From Salinibacterium xinjiangense (lineage in GTDB: Bacteria; Actinomycetota; Actinomycetes; Actinomycetales; Microbacteriaceae), in the NCBI RefSeq assembly GCF_014645015.1, contig NZ_BMLC01000002.1:372001-436000 (forward strand): a stretch of 64,000 nt of DNA, read 5' to 3'. Below are positions 1 through 64,000 of the stretch, one piece after another. The notes under the pieces were generated by a model. That model had not been told where the DNA came from and searched no databases. It saw only the letters and a program-made list of their open reading frames with translations. A program made the position numbers and the translations under genes. How positions within the stretch are numbered: the stretch's first letter is position 1; every line of letters begins with the position of its first letter.

Positions 1-1
1 G

Positions 2-271
2 GTCATAGCAGGGGGAAGTGCCGTGCTGAATGCAAGACACCTGCAGCCGCAGAGGTCGCTCGCGGATCACTACAACCCGCGAGCCATGTCCCCAGAGCTT
101 TTGCGCGCACATCGCGAGCTCGATGGCGCGGTTGACAGGGTTTTTGGTCTGCGTGGAACGGTCAGCGATGACGCTCGGCTGAGTGCTCTCTTTGCGAGCT
201 ATGCGGAATTGACAACAGCGGATCAACTGGCAGTCGAGTCACGTCAGTCACCAAAGCGAAAGCAAGCCTAA
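2..271 (+). CDS. C-terminal end of class I SAM-dependent DNA methyltransferase (type IIL/MmeI-like), partial
   Basis: The reading frame is open from the first bases, so the gene begins outside the window and only about 89 C-terminal residues are present. The tail carries the pattern LADHYNPRAM-SPELLRAHRELDGAVDRVFG, which is characteristic of the last segment of MmeI-like and related adenine methyltransferases that combine methylation with restriction. The catalytic NPPY motif and any nuclease domain lie upstream and cannot be seen, so it may be either a complete restriction-modification polypeptide or a modification subunit. It stops two bases before the next gene's ATG, so translation is probably coupled to the PLD-family protein. 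The family call is by recall of the C-terminal pattern and not by search. Confidence 0.72.
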   Translation, partial: VIAGGSAVLNARHLQPQRSLADHYNPRAMSPELLRAHRELDGAVDRVFGLRGTVSDDARLSALFASYAELTTADQLAVESRQSPKRKQA

Positions 272-273
272 AA

Positions 274-1404
274 ATGGCCTACGAGATGTCGGTGCACGCA
301 CAAGATCCCAAAGTCGGAAGAGTTGGGGTGGTGCTCGATGCGATAGCTCACGCATCCAAGGAGTCTGGCGACTACGAGCACGTTGATATTGCCGTAGCGT
401 ATGCGTCGACGAAGGGCGTTCGTCTCTTGAAGGAGAGGTTGTCCAGCGGGGCTTGGACTGCATCCACCAAAAGATTTCTGGTGAGTATCGACTTTGGTTT
501 CACGCAACCCAACGCGCTCAAAGCCCTGAGCGAGCTCGACAACTCGGAGGTGAGAATCCCGAACGCACGCGCAGTTCTGGACTCGTCCGTCCTCCGTCCG
601 CCATCTGCATTCCACGCGAAAATTTTTATGTTCGGCGGGGAGGAATGGAAGGATCTAAGAGCGCTGATCGTGGGATCGGCTAATGTCACCGCGAGTGCGC
701 TCTCGACTGGTGCTGAGGTAGTCACCAAGCAGATTTGGCGCAACAACTCCTCACGCACAGTGGCTTGGGAGCACTTGAAGAGGGCCAAACCGGTCGTGGA
801 CTGGTTCGAAGATACCTGGGATAGTGCCGACCTGCTTGCCGATGTGCTCGACGAGTACAGGCAGCGCTACCGAGCCTTGCCCAAGCCGCGCATACCTCCC
901 GAGGAAACAACCCGGACCACACGCGTCTTCCTCGCGTCGCCTACTGAACATGTAATTACAGGCATTCTTCCTGTGCAACTCGCGGCTGCAAAGTCGCTAT
1001 GGGTCGACGGCTCATCCATCATTCGGAACCGAAAACCTAGGCCCGGAAATCAGCTAAACACTCCCCGCGGAACTAGGGTCTTTTTTGGCTTCGATTCGCG
1101 AAACGTGTCAAAAAATACAACCTTGGGGTATGTCGAGATACGGATCAGTGGGCATGACTATGTGAAAAAACGATCGATCCGGTTCGCCGACAACGGCATG
1201 GACATCATCGGGCTGCCTATTCCAGAGCGGTACGGCGTCGGCACCTATCAAGACACCATCCTGATCTTCACTCGTGACCCTACTCACGCTCGATTTACTC
1301 TGACTGTCACCGACCAAGCAGGACTGGCTGACCGTCGAGCAGCTGCTGCGAACAACGTGGAGCTGTCAATGTCTCACGGCCGACGCTACGGACTCCTCTT
1401 CTAG
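274..1404 (+). CDS. Phospholipase D-like nuclease domain protein
   Basis: A 376-residue protein. Residues 110-150 hold a single PLD-type catalytic patch: SAFHAKIF (H114, K116) followed by VGSANVTASAL (134-144) and a conserved-looking GAEV. This corresponds to the HxK...GS/GxN signature of PLD-family nucleases. The usual Asp of HxKxxxxD is not obvious (G at that place). One HKD half per chain implies a dimer, as in the restriction enzyme BfiI and the Nuc nuclease. The C-terminal 200 residues are not recognised and could bind DNA or partner proteins. No signal peptide or membrane segment is seen. It lies two bases after the methyltransferase and upstream of a PD-(D/E)XK protein, so a role in restriction or phage defence is inferred. 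Lipid hydrolysis is unlikely in this context. Confidence 0.7.
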   Translation: MAYEMSVHAQDPKVGRVGVVLDAIAHASKESGDYEHVDIAVAYASTKGVRLLKERLSSGAWTASTKRFLVSIDFGFTQPNALKALSELDNSEVRIPNARAVLDSSVLRPPSAFHAKIFMFGGEEWKDLRALIVGSANVTASALSTGAEVVTKQIWRNNSSRTVAWEHLKRAKPVVDWFEDTWDSADLLADVLDEYRQRYRALPKPRIPPEETTRTTRVFLASPTEHVITGILPVQLAAAKSLWVDGSSIIRNRKPRPGNQLNTPRGTRVFFGFDSRNVSKNTTLGYVEIRISGHDYVKKRSIRFADNGMDIIGLPIPERYGVGTYQDTILIFTRDPTHARFTLTVTDQAGLADRRAAAANNVELSMSHGRRYGLLF

Positions 1405-1501
1405 AATCCCCTAGGGCCGACACTCGGGGGAAGACGGCTTCCTGCTGGCTGAAGAGAGATTTATTGACGAACGGCAGTAGCGCACGGGATTGAGATGGGA
1501 A

Positions 1502-2740
1502 ATGACAGTGACAGAGCTTTTCGAACGCGGGTACCTCCGCGACTACTTCGGCAAGCGCCTGTCGTTGATTCGGAGCAGTTTCGAGAGTCTGAGCGAAGAC
1601 GAAGTACTGAGCCGTTCGACGGAAGACCTGATGCAAGAACTCACTGAGCGTGCTCGACTGGAGCCACTAAGCATTTCGGACGATCCGATCGATGGTGGTG
1701 TCGCCGAGGGAAGTGTTCAAGTCCGCGATCACTTCGACCGCGCAGTTCGCCAGCCAGTATTCAACGTGCGTGCGGTCTATGAATTCAGCGGCGACGAGGA
1801 CTTGCTCTACTACCAACCCTCGACCAGCATCGCGTTCACGACCATCCAGGCAGATGTCGGGCGAGGAACCTTGACTGTTCATGCCACGATCTCGGCCAGC
1901 CGGGCCAACACCGGTGCCGAGGCTCGACGCGCCTTTGAGGATGAGATCGGGATGATCCGCACCAATGCTGCTCACTCCGCCCGGGATGTCGCGGGTTTCA
2001 ATAATAATGTCGAGTCTCTGCTCCGCCCTGCCGTCGAGCGTCGCAAGGAGTTACTGCAGCAGCGCCGAGATCTTGCTGGCGCGCTCGGGTTCCCTATGAA
2101 GAGGCGCACTGACGCACCCTCGAAAGTCCCCCTCCAGCGTCGCGACATCGGTACACAGCGCAATGCATCGGTGGCAAAGGGACGAACGCCATATCGTGAC
2201 GAGCCGGCTCTGACTGAGGCGCAGTACGAAGACGCGATCGCCGTAGTTGAGTCGACACTCCTTGCGATGGAGCGCACACCTTCTGTCGCCTCGGGTAAGG
2301 ACGAGGAAGAACTGCGCGACCAGATCCTGGTCCAGCTCAACGGTACTTTCCAAGGCAGTGCGACGGGGGAGACATTCATACAGGCAGGCAAGACAGACAT
2401 ACTCGTCCGTGTCGAAGATCGCCATGTATTCGTCGGCGAGTGCAAGTGGTGGAGTGGTGAGAAGGGACTGGGTGAGGCAGTCGACCAGCTCCTGAGCTAT
2501 TTGCCGTGGCGAGACGAGAAGGCGGCTCTCATCGTTTTTATCGACCGGAAAGATGCTTCGGCGGTATTTGAGAAGGCGGAGACCGCTGTCAAGTCGCATC
2601 TGTCCTTCAAGCGCGCGGGCAAGAAAAGCGTCGATCCGATGAAGCGACGAAACTTCGTACTCGGACATCCAGACGACTCGGAACGCGAGATCCAGTTGGC
2701 TGTCCTTTTTGCCGTGCTGCCGAGGGAAAGTAAGAGGTGA
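1502..2740 (+). CDS. PD-(D/E)XK nuclease-fold protein, restriction-associated
   Basis: The ATG at 1502 gives 412 residues; a TTG at 1490 is the alternative start. Residues about 290-330 contain GETFIQ-x-GKTDILVRVED and then VFVGECKWW. This is the E...D-x(n)-E-x-K arrangement of PD-(D/E)XK nucleases (D about 299, E about 313, K about 315), followed by a helix with QLLSYL as in restriction-endonuclease-like families. The N-terminal 220 residues are not recognised; they include a beta-rich part and a helical stretch rich in R/E/Q (residues 140-200). It lies 97 bp after the PLD gene on the same strand and probably shares its transcript. It may cut DNA or be a structural remnant of the fold. Substrate is unknown. 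Confidence 0.65.
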   Translation: MTVTELFERGYLRDYFGKRLSLIRSSFESLSEDEVLSRSTEDLMQELTERARLEPLSISDDPIDGGVAEGSVQVRDHFDRAVRQPVFNVRAVYEFSGDEDLLYYQPSTSIAFTTIQADVGRGTLTVHATISASRANTGAEARRAFEDEIGMIRTNAAHSARDVAGFNNNVESLLRPAVERRKELLQQRRDLAGALGFPMKRRTDAPSKVPLQRRDIGTQRNASVAKGRTPYRDEPALTEAQYEDAIAVVESTLLAMERTPSVASGKDEEELRDQILVQLNGTFQGSATGETFIQAGKTDILVRVEDRHVFVGECKWWSGEKGLGEAVDQLLSYLPWRDEKAALIVFIDRKDASAVFEKAETAVKSHLSFKRAGKKSVDPMKRRNFVLGHPDDSEREIQLAVLFAVLPRESKR

Positions 2741-2880
2741 GTCCCCGCCCGAAGTTGCTCACGCTTGACGTCTATGGAGGAGAGCTACACGCTTTCTGAG
2801 TGATTTCGCCGCGACTCCGTATTTGCGCCTGGGGACCGAACTGCAAACATGGCGAGTCTCTACTAAGACTCAGCCGAAGT

Positions 2881-3025
2881 CATTTTTGCCCGCATTTTGA
2901 CTGCACTTGAAACAAAACAGCCTGACCACCATGATCTTGCGAGGCTACAAATCGCAGATAAAACTGGGTTGTTGACCCTCGCCCGCACGATCAAGGGGCC
3001 GGATATCGGGTTCGAAACCCTTCAC
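2881..3025 (+). repeat. Left direct repeat of the OLD/helicase module (att-like copy A)
   Basis: Aligns almost colinearly with 10177-10327. Shared blocks are GCATTTTGACTGCACTTGAA, CAAAACAGCCTGA, ACTGGGTTGTTGACCCTCG and GGATATCGGGTTCGA. The last block resembles the T-arm/3' end of a tRNA, the usual target of tyrosine integrases, but the acceptor part has diverged here (ends in AAACCCTTCAC). No integrase lies between the two copies. Interpreted as a relic attachment site. Confidence 0.6.
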
Positions 3026-3059
3026 ACCGCGACCGAAATCGCGGCATGAACAACGTGAA

Positions 3060-3239
3060 GAAGCCGTCCGAAAATCTGCGACAGATCACATGCCCGTACA
3101 CGATGAGCTCGTCGATGCCCGCCCGGATCTCGGCTTCTTCCTCGATCGCATCCTCATGGGGATCGATTGGCTGGCCTTAGTAGGTGAGCGGGAGGGCATA
3201 GATCCCCTTAGCGATGAGCGATAACCGTGGGTCGTTCAT
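3060..3239 (-). pseudogene. Decayed small helix-turn-helix-like frame
   Basis: Translating the minus strand from an ATG at 3239 gives MNDPRLSLIAKGIYALPLTY, then an in-frame TAA (3177-3179), then GQPIDPHEDAIEEEAEIRAG and IDELIVYGHVICR. The pattern (DPRLS-AKG-Y...GQPIDP-EDAIE...I-ELI-G) resembles the short winged-helix domains common near the replication and excision genes of actinobacterial mobile elements. The stop and the drift into the att-like repeat mark it as dead. Identification is by pattern only. Confidence 0.45.
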
Positions 3240-3365
3240 CGCGGAGTGAGGTATCGCAGTGTCCACCGCGTTCGGCTCGACGGAGCGTAAGCAGGTTGGT
3301 GCGATCCAATCCCTAGCTGGCGACATCACTTCTCGGCCGCGACACGGAGACGGTACTACTTCGTC

Positions 3366-4580
3366 CTAGGCACTGGGTTTGGAACCGCTTTTCAAGAAAG
3401 ATATGACCACCGGCACAGCGGCTCCGGCCACAGCCAAGCCAATCGCGGCATTCTGCGCTGCTTCTTTACCAGCTCTATTTCGCTGCTGCGGATCTTTCAG
3501 CGCCTCGCGCCACGGTGTGACGCTGAGTGAATCGCGGGTGGAGTCGATGCCAAGGGGGCTGTGGAAGTCATCAACGACGGAAGCCGTGGCGTTGAGTGAG
3601 TTGACTATGGATTGTGCGGCTCTCGCGTGAAGAAGGATGTTCTCGTTGGCGATGCCGCCGGCTGAATCCATCTGCGTCATCAGTCGGGATGTGATCTCAA
3701 GCACACTGGCGCGCCGACTGGCGCGCGCATCCGCTACCCCGAGCCGGTGCCCGTCGAGGTGGTCGGGGGCGGTGGCGCGCACATAATCGAGTTCGATCAC
3801 GCGGAACCCGTCTTGTAGTTCGAAGCAACGTGCGAGCACCGCGAGCTGCATCGCGACGTCTTGCTCGATCTGCTTCGTCGCCTTTTTCAGGTCGCCAGTG
3901 CTGCTCTTGCCTTCGACCTTGTCAGCAAGCGCACGTAGCGCGAGCAGCGCATCTTCCTGCACCGTGAAGAGCGTCTCGGACACGCCGTTCACTTTGTCCC
4001 ACCACGTCTTCGGGTCGCCCCCGTGGTCGCGGATCGTCTCCGCTTCAACGATCGATGCGCCAGCACCTTTCATTCGGGCGAGCACGTTGTCTCGCTGAGC
4101 GCGACGCACGTCGTCGAGCTTTTCACCGATTCGTACGAGCAGTTCTTTGAGCTCCTGCGCCTCGGCCTGTTGGGCGAACTGGCTGAGAAGCCCGCCCGCT
4201 CCCGATAGCACCGCTGGATTGCTCAGCAGCGATACCGCACCATCTTCGGCTTGTAGCCACTTGAGCGACTGCTTGCCTGGTTCGCCGAGCATCATGTGAG
4301 AGATGCCTTTGATCTTTGTGGGCATCAGACCGCCGGCATCCTTGAGTCGCTTGGCGGACTCGGGCGTGAGCTTGAGGTACATCGCCGACTGTTCGGCAAC
4401 GTGGGAGAGAGTGCTAGCGATTTCCGCACCCGCACTCGCCGCAGTGTGGAGTTTGTCTGGGTCAAACGGCTTCGCCTGCGCCAGCAGACCCAGGCGCGTG
4501 AGGATTCGTTCGACAGCGGCTCGTTCGCCCACGACGATGGCACCCTCGTCATCGCTCACTAGTTCGATCTGGTCTGCCAT
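3366..4580 (-). CDS. Unknown protein with C-terminal hydrophobic tail, next to defence module
   Basis: The 404-residue reading starts at MADQIELV, where GAAGGG sits about 8 bases upstream; a longer frame from 4607 lacks such a site. The protein is mostly helical. Residues about 20-110 contain AGAEIASTLSHVAEQSAMYL and GGLMPTKIKGISHMMLG. A helical middle part follows (FAQQAEAQELKELLVRIGEKLDDVRRAQRDN). Near the C-terminus is one hydrophobic segment (IGLAVAGAAVPVVISFL), a likely tail anchor. No catalytic motif is visible. It is convergent with the upstream nuclease gene and divergent from the OLD/helicase operon, and lies inside the same direct repeats. I do not recognise the family; a role as a membrane effector or accessory of the neighbouring system is only inferred from position. 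Confidence 0.6.
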   Translation of the reverse strand: MADQIELVSDDEGAIVVGERAAVERILTRLGLLAQAKPFDPDKLHTAASAGAEIASTLSHVAEQSAMYLKLTPESAKRLKDAGGLMPTKIKGISHMMLGEPGKQSLKWLQAEDGAVSLLSNPAVLSGAGGLLSQFAQQAEAQELKELLVRIGEKLDDVRRAQRDNVLARMKGAGASIVEAETIRDHGGDPKTWWDKVNGVSETLFTVQEDALLALRALADKVEGKSSTGDLKKATKQIEQDVAMQLAVLARCFELQDGFRVIELDYVRATAPDHLDGHRLGVADARASRRASVLEITSRLMTQMDSAGGIANENILLHARAAQSIVNSLNATASVVDDFHSPLGIDSTRDSLSVTPWREALKDPQQRNRAGKEAAQNAAIGLAVAGAAVPVVISFLKSGSKPSA

Positions 4581-4992
4581 TGCCTGACCCTTCACATCCT
4601 GCGGCAAGCGTACCGGCCGTCGGCTAAGCGAGACTCACCGTGGTATGCCACGTCTCAACGGGGCTTGACGCCGTCTCGGCTCCCAGTGGCTGGCGCTAAG
4701 ACTACGACCACTGGGCTTCTTTGATGTGGTGCGCCAGACGTGGCACTGCGAGCACGGAATGGATTCCGGCGAGCCCCGGGTACCTGAGCCGATAATGACA
4801 TCATTTCTTCACAGTGCGTCGCTAACGTGTTTAAGCAGATTGAGGACCCTGCTCTCGGTTCGACAGAGCTCCCGAATGTAGGCCGTGCCGGTCTCGGTCA
4901 GGGTTCAGAGTCTGACCCCGCCGATAGTGTGACTTCACGTCAGTTACTGGCCAAAAAACCAACTAAGCGCGCCTGGGCGAGGAGCAATACAT
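4581..4992. other. Divergent intergenic region, no gene seen
   Basis: About 410 bp between the minus-strand unknown and the plus-strand defence operon. It must hold both promoters, but I could not point to convincing -35/-10 pairs. No conserved frame, repeat or terminator was recognised. Confidence 0.5.
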
Positions 4993-5388
4993 ATGACTGA
5001 ATTCGTGCCGGGTGAAACGGTGGACGCGCAGGCAGCACTGCTTGCCCAGCTTCCAGATCTCGTCCCAACCGCGTTCGCTGACGCAGGAGTCCTTGATCGC
5101 GCAGCGTTGCTCTCCCCGGTTGGTCCCGGTGACGAGGACATAGCACCCGCCTTAACTCTTTCGTGGTCGTCAATCGACATGGCACGCACCGAAGCCCGCG
5201 GTGCGACGACCTCACCGCTCGTGCCGGATGCGGCTGCCTTGCTTGACTGGGACACGACAAGGAATGGTCTCACCCAAGGTGACAACCTGCAGGCGCTCAA
5301 GCTCTTGAAGAATGGCCCCGCCGATTACACGAGCACGACGGATCGTGATGGCGTCCGGATCGAAATGCAAGTTGGGGAGGTCTCATGA
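4993..5388 (+). pseudogene. Type III DNA methyltransferase (Mod) reduced to N-terminus plus short tail
   Basis: The 131-residue frame ends its recognisable part with LSWSSIDMARTEARG...LLDWDTTRNGLTQGDNLQALKLLKNG. This matches the N-terminal region of type III site-specific methyltransferases just before the YIDPPYNTG catalytic motif. The sequence then jumps to DYTSTTDRDGVRIEMQVGEV and stops. The catalytic DPPY, the SAM-binding motif and the target-recognition domain are all missing, so about 450 residues have been lost in frame, leaving a short fused tail. It cannot methylate DNA. The stop overlaps the next gene's start (ATGA at 5385-5388), so the remnant may survive as a leader that couples translation to the OLD nuclease. 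Alternatively it is a genuine small protein that kept only the N-terminal domain. Confidence 0.7.
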
Positions 5389-7340
5389 GGCTAGTAAAGG
5401 CTGAGATTCAAGGGTTCGGACGACTCGCTGAAGGGAAGGTGAATCTCGACAGCAAGGTCATCGCGGTCGTCGGACCTAACGAAGCAGGGAAGACCACGCT
5501 CCTGCGGGCACTGGCTTTTGTGGACAACAAGGCAACTCTGTCCCCATCTGAGCGCTCGCGGGGTCTGAACGTCCCCGACGATCGCACAGTCGTTCGCGTG
5601 CAGTACTTGCTCACGAAGGAAGAGCAAAAGAGCCTGGCGGGATTCGATCTTGAAGAGCAGCCGAAATCGCTTTGGCTCTCACGCACCGCGATGGATGGCG
5701 CGGAGCCGCGTTTGGCTGTTGAGCCCGCGCCGCGCAAGGCTGTTGCGCCGCTCGCGAGGGCCGTAAAGGAACTCCGGGCAGCAGCAATCAAGATGGCGTT
5801 CGCTGAACTCGACTACGAAGTTCCTGGACCCAACGATGCCGGAGAGACGCCTCCGGCCGATGAAATACGAGCGACACTTCGTGACCGTTCTGAGACGCTC
5901 CTCGCCAAGATCTTCGAAGAACAAGAATCAGCTGACTTGCCAGCTGCCATGGCGCAACACGCAGACTCTCTTCGCCAGATCCAAGCTGAACTCAATGCAT
6001 ACGCACTCGCCGCAAGTCTCAGCGCCGCCATCGGTGTTGTTTTGGCTTGGTGCGACCGAGAGGACCCAACCGAGGCGGTGGCCAATGCGCTCTGGGCGCT
6101 CTCACCGAACATCCTTCTATTCGGCGACGAGGACCGGACGCTTGGATCGTCTCACGCGCTTAGCGAAGAGTTTTTTGCTGCTCCACCGGCGTCTCTTCGA
6201 AACCTGCTCGGGATGGCTGAACTCGACGCGGCTGCTTTTTGGGCGACATTCGTCTCTGGGGATGAGGGCGAGCGTGAAACCCTCATCGATGAAGCGAACC
6301 AGACGCTCGCTACAAAGTTCGCTGCGGCCTGGAAACAGTCAAACATCACTGCGATTTTGAAGACAGAGCAAACGATTCTCTCCATCCGCATCAAGCAGGA
6401 TGGAAAACGAATCACCCAGTTTGATGAGCGAAGTGCCGGCCTCAAGATGTTCGTGGCGCTCGTTGCTTTCCTTGCGGTGCGCCAGGAGACGGTTCCGCCA
6501 ATCCTCCTGATCGATGAGGCTGAGACGCATCTACACATTGATGCGCAAGCCGACTTGGTCAACACCTTCATGACGCAGCAGCAAGCGGCGAAGATCATTT
6601 ACACGACGCACTCGCCAGCGTGTCTTCCCCCGGACCTCGGCTCCAACATTCGTGCCGTCATTCCTGATCCGAGCCACGAATACCGCAGCCTTCTAAAGGG
6701 CAGCTTTTGGGAGGGATCTGCAGGATTCTCGCCGTTGATGTTGGCGATGGGAGCAGGTGCCACTGCCTTCTCCACGGCGCGGTACGTCGTACTAGCGGAG
6801 GGCGCATCTGAGATGCTCTTGCTGCCCACACTGATCAAGCGATCGATCGACGTTCCTGACCTCGAGTACCAGGTAGCGCCCGGTCTGTCAGAAGTGCCTC
6901 CCGAGATGTACCCGGAACTGGACTTGGCCGGAGCTCGAGTGGCCTACCTCGTTGACGGTGACAAGGGGGGACTCAAGCGCCGCGTGGAGCTAATTAAGGG
7001 TGGTGTTCCAGAGGACCGGATCATCACCCTCGGAGCGCTCACGCTCGAGAACCTGCTTGAGCCCGAGGCTTACCTCGAAGTCACCCGTACCTTGCTCCAG
7101 GAGTGCAATCCAGGAAGTGCGGTTCCTGAGCTGCCTACATTGCCGTCCCCGGGAGAAGAAGTATGGCCTCCGTTCCTCGACAAGTGGGCGAAGGCAAACG
7201 ACCTGAAGATGCCCGGTAAGCGAGTCGTCGCAAGCCGATTGATTGAGGAAGCTCAAGCTCGGCCCAGCGATTTCGGGGCTCCGATGTTGCGCCAGTTGCA
7301 CGCTGATCTGCGTGGAGTGTTGAAGCGCGGGTCGACTTGA
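5385..7340 (+). CDS. OLD-family ATP-dependent nuclease (AAA + TOPRIM), GajA-like
   Basis: A 651-residue protein of the OLD family. The N-terminal ABC-type ATPase has Walker A GPNEAGKTT (residues 30-38). The signature region (RSAGLKMFVAL) precedes Walker B LLIDEAETHLH (about 374-384) and the switch histidine in YTTHSPACL. A C-terminal TOPRIM domain follows, with its glutamate in VVLAEGASEMLLLP (about 468) and the acidic pair in YLVDGDKGG (about 521). All motifs needed for ATP-regulated DNA cleavage are present. The start overlaps the truncated methyltransferase and the stop overlaps the helicase start, a coupled operon. OLD nuclease plus SF1 helicase is the architecture of Gabija (GajA/GajB), so anti-phage action is the best inference. 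The helicase is much larger than usual GajB. Confidence 0.85.
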   Translation: MRLVKAEIQGFGRLAEGKVNLDSKVIAVVGPNEAGKTTLLRALAFVDNKATLSPSERSRGLNVPDDRTVVRVQYLLTKEEQKSLAGFDLEEQPKSLWLSRTAMDGAEPRLAVEPAPRKAVAPLARAVKELRAAAIKMAFAELDYEVPGPNDAGETPPADEIRATLRDRSETLLAKIFEEQESADLPAAMAQHADSLRQIQAELNAYALAASLSAAIGVVLAWCDREDPTEAVANALWALSPNILLFGDEDRTLGSSHALSEEFFAAPPASLRNLLGMAELDAAAFWATFVSGDEGERETLIDEANQTLATKFAAAWKQSNITAILKTEQTILSIRIKQDGKRITQFDERSAGLKMFVALVAFLAVRQETVPPILLIDEAETHLHIDAQADLVNTFMTQQQAAKIIYTTHSPACLPPDLGSNIRAVIPDPSHEYRSLLKGSFWEGSAGFSPLMLAMGAGATAFSTARYVVLAEGASEMLLLPTLIKRSIDVPDLEYQVAPGLSEVPPEMYPELDLAGARVAYLVDGDKGGLKRRVELIKGGVPEDRIITLGALTLENLLEPEAYLEVTRTLLQECNPGSAVPELPTLPSPGEEVWPPFLDKWAKANDLKMPGKRVVASRLIEEAQARPSDFGAPMLRQLHADLRGVLKRGST

Positions 7341-10042
7341 GCAGCGTAGGCGAGCACATTCGCAGCATTGACGGGGCGGTCTGCAGCAACATTGTTGCAC
7401 TTAGTGACGACCGCGGGCTTCTGTCTCAGAACATGCTGCTGCAGCTCCGAAACCTCGTCGAGGGCGTCGCGGTTCTCATCCACACGAACGACGTCGACAC
7501 CGAGCATGACTACCGTGCTATCACGGCCGCAATCGCTCACATCAAGTCGCGTGGGAAACTCGCGTTCTTAAACCGCTTCTACACGCTTCTTCAGCCGAGC
7601 ACCTCGCACTATACGTTCGACGGTGACAACTCTGAGCGTTTGATGCTCAAGTACTACGAGTATCTCTTGCGAGTCCGCGCGTTCCTCAGCGACACATTCG
7701 AGCTCGAGGTGCTCGCCAATCTGGAATCCTTCCCCGTCGACCTCGATCCGTCACTTCTGGAGTACCACGAGAAGATTGCTGCGCGTATTGTCGCAGTGCG
7801 GAGCCTCCCGGATGTCGGAGATTCGTCTTCGCGGTTTTACGTCCTCAAGACTCGTCCGTTCTTCGTGAACGGTCGGATCTACTACGAGGTGACCTTCACG
7901 AATCCGGTCGACCGCAACAATAAGTTCGATCGGGTGATCGCTTTCACCGATCAGGATGTCGGTGACAAGTACGCCGCGTACCTGACGCTTCGCCCTGAAT
8001 CAATCAACGTGCTCGGGCAGATGATGCCCATCACGGTTATCCGCAAGTGGGCTGTGTCGATCCGCCCGTGTGAGCTTGAGAACTTCGCGCGTCTCGTCGG
8101 TCCGTCTACGAACATCAACTCTGGCGGCCCGGAGTATCGCGCCCTCATGAAGTACCTCACTTCGACCGAGTCGACGTTGGTCGATCTCATGGACCTGCCC
8201 GATCAGCGATACGAACGCGTCAAAGCCAAGGTCACCGAGCGTTCCCGAGACCCGAGAATCTTCCCTGGCCTGGACAGGGCCCGGGAGATCATCAGAGGGA
8301 AGAGGCGCGGTTACATCGTGCTGCGTTATCTGTTGCTCCAGATGAAGAACGTCGTCGTCCGTCAGCAGTACAACTCCGACGGATGTGCGCGGCTGTCCGG
8401 GCTCAACCTTCAGTGGGGCTGCATCCCGTTTGATCAGATGCCCTTTTGTGCATCGCCGATGGGCCACAACCCCCGCTTCCGAGATCTCATAGAAGCCATC
8501 GACTCGACCGGTCGAACCCATGAGCTGCTTGCCCGGCGAGTGAAGAACAACGTGGATCGATACGGGATGCTCTACACGCCCATCGGCGACCTCGAAGGGT
8601 TTGGCGATGTATCGATACTGATCCGACAGCATAACGACGCGCTCTACGGGAACGCGCGCCACCAGGCGCGAAGACTGGAGGTGGATCGGGGTCACGTCTT
8701 CATCCGGGGTTACGAGAATGAGATTGTAGAGATCGTAGAGAAGATCCAAGCCCTCGGGGTTGCGGGCGTCGGAGGTTGGGGGAACGCAATCGACCAATGG
8801 TTGGACGACCGTGCTCAATTGATCGACGATCCAAGCAAGGCCGGCGCCCTCCGATCACTCTTTGGGGAGTCGCGAGTTGCACTCGTCTACGGGGCGGCCG
8901 GGACTGGCAAGACGACGATGGTGAACTACATCGCGAACTATTTCAACGAGTCGCCGACGCTCTTCCTCGCTAACACCCATCCAGCAGTCGACAATCTTCG
9001 TCGTCGCGTTCAATCGCAGCACGCACAGTTCCGGACAATCTCAAGCCACAACTGGCGGAACCAGTCCGACCCGGAGTTCGAAGTCGTCGTCATCGACGAG
9101 TGCAGCACGGTGAGCAACGAAGCACTGCTGAAGGTTCTCCAAGGGACTCGGTTCAAGTTGCTCGTCCTTGTCGGCGACGTGTACCAGATCGAGTCGATTC
9201 AGTTCGGGAACTGGTTCGGGATGATGCGGTCGTTCTTACCACAAGCGTCGGTCTTCGAGCTGGAGACTCCATACCGCACAACAAACACAGCGCTCCTCGG
9301 GCTCTGGCAGAAGGTGCGCAACGTCGAAGACGACATCACCGAGGCGATGACCAGGGGTGGCTACTCGACGATTCTGAACGAGACCCTTTTCGAGCCGCAG
9401 CGCGAAGACGAGATTATCCTGTGCCTCAACTACGACGGGCTCTATGGCATCAACAACATCAACCGGTTCTTACAGAGCAGTAACCCAAGTGCTTCAGTTG
9501 AGTGGGGACCGGCGACTTACAAGGTCGGCGACCCAGTCGTTTTCAACGACAGCGAGCGGTTCAAGCCGCTTATCTACAACAACCTCAAGGGTGTGATCGT
9601 CAGGATCGACCGAGTGCCCGGCCGAGTCCGATTCGAGATCGATCTCGCGAGAGACGTCACCGAGCTTTCAGTCTCGGATACCGAGCTCACTTGGGTGAGG
9701 GGCTCGGTGGTAGCTTTCGACGTGTTCGAGTTGGCCAACAGCGACGATGACGATGCGGCCCTAAATACCTCGGTCCCATTCCAAGTTGCCTACGCTGTCT
9801 CAATCCATCGAGCTCAAGGTCTCGAGTACGAGTCAGTTAAGGTGGTCGTTACTGATGCGAATGAGGATGAGATCTCGCATAGTATTTTCTATACGGCCTT
9901 GACAAGGGCGCGCCAAAATCTTCGAGTGTTCTGGACTCCCGAGACGCAGCAATCAGTGATCGAAAGTCTGGAGCGGAAATCGAGCGCGAGGGACGTGGCG
10001 CTGTTGTCGGGTCGCCGTGCTTTGACTCCTGTAGTCCGATGA
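7337..10042 (+). CDS. SF1 helicase with large uncharacterised N-terminal domain
   Basis: A 901-residue protein starting at a TTG inside the stop of the OLD gene. The C-terminal half is an SF1 (UvrD/RecD-type) helicase: Walker A GAAGTGKTT (about 520-528), Walker B VVVIDECST (about 583), the Q-containing motif LVGDVYQIESI, and motifs V/VI in VSIHRAQGLEYESVKVVVTD and FYTALTRARQNL. Residues 1-500 show no known domain. They include a cysteine- and proline-rich stretch (SGLNLQWGCIPFDQMPFCAS) and a region around FDRVIAFTDQDVGDKYAAYL that looks enzyme-like or nucleic-acid-binding. GajB helicases are about 500 residues, so this chain carries an additional module of about 400 residues. Together with the OLD nuclease it forms a two-gene defence-type operon. 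Confidence 0.82.
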   Translation: MSSVGEHIRSIDGAVCSNIVALSDDRGLLSQNMLLQLRNLVEGVAVLIHTNDVDTEHDYRAITAAIAHIKSRGKLAFLNRFYTLLQPSTSHYTFDGDNSERLMLKYYEYLLRVRAFLSDTFELEVLANLESFPVDLDPSLLEYHEKIAARIVAVRSLPDVGDSSSRFYVLKTRPFFVNGRIYYEVTFTNPVDRNNKFDRVIAFTDQDVGDKYAAYLTLRPESINVLGQMMPITVIRKWAVSIRPCELENFARLVGPSTNINSGGPEYRALMKYLTSTESTLVDLMDLPDQRYERVKAKVTERSRDPRIFPGLDRAREIIRGKRRGYIVLRYLLLQMKNVVVRQQYNSDGCARLSGLNLQWGCIPFDQMPFCASPMGHNPRFRDLIEAIDSTGRTHELLARRVKNNVDRYGMLYTPIGDLEGFGDVSILIRQHNDALYGNARHQARRLEVDRGHVFIRGYENEIVEIVEKIQALGVAGVGGWGNAIDQWLDDRAQLIDDPSKAGALRSLFGESRVALVYGAAGTGKTTMVNYIANYFNESPTLFLANTHPAVDNLRRRVQSQHAQFRTISSHNWRNQSDPEFEVVVIDECSTVSNEALLKVLQGTRFKLLVLVGDVYQIESIQFGNWFGMMRSFLPQASVFELETPYRTTNTALLGLWQKVRNVEDDITEAMTRGGYSTILNETLFEPQREDEIILCLNYDGLYGINNINRFLQSSNPSASVEWGPATYKVGDPVVFNDSERFKPLIYNNLKGVIVRIDRVPGRVRFEIDLARDVTELSVSDTELTWVRGSVVAFDVFELANSDDDDAALNTSVPFQVAYAVSIHRAQGLEYESVKVVVTDANEDEISHSIFYTALTRARQNLRVFWTPETQQSVIESLERKSSARDVALLSGRRALTPVVR

Positions 10043-10176
10043 TGAGTTCATTGCTCATACCTGACAAAGCCACTAACTGAACAATCTGTGTGGCGATTCC
10101 ACGAGCTCAAGTGGGTCTGCTTCGGTTTCGTCAGAGATGTCCTGATGGATCACATCCAGCAGGCGTTAGTGGAATC

Positions 10177-10327
10177 CATTTTTGACTGCATTTTGACTGC
10201 ACTTGAATCAAAACAGCCTGATCATGGTGATCGCGTGGGGTCAAAAATCCCAGTAAAACACTGGGTTGTTGACCCTCGCCCGCGCCACCAAAAGGGCGGA
10301 TATCGGGTTCGAGTCCCTCCAGGGGCA
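10177..10327 (+). repeat. Right direct repeat of the OLD/helicase module (att-like copy B)
   Basis: Counterpart of 2881-3025. It starts with two tandem TTTTGACTGCA units, then CACTTGAATCAAAACAGCCTG, ACTGGGTTGTTGACCCTCGC and GGATATCGGGTTCGA. It ends in GAGTCCCTCCAGGGGCA (10311-10327), which looks like the T-loop, T-stem and acceptor strand of a tRNA 3' end. The upstream part of a tRNA is absent, so this is an attachment-site relic and not a gene. Confidence 0.65.
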
Positions 10328-10339
10328 CGAATGAGAAGT

Positions 10340-10366
10340 AGCCCCACCTAGCGTGGGGCTTTCTCG
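10340..10366 (+). terminator. Hairpin terminator after the defence operon
   Basis: AGCCCCAC (10340-10347) pairs perfectly with GTGGGGCT (10353-10360) across a 5-base loop, followed by the T-rich TTCTCGTT. It lies about 300 bp after the helicase gene, just past the att-like repeat. Confidence 0.6.
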
Positions 10367-10516
10367 TTCGAACAACTGGGCTGCTTCGCATTCGTGCCCA
10401 TGGGTGGCCCCTCCGACAACGGGGGTCCCCGCCCGCGCAGTCCGTCGCATCGCGCCTGACGCGGACTTCAGGATGCGCGTAACCGCGTGATGTGTCGGCG
10501 GCTCGGGTGGGGCGTC

Positions 10517-10656
10517 GAGTCCCTCCAGGGGCACTTCGGTAAAATACTGGTCAGAGCGGTTATTGTCTTGCAAAGATGTGGATTTAGAATCCCATTTGCC
10601 CACAATTGTGGAGCGTCATTCTGTGATTCCGGGCTTTTGCCCACCGTTTGCCCACA
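10517..10656 (+). repeat. Att-like copy C with TTGCCCAC repeats
   Basis: The core GAGTCCCTCCAGGGGCA (10517-10533) is identical to copies B and D. It is followed by CTTCGGTAAAATACTGGTCA, then TTTGCCCACAATTGTGG (10595-10611). The 20-mer TTGCCCACCGTTTGCCCACA (10637-10656) is identical to 16790-16809. The spacing and order resemble integrase arm-site and core arrangements, but no integrase is nearby. Confidence 0.55.
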
Positions 10657-10807
10657 TTTGAAAAATTTCTGACGGCGGAAGTGGATCTTGCGACGTTACG
10701 TTCGGGGTCCGAGTTTGCCACGACACGGATGATCGCACGATGGCTTCTCGGGTCCACAATGCGACTCTCACCAGCCGGAAATTAGACCATTCTCAGGGGT
10801 GTGACCA

Positions 10808-10823
10808 TGTCACCTAACCGTGC
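10808..10823. repeat. Inverse copy of IS3-remnant terminus
   Basis: TGTCACCTAACCGTGC is the exact reverse complement of 13293-13308, the terminus next to the IS3 OrfB remnant. It overlaps the GTG start of the DinB-like gene. A 16-bp match could arise by chance in a window of this size, so the IS-end reading depends on the position at both ends. Confidence 0.4.
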
Positions 10824-11317
10824 GTCTGACCCATTCGTTCACCCGCATCCCACCGATCATCGGCAAAGCCATCGCGGACCTCAGCTCCGAGCAATTCGCT
10901 TACAGGCCGGCATCTGGAACGAACACGATCGCTTGGCTCGCCTGGCACTCCGCGCGCGGGCAGGATGTTCAGATCGCCGACCTTGCCGACACCACCGAGC
11001 AAATCTGGACGGTATCAGGCTGGTATGGCCGCTTCGCACTACCGTTCGGGCCGGACGAAATGGGATACGGGATGAGTCAAGGCGAAGTCACCCGGGTGAT
11101 CGCCACCGAAGCGCTGGTGAACGGGTACCTCACCGCGGGGACCGAGGCATCGATCGCGTACCTCGGCGAGCTCTCCGCAGTAAATTTGGACGAGGTCATC
11201 GACCCGAACTGGAACCCACCTGTCACACGCGGCGCTCGGCTCGTGAGTGTCATCAACGACTGCCTGCAACACGCCGGGCAGGCGTCATACGCCCGCGGAA
11301 TGCTTGACCGCACATAG
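10820..11317 (+). CDS. DinB/DUF664-family protein, possibly N-terminally clipped
   Basis: 165 residues from a GTG. It matches the actinobacterial DinB-like (DUF664, mycothiol-S-transferase-like) four-helix family: FTRIPPIIGKAIADLSSEQF, then NTIAWLAWHSARGQDVQIAD, then W-x(n)-GRFALPF and GYGMSQGEV, and a C-terminal CLQHAGQASYARGM. In this family three histidines normally bind a metal; H43 (LAWHSARGQD) and H150-type (QHAGQ) are visible. Family members usually begin with several more residues (xLLLDAF). Here the frame has a TGA at 10802 and the bases just upstream match an IS-end sequence, so the native N-terminus may have been replaced. Substrate thiol and physiological role are unknown. Confidence 0.72.
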   Translation: MRLTHSFTRIPPIIGKAIADLSSEQFAYRPASGTNTIAWLAWHSARGQDVQIADLADTTEQIWTVSGWYGRFALPFGPDEMGYGMSQGEVTRVIATEALVNGYLTAGTEASIAYLGELSAVNLDEVIDPNWNPPVTRGARLVSVINDCLQHAGQASYARGMLDRT

Positions 11318-11717
11318 AAAGAGCACCGCCAGGCCGCCGTCCGAGGCCCGCATCGGTCGCCCATGGATAACGACTCACCCCACCCCGAAGCAAAAAAGGG
11401 ACGATCTCGGGCCGAATTTGAGAGCACTTTCAGAGATCGAATCAAGGGTGCTTTTCAACTTCTGAGATGCCCACGAGTGGACCGGCGTGCGAACCCACGT
11501 AGAGACCCAGACCACCGCCACGGTCGTTACCGCGGAAGTATCCCCAAGCAGACCGCAGCGCCCATGCCAGAACCCAGGTTTCGCGAGCGTTTCATTGATG
11601 CGTCACGCGCGCCACTTCGGGCAGGTGAGAGAAGTCTCGTCAAAATCTTGACAGACTTTAGCCGGGGAGTGTAAGACGAGCACAACGGAACAGCTGACTC
11701 AACGAAGAAGGCGCCCC
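11318..11717. other. Intergenic region upstream of FAD oxidase; possible promoter
   Basis: No gene recognised. At 11648-11653 there is TTGACA, and 18 bases later TAAGAC (11672-11677), a weak candidate promoter for the FAD oxidase 40 bp downstream. Nothing else stands out. Confidence 0.35.
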
Positions 11718-13130
11718 ATGACACTTACCACTCCGTACGACGTACAGGCTTTGAGAGCAACCATGGAGGGTTCCCTGATCGCAGGTGAGGATCCCGAATA
11801 TGACGAAGCACGCAGGGTTTGGAACGCTGACATCGACCGACGGCCTGCGCTGATCGCCCGGTGTGCGTCATCGTCTGACGTCGCCTCGGCCGTGGGTTGG
11901 GCGCGCGAGCATGCTGTCGAGATCGCGGTCCGCGGTGGCGCGCACAGCATGTCTGGTGCCTCCAGCGTCGACGGCGGCTTGGTGATCGACCTCAGTGCGA
12001 TGCGGAGCGTGATTGTGGATCCGGTGGCCAAGCGGGCTCGCGTCGGAGGTGGTGCTCTGCTCGGGGACCTGGACGCTGCATGTCAGGCACATGGACTGGC
12101 GGTGCCAGCTGGAATGATTTCCCACACCGGCGTAGGGGGTCTCACGCTCGGTGGCGGGATGGGCTGGCTGACCCGGAAGGCAGGACTGACGATCGACAAT
12201 CTGCTTTCGGCCGAGATTGTGCTCGCAGACGGACATATCCAAAGGACCTCCGACCAGGAGCATCCTGAACTTTTCTGGGCGCTGCGTGGCGGAGGCGGGA
12301 ACTTCGGCGTTGTTACCGAGTTCGAGTTCCAGTTGCTGGAGGTCGGCCCGATAGTGGATTTCGGACTATTTTTCTGGAGCCTCGATCAAGGTACCCAGCT
12401 GCTGCGCTTCTTCACAGACCTGATGGCCACGTTGCCTCGCGACCTCAACATTGTGTTCGCGGCCCTCAACGCGCCGCCCGCGCCATTCGTGCCCGAGAGG
12501 TACCATTTTCAGCCCGGTTACGCGTTGCTTCTCACCGGTTTCGGTGGCACCGAACAACATGCCGCTGTTGCTGCGCGGATCCGTGCGTTTGAGCCACCAC
12601 TCTTTGAGATGGTCAATCCCATGCCATACCTGGCTGTCCAGCAACTGCTCGACGAGCCGAACGCGTGGGGACATTTCAACTATGAAAAATCGACGTATCT
12701 CACTGACCTGTCCGACGACGCTGTCGATGTGATCACCGACCACGTACCGCGAAAGGCCTCACCGATGTCGGTGACCCTGATCTACAGGCTTGACGAGGCG
12801 TACTGTGACGTCGCCGAGAACGACACCGCGTTCGGGGGGAAACGAACGCCTCAGTACTCAGTCTTCATCATCGCCGTTGCACCAGACAAGCAGTCGCTCG
12901 GACCCGACCGAGAGTGGGCCAGATCGTTCTGGGAAGCGCTCCAGCCCGCCGCCCTTGGAGCCGGTTCCTATGTCAACAGCATGGCCGAGTATGACAACGA
13001 GCTCCTGCGCGCCACCTATGGCACCGACAAGCTCGCGCGGCTGGCGCGTATAAAATCCGAGTACGACCCAGACAATTTTTTCCACCGCAACATCAACATT
13101 AAACCGGCTGAGTCTCGGGGCACCATCTGA
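11718..13130 (+). CDS. FAD-linked oxidase, berberine-bridge-enzyme-like
   Basis: A 470-residue VAO/PCMH-fold oxidoreductase. The N-terminal FAD-binding domain has VRGGAHSMSGAS (about 71-82), in which the histidine is the usual 8-alpha covalent FAD attachment site, and GVGGLTLGGGMGWLTRKAG (about 136-154). The place where bicovalent members have a cysteine reads SHTGVGGL, so attachment is probably through histidine only. The C-terminal BBE element DPDNFFHRNINIKP is present. There is no signal peptide, so it is cytosolic. Such enzymes oxidise sugars, alcohols or secondary metabolites with O2; the substrate cannot be told here. It stands alone, preceded by a gap and followed by an IS3 remnant, and may be imported cargo. 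Confidence 0.85.
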   Translation: MTLTTPYDVQALRATMEGSLIAGEDPEYDEARRVWNADIDRRPALIARCASSSDVASAVGWAREHAVEIAVRGGAHSMSGASSVDGGLVIDLSAMRSVIVDPVAKRARVGGGALLGDLDAACQAHGLAVPAGMISHTGVGGLTLGGGMGWLTRKAGLTIDNLLSAEIVLADGHIQRTSDQEHPELFWALRGGGGNFGVVTEFEFQLLEVGPIVDFGLFFWSLDQGTQLLRFFTDLMATLPRDLNIVFAALNAPPAPFVPERYHFQPGYALLLTGFGGTEQHAAVAARIRAFEPPLFEMVNPMPYLAVQQLLDEPNAWGHFNYEKSTYLTDLSDDAVDVITDHVPRKASPMSVTLIYRLDEAYCDVAENDTAFGGKRTPQYSVFIIAVAPDKQSLGPDREWARSFWEALQPAALGAGSYVNSMAEYDNELLRATYGTDKLARLARIKSEYDPDNFFHRNINIKPAESRGTI

Positions 13131-13502
13131 CCGCGAGCCGTCTTGGCTATCTGTAGCCGGACGGACACAATCAGTTCGACGTGGACTCGCTGACTACACC
13201 AGACGGTAAAGATGGCTTCGTGGACGAGGTCTATGCCGCGAATATTCTCTTCGGGATACGGCGAGACACCGCCTCGGAAAAGTGGGTCTGCTGCACGGTT
13301 AGGTGACAGTTTCTAGTCACGCAGCCAGTGCGGCTGGCGTGTTCATGATGGCCTCGAATTGCGATCCTGAGGTCCTCGCGGGTGGCTTAAGAGCGGCGGT
13401 CGAGGACGTTCTTCTGCAGCAGACCCCTTCGACACCACGCACAGTTCACTAATCTACTCGGAGCCATCAGACGCGATCGCTGAGGGAAGCGCGGACCTCA
13501 GA
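13131..13502. other. Gap with IS3 transposase remnant
   Basis: Non-coding apart from the decayed IS3 OrfB end at 13293-13425. Bases 13131-13292 show no recognisable feature. Confidence 0.55.
13293..13425 (-). mobile_element. IS3-family element remnant (end of OrfB transposase and terminus)
   Basis: On the minus strand, reading from about 13425, the frame gives LLQKNVLDRRS-stop-ATREDLRIAI. After a deletion and frame change it gives QFEAIMNTPAALAA followed by TGA (13317-13319). These are the known C-terminal signatures of IS3-group OrfB integrases (xLQ+NVLxRxxWATREELRxAI ... PxEFEAIMxTPAAxAA). The central YHRRRRQ part is lost. Beyond the stop, the terminus runs to GCACGGTTAGGTGACA (13293-13308), whose exact inverse is at 10808-10823. 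The element is dead. Confidence 0.65.
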
Positions 13503-13763
13503 TCAGTAGTGTTCGCGGGCCTGCAGGACGACGATGCGGTCGTCGGTGACGTAGTAGACCAAGCGGTTCGCGTCGTCGATGCGGCGCGACCACGCGCCGG
13601 AGAGGATGTGTTTGAGGGGTTCCGGTTTGCCGATACCAGCGAACGGATCGCGCAGCGAGTCGGTGATCAGTTGATTGATGCGCTTGAGGGTCTTGCGGTC
13701 CTGGGTCTGCCAGTAGACGTAGTCCTCGCACCCGTTCGGGTCGAAGGCGATCGTGCGCGTCAC
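13503..13763 (-). CDS. yoeB: YoeB-family mRNA interferase toxin
   Basis: 86 residues from a GTG at 13763: a Txe/YoeB toxin of the RelE superfamily. It carries AFDPNGCEDYVYWQTQDRKT, INQLITDSLRDPFAGIGKPE, LKHILSGAWSRRIDDANRLV and the terminal REHY. The family's catalytic residues (Glu, Arg, His and the C-terminal Tyr) have visible counterparts in KPEPLKH, WSRRID and REHY. Known members cut mRNA at the ribosomal A site. The start overlaps the stop of a truncated YefM-like antitoxin (GTGA at 13760-13763). The toxin looks intact, so either an antitoxin is supplied elsewhere or the locus is silent. It is divergent from the homocysteine methyltransferase gene. Confidence 0.88.
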   Translation of the reverse strand: MTRTIAFDPNGCEDYVYWQTQDRKTLKRINQLITDSLRDPFAGIGKPEPLKHILSGAWSRRIDDANRLVYYVTDDRIVVLQAREHY

Positions 13764-13875
13764 GCGTCCAGGAGGTCGTGCTGCTGGAACTCGCCTCGCC
13801 GGGCTCGATCGATCGCCGCGAGTAACCGCTCTGCGTTTGCGGGGTTCCGCAGCAGGTAGGCCGTCTCCGTTCGGC
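13760..13875 (-). pseudogene. Truncated YefM/Phd-like antitoxin (C-terminal piece)
   Basis: The minus frame that ends at 13760 reads ETAYLLRNPANAERLLAAID-RARRGEFQQHDLLDA. This is the C-terminal toxin-binding part of YefM-type antitoxins. Upstream of about 13875 the frame gives no DNA-binding Phd/YefM fold. The frame passes instead into the region antisense to the next gene's start. The DNA-binding half and native start are therefore missing, which should abolish autoregulation and probably production. Confidence 0.65.
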
Positions 13876-14009
13876 AGCATCGGGGAATCCAGCAACCGCT
13901 GGGCCGTGCGATGGCGATGGACGACGATGCGTCACAGTAGGCGCCAACACCGGCCTTGACATCACGCGCCGAAAAGGACGATAGTTTCTCCCGACCCGAG
14001 GGGATTCGC

Positions 14010-14909
14010 ATGAAGACATCCGACATTTCCATGACCGACGGCGGCATCGAGACCGTTTTGGTTTTTCACGAAGGAATCGACCTGCCCGACTTCGCAGCGT
14101 TTCCGCTTCTCTACGACGAGACAGGGCGCGTCGCAATGCGCCGATACTTCGAGACCTTCTTGAGCATCGCGCAGCAGCGTGGGGTGCCGTTTGTCATGGG
14201 AACCCCGACTTGGCGGGCAAACCGGGAGTGGGGCGAGCGCCTTGGATATACCCCGGATGCACTGGCGCGGGCGAACGCGGAAGCTGTGGCTTTCGTGCGT
14301 GAGGTTGCTGCGAGCCACCCCGCCGTGGAGATTGTCGTCGAAGGGGTTTTAGGCCCACGCGGCGACGGCTACGTGGTCACCAATCGCATGACCGTTGATG
14401 AGGCCGAGGCCTATCACTCCGAGCAGATCGCCTCGCTCGTTAACGCAGGTGTCGATCGAATTTCAGCCCTCACGATGACCTACGCGGAGGAAGCAATCGG
14501 CGTGGTTCGTGCCGCTCGGGCGCTCGGAGTGCCGGTCGTGCCGTCATTCACGGTGGAGGTCGACGGAAGCCTTCCCGACGGAACAAGTCTCGGCGAGGCG
14601 ATTGAGCTCGTCGATGCCGCCACCGATGCAGCGGCCGCCTACTTCATGGTCAACTGCGCACACCCGACTCACATCAGCCACGCTCTCGACAACCCGGCGA
14701 CGGCGGATCGGATCGGCGCCCTCAGAGTAAACGCATCCAAACGGTCTCACGCGGAGCTCGATGAGGCAGAGGAGCTCGATGAGGGCGATCCTGTTGCGCT
14801 GGGTATCGACAACGCAGCGCTGAAGATTATGCTTCCGCGAGTGCAGGTGCTCGGTGGGTGCTGCGGCACGGATGCTCGCCACGTCGCTGAGATCATCGAC
14901 GCCTGGTGA
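14010..14909 (+). CDS. Homocysteine S-methyltransferase family protein
   Basis: 299 residues from the ATG at 14010, preceded by GAGGGGA at about 6 bases; a longer frame from 13956 lacks a ribosome site. The zinc-thiolate motifs of the family are visible: the first cysteine in MVNCAHPTHI (about 217) and the pair in LGGCCGTDARH (about 285-286). The N-terminal DGGIETVL is the family's typical barrel start (normally DGG-x-xTxL). Members transfer a methyl group from S-methylmethionine, betaine or similar donors to homocysteine or selenocysteine. Donor and acceptor cannot be predicted. It stands alone and is cytosolic. Confidence 0.82.
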   Translation: MKTSDISMTDGGIETVLVFHEGIDLPDFAAFPLLYDETGRVAMRRYFETFLSIAQQRGVPFVMGTPTWRANREWGERLGYTPDALARANAEAVAFVREVAASHPAVEIVVEGVLGPRGDGYVVTNRMTVDEAEAYHSEQIASLVNAGVDRISALTMTYAEEAIGVVRAARALGVPVVPSFTVEVDGSLPDGTSLGEAIELVDAATDAAAAYFMVNCAHPTHISHALDNPATADRIGALRVNASKRSHAELDEAEELDEGDPVALGIDNAALKIMLPRVQVLGGCCGTDARHVAEIIDAW

Positions 14910-15421
14910 GGTGGCGACGACTGCGATCGGTGAGACCTGCACTCGGTCGGTCACGACAGCCCGTGTGGTGGGGCGAGACGTCGTTCACATTTTTCGCGGG
15001 TTTGCCGAAGCAAAAACGAACCAAGCGCGAAGCTCAGCGGAACGTGCAGACGCAACGCCTCTCCAAGCTGACAGACCTAACGAACGCAGAAATCGCGTCC
15101 GTTGAACTCGGAATGACGGTCGCCTCTCGTTAAATGACAGGTCACGCTGCACCGGGAACAGACGGTTCGGCTCCACAAGGTCCGGATTGGCTTGTCGCCG
15201 AAGTAAACGCATTTACGACGTTCCGCGAGGCCGTGCTGGCTCGTCGTCGCTAGCATCCGGTCTTCTCCGCACCCCCACCATTCGCTGTTTGTCAGCGTGT
15301 CCTCACTCCCACCCGACTGAGCACCTTGAGCACAGCGCTCGCGGCGAAGCCCGTCTTGGCGTGATCTGGGCTGTGCGAGGGAACTGCCAAACGTGCGGGA
15401 TCGAATCGTGGCGGAAGCAAC
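14910..15421. other. Gene-free stretch
   Basis: About 510 bp. A 75-codon frame (14906-15133) has a lysine/arginine-rich middle (PKQKRTKREAQRN) but no recognisable fold or ribosome site, and I do not call it. No repeat, terminator or RNA was recognised. Confidence 0.5.
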
Positions 15422-16111
15422 CTACAACTGAGGTCGTTCGGTTTGCGGTTTAGTTCCTCGGCGCTGTAGTTCGCTCACCCACGATTTCTTCACTGAGGAG
15501 ATGAGCTTCTGGTCCGCTTTCGACAGCTTGACGATGGTTCCGATCAGGTCGAATGCCTCGCCGATCATGACGGGCAGCTGCTGAATGTCGACCGTGGAGG
15601 CCCGATCGAGAACCTCCGCAGCAGCCGCGGGGTCGACACCCTCAAGCTTCAACAGCGCGAGAATCTCGCGGGCATCCTTCTGGCCCTTCTCCGAGAAGTG
15701 TCGGTCAAGGAGCGCCGCCATCTTGGTGGCGATGTGGGCTTCGAGCCGCAGGAGTGTCCACTTTTCGAACGAGAGCTCGTCGGGGTATTCGGCGAGCACC
15801 TCGACCTTCAATCGCAGTTTGCCGCCGAGCTGGGATTCATACGGCAGGTAAATATCGAGGTGCACGTCGTCGATCGTCGCCCGCAGTTTTCGCCCCTGAT
15901 GGTTGTTGCTGGGGGAGAGGTCAGTCATCAGCTGCTCGAGTTTGTGGCGGCTCTCCTGCGAAGTGATCAAGTCGATGTCGAGACTGATCTCGCCGCCGAC
16001 GCGCACGAAGGTCGCCCATCCGCCGATGAGGATCGATGGTTCGAGGTCGTGACCGAGCCGGTCGACCAAAGCACGGATGACTCCGCTCTCGTCCTCGTAG
16101 AGGTTAGGCAC
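15422..16111 (-). CDS. AbiEii-type nucleotidyltransferase toxin
   Basis: 229 residues from a GTG at 16111 that overlaps the antitoxin stop (GTGCCTAA). The nucleotidyltransferase motif is clear: ILIGGWATFVR (about 25-35), then GEISLDIDLI, with the D-x-D metal ligands. A third acidic strand follows in DDVHLDIYLPY, with AHIATKMAALLDRHFSEKGQKDAREILAL, a typical AbiEii/DUF1814 helical region. Family members are type IV toxin-antitoxin toxins that transfer nucleotides to tRNA and block growth on phage infection. The upstream HTH protein is the cognate antitoxin. Two decayed relatives lie at 17.8-18.6 kb and 26.1-26.7 kb. Confidence 0.82.
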   Translation of the reverse strand: MPNLYEDESGVIRALVDRLGHDLEPSILIGGWATFVRVGGEISLDIDLITSQESRHKLEQLMTDLSPSNNHQGRKLRATIDDVHLDIYLPYESQLGGKLRLKVEVLAEYPDELSFEKWTLLRLEAHIATKMAALLDRHFSEKGQKDAREILALLKLEGVDPAAAAEVLDRASTVDIQQLPVMIGEAFDLIGTIVKLSKADQKLISSVKKSWVSELQRRGTKPQTERPQL

Positions 16112-16715
16112 TGGTTCGCTGTTCCCAGTCGGCGTCGGCGAATAGCTTTGCCTTGAGGGCGCGGGTGAACTCGGCTGCCTGCCATCCGGGGCTCGCCCAC
16201 AGGTCGGCGTAGGTTTGTGCGAGGCTGGCGTATCCGGACTTCCAGGTGCGCGCCGCCAGCGGATCTTCGGCCAGGATGATGACCTCGTCTCCCGTGGGGA
16301 AGTCATTCTGCGACAGGGCACGGCTCGTGTAGACGATCCGCCGGCCGAGGTCGGCGACGGTGTTTCGTCCGCCGAGGTAGTGCACGGCGGCAGTGGTGCC
16401 ACTGAGCGCATAGTCGACCTCATCGTCATCGAGAAGTTCTTGGGCGGCGGGCAAGGTTGTGGAGACCATGGTGTCGGCGCGGAGGTTGCGGTGGGCCGCG
16501 AAGGCTTCGAGGAGCTTCTCGGGCGAGACGACTGTGTAGCCGCGGCGCGAGTTCGGGCGGACGGCACCAATGTCGACGAGTCGCCCGAGAGCCTGGTGGG
16601 TGGTGGAGGGCGCAACCGATGCAGCATCCGCGATGTCGCCGATGCTGTTCCAGTCGCGCTGTCCTTTTAGTGCGGCGTCTGCCAAAGTGCGCCAGACTAT
16701 CTCCACGTTCTTCAT
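16104..16715 (-). CDS. AbiEi-type antitoxin / autoregulator
   Basis: 203 residues from the ATG at 16715 (MKNVEIVW); an upstream extension in the same frame runs through the operator and is not protein-like. The N-terminus is a winged helix (DWNSIGDIADAASVAPSTTH, QALGRLVDIGAVRPN). The rest (SGTTAAVHYLGGRNTVADLG, RRIVYTSR, EVIILAEDPLAA) fits the C-terminal antitoxin domain of AbiEi-like proteins. It should neutralise the adjacent AbiEii and repress its own promoter. A perfect 10-bp inverted repeat lies 20-55 bp upstream. It overlaps the toxin start by 8 bp, which couples their synthesis. Confidence 0.78.
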   Translation of the reverse strand: MKNVEIVWRTLADAALKGQRDWNSIGDIADAASVAPSTTHQALGRLVDIGAVRPNSRRGYTVVSPEKLLEAFAAHRNLRADTMVSTTLPAAQELLDDDEVDYALSGTTAAVHYLGGRNTVADLGRRIVYTSRALSQNDFPTGDEVIILAEDPLAARTWKSGYASLAQTYADLWASPGWQAAEFTRALKAKLFADADWEQRTSA

Positions 16716-16735
16716 CGCACCATGCTCGCAGATTT

Positions 16736-16771
16736 CATATAAATATGGAAACAGGTATCCGTATTTATATG
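16736..16771. promoter_or_regulatory. Inverted repeat, probable AbiEi operator
   Basis: CATATAAATA (16736-16745) and TATTTATATG (16762-16771) are perfect inverse complements. The inner bases GGA/TCC extend the symmetry with one mismatch. It lies 20-55 bp upstream of the AbiEi ATG (minus strand), covering the expected promoter. AbiEi antitoxins are known to repress through inverted repeats in this position. Copy 3 of the locus (26506-26568) keeps a degenerate version. Confidence 0.6.
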
Positions 16772-16789
16772 GATAGAAGGGAACGTGGC

Positions 16790-16935
16790 TTGCCCACCGT
16801 TTGCCCACAACTGTGGGCAAACCAACCAGAACGAACGCCGCCGCATTCAACGAACAACGCCGGATTTCCGGGGATGTTGAGCCAGTTCCGCGTGATCAAA
16901 GCGCTGCGAATGGGGTTAGAGTCCCTCCAGGGGCA
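16790..16935 (+). repeat. Att-like copy D with TTGCCCAC repeats
   Basis: The 20-mer TTGCCCACCGTTTGCCCACA (16790-16809) is shared exactly with 10637-10656. A 10-bp-arm palindrome of TTTGCCCACA follows at 16800-16821. The tRNA-end-like core GAGTCCCTCCAGGGGCA is at 16919-16935. The stretch 16860-16930 also aligns with 26650-26715 (TTCCGxGGATGTTGAG, CCGCGTGxTCAAAG). Confidence 0.6.
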
Positions 16936-17148
16936 TTTCGAATCCCTGGCAAAATCCTGTCATGAACAGTGGGCACTTTCGCGGGATGCGGCGGACAATG
17001 AAGTCAGCTTGCCCACAACAAAACGCACATCGCCGAATTTTCGAGGTCCTTGACCATGGTTTGCCCCTATCCCCCGAAGATTCGCGTCTGAGGCTCGTGG
17101 GTCTGTGACTGGAGGAGCGGCCAATAAGGGCGGGTCGCTAGAATCGGC

Positions 17149-17866
17149 GTGGCGCGCGGATGGGCCACATCCCTTGGTGCGGCTGGAGGTGATCGAGCGT
17201 TGGATGCCCTTCCGATTGTGCTGCGATTGCCCTTCCGAGGTCGGTGGATTGTGCAGAACAGCCCCGCGAACCGCATTCCTAGCCATGGCACTCACCTGTT
17301 CGGAACGACCTACGCGATTGACTTCGTCGCTGTCGACAGACGCGGGCTTTCGGCAAAGCGAGGCTGGCGTTCGGTGTTCTCGACGGAGCCCCCGCAGTCG
17401 TTTGTCGGGTTCGGCGCACCAATCCTCGCGCCGGCATCGGGCAAAGTTGTTTCCGTAGTCGACGGCGAATTGGATCACGAGGCCCGCCGCTCGCAGCTGT
17501 CGCTCATTGCCTACGCCTTCTCTCAAGCTCGGCGGGTGCGTGAGGGTGCGCGCGCGATCGCAGGCAATTATGTGGTCATTGCAATGGGGCCGGCAGGACC
17601 ATTTGTGCTCATCGCTCACCTTCAACGCGGATCGGTGTGCGTCGCGGTCGGTTCGCGGGTAGACGCGGGTAGACGCGGGCCGGGCGATTGGATCCTGCGG
17701 AAACTCGGGGAACAGCACGGAGACTCATGTGCATCTTCAAGTCACGGACTCAACTGCGTGGGAGACCGCTCGGGGCTTGCCGATCATATTTGAGCGCAGT
17801 CCCATCAACGGTGCCAGCTGGCTACCGAGGAACGGCGAGGTCTTCGACGCCGTCAAGGTTGAGTAG
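17149..17866 (+). pseudogene. M23-family (LytM-type) metallopeptidase broken by a 10-bp tandem duplication
   Basis: From a GTG at 17149 the frame gives FRGRWIVQNSPANRIPSHGT, HLFGTTYAIDFV (the H-x(n)-D zinc ligands), ILAPASGKVVSVVDGE and GNYVVIAMG, a cytoplasmic-looking M23 peptidase without signal peptide. After GSRVDAG the frame goes wrong and stops at 17793. The cause is visible: AGACGCGGGT occurs twice in tandem (17661-17680). Removing one copy restores GRAIGSCGNSGNSTETHVHL, QVTDSTAWETARGLPIIFER and a stop at 17864-17866. The restored part includes the HVH catalytic motif. As written the protein lacks the second metal site. The 3' end runs into the AbiEii remnant on the other strand. Confidence 0.8.
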
Positions 17867-18320
17867 AGCGAGAATCTCGCGGGCATCCTTTTGCCTTTCT
17901 CGGAGAAGTGGCGGTCAAGCAGAGCCGCCATCGTGGTGGCAATATGCGCCTCGAGCCGCATGAGCGTCCACTTCTCGAACGAAAGTTCGTCGGGATATTC
18001 CGCGAGCACCTCGATCCTGAGGCGAGGGTTGCTGCCGAGTTGGGACTCGAAAGACAGGTAGATGTCGAGGTGCACGTCGTCGATCATCGCCCGCAACTTC
18101 CGGCCCTGTGGTTGTTGCTGGGAAAGAGGTCAGTCATCAGTTGGTCGGGCTTGTGGCGACTCTCTGGGCAGTGATGAGGTCGATGTCGAGGCAAATTTCC
18201 CCACAATACGCACGAACGTCGCGCACCCACCGAGAAGGACCGACAACTAGAGGTCGTGTGCGAGTCAGTCGACGAGAGCACGGATAATTCCGCTCCCGTC
18301 TTCGTGGAGGATAGACAGTG
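17850..18320 (-). pseudogene. Decayed AbiEii-like toxin (copy 2)
   Basis: On the minus strand the pieces read IIRALVD, then DDVHLDIYLSFESQLGS, then VLAEYPDELSFEKWTLMRLE and AHIATTMAALLDRHFSEKGK. They are colinear with the intact toxin at 15422-16111 at high similarity. At least three frame breaks are present (around 18240, 18130 and 17900), and the C-terminal third is replaced by the end of the M23 gene. Not functional. Confidence 0.75.
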
Positions 18321-18610
18321 GTCCGCTGCTCCCAATCCCTGTCCGCGAACAGTTTCGCCTTAAATGCGCGCATGAGCTCGGCTGCCTACCAGCCTGGGCT
18401 CGCCCGCAGATCTGCATCGGTCTGCGCGAGGCTGGAAAATCGGGACTTTCAGGTGCGTGCAGCCGCCGGATCTTCCCGGAGGAAAATGACCTCGTCTTCG
18501 TCTTGTAAGTCAGCCTGAGAGAGCACGCAGGTTGTGTAGGCAATACGACGGCCAAGGTTCGTGATGGTGTTGCCGCCACCTGGTCGAATGGTCGACGTGG
18601 CACCACGACA
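18312..18610 (-). pseudogene. Decayed AbiEi-like antitoxin, C-terminal part (copy 2)
   Basis: The minus strand reads FKAKLFADRDWEQRT and, in another frame, QICGRAQAG and RTLAVVLPTQ-type pieces. They are colinear with the intact AbiEi from the GGRNTVADLG region to the C-terminus. The N-terminal winged helix is absent: similarity stops near 18610, just before the ROK regulator region. Confidence 0.6.
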
Positions 18611-18678
18611 ACGTCGGGGAGTGGGAAGCGATGGCCGCGAATAGGAATCACCGATACCGACACTTGCGGCAACTTAGA

Positions 18679-18701
18679 TTACGAGTTACGGTAAGTCGTA
18701 A
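18679..18701. promoter_or_regulatory. Palindrome upstream of ROK gene, candidate operator
   Basis: TTACGA (18679-18684) and TCGTAA (18696-18701) are inverse complements; flanking TTA/TAA extend the symmetry to about 32 bp. It ends 49 bp before the ROK regulator start, where an autoregulatory or operon operator is expected. No binding evidence beyond symmetry and position. Confidence 0.4.
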
Positions 18702-18750
18702 ATTAACCCTTGCGATAGTGAAGGGTGAAGCCCACTAACGGATCTGGACA

Positions 18751-19974
18751 ATGGCTACCACCGACTCGACGACAAGAAACCTGCGCAGACGCAACCGCTC
18801 CGCAGTGCTGCGAGAGTTGCTTCGCAACGGCGAGACCACGCGCGGCCAGCTCGCCGGTGCACTCTCGTTGTCACCCGCGACGGTGACTAACGTCATAGCC
18901 GACCTGATGGCCGAGGGACTCGCCCACGAGACAGGCAGTCTGCCCTCTGATGGCGGTCGCCCGACAACTACCCTTTCGATTCGCCCAGAGGGCGCGTTCT
19001 TCATCGGCGCCGATGTCGGAGAACAAGGAGTGACCGTCGAGGTGCTCGACCTTGCTCTCATGCAGCGCTCAAAGGTCTTCCGCGATGTGTCTTCGCGTAG
19101 CGTCGGCCCCACCGAACTGTCTGAGGCGCTCTACGCGGCCATCGACGAAGCGGTGCTCGCCGCGGGTTCTCCAGCCAACATCTACGGGGTGGGCCTCGGC
19201 ATGCCGGGCATCGTCGAGTCCAGTACAGAGCTCGACGAGGCGCGCACGATCACGATCTACGCGCAGAGCCTCAACTGGCCGCCGACGCGCCTCGACGCCA
19301 TCTACGGCCGTGCTGACATTCCCATCTTCGCTGACAACGGGGCGAAAACCCTTGCCACGGCCGAGGCCTGGTTCGGTGCGGCGAAGGATGTCACCGATGG
19401 CGTCGTCGCATTGCTTGGCCGTGGCATTGGCCTTGGCATCATCAGCGACGGCCGACTTTTGCAGGGCACGGCGAGCAGCGCGGGGGAGTGGGGACACACC
19501 AAGGTCACTCTCGGCGGCCCCTTGTGCAACTGCGGCAGCCGCGGCTGCCTCGAGGCTTACGTCGGTGGTGGCGGCATCGCGCGCCGCTGGCGCGAAGCCG
19601 GAGCCGACCCGTCAGCAAACGAGGAACTCGCACTGACCGAGCTGCTGGCCGCGGTTTCACGAGGTGACGCCGTAGCGACACGAGTGCTCGACGAGAGTGT
19701 TGAGATCCTTGGGCTCGGCTTGAGCAACCTCGTCAACCTCATGAACCCAGAGCGCATTGTGCTCGGGGGTTGGGCGGGCCTACAGCTGGCCAGTACGCAC
19801 TTAGCCGAGATTGCCGATGCGACGCGAGGGTTCTCGCTCAAGCGCCCTGCGGCCCAGTTCGACCTCGTTCCATCCAAGATCGGCCGTGACGGCATTGCTC
19901 TCGGTGCGGCCCTGTTGGCGGTAGAGAAGCTCGTCGAGACGCCCCTCGTCAAGATACTGGCGGCATCAGAATGA
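18751..19974 (+). CDS. ROK-family transcriptional regulator of beta-glucoside operon
   Basis: 407 residues. The N-terminal winged helix (NLRRRNRSAVLRELLRNGET, TRGQLAGALSLSPATVTNVI, then SDGGRPTT) is followed by a ROK sugar-kinase-like domain. This has FIGADVGEQGVTVEV, the DNGAKTLATAEAWFG region, GRGIGLGI and the zinc motif CNCGSRGCLEAY (about 258-269). Regulators of this type (NagC, Mlc, CelR-like) bind DNA and release it on binding a sugar or sugar phosphate. The stop overlaps the start of the GH1 gene (ATGA), so it is the first gene of the operon and probably controls it together with the palindrome at 18679-18701. Confidence 0.88.
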   Translation: MATTDSTTRNLRRRNRSAVLRELLRNGETTRGQLAGALSLSPATVTNVIADLMAEGLAHETGSLPSDGGRPTTTLSIRPEGAFFIGADVGEQGVTVEVLDLALMQRSKVFRDVSSRSVGPTELSEALYAAIDEAVLAAGSPANIYGVGLGMPGIVESSTELDEARTITIYAQSLNWPPTRLDAIYGRADIPIFADNGAKTLATAEAWFGAAKDVTDGVVALLGRGIGLGIISDGRLLQGTASSAGEWGHTKVTLGGPLCNCGSRGCLEAYVGGGGIARRWREAGADPSANEELALTELLAAVSRGDAVATRVLDESVEILGLGLSNLVNLMNPERIVLGGWAGLQLASTHLAEIADATRGFSLKRPAAQFDLVPSKIGRDGIALGAALLAVEKLVETPLVKILAASE

Positions 19975-21380
19975 CGATCCACGACCTCACTGCTTTTCCG
20001 GCTGGATTCCGCTGGGGCGCCGCGACCGCCGCCTACCAGATCGAGGGTGGGGCAGGCGAAGGCGGCAGAGGCGCGAGTATCTGGGACACCTTCTCGCACA
20101 CACCCGGACTTGTGCTCAACGGAGACAACGGGGACATTGCCGTCGACCACTACCACCGATGGCCTGCCGACCTGGACCTCATGGTCGAACTCGGCATCAA
20201 GCACTACCGACTCTCGCTCTCGTGGCCTCGACTGCAGCCGACCGGCGCCGGCGAGCTCAACCCTGAAGGTGTCGCGTTCTACCGCGACCTGCTCGACGGG
20301 ATGCGAGCGCGCGGCATCGAGCCTCTTGTAACGCTCTATCACTGGGATCTTCCGCAGGCACTGGAAGACGAGGGCGGCTGGGCGAACCGCGACACCGCCT
20401 ATCGCTTTGCCGAGTACGCCTCCCGCGTCATCGCAGAGCTCGGATTGCTCGCCACCGACTGGATCACCATCAACGAGCCGTGGTGTATTTCCTTTCTCGG
20501 CTACGGCTACGGTGTGCACGCCCCCGGCAAGAGAAACACGCGGCTGGCGGTTGCTGCTGCGCATCACGTCAACCTGGCGCACGGGCTCGCGCTCGCGGCA
20601 ATCCGCCTGATCAATCCAGCGCTGCGGGTCAGCAACTCAAACCTCGTAACCGACATAGTGCCCGCGACTGACTCTGACGACGACGCCGCCGCGGTGCTGC
20701 GCCTCGACGCGATGAACAATCGCATCTTTCTCGACCCCGTCTACCACGGCTCGTACTCGGCCGCCGTGCACGAGCTCTTTGATGAGTACGGGCTTGCAGA
20801 GCTGATCCACGACGGCGATCTCGAGTTGATCGGCGCCCCGGTCGACTTCATGGGGCTCAACCATTACCAGCGCGTCGTGGTGAGTGCGAGCGAGGATGGC
20901 GGGTATCTGAAACTCACCGAGACGCCAGCGGAGCCAGCCACGACATCCTTCGGGTGGAGTGTTGAGCCTGACTCGCTGCGCTCGGTGCTTAGGCGTATCT
21001 CGAGCGAGTTCACCACTTTGCCTATCTATGTGACAGAGAACGGCGCGAGTTACGACGACTACGCGGACCCAAACGGATCAGTCAACGACTGGCCCCGCGT
21101 CGAATACTTCAGCGGCTACCTCGCCGCTGCCGCAGAGGCAATCCGTGAGGGGGTGAACCTTCAGGGTTACTACGCCTGGTCCTTTCTCGACAACTTCGAG
21201 TGGGCCGAGGGCTATAGCAAGCGATTCGGTCTCGTCTACGTCGATTATCCGACCCAGAAGCGAATCCCCAAGCAGAGCGCTCTCTGGTATCGGCAGCTCA
21301 TCGCCGATCACGAGGATGCGACAGCATCAGCCGTCGCAGCTATCCAACAAAAAATGCGGGAGCCCCTGCGCGAACAGTGA
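19971..21380 (+). CDS. GH1 beta-glucosidase
   Basis: 469 residues with family GH1 signatures: FRWGAATAAYQIEGGAGEGG at the N-terminus, the acid/base glutamate in TINEPW (about E168) and the nucleophile in YVTENGASYDD (about E355). C-terminal YYAWSFLDNFEWAEGYSKRF and GLVYVDY complete the family pattern. Length is normal. No signal peptide, so it hydrolyses imported cellobiose or other beta-glucosides inside the cell. It is coupled to the ROK regulator (4-bp overlap) and precedes the ABC transporter genes. Confidence 0.93.
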   Translation: MTIHDLTAFPAGFRWGAATAAYQIEGGAGEGGRGASIWDTFSHTPGLVLNGDNGDIAVDHYHRWPADLDLMVELGIKHYRLSLSWPRLQPTGAGELNPEGVAFYRDLLDGMRARGIEPLVTLYHWDLPQALEDEGGWANRDTAYRFAEYASRVIAELGLLATDWITINEPWCISFLGYGYGVHAPGKRNTRLAVAAAHHVNLAHGLALAAIRLINPALRVSNSNLVTDIVPATDSDDDAAAVLRLDAMNNRIFLDPVYHGSYSAAVHELFDEYGLAELIHDGDLELIGAPVDFMGLNHYQRVVVSASEDGGYLKLTETPAEPATTSFGWSVEPDSLRSVLRRISSEFTTLPIYVTENGASYDDYADPNGSVNDWPRVEYFSGYLAAAAEAIREGVNLQGYYAWSFLDNFEWAEGYSKRFGLVYVDYPTQKRIPKQSALWYRQLIADHEDATASAVAAIQQKMREPLREQ

Positions 21381-21426
21381 CTCCGCTCCAATCCCCGTCC
21401 GCAATGCATCAAGAATAGGAAACTCA

Positions 21427-22668
21427 ATGAAGAGGATACTCGTCAGGGCCGTCGCGCCACTGGCTATCGTCGGGCTGGCCGTTGGCCTGGCCGGCTGCAG
21501 CACCGGAGCGCCGGCAGCAGAGGTAACCGGTCCACTCACCGTCTGGATAATGGGTGACTCAGGTACCAACTTCGAGTCGCTCGTGGCCCCCTACGTCAAA
21601 GAATCCGGCCAGGAAGTCGAGGTCGTCGCAATCCCGTGGGACTCGATCGACGAGAAGCTCACGACCGCCGTCGCATCGGGTGATGGACCCGACCTCATTC
21701 AGGTCGGCCTGAGCAAGCTGCGCACCTTTGCGGATGCCGGCGCGCTGATGCCACTCAACGACGAAATTGCCGACCACCCGGGCCTCGACCCCGCGAACTT
21801 CCCTTCCGGGGTTGCGAGTTCGGTCGGTGACAGCCAGGTGACCGTGCCGTGGGTGGCCGACACCCGCGTGCTGTTCTACCGCACCGATATCCTCGCTGAG
21901 GCAGGAATCGACGCTCCTCCCACCACGTGGGACCAGCTTCGTAAAGACGCGAAGGTTCTGGCCAGTCGCGGCGAAGGCCAGTACGGCTACTACATCCCAC
22001 AGTGGGACAGCCCCCTGCCGCTCGAGATCACCTGGAGCTACGGCGGCGACGTCGTCGACGGCGATGGCAACATTGACTTCGACACGCAGGCCTTCAACGC
22101 TGCAGTCGACACCTACCTCGGTCTCTACGCAGACGGAAGTGTTCCGGTCAACGGCGACTTCGACCAGACCCAGGGCTTCATCAGCGGGATCACCCCGATG
22201 CTCATGAGCGGCCCGTACCTGGCCGGCGGCATCGCCAGCGCTGCGCCGGAGCTCGAGGGCAAGTGGGACATCACGACGATTCCTGCCGGTGTCGACGGCG
22301 AAGCAACCTCCCTGTTCGCCGGATCCAACCTCGGCGTCTGGTTCAACACCGACCAGAAGACCGCGTCGCTCGACCTGCTCGAGTACCTGTCCTCGGTCGA
22401 GGCCCAGCTCAGCTGGTACTCGATCAATGGCGAGCTGCCGGCTCTCTCCGCGGCGCTCGAGGATAGCTCGCTCACGAGCGACAAGCTCGTCGCGATCTAC
22501 ACGGAGCAGCTTGCAAGCTCGAAGTCGCTGCCGCTCGTCGCCAACTGGGACGGTGGAACTGGCGCAGACCTGCTCGCCGCCCTCAACGCCGTCGCCCTCA
22601 CCGGCGCTGACAAGGACAGCACCCTCAAGGCGTTCTTCGACGCCACGAAGGGTGCGCCGACCAACTAG
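21427..22668 (+). CDS. Sugar ABC transporter substrate-binding lipoprotein (cluster of MalE type)
   Basis: 413 residues from the ATG at 21427, with AGGAA 5-9 bases upstream; the frame extends further up but only this start gives a signal peptide. KRILVRAVAPLAIVGLAVGL-AGC is a lipoprotein signal with the lipobox cysteine. The mature part has the bacterial family 1 binding-protein pattern (LTVWIMGDSG, VVAIPWDSIDEKLTTAVASG, DGPDLIQVGLS). It is anchored outside the membrane and delivers sugar to the two permeases. Between GH1 and permease genes, beta-glucosides such as cellobiose are the likely ligand. The ATPase is not encoded here, so a shared MsiK-type ATPase elsewhere is needed. Confidence 0.88.
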   Translation: MKRILVRAVAPLAIVGLAVGLAGCSTGAPAAEVTGPLTVWIMGDSGTNFESLVAPYVKESGQEVEVVAIPWDSIDEKLTTAVASGDGPDLIQVGLSKLRTFADAGALMPLNDEIADHPGLDPANFPSGVASSVGDSQVTVPWVADTRVLFYRTDILAEAGIDAPPTTWDQLRKDAKVLASRGEGQYGYYIPQWDSPLPLEITWSYGGDVVDGDGNIDFDTQAFNAAVDTYLGLYADGSVPVNGDFDQTQGFISGITPMLMSGPYLAGGIASAAPELEGKWDITTIPAGVDGEATSLFAGSNLGVWFNTDQKTASLDLLEYLSSVEAQLSWYSINGELPALSAALEDSSLTSDKLVAIYTEQLASSKSLPLVANWDGGTGADLLAALNAVALTGADKDSTLKAFFDATKGAPTN

Positions 22669-22683
22669 ACAGAACCGATAACT

Positions 22684-22727
22684 CGGGGGTCGTCGCCAGG
22701 CGTCTACAGCGCTGGCGGCGGCCCCCG
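22684..22727 (+). terminator. Strong intra-operon hairpin after the binding-protein gene
   Basis: Bases 22684-22699 pair with 22712-22727 as a 16-bp stem (two G-U pairs), loop 12. There is no T-tract after it. Such hairpins between a binding-protein gene and its permease genes usually protect the upstream mRNA and lower downstream expression. Confidence 0.6.
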
Positions 22728-22769
22728 AACCACGAAGACACGAACGCTGCACAGGAAGGGAGCACGCCG

Positions 22770-23648
22770 ATGAAACGCACACTCACCCCGTACCTCTTCG
22801 TCTCACCAGCGATGCTCTTGCTCGTCGCTTTCGGCATCTTCCCGATTCTCGTCGCTGCGGTCATCAGCACGACGGATATGAACATCTCTGGCTTCGTCAG
22901 GCCGCAGAACATCAAGTTCATTGGCCTCGAAAACTATGTGACGCTGTTCAACGACCCGAAGTTCTGGCAGGCCCTGTGGAACACCGGCGGCTTCGCCGTG
23001 CTCGGTGTTCCGGCCATCGTTGTGCTCTCGCTCGCGGTCGCACTGCTTCTCAACCGCAGCGGCAACGGTTTCTTCCAGACGCTGCGCAGCTTCTACTTCA
23101 TCCCGGCGATCACGGCGATCGTCGCCGTCTCGCTTATCTGGGGCTATCTGTACAACACCCAGTTCGGCTTCTTCAACTACGTGCTCTCGCTCGTCGGGAT
23201 TCCCGAGGTCCAGTGGCTCAGCGACCCGATCCTCTCGAAGTTTTCTGTCGGTTTTGTTGCCGTCTGGCGGGGGATGGGGCTCAACACCATCATTTTTCTC
23301 GCCGCCCTTCAGGGCGTCCCGAAGGAATATCTCGAAGCCGCATCCATCGACGGCGCGGGTGAGTGGCGAAAGACGTTCATGATCACGCTTCCGTTGCTGC
23401 GCTTCGCGATCTTCTTCGTCAGCGTCACAACGACAATCTCGTGGCTGCAGTTTTTCGACGAGCCGTTCGTGCTCACCGACGGCGGTCCACTCGGCGCGAC
23501 GACGTCCGTGTCGATCTTCTTGTACAAAGAGGGCTTTCGGCTCAACCAGTTCGGCTACGCCTCTGCGGGAAGCCTCGTACTCTTCGCGATCATCGCCGTA
23601 ATAACGGTCATTCAGCTAAGACTGAGGAGGGCCGACGATGAGTACTGA
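22770..23648 (+). CDS. Sugar ABC transporter permease (MalF type)
   Basis: 292 residues with six predicted membrane segments (first: PYLFVSPAMLLLVAFGIFPI). The permease EAA loop reads EYLEAASIDGAGEWRKTFMI, followed by TLPLLRF. The start has GGAAGGGA upstream. It overlaps the second permease by 11 bp. Together they form the membrane channel of the importer fed by the lipoprotein upstream. Confidence 0.9.
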   Translation: MKRTLTPYLFVSPAMLLLVAFGIFPILVAAVISTTDMNISGFVRPQNIKFIGLENYVTLFNDPKFWQALWNTGGFAVLGVPAIVVLSLAVALLLNRSGNGFFQTLRSFYFIPAITAIVAVSLIWGYLYNTQFGFFNYVLSLVGIPEVQWLSDPILSKFSVGFVAVWRGMGLNTIIFLAALQGVPKEYLEAASIDGAGEWRKTFMITLPLLRFAIFFVSVTTTISWLQFFDEPFVLTDGGPLGATTSVSIFLYKEGFRLNQFGYASAGSLVLFAIIAVITVIQLRLRRADDEY

Positions 23649-24477
23649 CTCTCGTGCTCGCAGCCGCTCGCGTTCTCTGACCATCACGATTGGCGTCGGC
23701 CTGGCAATCGGCGCGGTCATCACAGCATTCCCGTTCATCTGGATGCTCACCTCGTCTCTCAAACCGCAGAGCGAGTCGATTGACTATCCGCCGACCATCC
23801 TGCCGCAGGCACCGACCCTTGAGTACTACCAGATCCTGTTCACCGAGCTCGATTTCGGACGCTACCTGGTCAACACGCTCATCGTTGTACTAATCAGCTA
23901 CGTCGGTCTCATGCTCATGGCGATGGCGGGCTATGCCTTTGCGAAGTTCGAGTTCAAGGGCAAGAAGGGGCTGTTCTTCCTCGTGTTGGCGACCCTGATG
24001 ATCCCGGTTCAGGTCACGATGATTCCGACCTACCTCATCATCAACGGGCTGAATCTCACCAATACCCTCGTGGGGATAGCGCTGCCAACGCTCGTGAGCG
24101 GGTTCAGCATCTTCTTGTTCCGACAATTCATGACAACGATCCCCACCGAGATGCTCGAAGCGGCGCGCTTGGATGGCGCCGGGGAGTTGCGCACGTTCTG
24201 GCAGATAGTGCTTCCGATGTCCAAGCCGATCCTCGCGGTGCAGGTCGTGCTGACCTTCATCACCGGATGGAACAGTTTTCTTTGGCCGCTCATCCTCTCC
24301 AGCGATCAGAAGCTTTACACACTCTCCGTCGGCCTCAACCTGCTCAACCAGCAACTCGCGGTCAACCCTTCGCTGCAAATGGCTGGCGCCTCGGTGATGG
24401 TGCTGCCGATTCTCATCGTCTTCATCATCTTCCAGCGCTATGTCATCCAGGGCTTCGCTCTGTCCGGATTGAAATGA
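23638..24477 (+). CDS. Sugar ABC transporter permease (MalG type)
   Basis: 279 residues, six membrane segments, with the EAA motif EMLEAARLDGAGELRTFWQI and the C-terminal RYVIQGFALSGLK typical of MalG-like permeases. It starts inside the end of the first permease gene and its stop overlaps the GH5 start (ATGA at 24474-24477), a fully coupled operon. Confidence 0.9.
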   Translation: MSTDSRARSRSRSLTITIGVGLAIGAVITAFPFIWMLTSSLKPQSESIDYPPTILPQAPTLEYYQILFTELDFGRYLVNTLIVVLISYVGLMLMAMAGYAFAKFEFKGKKGLFFLVLATLMIPVQVTMIPTYLIINGLNLTNTLVGIALPTLVSGFSIFLFRQFMTTIPTEMLEAARLDGAGELRTFWQIVLPMSKPILAVQVVLTFITGWNSFLWPLILSSDQKLYTLSVGLNLLNQQLAVNPSLQMAGASVMVLPILIVFIIFQRYVIQGFALSGLK

Positions 24478-26015
24478 GTTCCATGCAATTTCCCGCCCGC
24501 CCAGCCGACTTCGCTGGTTTCATCCACCGCTCCGGCACCGACCTCGTTGACGGACACGGCACCGCCCTGCTGCTGCGCGGCATGGGCATCGGCAACTGGA
24601 CGCTGCCAGAGGGCTACATGTGGAAATTCGGCCCCGGTGCCGAGTCGCCCCGCGAGATCGAGGCGCTGACCCAGCGGCTTCTCGGCGAGAACTCGGCCAA
24701 TTTCTGGGCGGGCTTTCGCGCGAACTTCTTCAATGAGTCCGACGTGCAGCGCATTGCAGAGAGCGGGTTTGACCACGTTCGGCTGCCGATCAACTCCCGG
24801 CTGCTGATCGACGACGCGGGCACACCGCTCGAGGCCGGGTTCGCGATGATCGATGACGTGATCCGCTGGTGCCGCACCCACCGCCTTTGGGTGCTGCTCG
24901 ATCTGCACGGGGCGCCCGGCGGCCAGACCGGCACGAACATCGACGACTCTCCCAACAACAAGCCAGAGCTTTTCATGGATGCGCGATACCGCCACCTCAC
25001 CCTTACGCTCTGGGGCGAGATCGCGCGCCGCTATGCCGACGAAACCGTCGTCATGGGCTACGACCTGCTCAACGAGCCGATCCCCAACGAGTGGACGGAG
25101 CTGTACAACCCTGATCTCGTGCTGCTGTACCAAGAGCTGACCCGCGTCATCCGCGAGGTCGATCGGAACCACCTCATCATGTACGAGGGATCGCACTGGG
25201 CCACCAACTGGCAGATCTTTGATGAGGTGTGGGACGACAACTCGTGCCTGCAGTTTCACAAGTACTGGTCGCCGCCTGACACCGCAACGATTCAAAAGTT
25301 TCTCGACTCGCGTGAGGCCCTCGGCCTGCCCATCTACATGGGCGAGGGCGGAGAGAACAACCTCGAGTGGCTTTACACCGCCTGGCGCCTCTACGAAGGC
25401 AACAACATCGGCTGGAACTTCTGGCCGTGGAAGAAAATCGACACCGCCACCTCGCCCACGTCGATCCGGCTGCCCGCGCGCTGGCACCAACTGGTCGAGC
25501 ACGTTGCGGGCGGGCCTGCTCCCATCAATGCGCAGTCGATCTTCGATGAGCTGCTCGAGAACATGAAGCTCGAGAACTGCCAGTGGCAACCGGAGGTGAT
25601 TCAGGCCATCACTGCGGTCGAGCCGCACGAGATCCCGGCGTGGGGTTTCGGGTTTCGCGGTCGAGGCGAGTCGTTCGAAACCTCGCGAGCGACACCCCTC
25701 GCAGCGATGCGAGACACCGAGGCCGTCACCATCCGCTACGCCGAGCCGGCGACCCGTGACGGCCACTGGTTCGAGCACACCGACGGCCGCGACTACAGCG
25801 AGAGCGAACGCATGGTCGTCGATCTCGTCGAAGGGGACTGGCTTGAGTTCGAGCTCAGCCGCCCGGTCGACGTCACGCGTGTCACCGTCGATGACGCGCC
25901 GCCGAGCGTCATGATCGAGCCGAGCGAACGCGGCTTTCGCGTGACCGCACTGTCTGCCGTCACCGTGGCGCGCCTGAGGATCGATCAACAGCAGACAGAT
26001 CTGAACATGACGTAA
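24474..26015 (+). CDS. GH5-family glycoside hydrolase, intracellular
   Basis: 513 residues from the ATG overlapping the permease stop. The TIM-barrel GH5 pattern is clear: LLLRGMGIGNWTLPEG, FDHVRLPIN, WVLLDLHGAPGGQTG, the acid/base in YDLLNEPIP (about E201) and the nucleophile in IYMGEGGENN (about E290). There is no signal peptide, so it acts on imported oligosaccharides such as cello- or gluco-oligomers after transport. A C-terminal beta-rich region of about 130 residues follows the barrel (from EIPAWGFGFRGR). It is the last gene of the operon; no clear terminator follows, and the next 700 bp are AbiEi remains. Confidence 0.87.
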   Translation: MSSMQFPARPADFAGFIHRSGTDLVDGHGTALLLRGMGIGNWTLPEGYMWKFGPGAESPREIEALTQRLLGENSANFWAGFRANFFNESDVQRIAESGFDHVRLPINSRLLIDDAGTPLEAGFAMIDDVIRWCRTHRLWVLLDLHGAPGGQTGTNIDDSPNNKPELFMDARYRHLTLTLWGEIARRYADETVVMGYDLLNEPIPNEWTELYNPDLVLLYQELTRVIREVDRNHLIMYEGSHWATNWQIFDEVWDDNSCLQFHKYWSPPDTATIQKFLDSREALGLPIYMGEGGENNLEWLYTAWRLYEGNNIGWNFWPWKKIDTATSPTSIRLPARWHQLVEHVAGGPAPINAQSIFDELLENMKLENCQWQPEVIQAITAVEPHEIPAWGFGFRGRGESFETSRATPLAAMRDTEAVTIRYAEPATRDGHWFEHTDGRDYSESERMVVDLVEGDWLEFELSRPVDVTRVTVDDAPPSVMIEPSERGFRVTALSAVTVARLRIDQQQTDLNMT

Positions 26016-26112
26016 TAAGAGCATGCCGCGAGTACTTCGCTCTTGTCGTTGGGTCGACGGACTAGCCCGAAGGCCTTGGCGACAAAAGTTAAATCTTCCA
26101 ACCTGTCGATTC

Positions 26113-26485
26113 GCCGATCCAGATCGAGGACGGTGTTTCGTCCGCGAGGTAGTGCACTGCGGTGGTGCCGCCGCTGAGCGCACGATCAACCTCATCCTCA
26201 ATAAGAAGTTCTTGGGCGGCGGGCAAGGGTGTCGAGACGATGGTGTCGGCGCGCAGGTTGCGGTGGGCGGCGAAGGCTTCGAGGAGCTTCTCGGGCGAGA
26301 CGACTGTGTACCCGCGGCGGGGTTCGGGCGGACAGCACCGATGTTGACAAGTCGCCCGCGCGCTTGGTGAGTCGCCGACGGTGCGACCGACGGAGTATCA
26401 GCGATGTCGCTGATACTGTGCGAATCGCGCTGATCTTCGAGCGCGGCGTCGGTCAAAGCGCGCCAGATTATCTTGTTATTTGTCG
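26113..26485 (-). pseudogene. Decayed AbiEi-like antitoxin, N-terminal part (copy 3)
   Basis: The minus strand reads MTDAALEDQRDSHSISDIAD-TPSVAPSATHQARGRLVNIG-AVRPN, then shifts frame but continues as DNA similarity to the intact gene up to the GGRNTVADL codons. Similarity ends near 26113. Copy 2 at 18312-18610 holds the complementary C-terminal part, with an overlap of roughly 60 bp. Confidence 0.7.
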
Positions 26486-26505
26486 TCGCTGCATGCTCGC
26501 GGCTG

Positions 26506-26568
26506 TTATTTAAATATGGAGGCGAGCATCTATTTAAATATGGAGGCGAGCATCCGTGTTTTTATGGA
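26506..26568. repeat. AbiE operator relic with 23-bp direct repeat
   Basis: ATTTAAATATGGAGGCGAGC occurs twice in tandem, each followed by ATC, then CGTGTTTTTATGGAT. It corresponds to the palindromic operator of the intact locus (16736-16771) after duplication and drift. Confidence 0.5.
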
Positions 26569-26586
26569 TTCAATCGGGCGCCGTCT

Positions 26587-26715
26587 TGCACACATCTGTG
26601 AGCAAACGAATCAGAACGAGCATGGTCGTAGTCACCAATAATCATTGAGTTTCCGAGGATGTTGAGTCGATGCCGCGTGTTCAAAGGGTGAATATCGGGC
26701 ACGAGCGCCTCCGAA
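26587..26715 (+). repeat. Att-like copy E at the thiamine-gene border
   Basis: Degenerate relatives of the copy D features appear in the same order: TGCACACATCTGTGAGCAAA (26587 on), CCGAGGATGTTGAG, GCCGCGTGTTCAAAG and GAATATCGGGCACGAG-CGCCTCC (26690-26712). It ends a few bases before the thiF stop codon and so marks the right edge of the accessory region. Confidence 0.5.
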
Positions 26716-26719
26716 GTAC

Positions 26720-28930
<2,211 letters not shown>

Positions 28931-28934
<4 letters not shown>

Positions 28935-30166
28935 GAGTGAACTCCTTCGTCTATGGGTGAAAATTCTGGGGATGGGGTGGAAAAGCGGTCCGGGCGAAAA
29001 CGAATCCACCGATCATCGGTGATTCCCTCGATCATGCGGAGACAGTATTGCGCGGCTATCGGGGTGAGCAGCACGCCGTGGCGGAAGAATCCGGTGGCGA
29101 TGATGAGCCCGGCGATGTCGGGGGAGTTCTCGCCGGTGGCACGGGCAACCCGTCCGAGCAGTGGTGCGTTGTCCGGCGTGCCCGGTCGGGCACGGGCGGT
29201 CACCTCCAGGAGTTCAAGCTCGGCGACCGCCGGCACCAGCGCCTGGGCGTCGCGCAGCAGTTGGTACACGCCGCCAGCCGATACCTCGGCAGAACCGTCT
29301 TCACGTTGAGTGGCCCCGATCACCACAGTTCCGTCGGAGCGGGGAACGAGGTAGACCGGCACGCCGCGGACGAGGCCACGGACGGTGGCGGTGAGGAGCG
29401 GCCGAAGATGCTCGGGAACGCGCAGGCGCAAAATGTCGCCGTAAACCGGGCGGAGCGGGAGGGACAGCGTGGCCGGCAAGCCGTCAAGCGATGCGGCCGC
29501 AATCCCATTGGCCACGACCACCTCACCCGCCATCACCGCGGAGCCATCCTCGAGTGTCACTCCCGTGACGCGAGAGGACGAATCCCCTCGGTGCTCATGC
29601 AGCAATCCGACCGCGTTGTGCCTGACGGAATGGTCCTCAGACCATCCGTGATCGCGAGCGCTCGCGGCGATTGCAGACTGCAGCCGTTCGGCCAGTTTTC
29701 GGGGGTCGACCTGATGATCGCGCTCAATGAGGAACGCACTGGACAGCTGCGGGCTGAGGAGCGGTTCGAGTGCGCGCGCCTCGCGAATAGTCAGCGGCTG
29801 TACCGAAAGCCCATTGGCCAATTGCACCTCGCGCAGGTCGGCAAGCGACTGCCGGTCGGCAGCATCCGCACCGACGCTCAGGGTCCTGGTCGTTTGGTAG
29901 CCGGTCGCATCGACATCCGTTCCCAGGGATTGCACGAACGCGGGGTAGAGCGAGGCGGAGGCGAGCATCAGCTCGAGCAGGTGCTCTTCCTGGTAGTGCA
30001 GTTCGCTTACCGGGGCAAGCATTCCGGCTGCGGCATACGTTGCCCCGGCGGCGGGCATGGGGTCGATCACAGCGACGCTTCGGCCCGACTGGGCGACGGC
30101 CCAGGCGATTCCAAGCCCGACGATCCCGCCGCCGATCACCGCAACATCCACCGCGCGGTCAGCCAT
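28931..30166 (-). CDS. thiO: Glycine oxidase ThiO
   Basis: 411 residues of the DAO family. The N-terminal FAD motif VAVIGGGIVGLGIAWAVAQS is followed by GATYAAAGMLAPVSE, typical of ThiO. VPVYLVPRSDGTVVIGATQ and the C-terminal ATGFFRHGVLLTPIAA are also present. It oxidises glycine to the imine used by ThiG. It is the first gene of the operon, divergent from thiE with 70 bp between; no TPP riboswitch is visible in that gap, so control differs from the two riboswitch transcripts nearby. Confidence 0.92.
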
Positions 30167-30236
30167 GATCCGGCCTCACGAGGTGTGCTGTTGCTGGTGC
30201 TTCACGCATGCGGGAATGGCCTTTAGAGTTGGCTGA

Positions 30237-30878
30237 ATGGACCACATGACTGCCCGGCTCTACCTGTGCACCGATGCCAGAAAAAAAAGCGGCGACTTCG
30301 CGCAATTTCTCGAAGCGGCGTTCGCGGGCGGAGTAGACATCATCCAACTGCGAGACAAGACCATCGAAGCCGCTGAGGAGCTGGAACTTCTCGAGATTCT
30401 TCGAGCGGTCGCGGAGCGCCATGGTCGGCTCTGGGCCGTGAACGATCGGGCCGACATCGCCCTGCTGGCGGCGACTCCGGTCCTGCACCTCGGTCAAAAA
30501 GACCTGCCGCTGCCGGCCGCTCGACGGGTTGTCGGCGACACACCGCGGATCGGTCTTTCCACTCACTCGAGGGAGCAGATCGATGCCGCAGCGGTAGTCG
30601 ATGGGCTTGACTACTTTTGCGTCGGGCCGGTCTGGGCTACGCCAACCAAGCCGGGGCGTGCGGCGGTGGGAATCGAGCTTGTGCGTTACGCGGCCGAGCA
30701 CACCAGCGCGAGCGGAATCCTCCGGCCGTGGTTCGCTATCGGGGGTGTCGACCAGGGGACCATCGAGCAGGTGGTCGAGGCCGGAGCCAGCCGCGTTGTC
30801 GTCGTTCGAGCGATAACCGACGCGGATGACCCGACCGATGCCGCCCAGCGGCTGCTCGCCTGCCTGCCGCCCCACTAG
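30237..30878 (+). CDS. thiE: Thiamine-phosphate synthase ThiE
   Basis: 213 residues. The family motifs are [72 protein letters not shown] and [14 protein letters not shown]. It joins HMP-pyrophosphate and thiazole phosphate. The ATG at 30237 or the one at 30246 may be the start. It is divergent from thiO and convergent with thiD-tenA. Confidence 0.94.
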
Positions 30879-30912
30879 GTGCGCGCGGGATTCCCATCGC
30901 ACCGGAGTCGGC

Positions 30913-32451
30913 TCAGATCCCGGCATAGCTGACCCCCGCGAAAAGCCGTGGGGCGTCGAAAAACTCGAGTTCCAGCCGCGAAGAGGTCGAGAATGCGGCC
31001 CGCATCGCCGCCCGTTCCTCGGTGTTGGCAAGGCCGGCCGCCTCATCGGTGAGGTCGATGGCTCTCCTGGTGGCGGCGGCAAAGCCCTCATCGACATAGG
31101 TTTCGAGCCAGGCGGCGTAGGGATGCGAAGCACCGTCGGCCCGCGCCAGGAAGTCTGCGTAGAGCTGGTCACCCACCTCCGAATAGAGCCAGAAACAGGG
31201 GAGGATCGCCGCAAGGAGAACGGCATAGTTTCCTCGCTCGCTCACCGCAGAGAGGTGGTTGAGGTAACTCTCGGTGACTGGGCTGGGCAGCTTCGGCGCG
31301 TTGTGATCTTGCAGCCAGTTGCGGTGCAGCTCCGACTCGACCTCCGCGCACTGCCGGGCCGACTCTGCCAGAAATACCCGTGCGCTCTCATCTGGTGCGA
31401 GCGCACTTGCCCGCTCGAGCACGCGAGAGTACGCGCTGAGGTACAGCGCGTCCTGAGCGAGATAGTAGGAGAACTGCTCTTCGGCCAGGGCACCGCTGCC
31501 GAGCGCCGTGACGAACGGCAGTTCGAAGATCGCGAGGCGGATCGCTTCGATATCGCGCCAGAGCACGTCGGTGAAATTCTGCCTGGGCGCAGTGACTTCG
31601 GCGAACAGCCGATGAAAGTGATGGATCGGGCCGTTGCCCATTCCGACCTCCAGGTCGTCGGCGTGGGCGAGCGCATCCTGCAGCCAATCCTTGACCTCGG
31701 CGAGGGATTCGACCCAGTCGCCCGTGCGCGCCTGTACCGTGGCGATCGCCGACGAGAGCGAGCAGCCCGTGCCGTGGGTGTTGCTCGTGACAATGCGGGG
31801 AGAGAGAAACTCGACCACGCTCGTCGGCAGTAACCCCTGGGTGTTCACCAGGGCGTCGGGGCAGTGCGCCTCGGTCAGGTGACCTCCCTTGACCAGCACG
31901 GTGACGCACGACAACGACGACAACCGCTTGCCCTGTTCGATGGCCTCTGCCCAGTTTCGGGCCAGCGGTTCCGCCAGCAGCACCGCCAATTCAGGCAGGT
32001 TGGGGGTGACCAGATCCACGAGGGAGACCAGGTCGCGCAGCGCCTGCTCTGCCGAGGGGTCAAGGAGCCGGTCTCCGCTGGTCGCCACCATCACCGGGTC
32101 AAGCACGACCAAGGGCGGACGGCAGGCTTCGAGCCAGGAACGCACCTCACGGATCACCTCGACATCCGCGAGCATTCCGATCTTGACGGCGTCGATGGTG
32201 ACGTCATCGCTGACCGCGTCCAGTTGCTCTCGAAGGAACGCCACCGGTGGCGTGTGCACCGATCGCACCCCGCGGGTATTCTGCGCGACGAGGGCCGTGA
32301 CCACCGCCATTCCGTACCCACCATTGGCCGCGATGCTTTTCAAGTCGGCGTGGATGCCCGCGCCTCCCGTCGGGTCGGTCCCGGCAATGCTGAGGATTCG
32401 AGGGGTAGCTCGTAAGACCGGGTTTGCACCGTATAGGTTCAACTTCGACAT
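30913..32451 (-). CDS. thiD: HMP(-P) kinase ThiD fused to TenA/thiaminase II domain
   Basis: A two-domain fusion of 512 residues. Residues 1-270 are ThiD (ILSIAGTDPTGGAGIHADLK, AVKIGMLAD, LDPVMVATSG, TSNTHGTGCSLSSAIA). Residues 275-512 are a TenA-like thiaminase II/aminopyrimidine aminohydrolase, with the catalytic cysteine probably in LLAAILPCFWLYSEVG and a glutamate in the C-terminal SRLELEFFD. The fusion links HMP salvage to its phosphorylation. The start is uncertain: GGAGGG lies directly against the ATG at 32451 (no spacing) but 9 bases before a TTG at 32442, so TTG may be the real start. A TPP riboswitch precedes it. Confidence 0.93.
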   Translation of the reverse strand: MSKLNLYGANPVLRATPRILSIAGTDPTGGAGIHADLKSIAANGGYGMAVVTALVAQNTRGVRSVHTPPVAFLREQLDAVSDDVTIDAVKIGMLADVEVIREVRSWLEACRPPLVVLDPVMVATSGDRLLDPSAEQALRDLVSLVDLVTPNLPELAVLLAEPLARNWAEAIEQGKRLSSLSCVTVLVKGGHLTEAHCPDALVNTQGLLPTSVVEFLSPRIVTSNTHGTGCSLSSAIATVQARTGDWVESLAEVKDWLQDALAHADDLEVGMGNGPIHHFHRLFAEVTAPRQNFTDVLWRDIEAIRLAIFELPFVTALGSGALAEEQFSYYLAQDALYLSAYSRVLERASALAPDESARVFLAESARQCAEVESELHRNWLQDHNAPKLPSPVTESYLNHLSAVSERGNYAVLLAAILPCFWLYSEVGDQLYADFLARADGASHPYAAWLETYVDEGFAAATRRAIDLTDEAAGLANTEERAAMRAAFSTSSRLELEFFDAPRLFAGVSYAGI

Positions 32452-32527
32452 CCCTCCGCTAGTGCTAACTAGACAGGTTCAACGGGTATTTTTCTCAGCG
32501 CACGCATTTTGCGGGGCACCCCGTGTC
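32451..32527 (-). ncRNA. TPP riboswitch (THI element) for thiD-tenA
   Basis: The minus strand carries the conserved THI pieces in order: ACGGGGTGCCC, GCGCTGAGA, ATACCCGTTGAACCTG, a short stem (CTAGT/ACTAG), and CGGAGGGA. The terminal GGAGGGA, part of the riboswitch end, is also the only ribosome-binding site for thiD-tenA. TPP binding should therefore block translation directly. No T-tailed terminator hairpin is seen. Confidence 0.9.
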
Positions 32528-32554
32528 AATAAAAAGCTTAGCTTGGTGCGGTCG

Positions 32555-34933
32555 TCAATTGCCCACCTGCGCCAGGAGGATGAGCCCCGCCGGGATGGCG
32601 GCTACGACGATCCCGATCCCGATCAGGACAGAGTCGGCGGCTGTCCACGGAGCAGGTTCCGCCCAGGAGCGGCCAACGCCCGAGGCGAGGGGCAACGAGA
32701 AGCCCCTCGCCTCCATTGCCACCGCCATCCGTCCCGCCTGGCGAAGCGACTGCAGGAGAAGTCCGAAGGTGAGGGCCGTAGCGGTCCGGATGCGGGCAAC
32801 CGGGGAACGGCCACCCGCCAATCCCCGAATCCGCCGGGTTCTGGCCAACTGTTGCCACTGATCGACCAGCGTGTCGAATCGTTGCATCGCAGCGACCGCA
32901 GCAACGACCGGTCGGGGCGGAAAGTGCAGCCTCTGCGCGAGATGGTCGCCGAGGGCGAACGGATCAATCATCCCTGCCATGAGGATGCCGGGAAGCACAA
33001 AGAAAGCAACCCGAAGACCGGCGGTTATCCCCACCGCCACATCCTGGCCGGTGCTGAGCAACCAGCCAGAAAAGCCCACCGAAAACACCGCGAGCAGCCC
33101 GGGCAGCAATCGCGCAGAGGGTCGTACCCAACCAAACACCATCGGCGCGAGCACCGCCTCAACCAGAAGGGCCACCGCACCGACGCGAACGTCAGTGATG
33201 AACAGTGCTCCGATCGCGAGCAGAATCGACGATCCGAGCAGCGACAGCGGCCCACACCGTGCCGCGAGCCCACGTCCCGACCGTCGGCGAGGCCGCGCCG
33301 CCATGGTGGTCACCGGCGGTGGGGTTTCCACTATCGAGGGCGCACCGTGTGCACCCTCGACAACCCGACCGTGGTCGAGGCGGATCACTCGATCGGCCAG
33401 CTCGATGAGATGCGCATCATGGGTTGCCACGATAACGGCCAGCCCTGCAGCTCTCGACGCTGTGATGACTCCGGCTACGGCGGTCCAGGTGAGGCGATCC
33501 TGACCAACTGTCGGCTCGTCCAATACCAGCACGCTCGGACCGTGGGCTATCGCGCCAACGAGGGCGAGACGCCTGAGTTCGCCGCCCGAGAGCAGATGCG
33601 GATCGCTCTCCCGGAGGCCGGCCAGCCCAAGAGCCGTGAGCAGGCCCGTGACTCGCGCTTCAGCGACCTGCTCGTCGCGATCGAGTATTCGACAGGTGCT
33701 CATTGCGTCATCCCAGACCGTCTGGGCGACGATAGCGAGCTCGGCCTGTTGGGGAACCCACCCCACGCGGGAGGCAAGATCGGGGGATCTCCAGTTGCAC
33801 AGTTGAGCCGAGGAATTCGCGCCCACGACCCCGCCAGCGTGCACTGTGCCGCCGGACGGAACGCTCAGGCCGGCGAGCAGCGCCGCGAGCGTGGACTTGC
33901 CGGCACCACTGGCCCCTACGACTGCCAATATTTCGCCTGCTCGGGCAATCGCGTTGATCTGCGATAACACGGGCGATGCGAGAACGGATGGCGCCAGCGT
34001 GTCAGTGGCGGTCAAACCGACGCGCGGTGTGCGATTCACGGTCACCATGTCAGCAACCACGGCGGGAGTTCCGTGCCCACCGACCTCATCGAACGGAATG
34101 ACCAGTTCAGGACTGAGCCGAAGCGGTACTGGAGGTGGGGCCTCGGGAATCCAGACCCCCAGGGCTGCCAGGGTCTCGGAATGGGCTGCCAGCGTCTCTG
34201 TCGCCGGTCCATCGGCGACGACGATGCCGGCAGCACTCAAGACGATAACTCGATCGATTTTGTCGAGCCAGTTATCGAAATGATGCTCCACGATGATGAT
34301 CGTCGCAGCGGTATCGGCGACCACTGCGCAGATCGCGTTGCGCACGACCGCCGAAGCGACTGGATCGAGCATTGCGGTCGGTTCATCGAGCAGGATGAGC
34401 CGAGGTCCAAGCGCGAGGACCCCGGCGAGTGCCAGGCGCTGGGACTCGCCGCCGGACATGGCATCAACCGGATGCTCGAACCCGTGCGGGAATCCGACAG
34501 CATCCAGCGATTCCCGCACTCGTTGCCAGATTTCTTTGCGCGACAGCCCAAGGTTTTCCGGCCCGAAGGCAACCTCTCGACCAACCCGACCGGCGACCAT
34601 GGCGTCGGCCGGGTCCTGCACGAGAAGGCCGGCGGATGAACCCCCCTCGTGCGGATCCCTGCCATCAACGGAGATAGATCCCTCCAACTGCCCTGACTCG
34701 ACCGTCGTCAGGACCCCGGCGATCGCTCGCAGCAGGGTTGACTTACCTGAACCGCTGGGACCGATGAGCAATATGCGCTCTCCCGGTTCAGCGTGCAGGG
34801 TGACCCCGGAAAGCACCGGTGTGTCCTGACCGTAAGGTCGCCACGTCACGTCACGGACGTCGAGCCGAGCGCCGCCTATGCCGGGTGCGGGTTGTGGGGT
34901 GTCGACCTCGTCAGCGGGATCGGCGTGACTCAC
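32555..34933 (-). CDS. Fused ECF transporter EcfA-EcfA-EcfT for thiamine precursor (YkoD-YkoC fusion)
   Basis: 792 residues from a GTG at 34933, chosen because AGGAG lies 4 bases upstream. Two ABC ATPase domains are present. The first has Walker A GPSGSGKST, signature MSGGESQRLAL and Walker B LILLDEPTA. The second has GASGAGKST, LLSGGELRRLAL and VLVLDEPTV. A C-terminal membrane domain follows with four or five segments and the EcfT coupling motifs (LARTRRIRGLAGG, VAMEARGF). In most bacteria the T protein is a separate gene. It overlaps ykoE by 23 bp. With YkoE and a TPP riboswitch it should import HMP or thiamine. Confidence 0.9.
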   Translation of the reverse strand: MSHADPADEVDTPQPAPGIGGARLDVRDVTWRPYGQDTPVLSGVTLHAEPGERILLIGPSGSGKSTLLRAIAGVLTTVESGQLEGSISVDGRDPHEGGSSAGLLVQDPADAMVAGRVGREVAFGPENLGLSRKEIWQRVRESLDAVGFPHGFEHPVDAMSGGESQRLALAGVLALGPRLILLDEPTAMLDPVASAVVRNAICAVVADTAATIIIVEHHFDNWLDKIDRVIVLSAAGIVVADGPATETLAAHSETLAALGVWIPEAPPPVPLRLSPELVIPFDEVGGHGTPAVVADMVTVNRTPRVGLTATDTLAPSVLASPVLSQINAIARAGEILAVVGASGAGKSTLAALLAGLSVPSGGTVHAGGVVGANSSAQLCNWRSPDLASRVGWVPQQAELAIVAQTVWDDAMSTCRILDRDEQVAEARVTGLLTALGLAGLRESDPHLLSGGELRRLALVGAIAHGPSVLVLDEPTVGQDRLTWTAVAGVITASRAAGLAVIVATHDAHLIELADRVIRLDHGRVVEGAHGAPSIVETPPPVTTMAARPRRRSGRGLAARCGPLSLLGSSILLAIGALFITDVRVGAVALLVEAVLAPMVFGWVRPSARLLPGLLAVFSVGFSGWLLSTGQDVAVGITAGLRVAFFVLPGILMAGMIDPFALGDHLAQRLHFPPRPVVAAVAAMQRFDTLVDQWQQLARTRRIRGLAGGRSPVARIRTATALTFGLLLQSLRQAGRMAVAMEARGFSLPLASGVGRSWAEPAPWTAADSVLIGIGIVVAAIPAGLILLAQVGN

Positions 34934-35576
34934 GTATCTCCTGGCCGACGGGGAACGCGTTGAGTGCGCCGGTGCGAGCGAGTGCACGCACGAGCGCCCA
35001 TCCGCCAACACCCGCGATGAGTGCACCTGAAACCATCCCGAACCCGAGATAGATCAGTCGCCAGGCCACGGAGTAGCCAGGTACGTAGGCCCACCACTCG
35101 TAGCAGGTGATTGCAAGGATGGCGGAAAATACACCGCCGAGAACGGCGATGGCCAGAGTGAAACGCTTCCATCGGAACAGCGCGAAGACAAGCTCGACTG
35201 CCAGCCCCTGCAGCAATGCTGACAAGAGCACTCCGGCTCCCCAGCCACTCCCCAGGATCATCTCAATATTGGCCGCAATGAGTTCGATAAAGAGAGCCGC
35301 ACCCGGCCGCCGTATCACCAACGCGCCAACAACCGCCGGCACCAACCAGACGCCTAACATGATTTCACCTGCGGGCGGAAAACCGACAAAAACCAGGGTC
35401 AGGGCCGGGTATATGAAAGTGTCGAAGCCCCAAAAGGCAACTCCGAACGCTACCGCCAGCATCGCGGCCGTGATGAGGTCGACGCCACGCCACGACCAGA
35501 GCCGCCCGGATGCGATAAACGGCTTTCGTGCCAGGACGGTTGTGTCGTTGGATTTCTGTGTTTCTTGAATTGCCAT
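34911..35576 (-). CDS. ykoE: YkoE-family ECF substrate-binding (S) component
   Basis: 221 residues from the ATG at 35576 (MAIQETQK). It has about five to six membrane segments and the YkoE pattern RWSWRGVDLITAAMLAVAFG (here LWSWRGVD), FIYPALTLVFVGFPPAGEIM, GVWLVPAVVGALVIRRPGAA and SGWGAGVLLSALLQGLAVEL. YkoE binds thiamine-related pyrimidines, and the TPP riboswitch upstream agrees. It is followed by the fused EcfAAT gene (23-bp overlap). Confidence 0.92.
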   Translation of the reverse strand: MAIQETQKSNDTTVLARKPFIASGRLWSWRGVDLITAAMLAVAFGVAFWGFDTFIYPALTLVFVGFPPAGEIMLGVWLVPAVVGALVIRRPGAALFIELIAANIEMILGSGWGAGVLLSALLQGLAVELVFALFRWKRFTLAIAVLGGVFSAILAITCYEWWAYVPGYSVAWRLIYLGFGMVSGALIAGVGGWALVRALARTGALNAFPVGQEIRESRRSR

Positions 35577-36344
35577 GTGAAGCTTCTTTCCCGTGGAGTT
35601 TCGATCAATTCCGCGGGGAGGAGCCCCCCTGCCAAACTCGTCCAAAATTTTGGACGTGCGCAGCACGAGGGATCCTGAGATTCCCGACTCCCTTCGCCGG
35701 TACTAACCGGTGCAGGTTCGAGGGTCTGCGGCGTACCGCACTCTCAGCGCAATAAAGCGCTCCCCTGTCGTTCTTTGATGAGGTTACACGGCAATCAGGC
35801 CGCTGTGTCGACGCGGCACAATTTCGCAGGCCAGTGCAAGATCGACGGGAATGACATGAGGCGCCGCGCACCGCTCACTCTTTCCTGCCTGTGGGCGGAC
35901 GGATCGGACCGAACGTGGTCGCAGTCGACGGACAACATTAGTTTTTCGGGATCCCGAGCCAATTTCGTATGAGCTCACGGCCGAAATGGGCGTCGAGTGC
36001 CACCGCTGCGTGCCGGGCCAGCAAGACCCTTGTCGTGACCGAACTCGACCGGTTGACATGTCCGCTTCGCGACGCAAATGGCACCGTCGACGATCCTCAC
36101 CGCACCGCACCTCACCGCACCCCAAGCGAAGTGCAGCTCAGCATTGGCGTTTCCGTTCGCGGCCCAACCAATCAGGGTCGGCAGACCTCATTCTCGATGT
36201 CCTCGCCATGACTGCAGAATTCGAGGCCGACTTTATTCGAGTGCGCACCTGCGAACGGATGCAGCTTGCCAAGCGACCTGTCGATTGCGGGAGGAGCGAC
36301 CCACGCTGTCCAGGGTGCGGGGCGGGGCCTGCTCCCTTGTCGCG
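35577..36344. other. ykoE leader and gene-free stretch
   Basis: The left part holds the ykoE leader with a perfect 16-bp palindrome at 35640-35655 (GTCCAAAATTTTGGAC) and the TPP riboswitch. Bases 35769-36344 contain no gene I can support; frames there are random in appearance. Confidence 0.55.
35688..35768 (-). ncRNA. TPP riboswitch for ykoE-ecfAAT
   Basis: The minus strand shows ACAGGGGAGCGC, GCGCTGAGAGTGCGG, AGACCCTCGAACCTG, then CACCGGTTAGTACCGG and CGAAGGGAG, the full THI-box order. The leader downstream is about 110 bases, with a palindrome (35640-35655) and a GGGG/CCCC-rich element near 35611-35630. It could switch transcription or translation; no clear poly-U run follows the palindrome. 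Confidence 0.92.
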
Positions 36345-36689
36345 TCATTTCTTCAGCGGATCATTCCCCCAGTTCATCAACGAGTATCGCCATCGTGAAT
36401 GCTCGACATCGGAATCCGGCCCCTGTGCCCTGTGCCGCTTCACATAGCCGACCACCTTATGCATGTGCGCGACATCGGACGGGGTCAGATCCGCCTTCTT
36501 CGTGCCAAGAATCGTCACGATCCTGCGCCCGGACCTGTGCCCGACGGATTCCCCGCGGCCATCGTTTTTCTGTCCGACCTCCCTGGATTCGTCGGTGTCA
36601 AGCCACAGGGTGATCTCACTGGCGGTCATCGTGACGGCGGCTTTCCAGTCATCCCAGATCTCATCGAGATCGTTTGTTTTATCTGCCAT
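36345..36689 (-). CDS. DUF3140 family protein
   Basis: 114 residues matching the actinobacterial DUF3140 pattern: a start of DEIWDDWKAAVTMTASEI, then GESVGHRSGRRIVTIL, KKADLTPSDVAHMHKVVGYV and a very conserved end DVEHSRWRYSLMNWGNDPLK. Family members are often described as DNA-binding; no experiment is known to me for this protein. It stands alone and is cytosolic. Confidence 0.85.
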   Translation of the reverse strand: MADKTNDLDEIWDDWKAAVTMTASEITLWLDTDESREVGQKNDGRGESVGHRSGRRIVTILGTKKADLTPSDVAHMHKVVGYVKRHRAQGPDSDVEHSRWRYSLMNWGNDPLKK

Positions 36690-37357
36690 AAATCAATCAT
36701 TTCGCTGATGATGCACGGCAACAAGGGGTTGTCTGAGCCCCGCGCGTGATCTCCACTGTCACGAAAACTGTCGAACCCGCGGCCCGGCCGAAACTCCACG
36801 GGGCGGTGGGACGTGACCTATGCAGACCTGCCACGAATCGACACCAGGCTCGATCGCGTTGTGCGGAGGATCATGCTGCGCTCCCCGCCCGTGAACGCGA
36901 CCTCACCATCCAGATCGCACGAGGCCGCTCTGAAGTTCAGTTCAAGAATCACGCGACAGCTGTCGGCGGCGTTCTCAATGTCGCGCACGAGCGCGTTTCC
37001 ACTACTGATTGAGGGCCTGAACCATGTTCAAGCGGTGGCTCACCCTCCAGTCGTCGGGCCACGGGCAGGCAGTGCAACTCGATCCTGTTCGGGATCGGCT
37101 TGCAGCCGCGGCGATGGTCTCGGGAAAAGCCGAGTGCCCGCAGGATTCGATCGTCGACATACACGTACAGTGTGCTCTGGAAGGTCTTGAGGTCAGTGTT
37201 GACACAGGGGGTTACCGCCCGCCGCCGCCGATCAATGGCGTCCGCACGGCCACCACGCAGTTGAACGCACTAAATCAAGACATGCCCTGGTTATTTAGAC
37301 CTGAATTAGCGCTCAGGCAGCAAATTCGGCGGGCCACATTCGACATGGAGGTCGGAA
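36690..37357. other. Gene-free stretch upstream of PucR-like regulator
   Basis: About 670 bp. Minus-strand frames around 36820-37165 are stop-poor but match no family I recognise and lack ribosome sites. They may be remains of a lost gene. No repeats or RNA were identified. Confidence 0.45.
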
Positions 37358-38446
37358 TTGGAAGGTCTGCTACGGCGCCTGTCATCAGATGGATCTGAGG
37401 CAGAGAACGCGCTTCGCGTGATTGCATTTTTCGAACGTCTCGTTCAAGCGCGCGGAGGAGTCGAAGAATTGGTCCGCTCATCGGCACGCCTCATCGGAGC
37501 GCCCGCAGGATTCACGGACGAGTCAAGTCTGCTCAGCGCAGCGTTCGACGACCATGGGCACCGGATCCCATCTCAGCGTCCGCCGGGGGCTCTATCGAAG
37601 GCCGTCGCGAACGATCAGGGAACTTTTGGCACGGTATGGATCAATCAGGCCCCCGACAATCTCTCATTGAGCGAACTTGTCATCGAGAGGATGGCCCTGT
37701 CGGCCGCGATCATACTTGGCCGAACAGCGGACAGGCCGATGGCGGTGGAGACGAATGAACTGGCCAAAATACTCGCTCCTGAGTCGTCACGAGAGCAACG
37801 AACAATTGCGGCCCGAACATTAGGATTCCGAGCCGATTGGGCTATCAATGTTCTTGTCATCGATTCTGCCGCGCGCCTGGTCGACGCAGACCAATCAGTT
37901 CAGGACTGGGCAAAAAAGAACAATCTCCGGTCAACTCACCTTCAGATCGACGAAAAGTTCCTCGTCGCATTGGTGCACGACGTCGGCTCTGCGGTGACCC
38001 TGCCGCATCCCTCATGGGAGATGCTGTCGGCTTTTGGGTCGCGCACCGGCATTACGGAAGCACACGATTCTCTTGCCACGGCGATTCAAGCGATTCACCT
38101 GGCCTCCAGAGAACTTGGCCCAACCCACGTTGACTACGAATCGCTCGGTCCGCTAAGTCACCTTGTGGAGATCGATCCCCGGTCAGCAGGCTCGAGCCAG
38201 ATGGTGAAGCAGCTCGTTTTCCTGAGCCAGTCAGATTCTGGCCGCGCGGAGATTAGAGCACTGGATGCGTTCTGCCGACACCGAAGCCTCCGCACCGCCG
38301 CGGCGGAGTTGAACCTGCATCACAGTTCCCTGGCGCATCGGCTGAAGAATGCCCAGCGCAAACTCAGCGTCGATCTCTCCAACTCGGAGGGACTCTTCCA
38401 GCTTTCCCTGTCGTTGGAGCTCTACCGGATCGCGGCGTGGTCGTAG
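37358..38446 (+). CDS. PucR-like transcriptional regulator
   Basis: 362 residues from a TTG preceded by GGAGG at 6 bases. The C-terminal PucR helix-turn-helix is clear: EIRALDAFCRHRSLRTAAAE, then LNLHHSSLAHRLKNAQRKLS, ending LELYRIAAW. The N-terminal 250 residues have no strong match; the middle (SAAIILGRTAD, WAINVLVIDSAARLV, FLVALVHDVGSAV) resembles the GGDEF-like fold of CdaR/PucR regulators. It precedes the esterase and ribose-type ABC genes on the same strand and may control them in response to an imported compound. Confidence 0.8.
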   Translation: MEGLLRRLSSDGSEAENALRVIAFFERLVQARGGVEELVRSSARLIGAPAGFTDESSLLSAAFDDHGHRIPSQRPPGALSKAVANDQGTFGTVWINQAPDNLSLSELVIERMALSAAIILGRTADRPMAVETNELAKILAPESSREQRTIAARTLGFRADWAINVLVIDSAARLVDADQSVQDWAKKNNLRSTHLQIDEKFLVALVHDVGSAVTLPHPSWEMLSAFGSRTGITEAHDSLATAIQAIHLASRELGPTHVDYESLGPLSHLVEIDPRSAGSSQMVKQLVFLSQSDSGRAEIRALDAFCRHRSLRTAAAELNLHHSSLAHRLKNAQRKLSVDLSNSEGLFQLSLSLELYRIAAWS

Positions 38447-38581
38447 CAGATTCGCCAAGTGTCGGACTATCTTCCACAACTCTGCGGACGCGGTGAGATA
38501 GCGCTGCTGGAAGAATCTAGTGACGCTTTGACCATGCAGTACCTGCCATATTTACAAGTTGCTGAAACGGAATGATTGCCG

Positions 38582-39514
38582 ATGATGGACCCTGAACTCG
38601 CCGCAGCGAGCGTTCTCATGGAACGACCGGATATCGAGAACGAGGAGTCAGCACGCGCACTGGCGTTGTCATTGCGGGAATCGACATCATCTGCCGAGCG
38701 GGAGACCGCGGGTCAGGTCGTTTTCGAAGACCGCGAAATCGTCGCGTCCGATGGACACACGAGCATGATCGTGAGAATCTACCGCCCCACGAACTCCTCA
38801 CGATTGAGGCCTGCAGTGGTGTTTTTTCATGGTGGAGCTTTTGTTCTCGGTGATCTGGAATCAGAACATCCCCGGTGCCTGCGCTACGCGGCGGAAGGGG
38901 GATGTGTAGTGGTCTCCGTCAACTACCGGCTCGCCCCGGAACATCCTTTTCCTGTGGGGGTGGAGGACTGCTACGAGGGCCTGTTGTGGACCGTTTCCCA
39001 TGCCGCGGAGCTCAACATAGATCCAACACGGCTAGCAGTCGCCGGTAGCAGCGCAGGTGGTGCTCTCGCTGCGGCGACTGCACTCATGGCTCGCGACAGG
39101 AGCGGGCCAGGCATCGCGCTCCAAATGCTGCTCTACCCGGTTTTGGATGATCGTATGCTCACGGCTTCGATGGAGAAATTCTCGGACACACCGGTCTGGG
39201 ATAGTCGGAACACCGTTGCCATGTGGCGGCAGTACTTGTCCGGTGAGGAAAGGGCCTCGAGTTACGCGGCTCCGGCGCGAGCAGATTCACTGGTCGGGTT
39301 GCCGAACTCCTACATCATGACGGCGGAATACGATCCGCTTCGAGACGAGGCAATCGCCTACGGGCTCCGCCTTCTGCAATCGGGCGTTTCGGTCGAGCTT
39401 CATCAGGTCGCCGGCGCCTACCACGGCTTCGACCAGCTGGTAGCGGACGCGGCGATCTCCCGCCGGGCGCTCGACGACCAGGTTCATCACCTGAAGCGCT
39501 TTCTCCGCGCCTGA
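38582..39514 (+). CDS. Alpha/beta hydrolase, hormone-sensitive-lipase family esterase
   Basis: 310 residues from the ATG at 38582 (a TTG two codons upstream is possible). The HSL-family oxyanion motif is FFHGGAFVLGD. The nucleophile serine lies in VAGSSAGGALAAA, the acid in TAEYDPLRDEA and the histidine in GAYHGFDQL. No signal peptide, so it is intracellular. It cleaves short acyl esters; the true substrate is unknown. It sits between a PucR regulator and a ribose-type importer, so it may process the imported ester or glycoside. Confidence 0.88.
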   Translation: MMDPELAAASVLMERPDIENEESARALALSLRESTSSAERETAGQVVFEDREIVASDGHTSMIVRIYRPTNSSRLRPAVVFFHGGAFVLGDLESEHPRCLRYAAEGGCVVVSVNYRLAPEHPFPVGVEDCYEGLLWTVSHAAELNIDPTRLAVAGSSAGGALAAATALMARDRSGPGIALQMLLYPVLDDRMLTASMEKFSDTPVWDSRNTVAMWRQYLSGEERASSYAAPARADSLVGLPNSYIMTAEYDPLRDEAIAYGLRLLQSGVSVELHQVAGAYHGFDQLVADAAISRRALDDQVHHLKRFLRA

Positions 39515-39864
39515 CAGGCGGCGCTCGGGGTGAAGGCCCCCGGGTTTGCCGCCACGGGGCCCGGATGCAGCATCGAGGGTGCCAGTAGGTTCATCAAAGC
39601 CCACTCACTGCAGGCAACACTGCACCAGATAACTCTGCACCAGGTAACTCTGCACCGGGCAACTGCCCTCCTTTCCTGCTTCGCCGGCGCAGCAAAGCAG
39701 GATGATTGGCTGCACCACCCTCTCGGGTCTAGCGTGATATCCGAGGGTGATCCGCCAATCGTCGGAATTACATTCACTCGGGCGCGGATGCGGGTCTGGG
39801 GTCGGGCTGGGAAACTGGGGCTACTCGACGGGCCACAGCCCGAGCGCGCTCAAAGGAGAGAAAA
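39515..39864. other. Leader of ribose-type ABC operon with 15-bp tandem repeat
   Basis: 350 bp without a gene. It holds three 15-bp tandem units at 39616-39660. The rest is GC-rich sequence ending in GGAGAG before the TTG start of the binding protein. Confidence 0.5.
39616..39660 (+). repeat. Three tandem 15-bp units upstream of ABC operon
   Basis: AACACTGCACCAGAT, AACTCTGCACCAGGT and AACTCTGCACCGGGC lie head to tail, 200 bp before the binding-protein start. This fits iterated operator sites or a simple slippage array. Regulatory function is inferred only from position. Confidence 0.55.
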
Positions 39865-40839
39865 TTGAAACTACGCATCGCCGCCATCGTGGCATCCTCG
39901 GCCACTATTTTGCTCATCGCCACCGGTTGCAGTGTTCCTTCCGACACCGCTGGTGGTGGTGACAGTACCGCGGCCCCGACCAGGGAAATCAAGAAGATCT
40001 TCTTCTCGAATATCCTTCCGTCCTACCCGCCATTGGCAGAGGCCGACAAATGTTTCCTGGCTGAGGCGAAAAAACTTGGCATTGAAGCATCCACGTCAGG
40101 TCCGACCGGTCTGTCAACGGACAACGCCAAGAGCATCGACCTCGTCTCTCAGGCCATCGCCACCGGCTACGACGCCATCGTCATGCAGCCGATCGACAAG
40201 GCACAGTTCACGCCCGTGATGGAGCAGGCGCAGGCGGCTGGAATCCTTCTGGCCACAATGAACACCGGGGACACCACGGATACGCAGGACTTCACGATCG
40301 GAACCGACTATGCCATCCAGGGCGCGACCATCGGTGAGGCAATCTCCAAACGTTCGGGGCAGCAGAATATCGGGATCATTGGTAACGCGCCAACGGGCAC
40401 ACACCTGCTCTTCACCAATGGAGTCAAGGACGGGATTGAGAGCCAGAAGCTCGACAACGTTAAATTCATCGTGGATGCCTTCGATGATGGCGACCCGAAC
40501 AAGACCGTGGACGTCGTCAACCAGATGTTGACAGCGCACCCCGAGATCAATGTCGTGTTGTCCTGGCAGGGGTTGTCAGCGGCGGGAATCATGACGGCGA
40601 TCAAGGAGAAGAACGCCGGCGGAAAAATCGTCGGCGTCACGAATGATGTGACGCCGGAAGTTGCGCAGGGCATCAAGGACGGAATTCTGTTTGGGACCTC
40701 GAAGCAGAATTTCTGCCAGATGGGAATCGGCGCTGTCGACAATCTCGTCGCCATCAGTAAGGGCGAAAAAGTTGCCAAGGCCATCGATTCCGGGATCACT
40801 TTCGTAACCAAGGACAACATCGACAAAGAAAGCAACTAA
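39865..40839 (+). CDS. Ribose-type ABC transporter substrate-binding lipoprotein
   Basis: 324 residues from a TTG with GGAGAG upstream. The lipoprotein signal LRIAAIVASSATILLIATGC is followed by a periplasmic-binding-protein-4 fold (IKKIFFSNILPSYPPLAEAD, ATGYDAIVMQPIDKAQFTPV, AGILLATMNTGDT, IGIIGNAPTGTHLLFTNGVK, KIVGVTNDVTPEVAQGIKDG). This cluster binds monosaccharides, polyols or autoinducer-2-like ligands. Ligand unknown. It leads a three-gene operon with ATPase and permease. Confidence 0.87.
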   Translation: MKLRIAAIVASSATILLIATGCSVPSDTAGGGDSTAAPTREIKKIFFSNILPSYPPLAEADKCFLAEAKKLGIEASTSGPTGLSTDNAKSIDLVSQAIATGYDAIVMQPIDKAQFTPVMEQAQAAGILLATMNTGDTTDTQDFTIGTDYAIQGATIGEAISKRSGQQNIGIIGNAPTGTHLLFTNGVKDGIESQKLDNVKFIVDAFDDGDPNKTVDVVNQMLTAHPEINVVLSWQGLSAAGIMTAIKEKNAGGKIVGVTNDVTPEVAQGIKDGILFGTSKQNFCQMGIGAVDNLVAISKGEKVAKAIDSGITFVTKDNIDKESN

Positions 40840-41595
40840 ATGAACGCTGCTGATCGCTCAACACCGGCACTCGAGCTGAAGAACATCACCAAAAGATTCG
40901 GCAGAGTGACTGCTTTGGAGGACGTAAATCTCACGGCCTATTCCGGAGAGATTCTGGCAATCGTTGGGGACAACGGTGCTGGGAAATCAACCCTCATTAA
41001 AGCGATCAGCGGCGTTCATCATCAGGATGACGGTCAGATCCTCGTCGATGACCAGCTCGTCAGCCTCTCCAGCCCCGCAGATGCTCGAGCAGCGGGAATA
41101 GCCACGGTGTTCCAGGATCTCGCACTCGTCGAGTGTCTCGATGTCTCGACAAACATGTTCCTCGGGCAGTTCCCGCGTCGCGGATGGTTCGTGGATCGTC
41201 AGCGAATGGATACCGAATCCCGCCGTTTCCTGGACGAACTGAAAGTTACCGTGGCCGACGTCCATACACAGATTGGCATGCTCTCCGGCGGTCAGCGACA
41301 GATTATCTCCATTGCTCGCGCCGTTCGCTCAGGCGCCCACACCATCCTCCTGGACGAGCCCACCGCGGCGCTGGGAGTGCGTGAGACACGACATGCAGCA
41401 GACATCATCTCGAACCTGCGCGATTCGGGCAAAGCGGTCATTTGTGTCAGTCACGACATGGAATTCGTCTTCACGACCGCCGATCGCATCCTGGTCCTGA
41501 GGCTGGGGAAGGTTGCTGGCGTCAGGGAGGTCTCCGCGACCACACGTGAAGAAATCATTGGGCTCATCACCGGAACGAAGCAGGAGGCAGCATGA
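40840..41595 (+). CDS. ABC transporter ATPase, single-domain (RbsA/FrcA type)
   Basis: 251 residues, start one base after the binding-protein stop. Walker A is GDNGAGKSTL; the signature is MLSGGQRQIISIARA, Walker B is TILLDEPTAAL and the switch is VICVSHDMEF. Ribose transporters usually have a double ATPase (RbsA, about 500 residues); this is a single domain and must dimerise, as in the FrcA type. It overlaps the permease gene by 4 bp. Confidence 0.9.
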   Translation: MNAADRSTPALELKNITKRFGRVTALEDVNLTAYSGEILAIVGDNGAGKSTLIKAISGVHHQDDGQILVDDQLVSLSSPADARAAGIATVFQDLALVECLDVSTNMFLGQFPRRGWFVDRQRMDTESRRFLDELKVTVADVHTQIGMLSGGQRQIISIARAVRSGAHTILLDEPTAALGVRETRHAADIISNLRDSGKAVICVSHDMEFVFTTADRILVLRLGKVAGVREVSATTREEIIGLITGTKQEAA

Positions 41596-42635
41596 CAATC
41601 AGCCCAGAATCTCCAGCTGATCGTGGTCCGGAGAATACTGTCCCGAAAAATACTGTCACCTCCGCAGCCTGGGGATGGGTTGTTCGGCAGGCCCAAAGCC
41701 GAGCACAACTCGCCGGTCTCGCCGGTGTGCTTTTGGTCTTGATCATCGTCTTCCAGATCGGAAACCCGATCTTTCTGAGCAGCGGCAACATCATGGAGAT
41801 GCTCCGAGCGACGACGCTGTATTTCATCGTCGCCTGCCCCATGACACTGATCCTTGTCAGCGGCGGTATCGATTTCTCCGCGGGAGCCCTCTTCGCGACC
41901 GGCGGTGTCACCGCCGGACTGCTGATGGTCCTGGGGATCCCCTGGCCGGTCGCCGTCATCATCGGCATGGCGGTCGGCGGCGCACTGGGAGTCGTGAACG
42001 CTTGGCTGTCCGTACGGCTACGGGTGCCGCCGCTCATCGCGACCCTCGGTATGTTCTTCACCGCGAGTGGGATTATCACCGTCATCACCGGCGGCAACAG
42101 CATTTATGGTTTCCCCAAAGCGTTCACTGACCTCGGCCAGGGTTTCCTGCTGGGCATTCCGTTTCTTGTGTACTACGCGGTCGTCATTGGCGTCGTTTTC
42201 TGGATATTGCTCGAGAAGACATCGCTTGGCTATGACGCTCGCGCGGTCGGTGGCAATCGAGCGGCTGCGTCTGCCAACGGCATCCGCGTCGGACGACACG
42301 ACTTCATCGTCTACGGTCTCGCCGGAGCGGTCGCGGCTCTTGCCGGCATCATGGGCGCTGCTCGACTGAGCTCAGCAAACCCGGCTGCGGGAGGCACCGC
42401 CCTCACCTTTCAGGTCGTCACAGCCGTGATCATTGGCGGGACAAGCCTTTTCGGCGGCATTGGAAGCATCGGAGGCAGCGCACTGGGAGCGCTGCTATTC
42501 GCCGTAATCAACAACGGCCTTGTGATCATCAACGTGAACTCCTTATGGCAGAACATCTTCGTCGGCGTGATTCTCGTCTCGGCGGTAGCGATCGATCAGG
42601 CTCGACGGAGGCGACAGTTCAGTTCTCGCCGATAA
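41592..42635 (+). CDS. Ribose-type ABC transporter permease
   Basis: 347 residues with eight to ten membrane segments. The RbsC-family signatures are LILVSGGIDFSAGALFATGG, ALGVVNAWLSVRLRVPPLIA, TLGMFFTASGI, ARAVGGNRAAASANGI and LFGGIGSIGGSALGALLFAV. It forms the channel for the binding protein and ATPase upstream, and is the last gene of the operon. Confidence 0.91.
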   Translation: MTISPESPADRGPENTVPKNTVTSAAWGWVVRQAQSRAQLAGLAGVLLVLIIVFQIGNPIFLSSGNIMEMLRATTLYFIVACPMTLILVSGGIDFSAGALFATGGVTAGLLMVLGIPWPVAVIIGMAVGGALGVVNAWLSVRLRVPPLIATLGMFFTASGIITVITGGNSIYGFPKAFTDLGQGFLLGIPFLVYYAVVIGVVFWILLEKTSLGYDARAVGGNRAAASANGIRVGRHDFIVYGLAGAVAALAGIMGAARLSSANPAAGGTALTFQVVTAVIIGGTSLFGGIGSIGGSALGALLFAVINNGLVIINVNSLWQNIFVGVILVSAVAIDQARRRRQFSSRR

Positions 42636-42728
42636 TCCGGGTTCGCGGCGGAGGCCGCGAGTGCACTCCACACTCCCGGAGTCTCTCGGCAGCGGAGCTG
42701 CTTGTCGCATGAGATGCAGCCATGACGA

Positions 42729-43085
42729 ATGCCGACGTGCTGTCACGATCTCTTCGATCCCTTAATCGCGCGTCGGCTCCACATCAGCACCGGGTCGGCG
42801 ACCGAACTCGCCGACCGACTCGAACGATCGGGACACATCAGCCGCACCCGTGAGGGCACCGACCGCCGCCGCGTCCAGTTGGTTGCACAGCAGCATGCCG
42901 TGGGCCGGATCCTGGGAGAGCTCGGGCCCCTCTTCGTGGACCTCGACAACCTGTCACAAGAGTTCAGCGCGGAGGAGCAGGCGGTCATCCAGCACAATCT
43001 GCGTGGTGCAGGCGATCGACTGCGTTTCCATGCGGCGACTCTGAGCGCAGCTACGCACGTGGGGGATCTTCCGCACAAAGGTTAG
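42729..43085 (+). pseudogene. MarR-family regulator fragment
   Basis: The frame contains the recognition helix and wing of a MarR protein (LHISTGSATELADRLERSGH, then ISRTREGTDRRRVQL) plus the C-terminal dimerisation helix. The N-terminal helices and first half of the DNA-binding domain are missing; the upstream codons (MPTCCHDLFDPLIARR) do not fit. Likely a truncated relic, although a short expressed form cannot be excluded. Confidence 0.6.
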
Positions 43086-43103
43086 AGCGTCGAGGCGAAA
43101 GGG

Positions 43104-43904
43104 CTATCGCCGGGTTTGCTCAGAACCGGCGATGCGCTGGGCAATATAGATCGGGATGACGGACACCACGACGAGCACGACGGCGATGACACTGACCACA
43201 GGCGCCTGGTTCGGGCGGAACAGATTATTGAGGATCCAGATCGGAAGCGTCTCGACACCGCCTCCAATGGTGAATGTCGTTACGACGATCTCGTCGAAGC
43301 TCAGGGCGAATGCCAGCAGCCCCCCGGCGAAGAGGGCGGAGCGTAGTTGCGGGAAAGTGACGAGGCGGAAGGTCGTCCACAGTCCGGCGCCGAGATCTGA
43401 GGAGGCCTCCTCGAAATTCGTGCCCATACGCCGCAGTCTCGCGAGCACGTTGTTGAAGACGGTCACGATGCAAAATGTTGCATGCGCGATGATGACCGTC
43501 AGGATCGTGAGCTTGAGGTCGAGGATGGTGCGAAATGCATTGTTGAGAGCGATTCCTGTGACTATTCCGGGAAGAGCGATGGGCAGGATCACCAGCAGGC
43601 TGACCGTGTCGCGGCCAAAGAATTGGTAGCGCTGCAGGGCGATCGAGATAAGCGTGCCCAACACGAGCGCGATGATCGTCGATGAGAGAGCCACGAGCAC
43701 GCTCGTCCAGAGCGCCTCGAGCGCACCAGCATTCCGGAACGCCTTGCCCCACCACTCCAGCGTGAAGCCCGGCGGCGGCCAGACCAGATTCTTCGACGTG
43801 CTGAACGAGTTGACGAGCACCACGAGCAGGGGCACGTAGATGAGCGCGAGCACAAGCCCGGTGATCGCGCCGAGCGTGACTTTCGAGAGCCTGCCGAGTC
43901 GCAT
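43104..43904 (-). CDS. potC: Polyamine-type ABC permease (PotC-like)
   Basis: 266 residues, six membrane segments. The permease EAA loop is NFEEASSDLGAGLWTTFRLV followed by TFPQL. The context fits PotC: FALSFDEIVVTTFTIGGG and LPIWILNNLF are typical of spermidine/putrescine permeases. Last gene of the minus-strand operon potA-potD-potB-potC, 39 bp after potB. Confidence 0.86.
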   Translation of the reverse strand: MRLGRLSKVTLGAITGLVLALIYVPLLVVLVNSFSTSKNLVWPPPGFTLEWWGKAFRNAGALEALWTSVLVALSSTIIALVLGTLISIALQRYQFFGRDTVSLLVILPIALPGIVTGIALNNAFRTILDLKLTILTVIIAHATFCIVTVFNNVLARLRRMGTNFEEASSDLGAGLWTTFRLVTFPQLRSALFAGGLLAFALSFDEIVVTTFTIGGGVETLPIWILNNLFRPNQAPVVSVIAVVLVVVSVIPIYIAQRIAGSEQTRR

Positions 43905-43943
43905 CCGTCGTCCTGATTTCGGTTGGTCCTGAGCCCGCTGGCC

Positions 43944-44891
43944 CTAGAGGTTGTTGAGCGCACCCGTGCGGCGCACGGCTGCGAGGTACACGAACATGAT
44001 GACGATCGGGATAAGCGCAATGGATGCCGCGAGTGGCAGGTTGTTCGCAGCTCCCACGTTCGTGTACACGAGGTTGCCGAGAAGTTGGTTGGTTCCCCCG
44101 ACGATGTTGACGGTGATGTAGTCCCCGAGAGAAAGGGAGAAGCTGAAAATCGATCCGGCGATGATTGCGGGCCACAGCATCGGGAGTACAACCAGTCCCA
44201 GCGTTCGCCACGTCCTGGCGCCGAGATCACTCGACGCTTCGAGGAGGCTGTCTGGCACCCGCTCGAGCCCCGCGTAGATCGGCAGGATCACATAGGGCAG
44301 CCACAGGTAGCTCAACGTGATGACGGTTGCCGGAAGCCCATATCCTGGGCTTTCAATACCAAACGGCGCGACGACGAAGTCCCACAATCCGTCCTGCGAA
44401 AGCACCGAGCGCCAGGCGTAGGCCTTCACGAGGTAGCTGGCCCACAGGGGCATGAGTACGGCGATTACGAGTATGCGCTGCAGGCGTGGCGACGCTACTT
44501 TGGCCATGAAGAAGGCGATCGGTAGCGCAATGACGATGTCGACGATTGTCACGAGAATAGCGACGCCGACGGTGCGTAGGGTGACAGTCTGGTACAGCGA
44601 TCCCGTCACGACGGCGACGATATTGTCCAACGTCCACGTCTGGCTGATCTGGCCGGTGAAACTGTCGACAGTCCAGAGAGCCGTGATGAGCAGAGCGGCG
44701 AGCGCGGCAACATAGACAAGACCCAGCCACAACAGCGGCGCCGAGAGCAGCACGGCGAGCCTGAGCCTGGCATGTCGCGATAGGTAGGTCGATGCGCGTC
44801 TCGCCAGCGTGATGGATGGCGCGGCTACCCGATCGCGCGCGGGATGCGTCGGCGGGGTAGAGGTATCGGCCTCTGGTGCCTTGCTGGTCAT
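43944..44891 (-). CDS. potB: Polyamine-type ABC permease (PotB-like)
   Basis: 315 residues with a cytosolic N-terminal tail of about 45 residues and six membrane segments. The EAA motif reads LLEASSDLGARTWRTLGLVV, followed by LPMLWP; SLSLGDYITVNIVGG is typical of PotB. Its N-terminal tail is longer than in enteric PotB. A strong hairpin separates it from potD. Confidence 0.86.
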   Translation of the reverse strand: MTSKAPEADTSTPPTHPARDRVAAPSITLARRASTYLSRHARLRLAVLLSAPLLWLGLVYVAALAALLITALWTVDSFTGQISQTWTLDNIVAVVTGSLYQTVTLRTVGVAILVTIVDIVIALPIAFFMAKVASPRLQRILVIAVLMPLWASYLVKAYAWRSVLSQDGLWDFVVAPFGIESPGYGLPATVITLSYLWLPYVILPIYAGLERVPDSLLEASSDLGARTWRTLGLVVLPMLWPAIIAGSIFSFSLSLGDYITVNIVGGTNQLLGNLVYTNVGAANNLPLAASIALIPIVIMFVYLAAVRRTGALNNL

Positions 44892-44927
44892 TCTGACCCT
44901 CTCAACAGCGGGTGATGGCGGAACCGG

Positions 44928-44969
44928 AGGTCGGAGTTCGCATCCTCACCAGGATGCGGACTCCGACCT
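44928..44969 (-). terminator. Long hairpin between potD and potB
   Basis: Bases 44928-44946 pair with 44951-44969 (19 positions, one mismatch, 4-base loop). No T-tract follows on the minus strand. It most likely stabilises the potD message and reduces read-through into the permease genes. Confidence 0.65.
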
Positions 44970-44985
44970 GCTGGATCAGTCTGGG

Positions 44986-46188
44986 TCAGCCCTTGATCTC
45001 GCTCCACGCGGCCGTCCACTGCGAGTAGTCGGTGCACGTCACGTCGGTACGACCGTCGAGGCATTTCTCGATCGGGGTTGACCAGTACCAGAGCTTGCTG
45101 GCGAATTCCTCGTCACCCGCGTTGAAGGCCTCGCACGAGCCCTCAGTGCGAAACTCGCACGCGGCCTCATTCGACGGTGCCTCGCCGAAGTACTCGGTAG
45201 CCTGCGCGTTCGCTTCCGGGCTCGCGATGTAGTTAAGCCACTCGTAGGCGCAGTTGGGGTTCTTGGCCTCTGAGCCGATCATCCACGTGTCAGACCATCC
45301 GGTGGCTCCCTCATCGGGGAGGACGACCGCGGTGTTGCCTGTCGTCACCGAGTTCTGGATGACCTGCCAGGTCGTGCCGACAACCGAGTCGCCAGTTTCA
45401 AAGGCCTGGATCTCTTTGAGGTAGTCGGACCAGTATTCGCCGACGTTCGCGCGCTGCCCCTTGAGGAGGTCGACGGCAGCAGCAAGCTGGGTCTCATCGA
45501 GAGCGTACGGGTTCTCGATGCCAAGCTCCGGCTGGTGTGTCATGAGATAGACCGCCGCATCCGCGATGTAGATCGGCGAATCGTACGCGGTAATTTTGCC
45601 GGCGTATGGGGATGACTTGTCGAACACCACGTCCCATGAGGTTGGTGCAGGGCTCACGACATCCGTGTTGTACATCAGCAAGTTCGCGCCGTATCCGTGC
45701 GGGATTCCGTAGGACTTGCCATCGACGCTGTTCCACGATTGCATTTTCAGGAAGTCGTAGATGCCGTCATAGTTGGGGATGAGGTCTGTGTTCACGGGCG
45801 CCACGTCCCCGGCGGCGACGAGTCGAAGCGATGCATCGCCCGATGCCGCAATCACGTCGTACTCGCCGGTCTTCATGAGGCTGAAGGCTTCGTCAGACGT
45901 GCCATAGGTCTTCGAGGTGACCTCGCAGCCTGTGTCTTCCTCGAACGCGGTGACCCAGTCGACCGTGGGATCGTTGCTGCCGTCTTCCACGTATCCGGGC
46001 CAGGCGAGAATGGAGACCTGGCCTTCACCAGCACCGACCTCGTCAGCCGCGGTGGTGGGGCCGGCCGATCCTGACGTTGTGCCGCAGGCGGTGAGCACCG
46101 CTATGGAGGCCACTGCGACTGCCGCGAGCGCCGCTGAGCGTCGCGCCGAACCAGCGGTCATCCGACGCGACGAGTAGTTCAGGTTCAT
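44986..46188 (-). CDS. potD: Polyamine-type ABC substrate-binding lipoprotein (PotD-like)
   Basis: 400 residues. An N-terminal signal with lipobox LTAC (SAALAAVAVASIAVLTACGT) is followed by a PotD/PotF-like fold (VSILAWPGYVEDG, TYGTSDEAFSLMKTGEYDVI, YGIPHGYGANLLMYNTDVV, SPIYIADAAVYL). It is cysteine-rich at the C-terminus (AACEFRTEGSCEAF, KCLDGRTDVTCTDY), probably extracellular disulfides. Polyamine or a related amine is the likely ligand. It overlaps potA by 4 bp. Confidence 0.86.
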   Translation of the reverse strand: MNLNYSSRRMTAGSARRSAALAAVAVASIAVLTACGTTSGSAGPTTAADEVGAGEGQVSILAWPGYVEDGSNDPTVDWVTAFEEDTGCEVTSKTYGTSDEAFSLMKTGEYDVIAASGDASLRLVAAGDVAPVNTDLIPNYDGIYDFLKMQSWNSVDGKSYGIPHGYGANLLMYNTDVVSPAPTSWDVVFDKSSPYAGKITAYDSPIYIADAAVYLMTHQPELGIENPYALDETQLAAAVDLLKGQRANVGEYWSDYLKEIQAFETGDSVVGTTWQVIQNSVTTGNTAVVLPDEGATGWSDTWMIGSEAKNPNCAYEWLNYIASPEANAQATEYFGEAPSNEAACEFRTEGSCEAFNAGDEEFASKLWYWSTPIEKCLDGRTDVTCTDYSQWTAAWSEIKG

Positions 46189-47270
46189 CTCGATCTCATT
46201 TCTATGGGGGTTTTTTCAGAAGGGGCTGTGGGAGGGGTTGTTGGTGATTGAAGGGAGATGACATCGGCATCGCGCCATGACGCGGTGACCCGCGCGCCGC
46301 GGTCGTGATCGCTGAAGCGCTCGCGACCGTACGGGGCAAGAACGGTGATGCGCTGGCCAGCGTCGAGGTCGACCAGGATCCGAGTGTTGGTTCCGAGATA
46401 GATGACCTCGGCGATCGTCCCTGGCGCGGTGATGCCGTCGGCGGTGTCTCCCACGGTGAGTCCAATGCGTTCCGGGCGGAGGGAATGGGTTCCGCGGCGA
46501 CCGAGGAGCGCCAGCGATACAGCATCATCGAAGATATTGGATGTACCGACGAAGCTCGCGACGAACGGCGACACCGGCCGCTCGTACAGTTCAGCCGGCG
46601 TGCCCAGCTGTTCGATGCGACCGTTGTTGAACACGGCGATACGGTCGCTCAGGGTGAGGGCTTCCTCCTGGTCGTGGGTGACGAAGATGAAGGTGATGCC
46701 GAGGCTGCGCTGCAGTTCTTTGAGCTCGACCTGCAGCTGCTCGCGCAACTTGAGGTCCAGCGCGCCAAGGGGTTCGTCGAGAAGCAACGCCTTCGGTTCG
46801 ACCACGGTCGCCCGTGCCAGGGCTACGCGCTGGCGTTGGCCGCCGGAGAGTTGGGTGGGCTTTCGGTCGGCAAAATCCGCCAGGCGCACACGGTCGAGTG
46901 CTTCCCGCGCGCGGGCGTGTCGCGTGATTCGACTCATTCCTCTCACGCGCAGACCGTACGCAACGTTGTCGAGAACGCTCATATGAGGGAAGAGCGCGTA
47001 GTCCTGGAACACGGTGTTGACGTCACGGTCGAATGGGGCGACTGTCGTGACATCTCGACCGAACAGGGACACTGTGCCGGAGGTCGGCTGTTCGAATCCC
47101 GCGATGAGGCGTAACACTGTGGTCTTGCCCGATCCGGACGGCCCGAGCATGGAGAAGAACTCGCCCTCGGCGATCTGAAGATCGACACCGTCTACCGCGG
47201 CCATATCCCCGAACCGTTTGGTGAGCGCGGAGAGCTCGATCGCGACAGGGCGCGATGTGTGGTCGATCAC
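46185..47270 (-). CDS. potA: Polyamine-type ABC ATPase (PotA-like)
   Basis: 361 residues from a GTG with AAGGAGG 7 bases upstream. Walker A is GPSGSGKTT, signature QLSGGQRQRVALARA, Walker B LLLDEPLGALD and the switch FVTHDQEEAL. The C-terminal TOBE domain (HSLRPERIGLTVGD) is typical of the PotA/MalK group. First gene of the operon, divergent from a GntR regulator with 117 bp between them, which probably contains shared operators. Confidence 0.9.
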   Translation of the reverse strand: MIDHTSRPVAIELSALTKRFGDMAAVDGVDLQIAEGEFFSMLGPSGSGKTTVLRLIAGFEQPTSGTVSLFGRDVTTVAPFDRDVNTVFQDYALFPHMSVLDNVAYGLRVRGMSRITRHARAREALDRVRLADFADRKPTQLSGGQRQRVALARATVVEPKALLLDEPLGALDLKLREQLQVELKELQRSLGITFIFVTHDQEEALTLSDRIAVFNNGRIEQLGTPAELYERPVSPFVASFVGTSNIFDDAVSLALLGRRGTHSLRPERIGLTVGDTADGITAPGTIAEVIYLGTNTRILVDLDAGQRITVLAPYGRERFSDHDRGARVTASWRDADVISLQSPTTPPTAPSEKTPIEMRSR

Positions 47271-47387
47271 CGGTGATCCTCCTTGGCAGCCGTCTTCTCT
47301 GACGCCTGAAATGAATCATATGGAACTAGATGTTCAAATGGGAAGCAGGAATGTTACAGTCATGCATCAGCTTCGAGGTCGTGACCC

Positions 47388-48191
47388 ATGCCGCGCTCCA
47401 TCCGCTCGTCCAGTCTCGCAAGAGTCGCCGTGTTCGCTCCCCTGACGGGGTCGGGCAGGGCCGCCATCGTGGAGCAGCGACTCACCGATGCGATCGTGCT
47501 CGGCGTGCTCGACGACGGGGAGCGACTACCGCGCGAACTCGACCTGGCTCGCAATTTCGGTGTGGCCACCGTGACGGTGCGAGAGGCTCTCGAGTCGCTG
47601 CGCGAGAAAGGTCTCATCAGAACGACACGAGGTCGCGACGGTGGCAGCTTCGTCATCTCGGGCGGCCACCGCCACGCGGCGATCCTGCATTCCAGAGTGC
47701 GCTCGCTCTCTCGTGTCGAGTTGCGCGATATGGGTGTCTACTATTCAGCAATCGCCTCGAGCGCGGCCGAGCTCGCGGCAGACCGGACGTCAGCAGACGA
47801 TGTCGATAACCTCAGGCGCATCATCGGAACGATCGATTACGACGATGCCGGCGCGACTCGACGCGGCGAGGGCACATTCCACCTCGAACTTGCCGCACTG
47901 AGCCAGTCTGCACGACTCGTACGCGAAGAAGTGAGGCTCCAGGCCGAGTTCGGCCCACTCCTTTGGCTCAGCATGCACGATGTCGATTGCCGGAGTCGAT
48001 CCCGGGTTGCGCACGCGCGCATCGTCGAAGCGATCTCACGCGTCGATGGAGACTCCGCTCGACGACTGGTCGCGAACCATGTGGGCGATGCGCTTGAGTG
48101 GCTCGTAGAGCACAAGGCTGGACTGGAACGCGCGGCAATATCGTCTGTAGATCATCCCGATTCGGGTGACATGAAGGAGGCCGCACCATGA
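47388..48191 (+). CDS. GntR/FadR-family regulator (FCD type)
   Basis: 267 residues. The N-terminal winged helix has EQRLTDAIVLGVLDDGERLP, then RELDLARNFGVATVTVREAL and ESLREKGLIRTTRGRDGG. The C-terminal FCD-like helical domain is at about 110-250, with metal-ligand-like histidines in GTFHLELAAL and VANHVGDAL. It probably represses the divergent pot operon and its own transcript. Its stop overlaps the Cache-protein start (ATGA), which ties regulator and sensor production together. Confidence 0.87.
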   Translation: MPRSIRSSSLARVAVFAPLTGSGRAAIVEQRLTDAIVLGVLDDGERLPRELDLARNFGVATVTVREALESLREKGLIRTTRGRDGGSFVISGGHRHAAILHSRVRSLSRVELRDMGVYYSAIASSAAELAADRTSADDVDNLRRIIGTIDYDDAGATRRGEGTFHLELAALSQSARLVREEVRLQAEFGPLLWLSMHDVDCRSRSRVAHARIVEAISRVDGDSARRLVANHVGDALEWLVEHKAGLERAAISSVDHPDSGDMKEAAP

Positions 48192-49015
48192 CGGTTACGA
48201 CGAAGGGACAGCACACATCGCTCCCCGACCGTGCCACAACCGAGTGTCTCGATGCGGTGATGACGACGGTATGCGATCTCTTTGGGCAGCTCGATGGTTG
48301 GCGGGCGTCGATCGCCGCCTTCGACGAGTCGGCGGTTACGCGCACCAGCGCGGCGATCGACGAACTCGTAGAGAGGCTCGTCGTCGGCCCGTTATCGGAA
48401 CCGTCTGCGGCGATCATCGGAGCCGGGTTTGTCGCGCAACCAGGATTCGTGAGCGATGCATACTGGCATCTGGCGTGGTGGCTCGGTGAAGGCAACACGC
48501 TGCGTGCAGGCCTCGGTGATTCGGTGGGCGCGACTCGTCGCCTCGACGCTGAGACAAATCCGACATCCGAATCATTTCGCGATTACACGGCTCTCGAATG
48601 GTGGCGGGTGCCCGAACGGACAAGGTACCGCCACGTCACGGGCCCCTATGTCGACTACCTGTGCACAGACGACTACACGCTCACGCTCTCCACTCCGGTG
48701 TATGCCGATGACAGACTGCTCGGAATGGTCGGCGTTGACATCTACGTCAAGCGAATCGAGTCGATTCTCATGCCATGGCTGCTCGGGATCGGTGCTGTGG
48801 CGACGATCGTCAACGCATCGGGCAGGGTCGTCGCGTCGACAGATCCGCACCGCGCGGCGGGGTCGATCCTGCGCATCGACGGACTGGGGGAATACCTGCA
48901 CGCGCGTGTGCGCGACGAGGCTGGGAGTGGCTCGAATAGAGCCGTGAGGCTGGCTAGCGGCGGAATGGTGTACGACTGCGTCGGCACCACACTGGCCCTC
49001 GTCGTCGGGCATTGA
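48188..49015 (+). CDS. Stand-alone cytosolic Cache-domain (PDC sensor) protein
   Basis: 275 residues. A Cache-like ligand pocket is suggested by LEWWRVPERTRYRHVTGPYV, DYLCTDDYTLTLSTPVYADD and LLGMVGVDIYVKRIESIL, the Y/W/R...D pattern of amine- and amino-acid-sensing dCache domains. A membrane-distal-like helical N-terminus (ATTECLDAVMTTVCDLFGQL) precedes it. A second small lobe follows (VATIVNASGRVVASTDP). Cache domains normally sit outside the cell between two membrane helices, but here no signal peptide or membrane segment is present and there is no output domain. Coupled to the GntR regulator and facing the pot operon, it may sense the imported amine inside the cell. Confidence 0.75.
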   Translation: MTVTTKGQHTSLPDRATTECLDAVMTTVCDLFGQLDGWRASIAAFDESAVTRTSAAIDELVERLVVGPLSEPSAAIIGAGFVAQPGFVSDAYWHLAWWLGEGNTLRAGLGDSVGATRRLDAETNPTSESFRDYTALEWWRVPERTRYRHVTGPYVDYLCTDDYTLTLSTPVYADDRLLGMVGVDIYVKRIESILMPWLLGIGAVATIVNASGRVVASTDPHRAAGSILRIDGLGEYLHARVRDEAGSGSNRAVRLASGGMVYDCVGTTLALVVGH

Positions 49016-49037
49016 GCACATCCTGGGGGTCACGACC

Positions 49038-49784
49038 GTGATCACCGTGGGCGTTGATCTGGCGGCGGAGCCGAAGAAGACGGCGATCGCCGTCGTCGAA
49101 TGGGCCGGGTCGAGGGCGGTTGTGCTGCAACTGCAGCTGGGGGTCACCGATTCAGAGATCGTCGACATGTCGGTCGACGCCGCGAAAATCGGCATCGATT
49201 GCCCGTTCGGGTGGCCCGACGAGTTTGTGGATTTCATCGTCGCTCACTCGCGCGGAGAGATCGCTCCACGGGAACTGGCCGGATCAGACTGGCGCCGTCG
49301 GCTGGCCTATCGCGACACTGACCGGTTCGTCAGGGAGCAGGTCGGCCGGTGGCCGCTCAGCGTGTCAACCGACCGGCTCGGTCTGACGGCGATGCACTGT
49401 TCGGAGTTGCTCGCCGCCTTCGAGGCTGACGGGAACGTCGTCGTCGACCGGTCGGGAGAGGGGCGATTCGTCGAGGTCTATCCGGGGGCTGCGCTGCGGG
49501 TCTGGGGCATTTCCGTCGACGGCTACAAGACCGAACTGCCCGCGCGAGCCTCTGCCACCGCGCACCTTCGAGCCGCCGCGCCATGGCTCGACCTGAGGGA
49601 TGAACACGTCGCCCTCATGTCGAGTTCTGATGATGCCTTCGACGCGGTCGTCGCCGCATTCATCTCCCGGGCAGCCGCGCAGGGCTCGACGTACGGCATT
49701 CCAGAGCAGTCTCGCGAGCGGTCGGCACGAGAGGGATGGATGGCCCTTCCCTCGCGCCCGATCACGACGCTTGTCGGCCCCTGA
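49038..49784 (+). CDS. DUF429 family protein (RNase H-like fold)
   Basis: 248 residues from a GTG. The DUF429 pattern is GVDLAAEPKKTAIAVVEW at the N-terminus, KIGIDCPFGWPDEF, a central YRDTDRFVREQ, the EVYPGAALRVWGI motif and a terminal EGWMALP. The family has an RNase H-like fold with acidic residues (D of GVDLA, D of GIDCPFG, D of DAFDAVVAAF). Its function is not established. It follows the Cache gene by 22 bp and may be co-transcribed, though a functional link is uncertain. Confidence 0.82.
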   Translation: MITVGVDLAAEPKKTAIAVVEWAGSRAVVLQLQLGVTDSEIVDMSVDAAKIGIDCPFGWPDEFVDFIVAHSRGEIAPRELAGSDWRRRLAYRDTDRFVREQVGRWPLSVSTDRLGLTAMHCSELLAAFEADGNVVVDRSGEGRFVEVYPGAALRVWGISVDGYKTELPARASATAHLRAAAPWLDLRDEHVALMSSSDDAFDAVVAAFISRAAAQGSTYGIPEQSRERSAREGWMALPSRPITTLVGP

Positions 49785-49982
49785 GTCGACCCGTTGCGCA
49801 ACGCACTCCCAGCCTCTAAGCTGCGGCGCTGCGGGGCCAAAAGCAACGGATAACGCGGCGAAAGGGCCGCTGCAAGAACGCTTCCGGCATTATAGACATG
49901 CTGGCCCCCTCGATTGGGACATTGTCAGCGCAGTCTGCACGGGAGATCATCGTTCTATGTCGATCTACAGGGTCACGGCGGC

Positions 49983-50771
49983 GTGAACGCGGTGGACGAG
50001 CGCGTTCGATCGCAGCTGGCCACCGACCTGCCCGGCGCGTCAGCACGCGGTGAGATCGTCGCGTTCTATCAGCCGCAGATCGACATCGCCAGCGGAGCCG
50101 TCGTGGGAGCCGAAGCGCTCAGCCGGTGGTTCCACCCACGGCTCGGGCTGGTCTGCCCCACGGTCTTCATCCCGTTGGCTGAGGCCCGGGGTAGCATCGT
50201 CGAGATCGGCGATCATATGCTGAACGCCGCGTGCGAGTTCGGCGTCTCGAGTGCTCGCGGAGGCGCTGCGATTGACATCTCGGTCAATGTTTCTGCCATC
50301 CAGCTGCGCGACGGGAATTTCGCGGCAAAAGCACTCCAGACCGCCACCCATCACGGCCTGGATGCTCGCCAGCTCACCATCGAGATCACCGAAAGCCAGG
50401 CCGTGCAGAACATCGCCGCGGTGGGAGACAGCTTCGACCTCCTGCGCCTTGCCGGCGTGACAGTCTCGATCGACGATTTCGGCCGCGGCCAGTCATCGGT
50501 CGACCAGTTACTCGCTCTGCAGGCGAACGAGCTCAAGATCGACCAGAGCCTGGTCCAGAATTGCGCCGCAGATTCCCGCACCCTGCTCGCCGCGGTCATA
50601 TCCTTCGCTCATGACAAAGGGCTGCGTGTCGTGGCTGAGGGGGTCGAGACGCCCGCGCAACTCGCTGCGATGACTGTGCTCGGCTGCGATCGAGCACAGG
50701 GGTATCTCATGGGACGCGCGATGCCCGCCCGCGCCTTCGACGAGTTCATCACCGCTTCACGGTCGCTGTGA
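49983..50771 (+). CDS. EAL-domain c-di-GMP phosphodiesterase
   Basis: About 262 residues from a GTG at 49983, essentially a bare EAL domain. The motifs for catalysis are present: AEALSRW (E44), the metal-binding asparagine in DISVNVSAIQLRD, EITES, SIDDFGRGQSS (the DD pair), NELKIDQSLV (lysine), VVAEGVET and DRAQGYLMGRAMP (glutamine). It should hydrolyse c-di-GMP in the cytosol. There is no sensor domain, so activity is probably set by a partner. Its stop overlaps the kinase start (TGATG), which suggests that the adjacent Ser/Thr kinase is that partner. Confidence 0.9.
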   Translation: MNAVDERVRSQLATDLPGASARGEIVAFYQPQIDIASGAVVGAEALSRWFHPRLGLVCPTVFIPLAEARGSIVEIGDHMLNAACEFGVSSARGGAAIDISVNVSAIQLRDGNFAAKALQTATHHGLDARQLTIEITESQAVQNIAAVGDSFDLLRLAGVTVSIDDFGRGQSSVDQLLALQANELKIDQSLVQNCAADSRTLLAAVISFAHDKGLRVVAEGVETPAQLAAMTVLGCDRAQGYLMGRAMPARAFDEFITASRSL

Positions 50772-51619
50772 TGCCGCACAACCAGCGCATCACCGACGCG
50801 CCGCTGCTGCTCAACCGCTACCGGCCACTGAGGATCCTCGCCCGCGGAGGTTCATCGTCGGTCTATCGCGGTCGCGACGAGATTCTCGGGCGGGATGTCG
50901 CCATCAAACTCTTCAACGCCGGTGCGATCGCGGATATCAGGAAACAGCAGGAGGAACTGAGGATGCTCGCAAGCCTCAGTCACCATGGCGTCGTTGCCGT
51001 CATCGACGCGGGGATCGACGACTCGACGCCGACCGATCCTCGTCCCTTCATCGTCATGGAACTCGTGCGGGGGATCACCGTGCGCCAGGCCATCGCGGGC
51101 CGCGAGCTCTCGGCGCGCGAGATCGGCGAGATCGGTTTCGAGATCGCCGAGGTTCTGGAGTACATCCACCACCGGGGGGTGATCCACCGTGATATCACGC
51201 CCTCCAACATCATGCTCGTCGACTACGGAACCCAGCATTCCCGGCCGCGGGCGCGGCTCACCGACTTCGGGATATCCATCGACACTCTGTCCCATAAGAA
51301 CGAGTCGGAAGAGCTGTTCGGCACGATCGCCTACGTGAGCCCCGAGCAGGCGCTGAATGAGCCGCTCGGGCCCGCATCCGACATCTATTCGCTCGGTCTC
51401 GTGCTGATCGAGTGCTTTGCCCGAGAGGTCGCGTTTCCGGGGACCCCTGTCGTCTCGGCTGTCGCCCGCATGACGCGTGACCCCGAGATTCCGCCATGGG
51501 TCGACGCGAGACTGTCGCCGATACTCGCATCGATGACGCTGCGCGAACCCGATGGTCGGCCCTCGGCCGGGGCGCTGATCGAGGCGCTCAGGGCAGCCCT
51601 GCGCGCCTCGCGCGACTGA
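50771..51619 (+). CDS. Hanks-type Ser/Thr protein kinase, soluble
   Basis: 282 residues, one kinase domain with no membrane helix or PASTA repeats. The glycine loop is ARGGSSSVYRGRD, the ATP lysine is in VAIKLF and the catalytic loop is VIHRDITPSNIML (about 138-150). The DFG is in LTDFGIS (about 165), followed by GTIAYVSPEQA and DIYSLGLVLIE. The HRD lysine is replaced by threonine (HRDIT instead of HRDIK); D and N are kept, so activity may be altered but is not excluded. It is translationally coupled to the EAL gene. Substrates could be the EAL protein or the downstream cyclase. Confidence 0.9.
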   Translation: MPHNQRITDAPLLLNRYRPLRILARGGSSSVYRGRDEILGRDVAIKLFNAGAIADIRKQQEELRMLASLSHHGVVAVIDAGIDDSTPTDPRPFIVMELVRGITVRQAIAGRELSAREIGEIGFEIAEVLEYIHHRGVIHRDITPSNIMLVDYGTQHSRPRARLTDFGISIDTLSHKNESEELFGTIAYVSPEQALNEPLGPASDIYSLGLVLIECFAREVAFPGTPVVSAVARMTRDPEIPPWVDARLSPILASMTLREPDGRPSAGALIEALRAALRASRD

Positions 51620-51624
51620 CGCTG

Positions 51625-51885
51625 TTAGAGCCCTTCGGCGTCGAAGCCAGTGTCGACGTTCGACGTCAGGGTTTCGGGCTCGGCCTCGGCGACCTCGATC
51701 TGCGCCCAGACCACCGGCATTCCCGGGGAGAAGAGAATGTCCAGGCCCGGGCCTCCGCGCAGTGGAGGCACTGTCACATAGCCTCCACCCGCTTTGATTG
51801 CCTCGAGGATGCTGGCCTTCAGGGTGTCGATCGGAGACGGCAGGAAGTAGTCCCTGCCGTCTACGGTGAGCCGGTGAATGATCAT
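51625..51885 (-). CDS. Small conserved-looking unknown protein
   Basis: 86 residues: LTVDGRDYFLPSPIDTLKAS, then ILEAIKAGGGYVTVPPL, then LFSPGMPVVWAQIEVAEAE. The composition and the spacing of hydrophobics suggest a real beta-alpha-beta protein. It lies on the minus strand between the kinase and the DUF7882 gene, with its start divergent from the latter. I do not recognise a named family. Function unknown. Confidence 0.6.
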   Translation of the reverse strand: MIIHRLTVDGRDYFLPSPIDTLKASILEAIKAGGGYVTVPPLRGGPGLDILFSPGMPVVWAQIEVAEAEPETLTSNVDTGFDAEGL

Positions 51886-52033
51886 CGAAAGCCTGTCTGG
51901 TGGGTGGCGGTTAGCGGCTAACGCTATCGCTATTGGCCGGTCCGCGGTCGAACGCTGTCACAGCGGATCAGAGGCTGTAGTGTTCGATATCGACGGCCAT
52001 CCCAGAGCCGTGAGATCGACCGGAGGTCTGGCC

Positions 52034-52336
52034 GTGGGAATCCTGCACTACAGCGGGGAAGAATTCGAGTTCGATGATCGAATTCTCACCCATTTACAGG
52101 TTGTCATCAGCACGAAACTGCGTCGCAAGGAAGACTTCTTTCTCTCCTGGCCCGTGCCTGCGGATCGCGGAAGCGGCCGGCACGCCGTGTGGATAGACAA
52201 TGGCGTGCCGATCCATTTCTTCTACAGCGGCTCGCGCCACGTGTCTATCAACCGCGAGTGGCTCGAGTCGATGATCGCCGGCGCAGGCCGGGCATCCGGT
52301 CTGTTGTTGACGGATGAGCCGTCGCCACCGAGCTGA
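52034..52336 (+). CDS. DUF7882 family protein
   Basis: 100 residues from a GTG at 52034, chosen because GGAGG lies 7 bases upstream and because family members start here; the open frame extends further up without support. The pattern is ILHYSGEEFEFDDRILTHLQ, VVISTKLRRKEDFFLSW, WIDNGVPIHFFYSGSRH and VSINREWLESM. This small family is common in Microbacteriaceae and was often misnamed DNA ligase. No enzymatic motif is seen. Function unknown. Confidence 0.82.
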   Translation: MGILHYSGEEFEFDDRILTHLQVVISTKLRRKEDFFLSWPVPADRGSGRHAVWIDNGVPIHFFYSGSRHVSINREWLESMIAGAGRASGLLLTDEPSPPS

Positions 52337-52353
52337 AACGCACGACCGCTCCC

Positions 52354-53202
52354 ATGCACTCGCCCCGTCTCATACCCCCTGCCGACACCGCTGAGGCGCC
52401 GGCAATCCTGGGCGCCGTCGAGCGCAACAACGTCATCGTGACGGGCGGCGACGCGGCACGCCCGATGATTTTCGCCCACGGCTTCGGCTGCAGCCACGAG
52501 GCCTGGCGGGATGTCGCACCCCGGTTCATCGATTCGCACAGGGTGATCACCTTCGACCAGGTCGGTGCAGGGGCCTCGAACCTCGCGGCCTACGACCGCG
52601 GCAAATACGACTCCCTGCATGGATATGCCGACGACCTGATCGAGATCATCGACGAGCTGAATCTCACCGATATCGTCTACGTTGGGCATTCGGTGAGTTG
52701 CATGATCGGCGTTCTCGCCTCGATTCGCCGGCCGGAACTCTTTGGAGCGCTGATCCTCATAGGGTCATCGCCGCGCTACGTGGATGCCGAGGGTTACACC
52801 GGGGGATTCTCCGAGGCCGACATCGAAGCGCTGCTCGACTCGCTTGACGCGAACTACCTCGGCTGGTCTGCGAAGATGGCCCCCGCCATCGCGGGGAACG
52901 CCGAACGTCCGGAGGTCGGTGAGCGGCTCGTCCAGAGTTTCTGCAGCATCGACCCGCAGATCGCAAGCCAGTTCGCTCGGGTGACCTTCTTATCAGATTC
53001 TCGCGACGACCTGCCGAAGGTCACCACGCCGACGCTCGTGCTGCAGAGCTCCGACGACATCCTGGCTCCTTTGCCCGTCGGTCACTACGTGCACGAACAT
53101 ATCCGGGGAAGCCAGCTGGTGGTCATGACCTCCCGTGGGCACATGCCGAACCTGTCTAATCCGGATCAACTGGTACGGGAGATCCGGGACTTCCTCTCAT
53201 GA
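52354..53202 (+). CDS. RsbQ-like alpha/beta hydrolase
   Basis: 282 residues. The catalytic serine is in YVGHSVSCMIGVLAS, the acid in VLQSSDDILAP and the histidine in TSRGHMPNLSNP. The oxyanion region FAHGFGCSHEAWRDVAPRF and VITFDQVGAGASNL are typical of RsbQ and its plant relatives KAI2/D14. In Bacillus RsbQ is needed by the PAS-phosphatase RsbP for energy-stress sensing. Here the stop overlaps (ATGA) the start of a PAS-GAF-GGDEF protein, so it probably makes or delivers a ligand to that PAS domain. Confidence 0.88.
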   Translation: MHSPRLIPPADTAEAPAILGAVERNNVIVTGGDAARPMIFAHGFGCSHEAWRDVAPRFIDSHRVITFDQVGAGASNLAAYDRGKYDSLHGYADDLIEIIDELNLTDIVYVGHSVSCMIGVLASIRRPELFGALILIGSSPRYVDAEGYTGGFSEADIEALLDSLDANYLGWSAKMAPAIAGNAERPEVGERLVQSFCSIDPQIASQFARVTFLSDSRDDLPKVTTPTLVLQSSDDILAPLPVGHYVHEHIRGSQLVVMTSRGHMPNLSNPDQLVREIRDFLS

Positions 53203-54614
53203 CCATCGAAGAGCCCAATATCGAGAGGCCCAACACCGAAGGGTTCTTCGAGGAGCTCTACCATTTCGCGGCCTGCGGCCAACTCTCAACGGACGTCGAC
53301 GGCGTCATCAACGTTGTCAACGGCACATTTCTCGAGTGGAGCGGCCTCGCGCGTGAGGAGGTCGTCGGCGTAATGTTCCGGGATCTTCTTACCCGCGGCA
53401 GCCAGTTGTTCTATGAAACGCGCTACCAGCCCGTGCTGAAACTCGGCGGTGAGGTTCGGGAGGTCGCGCTGGAGTTGACCCGGGCAGACGGCTCGCGCTT
53501 GCCGATCCTGGTCAACGCAAAGGTCGTCGGCGGTTCGACGAGGATCGCGGTCTTCGACTCGACCGAGAGGCAGGGCTACGAACGAGAACTGCTCGCGGCC
53601 CGACGGGTCGCTGAGGTCTCCGAATCCAGGGTTCGAGTGCTTCAGGATGCCTCGACCGCGTTCCTCGCCGCAGAAACCGACGAGTCCCTGGCCGATGCGC
53701 TGCTCGAGATCGCCCGGGACGCGCTCATCGCCAGCGATGGCGCGGTGGTCCTGCACGAGGAGACCAGCACCCCGCGATTGCTCGCGGGAGCGCAATTCAC
53801 GGCCCCGCTGTGGGGCCTGCGGGGCACACGACCTGACCAGGCCGGGCCTCTCTACGAAGAGATGATGGTGGTCGAGAATATGCGGGATGCCGAGGCGATG
53901 TCGTCCGAGGTGGCCGACATCCTTCGATCCATCCGAATGGAGGCGTTCACGGCCACGCCGCTGATGGGGACGCGGGGGGCGCTGGGATCCCTCGTCCTGA
54001 TGTTCGGGCGCGAAAGGTCGTTCGACGCGGCAAGTCTCGATCTTCACCGGGCGCTGGCCCGCCAGGCGTCGCTCGCACTCGGGCGGCTGCGCCTTCAGGC
54101 AGAACTGGAGAGGATGGCGTTGCACGACCAGCTCACCGGTCTCGCCAACCGCAACCTGCTGCGGGAAAGGCTGACGCTCGCCCTGGATCGCGCCGGTAGT
54201 GAGGGTCGGGCGATGTCCATCATCTTCCTCGACCTCGACGGGTTCAAGGCGATCAACGACGGGCTCGGACACCGGGTCGGTGACGTGGTGTTGCAGATTG
54301 TCGCAAAGCGGCTCGCGGGTGTGTTGCGTGAAGGAGACACGGTGGGCCGCTTCGGTGGTGATGAGTTCCTGATCGTCTGCGAGCAGGCCGACGCGGAGGC
54401 AGCCATGCTCGTGGCGAAGCGGGTGATTGCGACGATTGCCGAGCCGATCGCAGAGATGCAGGACGACCACGAGCTCAGTGCCAGTGTTGGTATCGCCTGC
54501 TTCGCCCCGGGCAACCCGCCCCCCAGCCTCGACGCCCTGGTGCGGGCAGCGGATGCCGCCATGTACTCGTCGAAATCGCTGGGGCTCGGAAGAATCACGA
54601 CTGTAGCCCTGTAG
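53199..54614 (+). CDS. PAS-GAF-GGDEF diguanylate cyclase
   Basis: 471 residues, soluble. An N-terminal PAS domain (about 20-130; FAACGQLSTDVDGVINVVNG, WSGLAREEVVGVMFRDLL) is followed by a GAF-like domain (about 150-300; VLQDASTAFLAAETDESLAD, ALLEIARDAL). The GGDEF domain is at 305-470 (HDQLTGLANRNLLRERL, IFLDLDGFKAINDGLGH, VGRFGGDEFLIV). The active site GGDEF is intact and an RxxD inhibitory site (REGD) lies five residues before it. It should make c-di-GMP under control of the PAS/GAF inputs. It is coupled to the RsbQ-like hydrolase and lies 3 kb from the EAL phosphodiesterase. Confidence 0.92.
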   Translation: MTIEEPNIERPNTEGFFEELYHFAACGQLSTDVDGVINVVNGTFLEWSGLAREEVVGVMFRDLLTRGSQLFYETRYQPVLKLGGEVREVALELTRADGSRLPILVNAKVVGGSTRIAVFDSTERQGYERELLAARRVAEVSESRVRVLQDASTAFLAAETDESLADALLEIARDALIASDGAVVLHEETSTPRLLAGAQFTAPLWGLRGTRPDQAGPLYEEMMVVENMRDAEAMSSEVADILRSIRMEAFTATPLMGTRGALGSLVLMFGRERSFDAASLDLHRALARQASLALGRLRLQAELERMALHDQLTGLANRNLLRERLTLALDRAGSEGRAMSIIFLDLDGFKAINDGLGHRVGDVVLQIVAKRLAGVLREGDTVGRFGGDEFLIVCEQADAEAAMLVAKRVIATIAEPIAEMQDDHELSASVGIACFAPGNPPPSLDALVRAADAAMYSSKSLGLGRITTVAL

Positions 54615-54661
54615 CCCTGTAGCCACGGTGCGCCGATGCTGGACTACCCGGTTCCCCGGGG

Positions 54662-55384
54662 TCAGCGATACTCGGGGTTGGCCTCGAACCCGAAGCGCTC
54701 GCCGCTATCCCATGCGGCTCGCAGGTTGCCCTTGGCAGGAATGCCGCCAGCATCCTTGAGCATTCTCGCCAGGTGCAGGAGGTTCCATGTCATGAATGTG
54801 GTGTTGCGGTTGGTGAAGTCGTTCTCGGGGCCGCCCGAACCTTCGTCCAGGTAGCTCGGCCCCGGGCCCACCTCGCCTATCCAGCCGGCGTCCGCTGCCG
54901 GAGGGATGACGTAGCCGATGTGCTGCATGCTGTAGAGCAACGACATCGCGCCATGTTTCACGCCGTCCTCATTGCCGGTGATCAGCACGCCAGCTGTCTT
55001 GCCGTAGAAGATGTACTGGCCGCGATCGTTGAACATGCCGCTCATGGCATACAGCCGTTCGATGAACTGGCGGGCTACCGACGAGTTGTCTCCGAGCCAG
55101 AGCGGCCCACCGATGACCAGCACATCGGCGTCGCGGATTCGCGGCCAGATCTCATCGGGCCAGGCATCCTCGTCCCAGCCATGCTCGCGCATGTCGGGGT
55201 AGACGCCGGTTGCGACCGGGTGATCGATCAGCCTGAACGTATCCACCGTCACACCGAGCCGTCTCATCACAGCAATGCTGCGATCCATCAGCCCCTGCGT
55301 GTGGCTGAGTTCGGGTGATTTCTTCAGCGTGCAGTTCACGTAGACAGCGCGGAGATCGGAGAAGCCAGTCGGGGTAGAGACCAT
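54662..55384 (-). CDS. Flavodoxin-fold NAD(P)H-dependent oxidoreductase
   Basis: 240 residues. YVNCTLKKSPELSHTQGLMD is an FMN-phosphate-type loop start, and DADVLVIGGPLWLGDNSSVA, with GKTAGVLITGNEDGVKHGAM, is the FMN-reductase fold pattern. No signal peptide. It may reduce flavin, quinones or nitro compounds. It stands alone, convergent with the cyclase gene. Confidence 0.82.
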   Translation of the reverse strand: MVSTPTGFSDLRAVYVNCTLKKSPELSHTQGLMDRSIAVMRRLGVTVDTFRLIDHPVATGVYPDMREHGWDEDAWPDEIWPRIRDADVLVIGGPLWLGDNSSVARQFIERLYAMSGMFNDRGQYIFYGKTAGVLITGNEDGVKHGAMSLLYSMQHIGYVIPPAADAGWIGEVGPGPSYLDEGSGGPENDFTNRNTTFMTWNLLHLARMLKDAGGIPAKGNLRAAWDSGERFGFEANPEYR

Positions 55385-55412
55385 GCTCCGACATTACGCC
55401 GCGGGGGCCGCT

Positions 55413-56159
55413 TTACGCGATGACGACGGGTTGCAGGGTCGCGCTCTTCGGTTCCCGGTTGTCGCCGGACGACCGGCCAGTGAGTCGCCGTCCGATCCAC
55501 GGCAGTACGTAGGTGCGCCAGTATGCCGAGGTGCGGGGGCGCGGGATGTCACCATCCTCGCCATGAGGAGCGAGGATCGGCACGCCCAACGCGGCAAGCA
55601 CGTTTCCGGCGACCCGCGCGTGACCCGCGCTGTTGAGGTGCAATTTGTCGACCGACCAGTAGCGCAGTTGCGCGAGTTCGACATCTGCCCAGTTGTCGAC
55701 CCACGTGACGCCGTCACGGGGAAGCCTGTCGCGCACGGCCAGAGCGAGCAGGTCGCCACGCTTCTCGATCGACGCCCCGAGCGGGAGGTGTCGGGTCGGA
55801 TTCGCTCCACTGGCGAGCACCACGTGGATGCCGGCCCCGGTGGCTGAGTCCACCGCTGCGAGAAGCTGGTTGGCAACGGCGGCGATCGAGACGCGCGGTC
55901 GCATGATGTCGTTACCGCCGCCGTTGATGCTGATCAGCGCGGGTGCCAGGGCGATCGCGGCATCCATCTGCGTGGTGGCGATGGGGTCGAGGAGTCGCCC
56001 GCGAATGGCGAGGTTCGCGTAGGTCACGGTGCCGGTGGACGCGAGCGCGAGCCCACGCGCCACCAGGTCGGCCCACCCCCGGACTGTGCCGTCGGGCAGG
56101 TCGTCGCCGACCCCTTCGGTGAAGCTGTCGCCGATGGCGACATAGCTGGAGAACGGCAT
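55413..56159 (-). CDS. SGNH/GDSL-family hydrolase
   Basis: 248 residues. Block I is VAIGDSFTEGVGDD (S12), block III is ISINGGGNDIMRP and block V is DKLHLNSAGHARVAGNVLAA with the Asp-His pair. There is no signal peptide, so it is an intracellular esterase or lipase of unknown substrate. It ends with a basic tail (WIGRRLTGRSSGDNREPKSA). The next gene upstream on the same strand is a methyltransferase, 14 bp away; they are probably co-transcribed. Confidence 0.88.
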   Translation of the reverse strand: MPFSSYVAIGDSFTEGVGDDLPDGTVRGWADLVARGLALASTGTVTYANLAIRGRLLDPIATTQMDAAIALAPALISINGGGNDIMRPRVSIAAVANQLLAAVDSATGAGIHVVLASGANPTRHLPLGASIEKRGDLLALAVRDRLPRDGVTWVDNWADVELAQLRYWSVDKLHLNSAGHARVAGNVLAALGVPILAPHGEDGDIPRPRTSAYWRTYVLPWIGRRLTGRSSGDNREPKSATLQPVVIA

Positions 56160-56173
56160 TGCCCCATCTTCGT

Positions 56174-56839
56174 CTATTCGGCTGTGACCACCCGGCGCAG
56201 CGCCAGCACGCAGTCGACGATCGGTCCGATGGTGCCGTCAGGGCCGGTGGCCTGGCGCTCGACCAGTTCTTTCGTGACGACCGCCCAGTCGGCCAGCGAG
56301 AGTCGCGGGTTGTCGTCGAACAGTGACGCGAGAACCTCCTCGGGCGTAGGAAGGTGCCCAGCACCATGGTGGCAGTCTGCGGGGGAGTCGACCCAGTGGG
56401 GCACGCCCGAGTGACCGACGACCAGCAGCATCCCACCCGGTGCCACTGCCTCCGCGGCGCGACGCAGGATTCGCTCGCGTGGCAGGTCGACGGTGGAGTG
56501 CAGGAAGCACGCGGTGACCAGGTCGTATTCGATGGGGGGATTCCACTCGCTGAGGTCGGCGGCTACCCAGGTGATGGCATCGCCGAGTTGCTGGGCTGCC
56601 GCACCGATGGCCAGCGCGGCCGGGGCGATGTCGACCGCCGTGACTCGCCAGCCGTTGCGCGCCAGCCAGAGAGCGTCCCCGCCCTCACCGCTACCGAGGT
56701 CGAGTGCGGTGCCGGGGGTGACTCCTCCCACTTCGCGCTCGAGCGCTGTATTGACCTTGCCGCTCCATGACCTGACGTTCTCCAGGTAGCGGTTCTGCCA
56801 GTATTCCGCGGCGGTGGGGTGCGGCTCAGGTGAGGTCAT
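56174..56839 (-). CDS. Class I SAM-dependent methyltransferase
   Basis: 221 residues. Motif I is ALDLGSGEGGDALWLARNGW, followed by VTAVDIAPAALAIGA and WVAADLSEWNPP, typical of small-molecule methyltransferases such as the TehB/TPMT group. The N-terminal AAEYWQNRYLENVRSWSGKV fits the same group. Substrate unknown. Probably co-transcribed with the SGNH hydrolase. Confidence 0.87.
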   Translation of the reverse strand: MTSPEPHPTAAEYWQNRYLENVRSWSGKVNTALEREVGGVTPGTALDLGSGEGGDALWLARNGWRVTAVDIAPAALAIGAAAQQLGDAITWVAADLSEWNPPIEYDLVTACFLHSTVDLPRERILRRAAEAVAPGGMLLVVGHSGVPHWVDSPADCHHGAGHLPTPEEVLASLFDDNPRLSLADWAVVTKELVERQATGPDGTIGPIVDCVLALRRVVTAE

Positions 56840-57065
56840 GCACCCACTCTGGACGCGCGCTACCGTGAGGGCAAGTTGCGGTGCCCACCCAGCAAAGAAC
56901 CTGATGCCAGACGCCGCACTCCAGCAGATCGGGCCCCGGCCGCGCCGAGATCGTGGCCATCTTCGGCAGACCGGGTAAATGCATCCATGTGCGAGCCAGG
57001 CCCGGCGGTTCCAGGAGGCCCGATAGCGAATACCATTCGGTTACCGCGAACGGGAGGCAAGAGCC

Positions 57066-57437
57066 GTGAATGCTGCCGAAGAGATCGACGCCCTGATAGC
57101 AAAGAACGCAGACTGGCGTGGCGACCTGCTCGCACACCTTCGAGCCACGATCCTCGCCACCGACCCCGCGATCGTCGAGACCTGGAAGTGGATGGGATCG
57201 CCCGTGTGGGAGCTCGGCGGCATCATCTGCGTGGGCAATATCCATAAGAACAAAGCGAAACTGACCTTCATGGATGGCGCAGCCCTCGCCGATCCCGACC
57301 ACCTCTTCAACGCCGAACTCGAGGGCAACAAGCGTCGCGCCATCGACTTCTTCGAGGGCGACCAGACGACGCCGGAGTCGCTCCAGGCGCTCATCCGATC
57401 TGCCGTCGCTCATATCCAGGGGCGCGCGAAGATCTAG
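57066..57437 (+). CDS. DUF1801 family protein
   Basis: 123 residues from a GTG. The DUF1801/YdhG-like pattern is PAIVETWKWMGSPVWELGGI, then ICVGNIHKNKAKLTFMDGAA and a C-terminal LQALIRSAVAHIQ. The fold is related to frataxin-like/YjbR-type small proteins. Function not established. It stands alone. Confidence 0.78.
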   Translation: MNAAEEIDALIAKNADWRGDLLAHLRATILATDPAIVETWKWMGSPVWELGGIICVGNIHKNKAKLTFMDGAALADPDHLFNAELEGNKRRAIDFFEGDQTTPESLQALIRSAVAHIQGRAKI

Positions 57438-57506
57438 GGCGGTACTCGACGACCGGGCAATGCGCAATGGCTAGCAGGGCCGAACTGCGCCCACTTATCG
57501 TCGAAT

Positions 57507-58343
57507 ATGAGCGAAATAACTGCACATCACGGAATTCTCAAGGACGTCAATCTCCACGTGGATGACACGGGCGGGGTCGGCCGCGCCGTCGTCCTGATCC
57601 ATGGCTGGCCGCTGTCTGGCGAGTCGTGGAGCGAGCAGATCCCCGCACTCACCGCGGCGGGCTTCCGCGTCATCAGCTATGACCGTCGCGGCTTCGGGCG
57701 CAGCGACAAGCCCAGGAGTGGATACGACTACGACACGTTGACAGACGATCTGCAGGCCATTCTCGAAACCCTCAACGTGACCGACGCGACACTGGTCGGA
57801 TTCTCGATGGGCGGCGGCGAGGTCGCCCGCTACGTCAGCCGGTTCGGTGAGGAGCGACTGCACAGCGTCGTCTTCGCGTCAGCGGTTCCCCCGTTCATGC
57901 AACAGCAGGCCGACAACCCGGACGGGCCCCTCACCGAGGAGCTTGCCAACGGGATGACCGAGGGCCTGAAAGCCGACCCTGCATCGTTCTACGACGGTTT
58001 TACCGTTCAGTTCTTCACCGCAAATGGTGAGCTGAAGGTGACCGAGGCACAGCGCCAGGATGCCCTGCGGCTTGCGAACCAGGCCGACAAGAATGCGGCC
58101 CTGCAGGCGATGGCCGCGTTCGGTTCGACCGACTTCAGGGAAGACCTGCCTAAGGTGACGGTCCCGACCCTCGTAATCCACGGTGACGCGGACGGCGTCG
58201 TGCCGTTCGAAGGCTCAGGAGCACGCACCCACGCCACGATCACCGGCAGCGACCTGCACGTAGTGGTGGGTGGACCGCACGGAATCAATGTGAGCCACGC
58301 CAATGAGTTCAACGCCGTCCTCCTGGCATTCCTCGACAAGTAG
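57507..58343 (+). CDS. Alpha/beta hydrolase, cofactor-free haloperoxidase-like
   Basis: 278 residues. VVLIHGWPLSGESWSEQIPA is the oxyanion region, VISYDRRGFGRSDKP and TLVGFSMGGGEVARYVSRFG contain the nucleophile, and TLVIHGDADGVVPFEGSG with VVVGGPHGINVSHANEF contain acid and histidine. This is the cofactor-free chloroperoxidase/esterase group; peroxidase activity in these enzymes is usually a side reaction. A strong terminator follows. Confidence 0.9.
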   Translation: MSEITAHHGILKDVNLHVDDTGGVGRAVVLIHGWPLSGESWSEQIPALTAAGFRVISYDRRGFGRSDKPRSGYDYDTLTDDLQAILETLNVTDATLVGFSMGGGEVARYVSRFGEERLHSVVFASAVPPFMQQQADNPDGPLTEELANGMTEGLKADPASFYDGFTVQFFTANGELKVTEAQRQDALRLANQADKNAALQAMAAFGSTDFREDLPKVTVPTLVIHGDADGVVPFEGSGARTHATITGSDLHVVVGGPHGINVSHANEFNAVLLAFLDK

Positions 58344-58352
58344 CCCGTTCGA

Positions 58353-58389
58353 GACGAAGGCGCCCTCCGGCTTCGGGGGCGCCTTCGTC
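58353..58389 (+). terminator. Hairpin terminator after haloperoxidase-like gene
   Basis: GACGAAGGCGCC (58353-58364) pairs perfectly with GGCGCCTTCGTC (58378-58389); loop of 13. No long T-run, as often in high-GC actinobacteria. Confidence 0.75.
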
Positions 58390-58541
58390 GTCAAGGGCGC
58401 CGTCGTCTAGAGGGCGCGCGCTTCGTATGGGGCAGCACCACTTCCCCGCCCATGTCTTGCCGAATGCCGAATGCCGAATCCCGAATGGCGGCCCTAGGCT
58501 GATTAGACGGAATTCTTTGAAAAACAGAGGGACGGTCATCC

Positions 58542-59399
58542 ATGAAGCAACGCACCATTGGCGATGTACAGGTCAGTTCGATCGGGCTCGGCGGCATGCC
58601 GATGTCGATAGAGGGCAGGCCGGACCGCGCTCGATCGATTGCGACGATTCATGCTGCCCTGGAGGCCGGGGTCACCTTCATCGACACGGCCGACGCCTAC
58701 CAGGAGGTCGGCGAGACGGTCGGGCATAACGAGACCCTGATCGCCGAAGCGCTGGCCTCATGGGGATCTGACACGTCCGGCATTCTGGTCGCGACCAAGG
58801 GCGGCCACCTCCGACCGACTCCCGGGGCATGGGGCCAGAATGGCAACCCCGACTACCTGAAGGATGCCGCAAAGGCTTCAGCCAAGCGCCTCGGTGTCGA
58901 GTCGATCGGGCTGTACCAGTTTCACCGCCCTGACCCGGAGGTCGACTACGCGGACTCCGTCGGAGCGATCCGGGACCTGCTCGACGACGGGATGATCCGC
59001 ATGGCGGGGATATCCAATGCCAATCCCGACCAGATCCGCCTGGCCAACGAGATTCTCGGCGGGCGGCTCGTGTCCGTTCAAAACCAGTTCTCTCCCCGAT
59101 TCCGATCGAGTGAGCCTGAGTTGGACCTCTGCGCAGAGCTGGGAATCGCGTTCCTGCCGTGGAGCCCCCTCGGTGGCATCGGTGGCGCAAAGGAGCTCGG
59201 CGGCAAGTGGGCCGAGTTCCAGGCCGTGGCCGACGCACATGGAGTGAGCCCGCAGCAGGTCTGCCTCGCCTGGGAGCTCGCCCTCGCACCGATCGTCATC
59301 CCGATTCCCGGCGCGTCGAGGCCGGAGAGCATCAGGGATTCGGTACTGGCTGCCGAGCTGGAGCTCACCGCCGACGAGGTTGCCCGGCTCTCTGCCTAG
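58542..59399 (+). CDS. Aldo/keto reductase
   Basis: 285 residues with the AKR tetrad visible: D48 in FIDTADAY, Y53, K86 in VATKGGHLRP and H128 in YQFHRPDPEV. The NADPH-binding C-terminal part has VIPIPGASRPESIRDSV. The barrel is of normal length. It reduces carbonyls with NAD(P)H; substrate unknown. Monocistronic, between two hairpins. Confidence 0.9.
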   Translation: MKQRTIGDVQVSSIGLGGMPMSIEGRPDRARSIATIHAALEAGVTFIDTADAYQEVGETVGHNETLIAEALASWGSDTSGILVATKGGHLRPTPGAWGQNGNPDYLKDAAKASAKRLGVESIGLYQFHRPDPEVDYADSVGAIRDLLDDGMIRMAGISNANPDQIRLANEILGGRLVSVQNQFSPRFRSSEPELDLCAELGIAFLPWSPLGGIGGAKELGGKWAEFQAVADAHGVSPQQVCLAWELALAPIVIPIPGASRPESIRDSVLAAELELTADEVARLSA

Positions 59400-59414
59400 T
59401 CCGGACGAACAGGA

Positions 59415-59458
59415 CGGCCCGGCGGCTGGATCACCGAGGTGATGCAGCCGCCGGGCCG
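59415..59458 (+). terminator. Strong hairpin terminator after aldo/keto reductase
   Basis: Bases 59415-59428 pair perfectly with 59445-59458 (14-bp GC stem), and the loop carries an inner ATCACC/GGTGAT stem. It lies between convergent genes and may serve both strands. Confidence 0.75.
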
Positions 59459-59469
59459 CTGGCTCCTCT

Positions 59470-59733
59470 TCATCGCGGCGGCAGGGTGAGACGGGCGCTG
59501 CGTTCCCAGGCCCTCTCCCGCGACTGCAGGGCGAGCTCGCGCTCGACGCGGTTCGCCCGATGTTCGAAGGTCGAACCGAACCGCGATCGACGGCCCCATC
59601 TGACCAGAGCGAGACCCAGGTGCAGGGCGAACCTGTCGATAGCGGTGACTCGCAGGGCGGGCTGGGGCGTGGCGCGTGCGTGTTGGGGTGGATGATCGTG
59701 GCGACGCGTGTCGATAGCCAGGGTTATGCGCAT
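59470..59733 (-). CDS. Small basic unknown protein
   Basis: 87 residues. The helical region ALRVTAIDRFALHLGLALVR-WGRRSR is followed by HRANRVERELALQSRERAW and the end LTLPPR. Similar small arginine-rich proteins, with an amphipathic LALHLGLALV-type helix, are common in Microbacteriaceae. A peripheral membrane or nucleic-acid contact is conceivable. No named family. GGAGA lies upstream of the ATG at somewhat long spacing. Confidence 0.55.
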   Translation of the reverse strand: MRITLAIDTRRHDHPPQHARATPQPALRVTAIDRFALHLGLALVRWGRRSRFGSTFEHRANRVERELALQSRERAWERSARLTLPPR

Positions 59734-59835
59734 GAGCGTGTATTTCTCCGTGATTCTGTGCGCCGTCGGCCGCGGTGCGGCGGCGAGAAGCGCGGGACCG
59801 CCGAGTGAACGGCGGGTGGGTTGCGGCTCACGACA

Positions 59836-59991
59836 ATGAGCGGAGCCGGGAAGAAGGGCCGGGCTCAGCGCGACATGCTGCGCTGGGACGACCCTGAAAA
59901 GCGAGCCATCGCCAGAATGCGAGCCACCGTCAGTGCGGTGGATGTGTTCGCTACCCGAGTGGCAGAGGCGTACGCAGGGAAGTGCCCGTAA
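59836..59991 (+). CDS. Possible small unknown protein (51 residues)
   Basis: Frame: MSGAGKKGRAQRDM, then LRWDDPEKRAIARMRATVSA and VDVFATRVAEAYAGKCP. The composition is protein-like (amphipathic helices), but no clear ribosome site or family is recognised. The minus-strand frame over the same bases has a repeated VLYDTVLYDTV from the tandem repeat beyond it and looks artificial. Confidence 0.35.
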   Translation: MSGAGKKGRAQRDMLRWDDPEKRAIARMRATVSAVDVFATRVAEAYAGKCP

Positions 59992-60008
59992 TGCGGGTGA
60001 CCCCCGTG

Positions 60009-60051
60009 AACTGTGTCATAAAGAACTGTGTCGTAAAGAACTGAGTCATTA
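60009..60051 (+). repeat. Tandem 15-bp units
   Basis: AACTGTGTCATAAAG, AACTGTGTCGTAAAG and AACTGAGTCATTATC lie head to tail in the gap before the 65-residue unknown gene. Two units differ by a single base. Purpose unknown; possibly slippage or an iterated binding site. Confidence 0.6.
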
Positions 60052-60145
60052 TCATCGTGGCCTCCTCCGGCTATCGCGTGCTCCACGGTAGCGACCGCGT
60101 GTGGCGTGACGCAACCATTAGGAGCGAGTTGTTACAAGTGGCGGG

Positions 60146-60343
60146 CTAGACCGTGGAGTACAGGCCTTCGAGCGCTGCCTCAATCGTGGGGAAGTTACCG
60201 ACCGTGCGCGCATTCTCGTTCTTGAGTCGAAACCCACCGGCTGTGCGGAGGACGCTACCCGCCATGACGTCGGTGATCTGGTGCCGGATGATCCACCGGC
60301 CATGCCCGTTTTCGATCAGGTAGAAGTGCTGGGAATGGGACAT
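60146..60343 (-). CDS. Small unknown protein (65 residues)
   Basis: Start ATG at 60343 with ACGGAGG 9 bases upstream. Sequence features: HFYLIENGHGRWIIRHQITD, then VMAGSVLRTAGGFRLKNENA and RTVGNFPTIEAALEGLYSTV. It looks like a compact alpha/beta domain similar in layout to small DUF2188-like proteins, but I cannot name the family. The good ribosome site and codon pattern support a real gene. Confidence 0.65.
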   Translation of the reverse strand: MSHSQHFYLIENGHGRWIIRHQITDVMAGSVLRTAGGFRLKNENARTVGNFPTIEAALEGLYSTV

Positions 60344-60550
60344 CTTGAGCCTCCGTTCTGCGATCATTCTGACGCTGGTCGCTGACGTCGGTGCGCAGCA
60401 AAGATGAAGTTCAGGTGAACTCATCCGGTCACGCCCCGAACATGTGTATCGCCTCCGAGTCCGGGCCTGAGCTTGCGGGCTCAGAGCCGAGTGCGGAAGC
60501 GTGGCTATCTTCACTGATCGACACTGCTTGATAACGGAAGGACGAATTCC

Positions 60551-60832
60551 ATGCTTACACTGACCGACACAGCCACGACTGTCGTCAAATCCATCGTCGA
60601 CAAAGCGCCTCAGTCTGACGCCGCTGGCCTGCGCATCCACGGTGATGCCCCGGATGCCACCAATTTCAATGTCGCCGTCGTCGCCGGCGCAGAGCCGGGT
60701 GATTCGGTCGTCGAGAGTTCGGGCGCGCGGGTATTTCTCGAGCCGAACGCATCCAAGGCACTCGACGACAAGGTCCTTGACGCAGAGGTTTCGGACGAGG
60801 GCGCAGTGACCTTCGCGCTCACCTCTCGCTGA
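60551..60832 (+). CDS. HesB/IscA-like protein lacking the iron-sulfur cysteines
   Basis: 93 residues. The fold pattern is that of A-type carriers (MLTLTDTATTVVKSIVDKAP, AAGLRIHG, then GDSVVESSGARVFLEPNASK and ALDDKVLDAEVSDEGAVTFA). None of the three cysteines (C..CGC) used to hold a cluster is present: there is no cysteine in the protein. Such cysteine-free relatives occur widely in actinobacteria with unknown function. A terminator follows. Confidence 0.8.
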   Translation: MLTLTDTATTVVKSIVDKAPQSDAAGLRIHGDAPDATNFNVAVVAGAEPGDSVVESSGARVFLEPNASKALDDKVLDAEVSDEGAVTFALTSR

Positions 60833-60848
60833 GCCACAGCAATTATCG

Positions 60849-60878
60849 GAAGGGCCGTGCCGAAAGGCGCGGCCCTTC
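60849..60878 (+). terminator. Bidirectional hairpin terminator
   Basis: GAAGGGCCG (60849-60857) pairs with CGGCCCTTC (60870-60878), with a smaller GCC/GGC stem in the loop. It lies between the convergent HesB-like gene and the coiled-coil gene. Confidence 0.7.
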
Positions 60879-60889
60879 GTCATCTACGG

Positions 60890-62176
60890 TCAGGCGCTGT
60901 ACCGTGCCAGGGCGTCGGCGTCCCTGGCCAGCGTGACGGCCCGTCGGATCGTGTCGAGCGCTTCTACCGGGTCTGTCTCGACCTGCGCGAGCGCGTACTG
61001 GCGCTCAGCTTCTGCCAGCTTGGTGCGGGCGCTCACCCCGCCGCCACGCGCGCCGATGAGGTCGCGCACGACGGCGATCTGGCTTGCGGCAGATACGAGC
61101 GTGCCCGCGTAGGCGGCGCGCGCGTGGGCGAGGCGGTCGGCCTGGTTGCGCGCGCTTGCCATGGCAAGGTCAAGCCTGGCGACGGCTTCACCGATCCTGT
61201 GCAGATCGTCCACAGGATCGGCCGGGCCACTGCCGGTCGCGAGAGCCTCGTCGACGGCCGCCATCGCGTCGATGATCGCGCGGCCCGACTCGGCATCCGG
61301 GGCCGTGTCCCGCTGCTTCTTCGCCTCGTCAAGGTCTGACCGGGTGGACTCGCGCAAGCTGGCCAACGCGACCTCCGCTGACGCGAGATCGCGCTCGGTT
61401 CGATCCACGGCATCGAGAAGTTGCTCGGCGCGGCCTGCGATCTCGGATGCCCGTTGCAGGGTGCCTGAGACTGCGCTCACCCCGGCGGACGTCACAGCGG
61501 GGGCGGCTTCGTCGGTGATCGCCTCGGACTCCGCGAGCGAGGATTCAGCCGCAGAGACGTTCGAGGTGATGCCGGCCACGACGGCGGGGGAGTAGCTGGC
61601 TTCCAGGCGAGCGAGTGTCACGCGGCTGGTATCCACTCGTTCCCGCGTCGCCGCGGTGCGCCTGCGCAGGTGGGCGATCGCGTCGGCCGCGCCCACCTCC
61701 AGTCTGCGCAGTCCCGCGAACGCGGCATCCTGCTGGGCAAGGATCGCGCCGGCCTGCTCGCACAGCGCGATGATCTGCAGCGTCCACTCCCGCTGGTGAC
61801 GGTCGCTGTCGGCGGTGCTGTCGTCGAGCAACTGCCGCAGTCGAAACGCTTCGGCGACCTTCGTTCGCGCTACGGTGATCGATTGCCCGAACCCCCTCGA
61901 CCTTTCAGCGCCGAACTGCGCGATGGCGAAGCCGAGCTCGTGATCGGCAGCACGCACTGCGTCATCCATACGGACCAGTGCACTGCCCGCGGTCGAGCTG
62001 AGCTCGGCCATGGGCGCCGAGCCGAAGCCGAACGCGGCCGAACCTGGCGGCGAGCCAGCAGAGATTGCGCGACCATTGCGTCGACGAAACAGGGCGGCAA
62101 AACCGATGACGAGGCCGCCGCCTACTATCACCAGGGTGGTCACGCCGGCCACTACGATGCCTGTGACAACATCCAT
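60890..62176 (-). CDS. Membrane-anchored coiled-coil protein
   Basis: 428 residues from the ATG at 62176. One N-terminal membrane helix (VVTGIVVAGVTTLVIVGGGL-VIGFAALFRRR) is followed by a long alanine-rich helical region. It has heptad-like stretches such as LAEAERQYALAQVETDPVEA, VDRTERDLASAEVALASLRE and LARLEASYSP. It resembles the C-terminal half of actinobacterial TPM-domain proteins (secreted TPM domain, one helix, coiled coils), with the TPM domain missing. It probably acts as a cytosolic scaffold at the membrane. Function unknown. Confidence 0.7.
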   Translation of the reverse strand: MDVVTGIVVAGVTTLVIVGGGLVIGFAALFRRRNGRAISAGSPPGSAAFGFGSAPMAELSSTAGSALVRMDDAVRAADHELGFAIAQFGAERSRGFGQSITVARTKVAEAFRLRQLLDDSTADSDRHQREWTLQIIALCEQAGAILAQQDAAFAGLRRLEVGAADAIAHLRRRTAATRERVDTSRVTLARLEASYSPAVVAGITSNVSAAESSLAESEAITDEAAPAVTSAGVSAVSGTLQRASEIAGRAEQLLDAVDRTERDLASAEVALASLRESTRSDLDEAKKQRDTAPDAESGRAIIDAMAAVDEALATGSGPADPVDDLHRIGEAVARLDLAMASARNQADRLAHARAAYAGTLVSAASQIAVVRDLIGARGGGVSARTKLAEAERQYALAQVETDPVEALDTIRRAVTLARDADALARYSA

Positions 62177-62260
62177 GTTTCGTATTCTACGGTGCCGCGA
62201 GTATGCGAAACCCGGCCGTATCACCCGGCTTTCTCCGCACTGTCGTCTTAGGGTTGCGGT

Positions 62261-64000
62261 GTGTGGCGTGCCAACAAACCTTCCGAAGATTTCACTGTTG
62301 ACCCTGATGAGCAGCAGGCGGGCTCCAGCGACCCCGCAGCACATCACGTGAGTGCACAGCCGCAGGTGACGGCCCCGCATGTGATCAGTTTCGGTGATCC
62401 GACAGTCTCTGCCGGAAACGTGGCGGAGCCGGTGTGGGCCCAATGGCGCGAAGAACTGGCGGGGCTCGGTGGCGCCAGCCCGTTGTTGCACTTCAATGAC
62501 TCGCCTCGCACCCACATAGAACTGTCGACGACCCACCCCGGTGGGCTTGCGCAATTCATCACCGGTAAGACCACCCTGCTGTCGAACCTGATCAGGGATG
62601 ACGTCGCACTGCGTGCCGCAAAAATCGCGGCCGGCGCGATCGCCTCCAAGGGCCTTGAACTCCAGAGTGCTCGCGGCATCGATTCTGTTCACCTCGGCAT
62701 CGGCATCGCCGAGTGGCGTCACGGGGTCACAGATTTCCGTGCGCCAGTGCTGCTGCGCCCGCTCGCCATCCGCCGCCATGGTCGCGACTTCGAGGTGAGG
62801 CTGCGCGGCTCGGCCTTCCTGAACCCTGCGCTTGCACGCGCCCTCGACGAGCAGTTCAACCTCCGGCTTGACGCGCACGCTTTTGTCGCTCTCACGGACG
62901 ACGACGGCACCTTCAAGCCGAACCCCGTCATCGACCGGCTGCGTGGCCTGACCTCTCACCTCGAGTGGTTCACCGTCAGCCCGAGGCTCATCGTCTCGTC
63001 GTTCGCCGAGGTGTCGAGCGGACTGCTCTCCGATGCCGCAAGCCTGGAGCATCCGGTGCTCGACGCGCTGGCTGGTAACACGTCGGCCCGGTGGACCATC
63101 GAAGAGGGCTACGCGCCGGTAACGGCTGTCGCGGCCGACGAGCGCGCCCCCTCGACCGACAGCCTGCTGCTGGATGCCGACTCCGAGCAGGAGAACGTGA
63201 TCGCGCAGATCACCGCGGGTAACTCCATCGTCGTGAAGACGCTGCCCGGCACCGGTGGAACCCAGACGATCGTGAATGTGATCGGCACACTGGTTGGCCA
63301 GAACAAACGCATTCTCGTGTCGAGCGCTCGCCGTGCCTCCCTCCTGTCGATCTCTGACAGGCTCTCTGACATCGGAATGCCCGGTATCGCGGTGTCGCCG
63401 CGAACGCTTCGTCGCGACATCATCCGATCGATCTCCCGCAGCGAGAAGGCCACGCAGCCCTCCGTCGGCGAAGTGGATGAGGCACTCGTCAGGCTGCGCA
63501 AAGTGCTGCTGGATTACCGGCTCGGCCTGTCGAAAACAGACCAGGCGCTCGACATCTCGGTGCTCGAGTGTGTCACCGAGTTGAGCAGGCTCGCTCTGCT
63601 GCCGAATCCGCCCGCCACTACCGCGAGATTGTCGCGACGCACGGTGGAACTGCTGGCGAAAGACCGTTCGCGGGCAGCCGAGATCATGGTCGCCGCAGCA
63701 CGGCTCGGGGAGTTCCGCTACGGTCCGGGAGACTCTCCCTGGTACGGCGCGCAGTTCGCCAGCGGTGAAGAGGCGCTCCGCGCGCACGAGACCGCCAAGC
63801 GACTCAATCAGAGCGTGTCTGCGCTCGTGGACTCCGGGATGCGACTCATCTCCGGGACTCACATGCGTCCGTTCCAGAGCGTGACGGAGCTCGGGATATA
63901 CCTGCGGCTGCTGATCGATCTTCGCGACAGTCTGGACCGTTTCCTGCCCAGGGTGTTCGACCGCTCGATTACCGAACTCATCGCCGCCACTGCTCCCCGC
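62261..64000 (+). CDS. Large SF1-type DNA/RNA helicase, N-terminal part (partial)
   Basis: The frame from a GTG at 62261 stays open to the end of the window (580 codons seen). After a short acidic leader it reads WAQWREELAGLGGASPLLHF, a DUF4011-like start. SLLLDADSEQENVIAQITAG then leads into IVVKTLPGTGGTQTIVNVIG, the unusual P-loop (GTGGTQT where most helicases have GKT) typical of this actinobacterial AAA_11/12 helicase group. Motifs II-VI lie beyond the window. Probably a repair or RNA-processing helicase; the divergent neighbour is the coiled-coil gene. Confidence 0.75.
   Translation, partial: MWRANKPSEDFTVDPDEQQAGSSDPAAHHVSAQPQVTAPHVISFGDPTVSAGNVAEPVWAQWREELAGLGGASPLLHFNDSPRTHIELSTTHPGGLAQFITGKTTLLSNLIRDDVALRAAKIAAGAIASKGLELQSARGIDSVHLGIGIAEWRHGVTDFRAPVLLRPLAIRRHGRDFEVRLRGSAFLNPALARALDEQFNLRLDAHAFVALTDDDGTFKPNPVIDRLRGLTSHLEWFTVSPRLIVSSFAEVSSGLLSDAASLEHPVLDALAGNTSARWTIEEGYAPVTAVAADERAPSTDSLLLDADSEQENVIAQITAGNSIVVKTLPGTGGTQTIVNVIGTLVGQNKRILVSSARRASLLSISDRLSDIGMPGIAVSPRTLRRDIIRSISRSEKATQPSVGEVDEALVRLRKVLLDYRLGLSKTDQALDISVLECVTELSRLALLPNPPATTARLSRRTVELLAKDRSRAAEIMVAAARLGEFRYGPGDSPWYGAQFASGEEALRAHETAKRLNQSVSALVDSGMRLISGTHMRPFQSVTELGIYLRLLIDLRDSLDRFLPRVFDRSITELIAATAPR

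Follow-up and report, generated by a model that had tools for sequence, protein, structure and literature searches.

An OLD-family nuclease gene overlapping a PDC-S53 helicase gene in Salinibacterium xinjiangense: a candidate two-gene defence cassette

Gene arrangement at the locus

The window, a stretch of 64,000 nucleotides of Salinibacterium xinjiangense (contig NZ_BMLC01000002.1), was analysed with respect to three plus-strand open reading frames at 4993-5388, 5385-7340 and 7337-10042. They encode 131, 651 and 901 aa, respectively, and each consecutive pair overlaps by 4 bp. These genes, the parts of the helicase and two genes of the wider context are:

274..1404, plus strand: PLD-like protein, 376 aa (context); weak matches (PLDc_2 E 1e-3, below cut-off; ZacB E 7e-7)
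1490..2740, plus strand: PDC-S54, a second PADLOC defence candidate, 416 aa (context); 401 bits
4993..5388, plus strand: N-terminal fragment of a type III methyltransferase (Mod), truncated; PADLOC MTase_III, residues 9-107, E 8e-9
5385..7340, plus strand: OLD-family protein, 651 aa, ABC ATPase with C-terminal Toprim nuclease domain; AAA_15/AAA_21 and motifs
7337..10042, plus strand: PDC-S53 helicase, 901 aa, TTG start; PADLOC PDC-S53, 1291 bits
7337..7804, plus strand: helicase residues 1-156, predicted helical bundle, structurally HEPN-like; model of 1-158, VIA
7805..8068, plus strand: helicase residues 157-244, probable OB-fold like SSB/PriB/RecO; model of 1-500, VIA
8069..8818, plus strand: helicase residues 245-494, predicted mostly helical region; barely tested by the fold searches
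8396..8455, plus strand: motif SGLNLQWGCIPFDQMPFCAS, helicase residues 354-373; conserved in relatives
8819..9982, plus strand: SF1B-like (RecD2/Dda-like) motor by sequence similarity, residues about 495-882; AAA_30, UvrD_C_2, RecD2 TIGR01448, phrog_325, PDB RecD2 chain

An initial sequence-only reading had described a methyltransferase remnant, a nuclease and a helicase in coupled order. The remnant was borne out by an N-terminal match to positions 43-138 of the 513 in the PADLOC type III methyltransferase profile, after which the reading frame ends. The gene order and the 4-bp overlaps, including the one between the OLD stop codon and the helicase TTG start, were also as described, but the Mod fragment is too short for a working part of the module. 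The defence candidate PDC-S54 lies near the OLD/helicase pair in the same window.

The OLD-family protein

The OLD nuclease motifs, claimed earlier to be complete, were all present: Walker A (GPNEAGKTT, residue 30), DEAE (DEAETHLH, residue 377), THS (THSP, residue 408) and the Toprim residues E472, G500, D524 and D526, which were invariant among 10 aligned sequences (window included). The protein matched Pfam OLD-like_TOPRIM weakly (E 0.02, below cut-off), and GajA profiles matched it locally (best 49.7 bits, PADLOC). The DxD motif is followed by 125 residues; the helical Toprim insert of class 2, expected of a Gabija nuclease, was judged on lengths only. The ABC ATPase and Toprim domains are shared with class 1 (stand-alone) OLD proteins such as P2 Old and the T. 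scotoductus OLD, and a further likeness is that eight relatives of the window protein showed neither of the helicase partner kinds tested in their fetched flanks. Class 1 OLD proteins are encoded by single genes, whereas the window gene is overlapped by a helicase gene; its 651-aa product compares with a chain of 528 residues in the class 1 structure 6p74_A.

At E 1e-30 the OLD protein was found in 4 of 396 genomes of the phylum and in 6 of 398 Microbacteriaceae, and no relative was found on PLSDB plasmids at E 1e-20. Neither a PDC-S53 nor a UvrD-like match (one UvrD-like query, E 1e-3) was present near the eight other OLD relatives (0/8) in the fetched flanks, which extended about 5-7 kb per side, or less than 1 kb on the upstream side of L146 and L151. 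The relative in L144 is preceded by the HsdR gene of a type I restriction-modification (R-M) operon and followed by the gene of a PDC-S06 ATPase. In L150 a single ORF separates the relative from an HsdR-like gene ahead of it, and the relative in L151 adjoins a gene resembling, by eye, a DNA methyltransferase.

The helicase and its motor

Residues 1-896 of the helicase aligned with positions 1-896 of the 900 in the PADLOC profile PDC-S53. All six SF1 motif blocks were found, as claimed (GAAGTGKT at 519, DECS at 587, GDVYQ at 613, YRT at 646, HRAQG at 824 and YTALTRAR at 852), and they were confined to the C-terminal 400 residues. The protein scored 91.5 bits against the RecD2 model (TIGR01448) and 216.9 bits against phrog_325 ('Dda-like'), whose match also extended over residues 2-347, and its best PDB sequence match was a RecD2 chain. 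The best GajB profile reached 35 bits, with a best stretch of 60 residues. Judged by these similarities the motor is SF1B-like (RecD2/Dda-like) and not UvrD-like as in GajB. RecD2 and Dda are SF1B helicases that move 5'-to-3'. The window helicase has the motor domain in common with this type and differs from it in about 490 residues ahead of the motor, the predicted OB-fold included.

PMC12988326 describes PDCs as defence candidates obtained from guilt-by-embedding, many or most of them single genes, and most of those that it treats still await validation. Against this single-gene description, the gene with the near-full-length PDC-S53 match overlaps an OLD gene here. A full-text literature search for the name PDC-S53 found no paper. 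A plain housekeeping helicase was considered and ruled out by the patchy distribution.

The N-terminal half of the helicase

About 500 N-terminal residues had initially been regarded as extra to a GajB-type helicase. The half is indeed large and unfamiliar: no Pfam family scored above its cut-off on residues 1-500, PDC-S53 was the one consistent match when 68 N-terminal halves were scanned with Pfam and PADLOC, and PDB sequence searches with the half and its profile gave nothing significant. It was not added to a GajB, however, because PDC-S53 covers residues 1-896 and was matched by all 68 halves scanned with PADLOC; the half belongs to the PDC-S53 family. The profile coverage and the RecD2/Dda-like motor also led us to reject a GajB extension as its identity. 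The motif SGLNLQWGCIPFDQMPFCAS, noted before as unfamiliar, is located within the second helical region, and relatives conserve it well.

A structure prediction with fold search, proposed earlier for residues 1-500, gave a model (68 sequences, pLDDT 87) in which a barrel at about 157-244 separates one helical region from a second one that is mostly helical. VIA matches to the barrel were mostly OB domains of SSB, PriB, RecO and MCM (Z 8.0 to 6.9), and all 50 matches listed for the model start at residues 156-160. OB-like Z values up to 8.0 are near the level of chance arrangements, and nearly all of the listed matches share the fold; on this model, residues 157-244 are a probable OB-fold. Foldseek, on the other hand, gave nothing at E 0.001 or better against the PDB for the 1-500 or the 1-158 model, and nothing at that level against BFVD for residues 1-500.

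For a model of residues 1-158 (67 sequences, pLDDT 83), VIA ranks 1-7 were HEPN proteins (Z 9.6 to 7.7, rmsd 3.3-4.3 over 108-115 residues), counting 7bxo, whose title says toxin-antitoxin only; for helical bundles, such Z values are too low to be relied on. The model is suggestive of a helical bundle at residues 1-156 that is weakly HEPN-like. The RX4-6H motif formed no conserved column: any match occurred in 27 of 67 sequences, scattered, with the commonest column used 14 times. Comparison by hhalign with HepT, one HEPN family, scored 15.9, as against 9.5-18.5 for six column shuffles and 13.1 for the reversed profile. A canonical HEPN RNase was rejected on these two results. The relatives do share a conserved stretch at 90-109, in which R101 and, after it, K105 and Y106 are invariant and D97, S99 and E100 nearly so; it starts in residues 90-97, where model confidence is lowest. 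Judged from the aligned ranges and the HepT numbering, this stretch would lie near the HEPN active-site loop. In R-M contexts, SF-I helicases that carry a fused HEPN domain have been described by Anantharaman et al. 2013 (PMC3710099). PDC-S53 resembles them in the predicted helical bundle ahead of an SF1 helicase and in R-M genes beside part of its loci, and differs in having neither a conserved RX4-6H nor HepT profile similarity.

Distribution of the helicase and of the pairing

Relatives of PDC-S53 were found at 72 genome_contigs loci, with Actinomycetota, Pseudomonadota and Cyanobacteriota among them, most being 51-62% identical in the best segment. Relatives were also present in the phages TPDSL_ph1 and phi1605 and on plasmids. 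At E 1e-60 the helicase was detected in 3 of 396 genomes of the phylum and in 13 of 398 Microbacteriaceae (own genome included), and helicase and OLD occurred together in one of the 398, the window's own genome, which was also the sole genome with both when the phylum sample is counted in. The 72 loci and the 12 family loci have at least two genomes in common (L002/L133 and L012/L136). The alignment of relatives comprised the window and 64 relatives that passed an 850-aa length filter, and because of this filter it is no proof that all relatives are full length: frames are split at L055, L057 and L143, and L066 and L068-L072 match C-terminal parts only.

An OLD relative beside PDC-S53 was found in one of the 72 other loci (L003, Microbacterium Root166), and a partner would go unseen in L027, L030, L047, L066, L068 and L069 because less than 1 kb of DNA precedes the match. 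In L003 the OLD gene lies directly upstream of the helicase gene, with a 4-bp overlap and a GTG start; between L003 and the window the OLD proteins are 68% and the helicases 73% identical. A homologue that keeps both genes adjacent, of the kind that was to be collected, thus exists, but the two genes are not an obligate pair.

Neighbours of related helicases

The closest helicases, in L132 (91% identical) and L133 (87%), grouped with that of the window at 100/100 in a tree of 27 rows, with L003 outside. Their neighbours differ: in L132 an 813-aa SMC-type ATPase is encoded 11 bp upstream (best PADLOC match LmuB, 62.7 bits), and in L133 nothing is tightly coupled to the helicase gene, the 147-aa ORF there being 81 bp away. 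The OLD label needs two changes on this tree, so the pairing either arose on two occasions or has been lost or replaced.

Seven loci elsewhere have a 121-aa protein ahead of the helicase; ORF 6727-7995 of L043 is probably inflated, and its conserved portion corresponds to the 121-aa gene of the Rhodococcus annotation. In six of the eight phage or viral loci whose helicase is nearly full length, the helicase is preceded by a relative of a 278-aa protein that itself matches LmuA weakly. A SIR2-like gene lies 133 bp upstream of the helicase in L073, a Shango/BREX-type helicase gene 137 bp upstream in L019, and in L137 and L140 genes for YgjP-like metallopeptidases separate the R-M genes from the helicase gene. 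Many direct neighbours carried no identity, and the neighbours are diverse. The neighbour lists are rough, since greedy ORF calling in high-GC loci produced false genes and missed the real ATPase gene of L132.

A test of the homologues for enrichment in defence islands had also been proposed. Five of the 12 Microbacteriaceae helicase loci (12.7-15.2 kb) contained type I R-M matches, as did none of 40 random control windows (18.7 kb, from 10 of the 12 genomes), which partly overlap (two in G578, three in G626). Fisher's test with 37 controls gave p = 0.0004, some of the R-M queries coming from the test loci themselves. This speaks for the enrichment in the family, but the wider set, with HsdM or HsdR in 8 of 72 genome_contigs loci and diverse neighbours, speaks against it. 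PADLOC REase_I models matched 5 of 59 neighbour proteins from the 12 loci, a set from which real genes were dropped, including the L132 ATPase and a 1502-aa gene of L135; the best 25 of 104 matched families were considered. Control proteins (59 of 449 scanned with PADLOC) also matched models, for example mad3 in five and LmuB in two, and among the best 25 of their 44 families were mad3, LmuB and BrxA, and no type I R-M.

Discussion

The pair had been read as an enlarged Gabija-like module, and a Gabija system that has diverged, with a class 2 OLD protein and an enlarged GajB, would account for an OLD-family nuclease gene followed by an overlapping helicase gene, for the complete Toprim site expected of GajA and for the local GajA matches. 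The helicase does not fit that reading. According to PMC10568477 and PMC10781630 the Gabija helicase is UvrD/PcrA/Rep-like, and GajB is a UvrD-like SF1A enzyme (PMC10781630), whereas the window motor appears SF1B-like and scores poorly with GajB profiles. In Gabija, GajA and GajB form a 4:4 complex. GajB has about 500 aa by the figure of the sequence-only reading, against 901 aa here, with predicted helical and OB-like domains in front, and the family is found mostly without OLD. We therefore consider a diverged Gabija quite improbable, and the label was abandoned. As to the suggested distinct defence type, the gene pair is real and somewhat unusual, and within the searches made here the combination is new; its parts are of already known defence kinds, the helicase being PDC-S53.

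We lean, with modest confidence, towards a two-gene defence cassette in which an OLD nuclease is joined to a modular PDC-S53 helicase with exchangeable partners. The helicase would grip single-stranded nucleic acid by its OB-fold and N-terminal helical domains, and its SF1B motor would move 5'-to-3', exposing or delivering foreign DNA, which the OLD Toprim domain would then cut. Polarity, cutting of foreign DNA and cooperation of the two proteins are here extended from what is known of their families. Because related helicases stand beside other modules in other genomes, the helicase may be the constant part and the partner the exchangeable one: OLD, type I R-M, an LmuB-like ATPase or clade-specific small proteins. 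A coupling of OLD and helicase is plausible; a point against the cassette is that the OLD pairing is known from two genomes only.

The same observations would suit two defences that work independently, each from a single gene (the OLD nuclease as a class 1-like enzyme), and that are stacked in a common transcript, with an overlap that serves co-expression only. PDC-S53 occurs mostly without OLD, the eight OLD relatives had neither PDC-S53 nor a UvrD-like match in their fetched flanks, and L144, L150 and L151 place OLD relatives in other contexts. Stacking is possible but doubtful in our judgement, as the 4-bp overlap recurs in L003 despite 68% and 73% identity, with no upstream operon evident there. 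That the helicase serves phage or plasmid replication or repair, has no defence role and came near OLD by chance would agree with its plasmid-borne relatives and those in phages TPDSL_ph1 and phi1605, and with the Dda-like label of phrog_325. The patchy distribution, the presence at some loci of type I R-M and further defence genes, and the PDC label all argue against this, and we hold it to be highly improbable.

Beyond the cassette, PDC-S53 could be a shared defence motor built from an OB-fold, an SF1B helicase and a HEPN-like domain whose non-canonical active site would comprise D97, S99, E100, R101, K105 and Y106: movement on foreign DNA would trigger RNA cleavage, and a swappable partner (OLD, LmuB-like ATPase or type I R-M) would provide DNA cutting or sensing. 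We regard this proposal as speculative and unlikely; if it were true, the pair with OLD would count among such composites. As a defence candidate PDC-S53 is conserved and occurs in several phyla; the domain reading, together with the different neighbours of near-identical helicases, makes it testable how a helicase can act as a module common to unrelated defence operons. The pair also raises the question of whether OLD nucleases have recruited helicases more than once outside Gabija.

Other genes in the window

The PDC-S54 candidate, the second PADLOC phage-defence candidate of the window, precedes the OLD gene by about 2.6 kb. Visual inspection of its C-terminus revealed a D...ECK pattern resembling that of PD-(D/E)xK nucleases. 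The genes recorded here were:

274-1404, + strand: PLD-like protein, with NgoFVII and ZacB matches, both weak
1490-2740, + strand: PDC-S54 candidate (401 bits)
13503-13895, - strand: gene for a YoeB-like toxin, part of a type II toxin-antitoxin system (124 bits)

Neighbours of the helicase in related loci

Among loci carrying relatives of the PDC-S53 helicase, six of phage or viral origin (L152, L153, and L075-L078) encode a 278-aa protein, or a relative of it, immediately upstream of the helicase; the match of this protein to LmuA, tested in L152, was weak. A conserved 121-aa protein occupied the same position in L155, L036, L039, L043, L044, L048, and L067. In L137 and L140, a YgjP-like metallopeptidase gene separates the type I restriction-modification genes from the helicase.

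L152, 5146-5982: 278-aa protein gene, directly upstream of the helicase
L153, 5146-5982: 278-aa protein gene, directly upstream of the helicase
L155, 7630-7995: 121-aa protein gene, 5 bp from the helicase
L137, 5817-6542, - strand: YgjP-like metallopeptidase gene
L140, 6635-6979, + strand: YgjP-like metallopeptidase gene, shortened

Split and partial helicases

Six loci (L066 and L068-L072) matched C-terminal parts of the helicase only, e.g. residues 841-899; some of these are contig ends, and others are degraded copies. The L143 helicase is encoded by two open reading frames (2962-4497 and 4494-5783, - strand), split at approximately residue 375, within the N-terminal half, and represents either decay or a genuine two-gene form.
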